This document shows, piece by piece, positions 1-10,158 of a stretch of DNA of 10,158 nt; within the stretch, counting starts at the first letter, position 1, and each line of letters begins with the position of its first letter. This stretch comes from Crocinitomix sp. (GTDB taxonomy: Bacteria; Bacteroidota; Bacteroidia; Flavobacteriales_D; Crocinitomicaceae). The stretch spans positions 1 to 10,158 of the forward strand of contig JADZFJ010000111.1 in the NCBI GenBank assembly GCA_020849935.1, read 5' to 3'. The translations under genes and the position numbers were made by a program. A model generated the notes under the pieces. That model was not told the origin of the DNA. It searched no databases and worked only from the letters and a program-made list of their open reading frames with translations.

Positions 1-67
1 CAATTTGCTTAATTAAGGTAAGTTCGTCGCCTTTTGCACCGTATAAACTTGGAAGATTATTTTTCAT
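1..67 (-). CDS. 5' end of an unknown gene, cut by the window edge
   Basis: An ATG at 65-67 on the minus strand opens a frame that runs 22 codons without a stop to the window edge. The peptide begins MKNNLPSLYGAKGDELTLIK. In DNA this AT-rich, an open frame beginning with a plausible hydrophilic N-terminus supports a real gene but does not prove it. An AGGAG lies about 15 bases upstream of the ATG, too far for a good ribosome site. The next gene upstream on the same strand ends at 149, so the two could be co-transcribed. I do not recognise a family from the visible residues. Confidence 0.4.
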   Translation of the reverse strand, partial: MKNNLPSLYGAKGDELTLIKQI

Positions 68-148
68 ACTACAAATTAAGGAACTCCTAAAATAACCAAG
101 TTAACATAACAACCTCGCATTAAATATTGAATTAGTTGAGATTTGTTT

Positions 149-715
149 CTACCGGTAAGTGGAGGATTCCTTATTTTCATTTTTCTCAAACGAGTCAATG
201 TCACGACGAACATACCTGCCTACCACGCTATTTAGGTAAAGCGACAAAAAGAATTGCCAAAAAAACATACCAAAAAACACTACTGCTACACCAAAAATCT
301 TTTCAGGATAAAATTCCATCCAAAAAGTTGAACTACCAACTAATAATGCAGGAAGTAACAAATTAGTTTTAGGGACTTTATATATACTCAAATAGCCATA
401 AATGAACAAATATGTGCAAATTAAGGTGGTCAAATATTCTGAAACTACCGGTTCATTGAACAAATAAAACATTAAAGTTTTTATTACGAAGTAAACCAAA
501 AAAACAAACGAAGAGAATAGAGTGACAATAAAAACATTTGCGTTATTCTTCCCTAAAACAAATGAACTTCCGATTGAAATACAAAGACCAAAATAGAATC
601 CAATACCATAATTAAAGACCAAAGCACTTGGAGAGTTAATAAAAAACAAATTAAATAATAAAATAGTTAATGCACAGAAAGTCCCCATCAACAATATACT
701 ATACTTTTTAATCAT
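149..715 (-). CDS. Six-segment integral membrane protein, unknown function
   Basis: The 188-residue product starts MIKKYSILLMG. I chose the ATG at 715; the frame extends four codons upstream only through a TTG. About six hydrophobic stretches are separated by short polar loops, including LLMGTFCALTILLFNLFF, VFIVTLFSSFVFLVYFVI, LTTLICTYLFIYGYLSIY, LLLPALLVGSSTFW and IFGVAVVFFGMFFWQFFLSL. The C-terminal 25 residues are charged (VRRDIDSFEKNENKE) and probably cytoplasmic. No catalytic or transport motif is visible. The high Phe/Leu/Tyr content is typical of small flavobacterial inner-membrane proteins of unknown role. A 145-base gap separates it from the gene upstream on the same strand, so operon membership is uncertain. 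Confidence 0.75.
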   Translation of the reverse strand: MIKKYSILLMGTFCALTILLFNLFFINSPSALVFNYGIGFYFGLCISIGSSFVLGKNNANVFIVTLFSSFVFLVYFVIKTLMFYLFNEPVVSEYLTTLICTYLFIYGYLSIYKVPKTNLLLPALLVGSSTFWMEFYPEKIFGVAVVFFGMFFWQFFLSLYLNSVVGRYVRRDIDSFEKNENKESSTYR

Positions 716-860
716 TCTTTTTATCAATCCCTAAAGGGTAAAATTGAGGTATAAAATTTTGAAGCAAACAATAACAAACTAATTACTTTTCAAATTTATT
801 AAAAATATTTCACAATCAACACATTACAACAAATTAGTAACAACCGTCAAAGATTTTTTG

Positions 861-1244
861 CTAGTCCTTTTCTTTCAGCATCCACAAAACAATATTCCAA
901 AAAATTTCCATTGTTTTTCGATTAAACAACCAAATTTCTTCATCTGGACGAGGTAAAAATTCATAGTTTCCACCTTTACCTTTCGTAGCAGCATTTATTT
1001 GTAATTTATGTTCAAAGTCTGTCAAGGTCATTTCTTTCTTGCCTCCTGAAATCGTCGAAAAATAAACAAACTCTTTGCCAATAATCGTATAAACACCATC
1101 TTCACGTTGTATTCCAAACAAAGCTTCTTTTCCTTCGCTATTCAACTCACAAACAAGCTCCGAATCACTATCTCGGAAATAACTTCCAACACATGCCTCC
1201 AATTTCCGCCGTTTTATAATGGATTTTAGAATGGTAATTCTCAT
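861..1244 (-). CDS. Small soluble hypothetical protein
   Basis: The 127-residue protein starts MRITILKSIIKRRKLEACVG at an ATG and ends with a TAG stop. It has no signal peptide or membrane segment. The middle alternates short hydrophobic and polar residues (ALFGIQREDGVYTIIGKEFVYFSTI), which suggests beta strands. The C-terminus (ETMEIFW-like, read as KTMEIFWNIVLWMLKEKD) is probably an amphipathic helix. I recognise no family and see no catalytic motif. It lies 115 bases downstream of aspS on the same strand and could be read through from it, although hairpins in the gap may separate them. The balanced amino-acid composition makes a random frame unlikely. Confidence 0.65.
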   Translation of the reverse strand: MRITILKSIIKRRKLEACVGSYFRDSDSELVCELNSEGKEALFGIQREDGVYTIIGKEFVYFSTISGGKKEMTLTDFEHKLQINAATKGKGGNYEFLPRPDEEIWLFNRKTMEIFWNIVLWMLKEKD

Positions 1245-1308
1245 TGCTTTTCTTATTTTTCTCTGTCAACCTAAATAAAACACTTCGTATTCTGATCTCC
1301 AAAAAATT

Positions 1309-1362
1309 CATGCATTTCGGAATATAAAATCCGAATTTCAATAGGATTACCATCTAATCCTA
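1309..1362 (-). terminator. Tandem hairpins at the 3' end of aspS, possible terminator
   Basis: Two inverted repeats lie just after aspS. TAGGATTA (1342-1349) pairs with TAATCCTA (1355-1362) across a 5-base loop and includes the stop codon. ATTTCGGA (1314-1321) pairs with TCCGAATT (1330-1337) with one mismatch. There is no strong U-tract on the minus strand, so this may be a stability element rather than a true terminator. Confidence 0.3.
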
Positions 1363-3120
1363 CTCCGCCGGAGCAGTGCTGGCCAAAAACAATTCTTCCA
1401 TTTGTTCCAATGCCAATGGGGCGGGGGAGTCAATCATCACGTCTCTGCCGCTATTGTTTTTCGGGAAAGCAATATAATCTCTAATCGAATCAGATCCGCC
1501 CATGGTTGCCACCAAACGGTCAAAACCAAAAGCCAATCCACCGTGCGGAGGAGCGCCATATTCAAAGGCATTTAATAAAAATCCAAATTGCGCTTTGGCT
1601 TCTTCATCTGAAAAACCAAGCAATTCAAACATTTTTGCTTGCAATTCTTTGTTGTGAATCCGTATCGATCCTCCACCCAACTCAACACCATTCATTGCTA
1701 AGTCGTAAGCATTGGCTCTTACTTTGCCAGGTTCAGTTGCCAATAAATGAAAATCTTCTTTTTTTGGAGAGGTAAAAGGGTGGTGCATGGCGTGGTAACG
1801 GCCCGAATTTTCGTCCCATTCTAACAATGGAAAGTCCAACACCCACAACGGCGCAAATACATTAGGATCACGCAAACCAAGTTCGGTACCCAAATGTAAC
1901 CGCAATTCATTCATTTGCGAACGCACCTTATCCGTATTGCCCGACATTACAAAAATCAAATCACCTTTTTCAGCACCACAAACATTCGCCCAAGCACCGA
2001 GCGCTGCTTGATCATAAAATTTGTCGACAGTCGATTTATACGAACCATCCTCATTGCATTTACAATAAATCAAGCCACTTGCCCCAATTTGAGGACGTTT
2101 AACAAAATCCACCAAGGCATCCAATTGTTTTCGGGTATATTCACCGCAGCCTTTAGCCGTAATGGCCAACACCAATTCGGCATTGTCAAAAATGGCAAAA
2201 TCTTTGCCCTGCGCCAAACTCGTTAAATTCACAAACGACATATCAAAACGAATGTCGGGTTTATCCGAACCGTATTTCTCCATCGCCTCTGCATAGGTCA
2301 TTCGTGGAAATTCATAGTTAAACTCGTAATTTCTGCACGTTTTAAACAAGTGTTTAATCAAACCTTCAAATGTATTTAAAATATCTTCTTGGTCCACAAA
2401 CGCCATTTCACAATCAATCTGAGTAAATTCAGGCTGTCTATCCGCTCTTAAATCCTCATCTCTAAAACACTTAACTATTTGGTAATAACGGTCGTAGCCA
2501 GACACCATCAACAATTGTTTAAACGTCTGTGGCGATTGTGGCAATGCATAAAATTGCCCTGGGTTCATTCTGCTTGGTACCACAAAATCCCGTGCACCTT
2601 CTGGGGTCGATTTAATTAAATAAGGCGTTTCCACCTCCATAAAATTAACTGTATCCAAATATTTTCGAGTTTCTAACGAAACTTTATGTCTTAATTTTAA
2701 TTTTTCCTGCACCGGTTTTCGGCGTAAATCCAAATAGCGGTACTTCATTTTTAATTCCTCCCCACCATCTGTTTGGTCTTCAATCGTAAAAGGCGGCGTT
2801 AACGAAGCATTTAATAAAACTACTGAGGTAGCTTTAATTTCAATATCCCCCGTCACCATTTTTGGGTTTTTGTCGTAACGTTCAATCACTTCACCGGTCA
2901 CTTGCACCACATATTCGCGGCCCAACGCTTTTAAATTCGCCATCACTTCATCCGAAACAACACCAATTTCCCCAACAATTTGCACCAATCCATAACGGTC
3001 GCGTAAATCAACCCAAATAATATTTCCTTTATCTCGGATGGTCTGAACCCAACCAGCCAACGTAACTTGGCTTCCAATATTTTCTTTACGTAACTCGCCG
3101 CAGGTGTGTGATCTGTACAT
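1360..3120 (-). CDS. aspS: Aspartate-tRNA ligase
   Basis: This class IIb aminoacyl-tRNA synthetase charges tRNA-Asp with aspartate in the cytoplasm using ATP. The 586 residues match the usual length of bacterial AspRS (about 580-600). Residues 1-105 form the OB-fold anticodon-binding domain. Motif 1 is around 161-182 ([19 protein letters not shown]). The ALPQSPQ amino-acid-binding segment is at 192-198. Motif 2 is [18 protein letters not shown] at 219-236. The bacterial GAD insertion domain occupies roughly 280-420. Motif 3, [10 protein letters not shown], is at 527-536, followed by the AFPKN signature near 551-555. All key residues are present. The start is fixed by the conserved [15 protein letters not shown]/TAtcTTTa-like promoter sits about 25 bases upstream. 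It is a housekeeping gene with no link to the peptide locus on the other side. Confidence 0.98.
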
Positions 3121-3143
3121 GACTTTAATCTAAAATGTGCGCG

Positions 3144-3176
3144 TAAAGATAGTTATTTCATCCCTTATTGCGCAAA
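3144..3176 (-). promoter_or_regulatory. Putative Bacteroidota-type promoter of aspS
   Basis: On the minus strand TTTG (3173-3176) is followed after 21 bases by TATCTTTA (3144-3151). This is one base from the Bacteroidota -7 consensus TAnnTTTG and close to the usual spacing. It would give a 5' untranslated region of about 20 bases. No start site is directly shown. Confidence 0.4.
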
Positions 3177-3245
3177 ACAAACCCGCTTTCAAATCAGTAT
3201 TTAATATAATTTGTACTTCATTCTGCCATTTACCTGTTTTTTTTT

Positions 3246-3394
3246 GGGCGTTCCCACGACATCCTGACGATCCCGACTGAAACGTAGGGATGTCGAGATC
3301 GTCGGGGTCATGCTCTCCGTTATAGTTACCTTACAGTTGGTTTCGAGAGCCTCAACCACCTGCAAGGCAAGCTGCCACTCCGATCATTAACGCA
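3246..3394. repeat. Degenerate flavobacterial intergenic repeat element
   Basis: The segment opens with GGGCGTTCCC and closes with TTAACGC, so its ends are inverted copies of GCGTT/AACGC. The inner text (tctccgttatagttacc, then tgcaaggcaagctgcc, then ctccgatcattaacgc) matches the layout I recall for a repeat scattered between genes in flavobacteria. That family assignment is from memory. Inside are a large imperfect hairpin (3329-3347 with 3351-3367) and two interleaved inverted repeats: CGACATCC 3257-3264 with GGATGTCG 3288-3295, and GACGATC 3266-3272 with GATCGTC 3297-3303. It has no open frame. It lies between the divergently transcribed aspS and the peptide array. Confidence 0.6.
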
Positions 3395-3403
3395 AAATGG
3401 TTC

Positions 3404-3440
3404 TAGGTATTTATACTTACTTTCTAGGTATAAACACTTA
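3404..3440. promoter_or_regulatory. Imperfect dyad upstream of the peptide array
   Basis: TAGGTATTTATACTTA (3404-3419) faces TAGGTATAAACACTTA (3425-3440) across CTTTC. Thirteen of 16 positions are complementary, and two of the three mismatches would be G-U pairs in RNA. It is the diverged copy of the perfect dyad at 4576-4612, with the same loop, and ends 140 bases before the first peptide ATG. It lies immediately upstream of a weak TTG / TAAAAATT promoter candidate, so an operator role is more likely than a terminator. Regulator unknown. Confidence 0.55.
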
Positions 3441-3444
3441 AATA

Positions 3445-3476
3445 ATTGATAAACAATGAAATAATTCATAAAAATT
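3445..3476 (+). promoter_or_regulatory. Weak promoter candidate for the peptide array
   Basis: ATTG (3445-3448) and TAAAAATT (3469-3476) are separated by 20 bases. The TTG and the TA are in the right places for a Bacteroidota promoter, but the 3' TTTG of the -7 box is missing. The same pair is kept in the duplicated region at 4617-4647. This argues for function but may only reflect common descent. Confidence 0.25.
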
Positions 3477-3580
3477 ATCAAAATTTAGGCGGTAACTAAA
3501 ATTTTTTTTCATAACTTACTCATCATAAAGCGTAATCCGAAAAGCTAATAGAGTAGGAATATTATTCAAAATTTAGTTCA

Positions 3581-3709
3581 ATGAAAAAAGCAAATGTATC
3601 TCCATCGTTGGAGAATTTTTCTGAAAAAGAAATTAAAACCACTGCTGCAAACAAGTTAAAAGGTGGTGGATCCACTGCTTTAATACTTGATTTGATAGTT
3701 TCTGGTTAA
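3581..3709 (+). CDS. RiPP-type peptide 1, Cys-free, Gly-Gly leader
   Basis: This is a 42-residue precursor-like peptide. Residues 1-27 are a hydrophilic leader (MKKANVSPSLENFSEKEI..., then TTAANKLK). Residues 28-30 are Gly-Gly-Gly, a processing motif of the double-glycine type. Residues 31-42 are the predicted core, STALILDLIVSG, which has no Cys. Leader and Gly motif match the Cys-containing precursor at 4754, so the same leader-binding enzyme or transporter could act on both. The double-glycine class is known to be cleaved and exported by C39-peptidase ABC transporters; none is in this window. As the first gene of the array it follows the dyad, the promoter candidate and the first 33-base element. 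Function is unknown. Confidence 0.82.
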   Translation: MKKANVSPSLENFSEKEIKTTAANKLKGGGSTALILDLIVSG

Positions 3710-3779
3710 TCATTAATTTCAATAAAAAGCGTAATCCGAAAAGCTAATAGAGTAGGAATATTAATCAAAATTTAGTTCA

Positions 3780-3908
3780 ATGAAAAAAGTAAATGTATCT
3801 CCATCGTTGGAGAATTTTTCTGAAAAAGAAATTAAAGCAACAGCTGCAAACAAGTTAAAAGGTGGTGGATCCACTGCTTTAATACTTGATTTGATAGTTT
3901 CTGGTTAA
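3780..3908 (+). CDS. RiPP-type peptide 2, Cys-free, Gly-Gly leader
   Basis: The 42 residues have a core (STALILDLIVSG) identical to that of peptide 1. The leader differs at Val4 instead of Ala and at Ala20 in place of Thr. The near-identical DNA, including the flanking spacer, points to a recent duplication of the whole unit. The 70-base gap to peptide 1 contains only the spacer and a 33-base element, so the genes are probably co-transcribed, or each is made from its own processed RNA. The role is not recognised. Two identical cores suggest gene dosage rather than core diversification for this pair. Confidence 0.82.
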   Translation: MKKVNVSPSLENFSEKEIKATAANKLKGGGSTALILDLIVSG

Positions 3909-3979
3909 TCATTAATTTCAATAAAAAGCGTAATCCGAAAAGCTATAAGAGTAGGAATATCAATTAAAAATTTATTTCA

Positions 3980-4108
3980 ATGAAAAAAGTAAATGTATCT
4001 CCAACATTGGAGAATTTTTCTGAAAAAGAAATTAAAGCAACAGCAGCAAACAAATTAAAAGGTGGTGGATCAACTGCCTTCATAACCGATTTGATAGTTG
4101 CTGGTTAA
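3980..4108 (+). CDS. RiPP-type peptide 3, Cys-free, variant core
   Basis: The leader is almost unchanged (Thr9 for Ser9), while the core is STAFITDLIVAG. Differences from peptides 1-2 are concentrated in the core (Phe for Leu, Thr for Leu, Ala for Ser). The Ser-Thr start, the central Asp, the Ile-Val pair and the final Gly are kept. A constant leader with a varying core is typical of multi-precursor RiPP families. It is preceded by the third 33-base element. No Cys, and no known modification motif, is visible. Confidence 0.82.
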   Translation: MKKVNVSPTLENFSEKEIKATAANKLKGGGSTAFITDLIVAG

Positions 4109-4180
4109 TCATTAATTTCAATAAAAAAGCGTAATCCGAAAAGCTATAAGAGTAGGAATATAAATTCAAAAGCCTTAAAA

Positions 4181-4309
4181 ATGAAAAAATCAAAATTAAC
4201 ACCAAGTTTAGAAAATTTTTCTGAAAAAGAAATTAAAGCAACAGCTGCAAACAAATTAAAAGGTGGAGGATCCACTACTTTAATACTTGATTTGATAGTT
4301 GTTGGTTAA
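4181..4309 (+). CDS. RiPP-type peptide 4, Cys-free, divergent leader start
   Basis: The first residues are MKKSKLTPSLENFSEKEI, differing at positions 4-7 from peptides 1-3. The rest of the leader, with AANKLKGGG, is the same. The core is STTLILDLIVVG. Codons for Ser-Leu-Glu differ synonymously from those in peptides 1-3 (agt tta gaa against tcg ttg gag). This is direct evidence that the peptide, not only the DNA repeat, is under selection. The 18 bases before its ATG also differ (ends ccttaaaa). Confidence 0.82.
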   Translation: MKKSKLTPSLENFSEKEIKATAANKLKGGGSTTLILDLIVVG

Positions 4310-4381
4310 TCATTAATTTCAATAAAAAAGCGTAATCCGAAAAGCTTATAGAGTAGGAATATCAATTCAAAAACCTTAAAA

Positions 4382-4510
4382 ATGAAAAAGTCAAAATTAA
4401 CACCAAGATTAGAAAATTTTTCTGAAAAAGAAATTAAAACAACTGCAGCAAACAAGTTAAAAGGTGGTGGTTCGACTGCCTACATAAGCGATATGATTGT
4501 TGCTGGTTAA
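4382..4510 (+). CDS. RiPP-type peptide 5, Cys-free, most divergent core
   Basis: This last gene of the array has leader MKKSKLTPRLENFSEKEI and core STAYISDMIVAG, the most changed of the five. The pattern S-T-x-x-I-x-D-x-I-V-x-G still holds. The usual spacer is absent after its stop. Instead there are 60 bases with a weak pairing of AAACCC (4510-4515) and GGGTTT (4553-4558), which could end the array transcript but has a very large loop. After that the duplicated regulatory region of the 82-residue precursor begins. Confidence 0.82.
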   Translation: MKKSKLTPRLENFSEKEIKTTAANKLKGGGSTAYISDMIVAG

Positions 4511-4575
4511 AACCCAGCCAGTCAAACCTTGGGCAAGCAACATTCGCTAAAAGGGTTTAACGCAATTATATTTTC

Positions 4576-4612
4576 TAGGTGTTTATACCTACTTTCTAGG
4601 TATAAACACCTA
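4576..4612. promoter_or_regulatory. Perfect 16-bp dyad upstream of the Cys precursor
   Basis: TAGGTGTTTATACCTA (4576-4591) is followed by CTTTC and its exact reverse complement (4597-4612). Each arm is itself nearly palindromic (TAGGT n6 ACCTA), so the site could hold two dimers of a helix-turn-helix regulator. It ends 141 bases before the ATG at 4754, against 140 for the diverged copy at 3404-3440, and about 4 bases upstream of a candidate -33 box. That placement suits an activator. It could instead fold as RNA if the array transcript reads through. There is no U-tract after it. Confidence 0.6.
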
Positions 4613-4616
4613 AATT

Positions 4617-4647
4617 TTTGATAGACAAGCATATAATTCTAAAAATT
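4617..4647 (+). promoter_or_regulatory. Weak promoter candidate for precursor and MNIO genes
   Basis: TTTG (4617-4620), a 19-base gap and TAAAAATT (4640-4647) fit the Bacteroidota -33/-7 layout apart from the degenerate 3' half of the -7 box. It lies directly after the perfect dyad. If used, the transcript would have a leader of about 100 bases containing the sixth copy of the 33-base element. Confidence 0.3.
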
Positions 4648-4702
4648 TAACAAATTTTAAGAAGCAACCAAAATATTTTTTTCATAACTTGCTCATCAGT
4701 AA

Positions 4703-4735
4703 GCGGAATCCGAAAAGCTGATAGAGTAGGAATAT
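4703..4735 (+). promoter_or_regulatory. Sixth copy of the 33-base 5' element
   Basis: It reads GCGGAATCCGAAAAGCT, then GAT, then AGAGTAGGAATAT, 18 bases before the ATG at 4754. It differs from the array copies by one base in the conserved first half and in the variable triplet. Its presence in front of a gene with a very different core ties the element to the shared leader or to shared control. Confidence 0.6.
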
Positions 4736-4753
4736 TATCCAAAATTTATTTCA

Positions 4754-5002
4754 ATGAAAAAAGTAAATGTATCTCCATCATTGGAGAATTTTTCTGAAAA
4801 AGAAATCAATGCAAATGCTGTAAACAGCATTAAAGGTGGAGGAGTTATCACCGATCCAAAAGACGAAAAAGATCCACCTCCAGGATGTCCAACATGTCGT
4901 TCAGGATTTCCTGGCGATACATGTCCAGCTTGCCGTTCAGGTTTTCCTGGTGGAGGCATTGGAGATTTAGTAGATGAATTCGCAGTGGATTTATTAGGAT
5001 AA
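4754..5002 (+). CDS. Cys-containing RiPP precursor, probable MNIO substrate
   Basis: The 82-residue peptide has a leader MKKVNVSPSLENFSEKEI followed by NANAVNSIK and Gly28-Gly29-Gly30. The predicted core is 52 residues. It begins with an acidic, Pro-rich linker (VITDPKDEKDPPP). Two copies of CPxCRSGFPG follow, at 45-54 (CPTC) and 57-66 (CPAC), with a 12-residue period, and then an acidic hydrophobic tail, GIGDLVDEFAVDLLG. The only Cys residues are 45, 48, 57 and 60. MNIO enzymes of the DUF692 family are known to modify Cys in peptide substrates (for example MbnB, TglH, and a Chryseobacterium ChrH system), so these CxxC units are the likely targets. The MNIO gene follows by 67 bases. The product could be a metal-binding peptide; this is inference. 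Confidence 0.88.
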   Translation: MKKVNVSPSLENFSEKEINANAVNSIKGGGVITDPKDEKDPPPGCPTCRSGFPGDTCPACRSGFPGGGIGDLVDEFAVDLLG

Positions 5003-5013
5003 TCACAAATTTT

Positions 5014-5046
5014 AAACTGTTGGTTGACACTGTTAACCAACAGTTT
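5014..5046 (+). terminator. Strong hairpin between precursor and MNIO genes
   Basis: AAACTGTTGGTT (5014-5025) pairs perfectly with AACCAACAGTTT (5035-5046). Inner bases extend the stem to about 15 pairs with a 3-base loop. It starts 12 bases after the precursor stop and is followed by ATTTCATCATTTT, a poor U-tract. It probably acts as a partial terminator or 3' stabiliser, giving more precursor than enzyme mRNA, an arrangement common in RiPP operons. Confidence 0.65.
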
Positions 5047-5069
5047 ATTTCATCATTTTAAGCTAATTT

Positions 5070-5963
5070 ATGAGTCAATTTTTAGGAGTAGGAATCATGT
5101 ATAATCCCTCATTGCAAGGTTTTTTTGATACGTATGGGGATGCGATAGATTATGTTGAAGTAATTCCAGACGTTTTTTTAACCGATAACGGAGTGGGTCA
5201 CCCCAACCGTTTTGCCTTGTCCGCAGGGTCGCACGAAAAATTGTGTGATTTATCCGCTCGTTGGCCACTCGTTGCTCATTATGTTGGTTTTTCACTTGGC
5301 ACCGCCGGCTATTTCGATCAGGAATATTTGGCCAACATGGTTAAGTTTCAAGACATTTATAAATTTAAATGGAACAGCGAACACCTTTCTTTTTCAAAAG
5401 TTCACGATGAAGAAGTAGGGGAGTATGCCGTTTGTCTTGCCCTTCCATTGCCTTTTGATGGTGAAGTATTAGAAATGTTTGCAGAAAAAACCAAAAAAAT
5501 TCAAGCCGCCCTCAACACCGATTTTTTAATCGAAAACAATGTCTATTTTGTACATATCGAGGACGAGGATTATTTAGAAGGTGTTTTTCTGAAAGAATTA
5601 AGCGAAAAAGGAAATTGTGGAATGTTGTTAGACTTGCATAATGTGCACGCCAACGCCACCAATTTTGGATTCGATCGCAAACAATTTTTAGACAGCTTGG
5701 ATTTAACATCGGTCCAAGAAATTCACATTGCGGGCGGTAATGTTATCGGCGGCATGTACCTCGATTCTCATTCAGGTCCTTGCAACGATGAGGTGTGGGA
5801 ATTATTGGATTATGTGGTGCCAAAATGTCCTAATTTAAGGGGAGTCACGTACGAGTTTCACGAATCCTATTTCGATAAACTAGGCAACGACGGAATCTTG
5901 GCACAAATTAACCATGCCCGCGAAATTTGTAATAAATACATTAAATCAGAAGTATGTCTTTAG
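5070..5963 (+). CDS. DUF692-family multinuclear non-heme iron oxidase (RiPP-modifying)
   Basis: This 297-residue protein has the usual length for DUF692/MNIO TIM-barrel enzymes, which bind two or three irons and oxidise residues, mostly Cys, of peptide precursors. Visible family signatures: LGVGI near the start, AHYVGFSLG (69-77), SEHLSF (103-108), LIENN (153-157), LLDLHNVHANA (186-196), EIHIAGG (217-223), DSHSG (232-236) and YEFHES (261-266). Likely metal ligands within these are His70, Glu104, Glu155, Asp188/His190, His219, Asp232/His234 and Glu262, assigned by family pattern. The start is the ATG at 5070, because GVGI belongs to the first strand. An in-frame ATG at 5097 has AGGAG in front but would lose that strand. 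The stop overlaps the next gene. It most likely acts with that neighbour on the 82-residue precursor. Confidence 0.93.
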   Translation: MSQFLGVGIMYNPSLQGFFDTYGDAIDYVEVIPDVFLTDNGVGHPNRFALSAGSHEKLCDLSARWPLVAHYVGFSLGTAGYFDQEYLANMVKFQDIYKFKWNSEHLSFSKVHDEEVGEYAVCLALPLPFDGEVLEMFAEKTKKIQAALNTDFLIENNVYFVHIEDEDYLEGVFLKELSEKGNCGMLLDLHNVHANATNFGFDRKQFLDSLDLTSVQEIHIAGGNVIGGMYLDSHSGPCNDEVWELLDYVVPKCPNLRGVTYEFHESYFDKLGNDGILAQINHAREICNKYIKSEVCL

Positions 5964-6691
5964 TCGCTTTTCAAGAATTATTTGCCAGTTTAATTGCAGA
6001 TCCTGCTCTGTGCAAAAAAATCATCGCCAACCCAAGTCTTTTGGAGACAGATTATGATTTAACCGAACGAGAAATCAAACGAATCAATTCTTTTTTTAAA
6101 CAAAAAGGAATGGGGGTTAATTGTATGTTGTATCAAATCAACCGGTACACACCCGTTTTTGATTTAATGCCTTATACAGCCAAAGTCTTACATAAAAACT
6201 GTAAAGTGTACGCCCGCCAATTTTGGGATGGCTATATCAAAACAAATTTTCAATTCCGCGACGAAGTTTTACTTTTTGGCGCATATATGCAAAACAGGTT
6301 AAAAAACGAACCTGAAACAGTGCCTTATTTACAAGACATTGTCAATTTTGAAATCACCTATAACCGCATTCGTTATTCGCTGTACGATAATCCAGCAGAT
6401 GGAATTCCATTTTATAGCACTCAACTTAATTCATACACACGAATGGTGTTTATGAAATACGATTTGCGTTATTTAATCGATCAAGTAATCACCAATGCAC
6501 CCGGTACCGTTTTTGACGACATTCCCGTAGTAAATTCGTGGTACTTAATCCGATTTAATCCCACCATTACCATGCACGCCGTCGACCTTGAAACAGCAGA
6601 AGCAATATTGGCAGAAAAGCTTGATATTTCAACTTTACCAGCTTCCATTTTAGACGGTGGTTTTGTGGTAAAAACAAAGGTTCCAGCGTAG
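5954..6691 (+). CDS. Probable MNIO partner protein (leader-binding type)
   Basis: The 245-residue protein overlaps the MNIO gene by 10 bases, indicating translational coupling. Residues 1-75 (FQELFASLIADPALCKKIIANPSLLETDYDLTEREIKRINSFF and on to FDLMPYTAKVL) follow the helical pattern of the N-terminal region of DUF2063/MbnC-like MNIO partners: a short first helix, then 'DP.L...I..NP', then 'LTEREI', then 'LP.T..VL'. In that group the partner is known to bind the precursor leader and the enzyme. The remainder, from about 80, is a mixed-composition domain ending in beta-rich FVVKTKVPA. It has no membrane segment or signal peptide. Family assignment rests on pattern and position, not on a strong motif. 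The role as partner is likely. Confidence 0.68.
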   Translation: MSLVAFQELFASLIADPALCKKIIANPSLLETDYDLTEREIKRINSFFKQKGMGVNCMLYQINRYTPVFDLMPYTAKVLHKNCKVYARQFWDGYIKTNFQFRDEVLLFGAYMQNRLKNEPETVPYLQDIVNFEITYNRIRYSLYDNPADGIPFYSTQLNSYTRMVFMKYDLRYLIDQVITNAPGTVFDDIPVVNSWYLIRFNPTITMHAVDLETAEAILAEKLDISTLPASILDGGFVVKTKVPA

Positions 6692-6692
6692 G

Positions 6693-7220
6693 TTAAAATT
6701 GGTAGTACAAACCAATTTCTCCAACTATCGTTGATTTGAAATGTTTTGAATTTAAATAAAAATCTACACCATACCCGGCTTGTAAATTAAATTGGATTAC
6801 TGTCCATAAGTCAACTTTAAATCCTGTACCTATAGCAGTGGTATAAGTGCGCTGTGAAGACAAAATATATTTTTTGGTAACTGTCAAACCAGTAATTGGA
6901 TCAGTGCTATTTGTTTTATGAAAACGCTCATCGAAATAAAAATGATTTCCCCAATAACCATACATGGTGACAGGCGAAAATTCTTTGAATTTTAACAATC
7001 CTGAAAATCCAGCACTCACCAAAACCTCATTTGATGAAAAAATGGGTACCCCCGTGAATTGCACACCAACTTTATTTGGCCAATGCCGAAAACTAAAACC
7101 TAATCCAGTTGACCTGCCAGCAGAAACACCTAAACTATTTTTGTAATTAGTAGAATCGTTTTGCGCATAAGTTGAAGATAAAATCAAAAATGTCAAAAAT
7201 AAAAAAAGCAAATTTTTCAT
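6693..7220 (-). CDS. Small outer-membrane beta-barrel protein, paralogue 1
   Basis: The 175-residue product starts MKNLLFLFLTFLILSSTYAQ, a Sec signal peptide with predicted cleavage after Ala-Gln, before NDST. I chose the ATG at 7220: the frame opens 13 codons upstream, but those residues would spoil the signal peptide, and the paralogue at 7810 starts at the same point. Mature residues alternate in amphipathic strands (GLGFSFRHWPNKVGVQFTG, FNLQAGYGVDFY), and the chain ends in GLYYQF with a C-terminal Phe typical of outer-membrane barrels. The length fits an eight-strand barrel. It ends one base after the convergent MNIO partner gene. There is no evident functional link to the peptide locus. 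It has an insertion (NSTDPITGLTVTKK) relative to paralogue 2. Confidence 0.85.
   Translation of the reverse strand: MKNLLFLFLTFLILSSTYAQNDSTNYKNSLGVSAGRSTGLGFSFRHWPNKVGVQFTGVPIFSSNEVLVSAGFSGLLKFKEFSPVTMYGYWGNHFYFDERFHKTNSTDPITGLTVTKKYILSSQRTYTTAIGTGFKVDLWTVIQFNLQAGYGVDFYLNSKHFKSTIVGEIGLYYQF
6696..6718. terminator. Hairpin at the convergent gene ends
   Basis: AAATTGGT (6696-6703) pairs with ACCAATTT (6711-6718) across 7 bases. It lies just beyond the stop codon of the MNIO partner and inside the last codons of the minus-strand barrel gene. The U-tract is poor on both strands, so it is only a candidate bidirectional terminator. Confidence 0.3.
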
Positions 7221-7235
7221 ATTGGGAATGAATTT
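7198..7235 (-). repeat. 38-bp direct repeat at barrel gene start, copy 1
   Basis: This stretch spans the first codons and 15 bases of 5' untranslated region of paralogue 1. It is identical to 7788-7825 at the start of paralogue 2. The identity extends through the non-coding part, which indicates recent gene duplication or gene conversion between the two. Confidence 0.75.
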
Positions 7236-7315
7236 GATAAGTATTAAAATCGTAGACAAGATAGCGATTAAACGAATCCAATGATAAAAACCTTATTAAT
7301 TTTAATCAAATTACC

Positions 7316-7810
7316 TTAAAAATGGTAATACACACTAACTTCTCCTGATAAGTACGTATGATATAATTTGACGAAAGTATTATATCTTACCCCATAACCG
7401 GTTTGAAGATTGAGATCAAAGTACTTCAAAAAATTAAACCTAAATCCTACTCCTAAGGCAGAATTAAAAGTGTAAGTTCGATAATCCGGTTGTTCCCCGT
7501 AAACACCAAAGTTGTACCTACGGTAATCCATATTGGTTCCTAAATATCCAAACAACCGAATTTGGTTAAAATCCCTAATCTTAGCTAAAAGAGACACGCC
7601 TGAACTTGAAAAAAAGTGATAACTTGAAAAAACAGGAATGCCAGTTACTTGAAAACCAATTTTTTTGGGCCAATAGCGGTAACTAAATCCAGCACCTGTT
7701 GATATACCAGCCGAAAGACCTAAACTATGTTTGTAATTAACCGAATCGTTTTGCGCTTGGCTTGTCCACACGATCAATAATGTCGTAAATAAAAAAAGCA
7801 AATTTTTCAT
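7316..7810 (-). CDS. Small outer-membrane beta-barrel protein, paralogue 2
   Basis: The 164-residue protein has signal peptide MKNLLFLFTTLLIVWTSQAQ, then NDSVNYKHSLGLSAG. The block YRYWPKKIGFQVTGIPVFSS is shared almost residue for residue with paralogue 3. The C-terminus is SVYYHF. It differs from its siblings mainly in the region between the third and fourth predicted hairpins (TNMDYRRYNFGVYGEQPDY), which is where surface loops would be expected. The 95-base gap to paralogue 1 and 122-base gap to paralogue 3 have no clear promoter, so one transcript or three are both possible. Confidence 0.85.
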   Translation of the reverse strand: MKNLLFLFTTLLIVWTSQAQNDSVNYKHSLGLSAGISTGAGFSYRYWPKKIGFQVTGIPVFSSYHFFSSSGVSLLAKIRDFNQIRLFGYLGTNMDYRRYNFGVYGEQPDYRTYTFNSALGVGFRFNFLKYFDLNLQTGYGVRYNTFVKLYHTYLSGEVSVYYHF

Positions 7811-7825
7811 ATTGGGAATGAATTT
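7788..7825 (-). repeat. 38-bp direct repeat at barrel gene start, copy 2
   Basis: This is identical to 7198-7235. It covers the start codon and signal-peptide codons of paralogue 2 together with its immediate upstream bases. Paralogue 3 lacks this upstream sequence. Confidence 0.75.
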
Positions 7826-7932
7826 CTTTATTAATAATCAGTAAGGTAAGCCTTAAACGAAACGAATTCTAAAAAATTGCATTTAATTTCATTCAAAACA
7901 AATAAAAATAGTTTTTAAGTTAATTAGTACAT

Positions 7933-8457
7933 CTAAAAATGGTAATACAAACCTGCCTCAGCAGCAAATATAGTTCGGTACATATTTTGATTAAAATCAA
8001 AACTTGCACCATAACCTGTTTGCAAGTTAAAATCTAAAACTTCCCAAAAATTAAATCTGAATCCTACACCCAAAGCCGTGTTATACGTGTAATTGTTAAA
8101 CGTTACATTGGTTTCTGTGAACACACCTGTATTTGGATCTAGTTCCAATATTATATGACTACTTCTATTGTAAATCAGGTGGTTTCCAAAATATCCAAAC
8201 ATCCTAATATCCGAAAAATCTTTAATCGTTATAAGTCCTGATAGGGCAACACTTGTATAAATTGAATTGCTAGAAAAAATAGGAATTCCCGTTACCTGTA
8301 AACCAACTTTTTTAGGCCAATATCGGTAACTAAAACCTAAACCTGTCGAAACACCAGCGGAAAGACCTAAACTATGTTTGTATCCTACCGAATCATTTTG
8401 CGCATGCCCGAACGTTAAGAATAACATTGTTGAGCATAAAAAAAGGAATTTTTTCAT
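7933..8457 (-). CDS. Small outer-membrane beta-barrel protein, paralogue 3
   Basis: The 174-residue protein starts at the ATG at 8457 (MKKFLFLCSTMLFLTFGHAQ, then NDSVGYKHSLGLSAG). A GTG directly upstream is an alternative but gives no better signal. It shares SYRYWPKKVGLQVTGIPIFSS and the FRFNF...DFNLQTGYG strand pair with paralogue 2, and ends GLYYHF. It carries an insertion (ELDPNTGVFTETN) in the same variable loop that is extended in paralogue 1. The gene is divergent from tadA with a 90-base gap that must hold both promoters. Function is unknown; a structural or small-ligand barrel is possible. Confidence 0.85.
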   Translation of the reverse strand: MKKFLFLCSTMLFLTFGHAQNDSVGYKHSLGLSAGVSTGLGFSYRYWPKKVGLQVTGIPIFSSNSIYTSVALSGLITIKDFSDIRMFGYFGNHLIYNRSSHIILELDPNTGVFTETNVTFNNYTYNTALGVGFRFNFWEVLDFNLQTGYGASFDFNQNMYRTIFAAEAGLYYHF

Positions 8458-8547
8458 CACAATAAATAAGTTAATTTATAAAGACTCTCTGAGTAAAGGT
8501 AACATTTATAACGGCTAAAGGAGATAAAAATTATACATTTGTTGAAC

Positions 8548-8985
8548 ATGATTGACTTTTACACCGACGAATATTTTATGCGAGAGGCTTTAAAAGAAGC
8601 CCAGCTTGCTTTTGATGCCGAAGAAGTTCCTGTTGGCGCGGTGATCGTGCTGAATAAAACCATTATTGCCCGGGCGCATAATTTAACCGAACGGTTAACC
8701 GATGTTACGGCACACGCCGAAATGCAAGCAATTACCGCAGCAAGCGAATTTTTAGGCGCAAAATATTTAAAAAAATGTACGCTCTATGTAACGCTCGAAC
8801 CTTGTGCAATGTGCGCGGGAGCCTTGGCTTGGTCGCAAATCGAACGGGTGGTGTTTGGTGCTTTTGACCTCCAAAAAAAATTCGACGATGAGGTGATTTA
8901 CCATCCCAAAACAACCCTTCACAAAGGATTATTAGAAGAAGAATCGGTACAATTGTTAAAATCATTTTTCGAAAAAAAGCGATGA
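8548..8985 (+). CDS. tadA: tRNA-specific adenosine deaminase
   Basis: This zinc-dependent deaminase converts the wobble adenosine 34 of tRNA-Arg(ACG) to inosine in the cytoplasm. The 145 residues match the family's short length. The zinc and catalytic motifs are complete: HAE at 56-58 (Glu58 proton shuttle) and PCAMC at 85-89. The substrate-binding EVPVGAVIV (26-34) is typical. I start at the ATG at 8548 (MIDFYTDEYFMREAL). The frame extends three codons upstream through TTG, which is unnecessary. The next gene overlaps by four bases (ATGA), so the two are co-translated. Closely related guanine/cytosine deaminases exist, but EVPVGA, HAE and PCAMCAGA together favour TadA. Confidence 0.95.
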   Translation: MIDFYTDEYFMREALKEAQLAFDAEEVPVGAVIVLNKTIIARAHNLTERLTDVTAHAEMQAITAASEFLGAKYLKKCTLYVTLEPCAMCAGALAWSQIERVVFGAFDLQKKFDDEVIYHPKTTLHKGLLEEESVQLLKSFFEKKR

Positions 8986-9572
8986 ATTCATTAAAAGACC
9001 TGCAAGGTGTAGACATTTATTTAATCGATCAATTATTAAAAAATGTCATCACTCCGTCCGCTGTGATTTTGGATGCAGGTTGCGGAACGGGTCGAAATAT
9101 GAACTGGTTTGTTCAAGCAGGGTTTGATGTGGTTGGCTGCGATATTTCTGAAGAGGCACTGAACGAGGCGGCTGTGAGAACAGGAATTAATCCAGAAAAA
9201 CTCACCGTTGCTCCACTTGAAAACTTACCCTATTCATCCGAAAAATTTGATTTTGTCATTTGTAGTGCGGTTTTACATTTTGCGAAATCCACCGATCATT
9301 TTTTAACCATGGTTAGCGAATTAGCCCGTGTTTTAAAACCAAATGGAATGTTATTTGTGCGAATGACCAGCGATTTTGGGTTACCGAAAAATTATACTTC
9401 ACTTGGTCAAGGGCGTTATTTATTAGCCGATGGTTCTGAACGATTTTTGCTAACGCAAGAACTTTTTGCCAAAATAAAAAATGAATTTAACCTCCACCAA
9501 ATCGAACCGCTAAAATCAACCTTGGTTGAAAATTTGCGGTCCATGTCAACCTTGGTGTTACGAAAGAGCTGA
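8982..9572 (+). CDS. Class I SAM-dependent methyltransferase, substrate unknown
   Basis: The 196-residue protein has a Rossmann-fold methyltransferase core. Motif I is VILDAGCGTGRN (28-39). The acidic residue of motif II is Asp54 in VVGCDIS. The LENLPYSSEKFDFV segment (79-92) leads into CSAVLHF (94-100), and LARVLKPNGMLFVR forms the later strands. This pattern is that of the UbiE/YcgJ-like group (Methyltransf_11/25), which acts on small molecules or tRNA; the sequence does not fix the substrate. It starts inside the tadA stop codon (ATGA overlap) and so is translationally coupled to it. A role in RNA modification is possible from context but not shown. Confidence 0.88.
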   Translation: MNSLKDLQGVDIYLIDQLLKNVITPSAVILDAGCGTGRNMNWFVQAGFDVVGCDISEEALNEAAVRTGINPEKLTVAPLENLPYSSEKFDFVICSAVLHFAKSTDHFLTMVSELARVLKPNGMLFVRMTSDFGLPKNYTSLGQGRYLLADGSERFLLTQELFAKIKNEFNLHQIEPLKSTLVENLRSMSTLVLRKS

Positions 9573-9612
9573 CACCAACCAACCAAATTCCAAAAATTTA
9601 CGTAATGAGTAT

Positions 9613-10155
9613 ATGAATAAGGAAGTTATGAAAATAGTTGGATTTGTGATTCTTGCGTTCGCAATGTTTGGATGTCAAAAGGAGCATACTTTGCCGCCTA
9701 AAACAGAGGAAGAAGTTGTAGAACTAGAACCGTATCCGTTTAATAAAATTTTAGGGACTTATTCGGGAGAATGTATTGTTACGGAAGGAGGGGCTACTTC
9801 GATAACAGATGATCCGGACGGTGCTTCTTCTTATGAAGATGTTACGACAACAGAATTTACATTGGAAATTGTTAAAGCGGGTTTAGACACCATCGCTTTT
9901 TTGCCGGATAGTTTATTCCTTACAACTCCAGATTATTATAAATTCGGAAGAAATGTTTTCCCCATTTATCCAACTTTTCCAGAGATAAATTTGTATTTTA
10001 ATAATGGTAGTGGGAGTTATTCGCATAAAGCAAGTTTTGATGGGGATGATTTGCAGTTTTTACATCTTAAAACACGAGAAAGCTATGGTTATTCAGATGA
10101 TGGAGGATACTCCTATTGGTACACCCAAAGAGAATACAATCTCACGAAGGATTAA
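9613..10155 (+). CDS. Hypothetical lipoprotein
   Basis: The 180-residue protein starts MNKEVMKIVGFVILAFAMFGC. A short n-region and hydrophobic stretch lead to Cys21, the expected lipidated residue (lipobox AMFGC), followed by QKEHTLPPKTEEEVVELEPY, a charged linker as in exported Bacteroidota lipoproteins. The start could also be the internal Met6 at 9628, which would still give a valid signal peptide. The frame extends 29 codons further upstream into the methyltransferase gene, but that part is a shadow. The mature part begins with KILGTYSGECIV, is rich in Gly, Tyr, Asp and Ser, and is predicted to be beta-rich (KILGTY resembles the opening of lipocalin-like or DUF-type domains, a weak hint). 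It ends KD just before the window edge. Confidence 0.8.
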   Translation: MNKEVMKIVGFVILAFAMFGCQKEHTLPPKTEEEVVELEPYPFNKILGTYSGECIVTEGGATSITDDPDGASSYEDVTTTEFTLEIVKAGLDTIAFLPDSLFLTTPDYYKFGRNVFPIYPTFPEINLYFNNGSGSYSHKASFDGDDLQFLHLKTRESYGYSDDGGYSYWYTQREYNLTKD

Positions 10156-10158
10156 ATA

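Follow-up and report, generated by a model that had tools for sequence, protein, structure and literature searches.

A tandem array of Cys-free Gly-Gly-leader peptide genes beside an MNIO gene cluster of Crocinitomix sp., with a DUF805b RNA before each precursor gene

Among the described MNIO systems with which the locus reported here can be compared are those of the chryseobasin type in Bacteroidota, in which the MNIO ChrH/DybH acts on a CPxC motif (CPACGMG) according to PMC12636315, and adjamnio-7 of Novilysobacter, assigned to MNIO sequence cluster 7 with CxxC precursors in PMC12452194, together with methanobactin and the bufferins, which combine an MNIO with a DUF2063-type partner. A sequence-only reading of this DNA had held that known MNIO systems modify Cys, which is true of some of them but incomplete, since three further papers report Asp hydroxylation (PMC13060819), ortho-tyrosines (PMC12257519) and homocitrulline (PMC13174530) for MNIOs. 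The missing Cys of the peptide array described below thus does not exclude the array as a substrate.

The window, that is, the whole stretch of 10,158 nucleotides of Crocinitomix sp. DNA that was analysed, holds an MNIO-type cluster in which ORF inspection recognised, all on the + strand, five tandem 42-aa Cys-free ORFs followed by a Cys precursor, an MNIO and an overlapping partner. The array genes lie at 3581..3709, 3780..3908, 3980..4108, 4181..4309 and 4382..4510 (units 1 to 5). The 82-aa Cys precursor (4754..5002) consists of a Gly-Gly leader, two Cys modules that hold its four Cys, CPTCRSGFPG (4886-4915) and CPACRSGFPG (4922-4951), and a C-terminal tail; it is followed by the MNIO of 297 aa (5070..5963) and the probable partner of 245 aa (5954..6691), whose genes overlap by 10 nt. 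Repeat analysis placed all six precursor units in one 199-nt repeat family, with a spacing of 199-201 nt within the array and of 372 nt to the Cys gene. The earlier proposal of an MNIO RiPP-type cluster, with a partner and a Gly-Gly-leader CPxCRSGFPG precursor, was borne out by the ORFs and by the match of the enzyme to PF05114 (177.3 bits, cut-off 25, E 4.8e-52).

Residues D188, H219, D232 and H234 of the MNIO, which we take to be its iron ligands, are invariant in 28 aligned rows. The same four positions align to identical residues in 7dz9 and 8hci (MbnB and TglH chains). Judged by its clade and alignment, the enzyme belongs to a definable and uncharacterised branch, delimited by the single core motif CxxCxSG and extending from Bacteroidota to cyanobacteria and proteobacteria; upstream of the MNIO, a precursor with C-x-x-C-x-S-G is present in each of the 35 related loci. 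The plasmid search returned no close mobile source of the MNIO, the 354 records with some MNIO being all less than 60% identical (28-32% for ten among those listed), and in a wider phylum sample the MNIO was found at E 1e-60 in one of 395 genomes, which is its own.

Like adjamnio-7, the window has a precursor without signal peptide and with a CxxC motif, adjoining the MNIO. The 28 rows aligned for the CxxCxSG branch include a Lysobacter locus; the precursor of Lysobacter penaei (L063) carries GCRPCLSGLDRF, with one module, no Gly-Gly leader and no array, and we infer that it falls in the same group as adjamnio-7. With chryseobasin the window shares an MNIO with a CPxC-containing motif in Bacteroidota, but the CPxCGxG motif is replaced by repeated CPxCRSGF, the leader is of the Gly-Gly type whereas the chryseobasin leader is described as a lipobox, and the MNIO reaches 67.6 bits against a cut-off of 600 for the ChrH model (NF050165). 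A separate chryseobasin-related precursor occurs elsewhere in the same genome, as does a ChrH-like enzyme (377.4 bits, below the cut-off of 600). The best NCBIfam model of the window MNIO is MNIO_BufB, and its score with the bufferin model (NF050167), 158.1 bits, falls short of the cut-off (310); the window further differs from bufferins in a precursor that by eye has no Sec signal peptide and in a partner without a DUF2063 match, the partners being alike by profile. For the methanobactin MbnB model (TIGR04159) the score was 20 against a cut-off of 325.

The partner showed no Pfam DUF2063 match above the cut-off, as is the case for PME-type 2 partners, for which a fold resembling DUF2063 is expected, whether or not an RRE-type domain is present; a PDB sequence search with it returned no match; in its family four of 25 members match DUF2063 weakly (best E 0.0082). 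The partner matches a profile of seven DUF2063-type partners (94.6% probability, E 6.7e-8, 161 columns), and by this comparison it is probably DUF2063-like (PME-type 2-like). A partner ORF directly follows the MNIO in 30 of the 35 related loci, according to a rule-based scan of ORFs. As for the precursor, the close variant P0129 carries one Cys module against two in the window, so that the module can be regarded as a repeating unit. The same two modules recur in L034, where no Gly-Gly leader precedes them.

In the array, all five reading frames are open and none encodes Cys. The pN/pS ratio, pooled over 10 copy pairs that are not independent, was 0.33, with 0.04 in leader residues 10-30 versus 0.65 in the core, and this substitution pattern indicates that the array is real coding sequence; the contrast, a conserved leader with a freer core, is that of peptides which are exported or modified. 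The copies are mosaic, unit 4 combining the 5′ type of unit 5 with the core type seen in units 1 and 2. The core is a 12- to 13-residue Cys-free peptide of the STALILDLIVSG type, in which Thr32, Ile35 and Gly42 are kept in all ten aligned array peptides and position 37 is always acidic, either Asp or Glu (Glu replacing Asp in P0124 and P0125). Each of the six leaders in the window contains GGG and has a hydrophobic residue at position -4 before Gly-Gly. All six are also identical over residues 10-18, and unit 2 and the Cys precursor share their first 18 residues. The sequence-only reading had described five array genes with the same leader and no Cys: the absence of Cys stands and the leader is closely related, but it is not the same, because the N-terminus of units 4 and 5 is of another type and the Cys precursor differs from all ten aligned array peptides at residues 19, 21, 23, 25 and 26. 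These five fixed differences adjoin Gly-Gly, so it is not certain that the array and the Cys peptide have an exporter or enzyme in common. The six peptides, with closely related leaders and Cys in only one, offer a natural test of MNIO recognition.

None of the 35 loci related to the window MNIO carries the array, which is therefore not intrinsic to the MNIO system, and the MNIO works without it. The five relative genomes that were searched whole contained no credible array peptide (two matches, best E 0.16), and among 399 genomes of the order either array or MNIO occurred in one, its own, the five further array variants coming from contigs no longer than 1,018 bp. Gene order in relatives had been put forward as what could overturn the association, and the outcome speaks in part against it: the array is absent from the MNIO relatives, but it was never found without the MNIO in the 399 genomes. 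None of the relatives checked shows a Cys-free array beside an MNIO.

Each of the six precursor genes is preceded by its own DUF805b RNA (RF02914, gathering cut-off 35.6 bits), at 3527..3559 (45.8 bits), 3726..3758 (45.8), 3925..3957 (42.3), 4126..4158 (42.3) and 4327..4359 (46.4) for units 1 to 5 and at 4700..4732 (42.8) for the Cys precursor, all on the + strand. The 5′ control that the genes had been said to share is thus present on all six, although its identity as an RNA had been missed. The DUF805b loop and 3′ end covary, consistent with a pseudoknot. We know of no function for this RNA; its discovery paper reportedly dates from 2017, and our literature search found no paper on it. DUF805b also precedes the first precursor in all five relatives of the window MNIO's tree clade. 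Of 66 high-scoring elements from 60 regions in genomes of the same family (one of 67 matches, outside its sequence region, was left out), 65 had an ATG ORF of at least 30 aa within 150 nt. Only 22 of the 65 ORFs do not exceed 150 aa, and on visual inspection the majority encode proteins of other kinds, often secreted ones. Of 59 ORFs downstream of DUF805b, 6 satisfied a loose small-Gly-Gly rule, two of which (L132 and L137) are unlike leaders, versus 6 of 375 control ORFs of the same loci, two of which (L117 and L130) are neighbour genes within the same Gly-Gly sets. DUF805b is a general element, specific neither to RiPPs nor to Gly-Gly peptides, since most downstream ORFs encode other proteins. 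Nor does it mark Gly-Gly leaders within the MNIO branch, since L034 has the RNA without Gly-Gly and cyanobacterial loci have Gly-Gly without the RNA. The window differs from other occurrences of the RNA in that every gene of a tandem peptide array has a copy to itself; tandem Gly-Gly genes each with their own DUF805b were found twice more (two on contig C499 of the same genome and three in G001). An Rfam RNA with pseudoknot covariation, tied to several RiPP precursor genes, provides a testable setting for its study.

The explanation that we favour, with a probability of roughly 0.45, is that the MNIO remodels the Cys modules and that the array encodes co-regulated Gly-Gly-leader peptides exported without Cys modification. 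In the scheme that we infer there would be two adjacent transcription units, each headed by a duplicated 109-nt block and a predicted promoter, with every precursor gene led by its own DUF805b RNA. In the second unit the partner would present the Gly-Gly-leader precursor to the MNIO, which would oxidatively remodel the two CPxCRSGF modules to give a modified Cys peptide; the first would supply, as a second product switched on together with it, five variants of the short core peptide, which may undergo cleavage after Gly-Gly and leave the cell through a C39 peptidase/ABC exporter. The array may have arisen when a duplicate of the promoter-RNA-leader segment of the precursor gene became joined to a different core, or by the opposite event, and its copies would have recombined since then. 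Counted in favour of this explanation were the module repeats, the CxxCxSG motif of all related loci, the DUF2063-like partner, the contrast in pN/pS between leader and core of the array, the DUF805b RNA on all six genes, and the hydrophobic position -4 together with two C39 occurrences: a C39-peptidase ABC transporter adjoins the MNIO operon in L033, and contig C172 of the own genome carries a C39 gene, which adjoins another Cys-rich Gly-Gly peptide. However, L033 is only one of five clade relatives, the C39 domain on C172, the single one found in this genome (67.65% complete), is not on the MNIO contig, L034 has no Gly-Gly, the 35 relatives lack the array, and the array leaders deviate from the Cys leader at the five fixed positions, all of which was counted against this explanation.

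That the array is instead a by-product, made of recombined front-end copies on a short core that act as decoys titrating enzyme, exporter or a DUF805b-binding factor, or that are slowly decaying, seems to us rather unlikely. The tandem units are near-identical and mosaic, they are restricted to a single genome of the order plus short contigs, the tandem arrangement with DUF805b recurs on C499 and in G001, and the core pN/pS amounts to mild constraint at most; however, every frame has stayed open, purifying selection is strong on leader residues 10-30, and three core residues are kept throughout, whereas for a pure decoy constraint on the core would be superfluous. It is unlikely that the array peptides are also substrates, with the MNIO and its partner recognising their leader and oxidising a non-Cys residue (Thr32 or the acidic residue 37), or with a graspetide ligase encoded elsewhere in the genome linking Thr32 to that acidic residue. 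The invariant Thr32, the acidic residue 37, the MNIO with an Asp target reported in PMC13060819 and two grasp-with-spasm-type ATP-grasp proteins of the genome (200.9 and 218.5 bits against a cut-off of 230) would fit such a role, but the pairing of this MNIO branch with CxxCxSG cores in all 35 relatives does not, the Glu of P0124 and P0125 speaks against an Asp-specific enzyme, and the precursors adjoining these ATP-grasp genes differ from the array in their leaders.

We consider it quite unlikely that the array encodes a strain-variable secreted signal or partner factor under a DUF805b pseudoknot switch shared with the MNIO product, both peptides acting together extracellularly; if so, DUF805b would serve these bacteria as a shared sensor for a programme of secreted products. 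Finally, an origin by deletion, in which the Cys modules were lost and the leader came to be joined directly to the precursor's C-terminal tail, is suggested by the look-alike tails (ITDLIV versus ITDYVD and IGDLVD), but the 3′-end DNA alignment is no better than chance (p 0.19-0.93 for the five units) and the protein test gave p 0.20, which leaves this origin unsupported and very improbable.

The two promoter/operator-like 109-nt direct repeats on which the favoured two-unit scheme draws, block A before the array (3401..3509, +) and block B before the Cys precursor (4573..4681, +), are 82% identical. Block A contains an imperfect stem-loop (3404-3440) that folds at z -3.9, and block B a perfect 16-bp inverted repeat (4576-4612) with a 5-nt loop (stem -22.6 kcal/mol, z -7.0), which block also gave a terminator-like match in a terminator scan. 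Terminator-like hairpins were seen within four leaders as well and in neither unit 4 nor unit 5. With regard to a possible role of the inverted repeat as the operator of a RiPP regulon, the pattern TAGGTN6ACCTA has four sites in the genome, two of them in the window, versus six for the reversed control pattern, and a narrower inverted-repeat pattern with one mismatch allowed gave seven matches, four of them in the window, versus none for the controls.

The features from which the sequence-only reading had proposed an unusual MNIO RiPP locus were all found in place on contig C111, the window, in an assembly of 2.93 Mb and 576 contigs with a completeness of 67.65%. Each of the six precursor genes, the five of the Cys-free array and the Cys gene, is preceded by its own copy of the DUF805b RNA (RF02914), all above the gathering score, and 21 or 22 nt separate the 3′ end of the RNA from the ATG. 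A 109-nt block is present in two copies with 82% identity, 5′ of the first array gene and 5′ of the Cys gene, so that two promoters are likely, one serving the array and the other the Cys precursor, MNIO and partner. The second block contains an inverted repeat, perfect over 16 bp, with a z-score of -7.0 when folded as RNA; it is a candidate operator or a candidate terminator of the array transcript.

The window MNIO matches PF05114 (E 4.8e-52) and falls under the NCBIfam cut-offs of BufB, HvfB, ApyH, ChrH and MbnB. Outside its own cluster, the nine nearest proteins share 62-71% identity with it (best 120 of 306 matches), the closest among the matches listed being from Chitinophagaceae bacterium MMS25-I14. 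In all 35 related loci, drawn from 123 pattern matches in a scan of titled genome records, a C-x-x-C-x-S-G ORF lies upstream of the MNIO (two such precursors in L036, L055 and L057), with core variants including CPxCRSGF, CPACRSGAN, CQACLSGVHF, CNTCTSGDHW, CPGCRSGFDP and CRPCLSGLDRF. The window precursor has two modules, whereas P0129, a near-identical protein, has one. Judging from this family-wide conservation, the MNIO would most likely act on the Cys modules.

A partner ORF was found at the expected position by a simple rule in 30 of the 35 loci, the rule being unmet in L047, L054, L057, L063 and L064. The window partner showed no Pfam match above cut-off and no match to PDB sequences, and weak DUF2063 matches were obtained for 4 of 25 partner relatives (best E 0.0082). 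The window partner's profile matched that of seven DUF2063-type MNIO partners, three of which were tested and confirmed by Pfam, with 94.6% probability (E 6.7e-8). The window partner thereby fits the PME-type 2 partners, which accompany precursors without Sec signals (PMC12452194).

An MNIO with a CxxC precursor and a DUF2063-like partner is an already known kind of system (PMC12452194); literature searches for adjamnio and for MNIO with CxxC gave nothing besides that paper, and among the matches listed for Cys-free precursors with MNIOs no such system appeared in titles or abstract openings. Multiple precursors alone are not new, since tandem precursor genes are mentioned for bufferins (PMC12452194) and two precursors for the pes cluster (PMC13060819), but a Cys-free array with one RNA per gene is a new variant. 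The window's own genome holds a second, chryseobasin-type system on contig C108. The precursor there (3532-3714, minus strand) ends in CPACGMG, has a lipobox-like Cys and scores 44 bits against NF050125 (cut-off 40); the MNIO, ChrH-like and 394 aa long (2387-3571, minus strand), scores 377.4 bits against a cut-off of 600.

In same-family genomes, DUF805b gave a match at E 0.001 in 72 of 100, 49 of them above cut-off, and an ORF starts 14-25 nt past the element in 63 of the 65 cases having a downstream ORF. RiPPs are the minority of its targets. In the window's own genome, 10 of 13 matches stand 5′ of Gly-Gly-leader ORFs, six of them in the window and four outside it, whose scores of 29.9-34.6 bits fall short of the 35.6 cut-off. 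Outside the window, one match lies beside a grasp-with-spasm-type ATP-grasp and two stand in tandem before a second gene of that type, where the core of one tandem copy reads in another frame. In other genomes, Gly-Gly peptides with DUF805b before them are found next to LanC-like or ATP-grasp genes (L130, L131, L153). A parallel to the array is seen in a genome of the same genus (L117, 2314-3141, minus strand), where three tandem Gly-Gly-leader genes have one DUF805b each, one copy just under cut-off; no modifying enzyme was recognised by eye in the 5 kb inspected. Contig C172 of the own genome carries a very Cys-rich 60-aa Gly-Gly-leader peptide (1082-1264) with a sub-threshold DUF805b upstream. 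After it come an unknown protein, a TauD-like dioxygenase, an ORF that by eye looks hydrolase-like and a C39 protein truncated by the contig end, possibly a further RiPP cluster.

The DUF805b loop base before CC pairs with the 3′-end base after GG in 70 of 75 partly non-independent elements (including window sites 3527-3559 and 4700-4732 and 66 sites in L098-L157), against a mean of 35.1 and a maximum of 49 in 10,000 shuffles. Another set of 75 distinct elements, likewise not all independent and now including L036 and L057, has 68 paired, and sliding the 3′ partner by one or two positions lowers this to 37-42. All four Watson-Crick orientations (T-A, G-C, C-G, A-T) are seen, and the covarying loop (xCCGAAAA) and 3′ end (GTAGGx′) show a predicted H-type pseudoknot; the cmscan structure line gives a hairpin only, and we do not claim the pseudoknot as new.

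In the MNIO tree (28 rows of the window's branch and three outgroups; long branches were flagged outside the window's group), the window forms a group with L033 and L034 (100/99), and this trio is joined by another three Taibaiella rows, L035, L036 and L057 (100/99). DUF805b stands 5′ of the first precursor in all five clade relatives, three above the gathering score and two below (29.2 and 27.8 bits); in L036 and L057 it is lacking before the second precursor. By regular expression it was found in none of 20 other MNIO loci (10 of the 35 lay outside this count), and thus the RNA and the MNIO clade travel together. The leader type is not strictly tied to either, as L034 is without Gly-Gly and some cyanobacterial precursors have Gly-Gly but no DUF805b. 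Since the branch is restricted to the own genome both among 399 genomes of the order (E 1e-50) and among 395 in a phylum-wide sample (E 1e-60), a horizontal gain is likely.

The sequence-only reading had proposed a gene-order check in other genomes, and the array did not recur beside the MNIO there: with the first precursor only as query, 0 of 35 loci carry it, because the ORFs flagged by the leader-paralogue scan in L047, L055 and L059 were judged spurious, none reading as a Gly-Gly leader. An array profile gave six matches in the 399 order genomes, all within the window, and no credible one in the five clade relatives, where two matches (E 0.16 and 0.71) are each stop-interrupted. Five more variants, one of them labelled ncbi, come from contigs no longer than 1,018 bp. 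All ten peptides share Thr32, Ile35 and the final Gly, and have either Asp or Glu at position 37. The array copies are mosaic. Between -20 nt and codon 9, units 4 and 5 cluster together (91%), separate from the Cys gene and units 1-3; in the core, unit 4 resembles units 1 and 2 (92%), and unit 3 resembles unit 5 (87%). The short-contig variant P0121 joins a unit 4 leader to a unit 1 core.

Over 10 pooled, non-independent copy pairs, there are 42 synonymous differences per 133 sites and 6 nonsynonymous per 497 in leader residues 10-30, and 23 per 96 and 41 per 264, respectively, in the core. A conserved leader with a freer core speaks for export of the array peptides, with cleavage presumably at the Gly-Gly site by C39 exporters; such an exporter adjoins the operon in one of five clade relatives (L033), and that of the own genome is on another contig. 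Beside the Gly-Gly, five fixed differences (residues 19, 21, 23, 25 and 26) separate the array leaders from that of the Cys precursor, and the array could on this evidence escape the MNIO. Its role is the weakest step of the proposed mechanism.

Elsewhere in the window, a Flavo-1 RNA match (3302-3398, minus strand) scores below threshold (36.1 bits, cut-off 42) and makes a host among the flavobacteria plausible. Three tandem paralogues of 164-188 aa (6693-8460, minus strand; repeat D2, 68-77% over 213 nt), one of which was searched against Pfam and gave no match, look by eye like secreted beta-barrel proteins.
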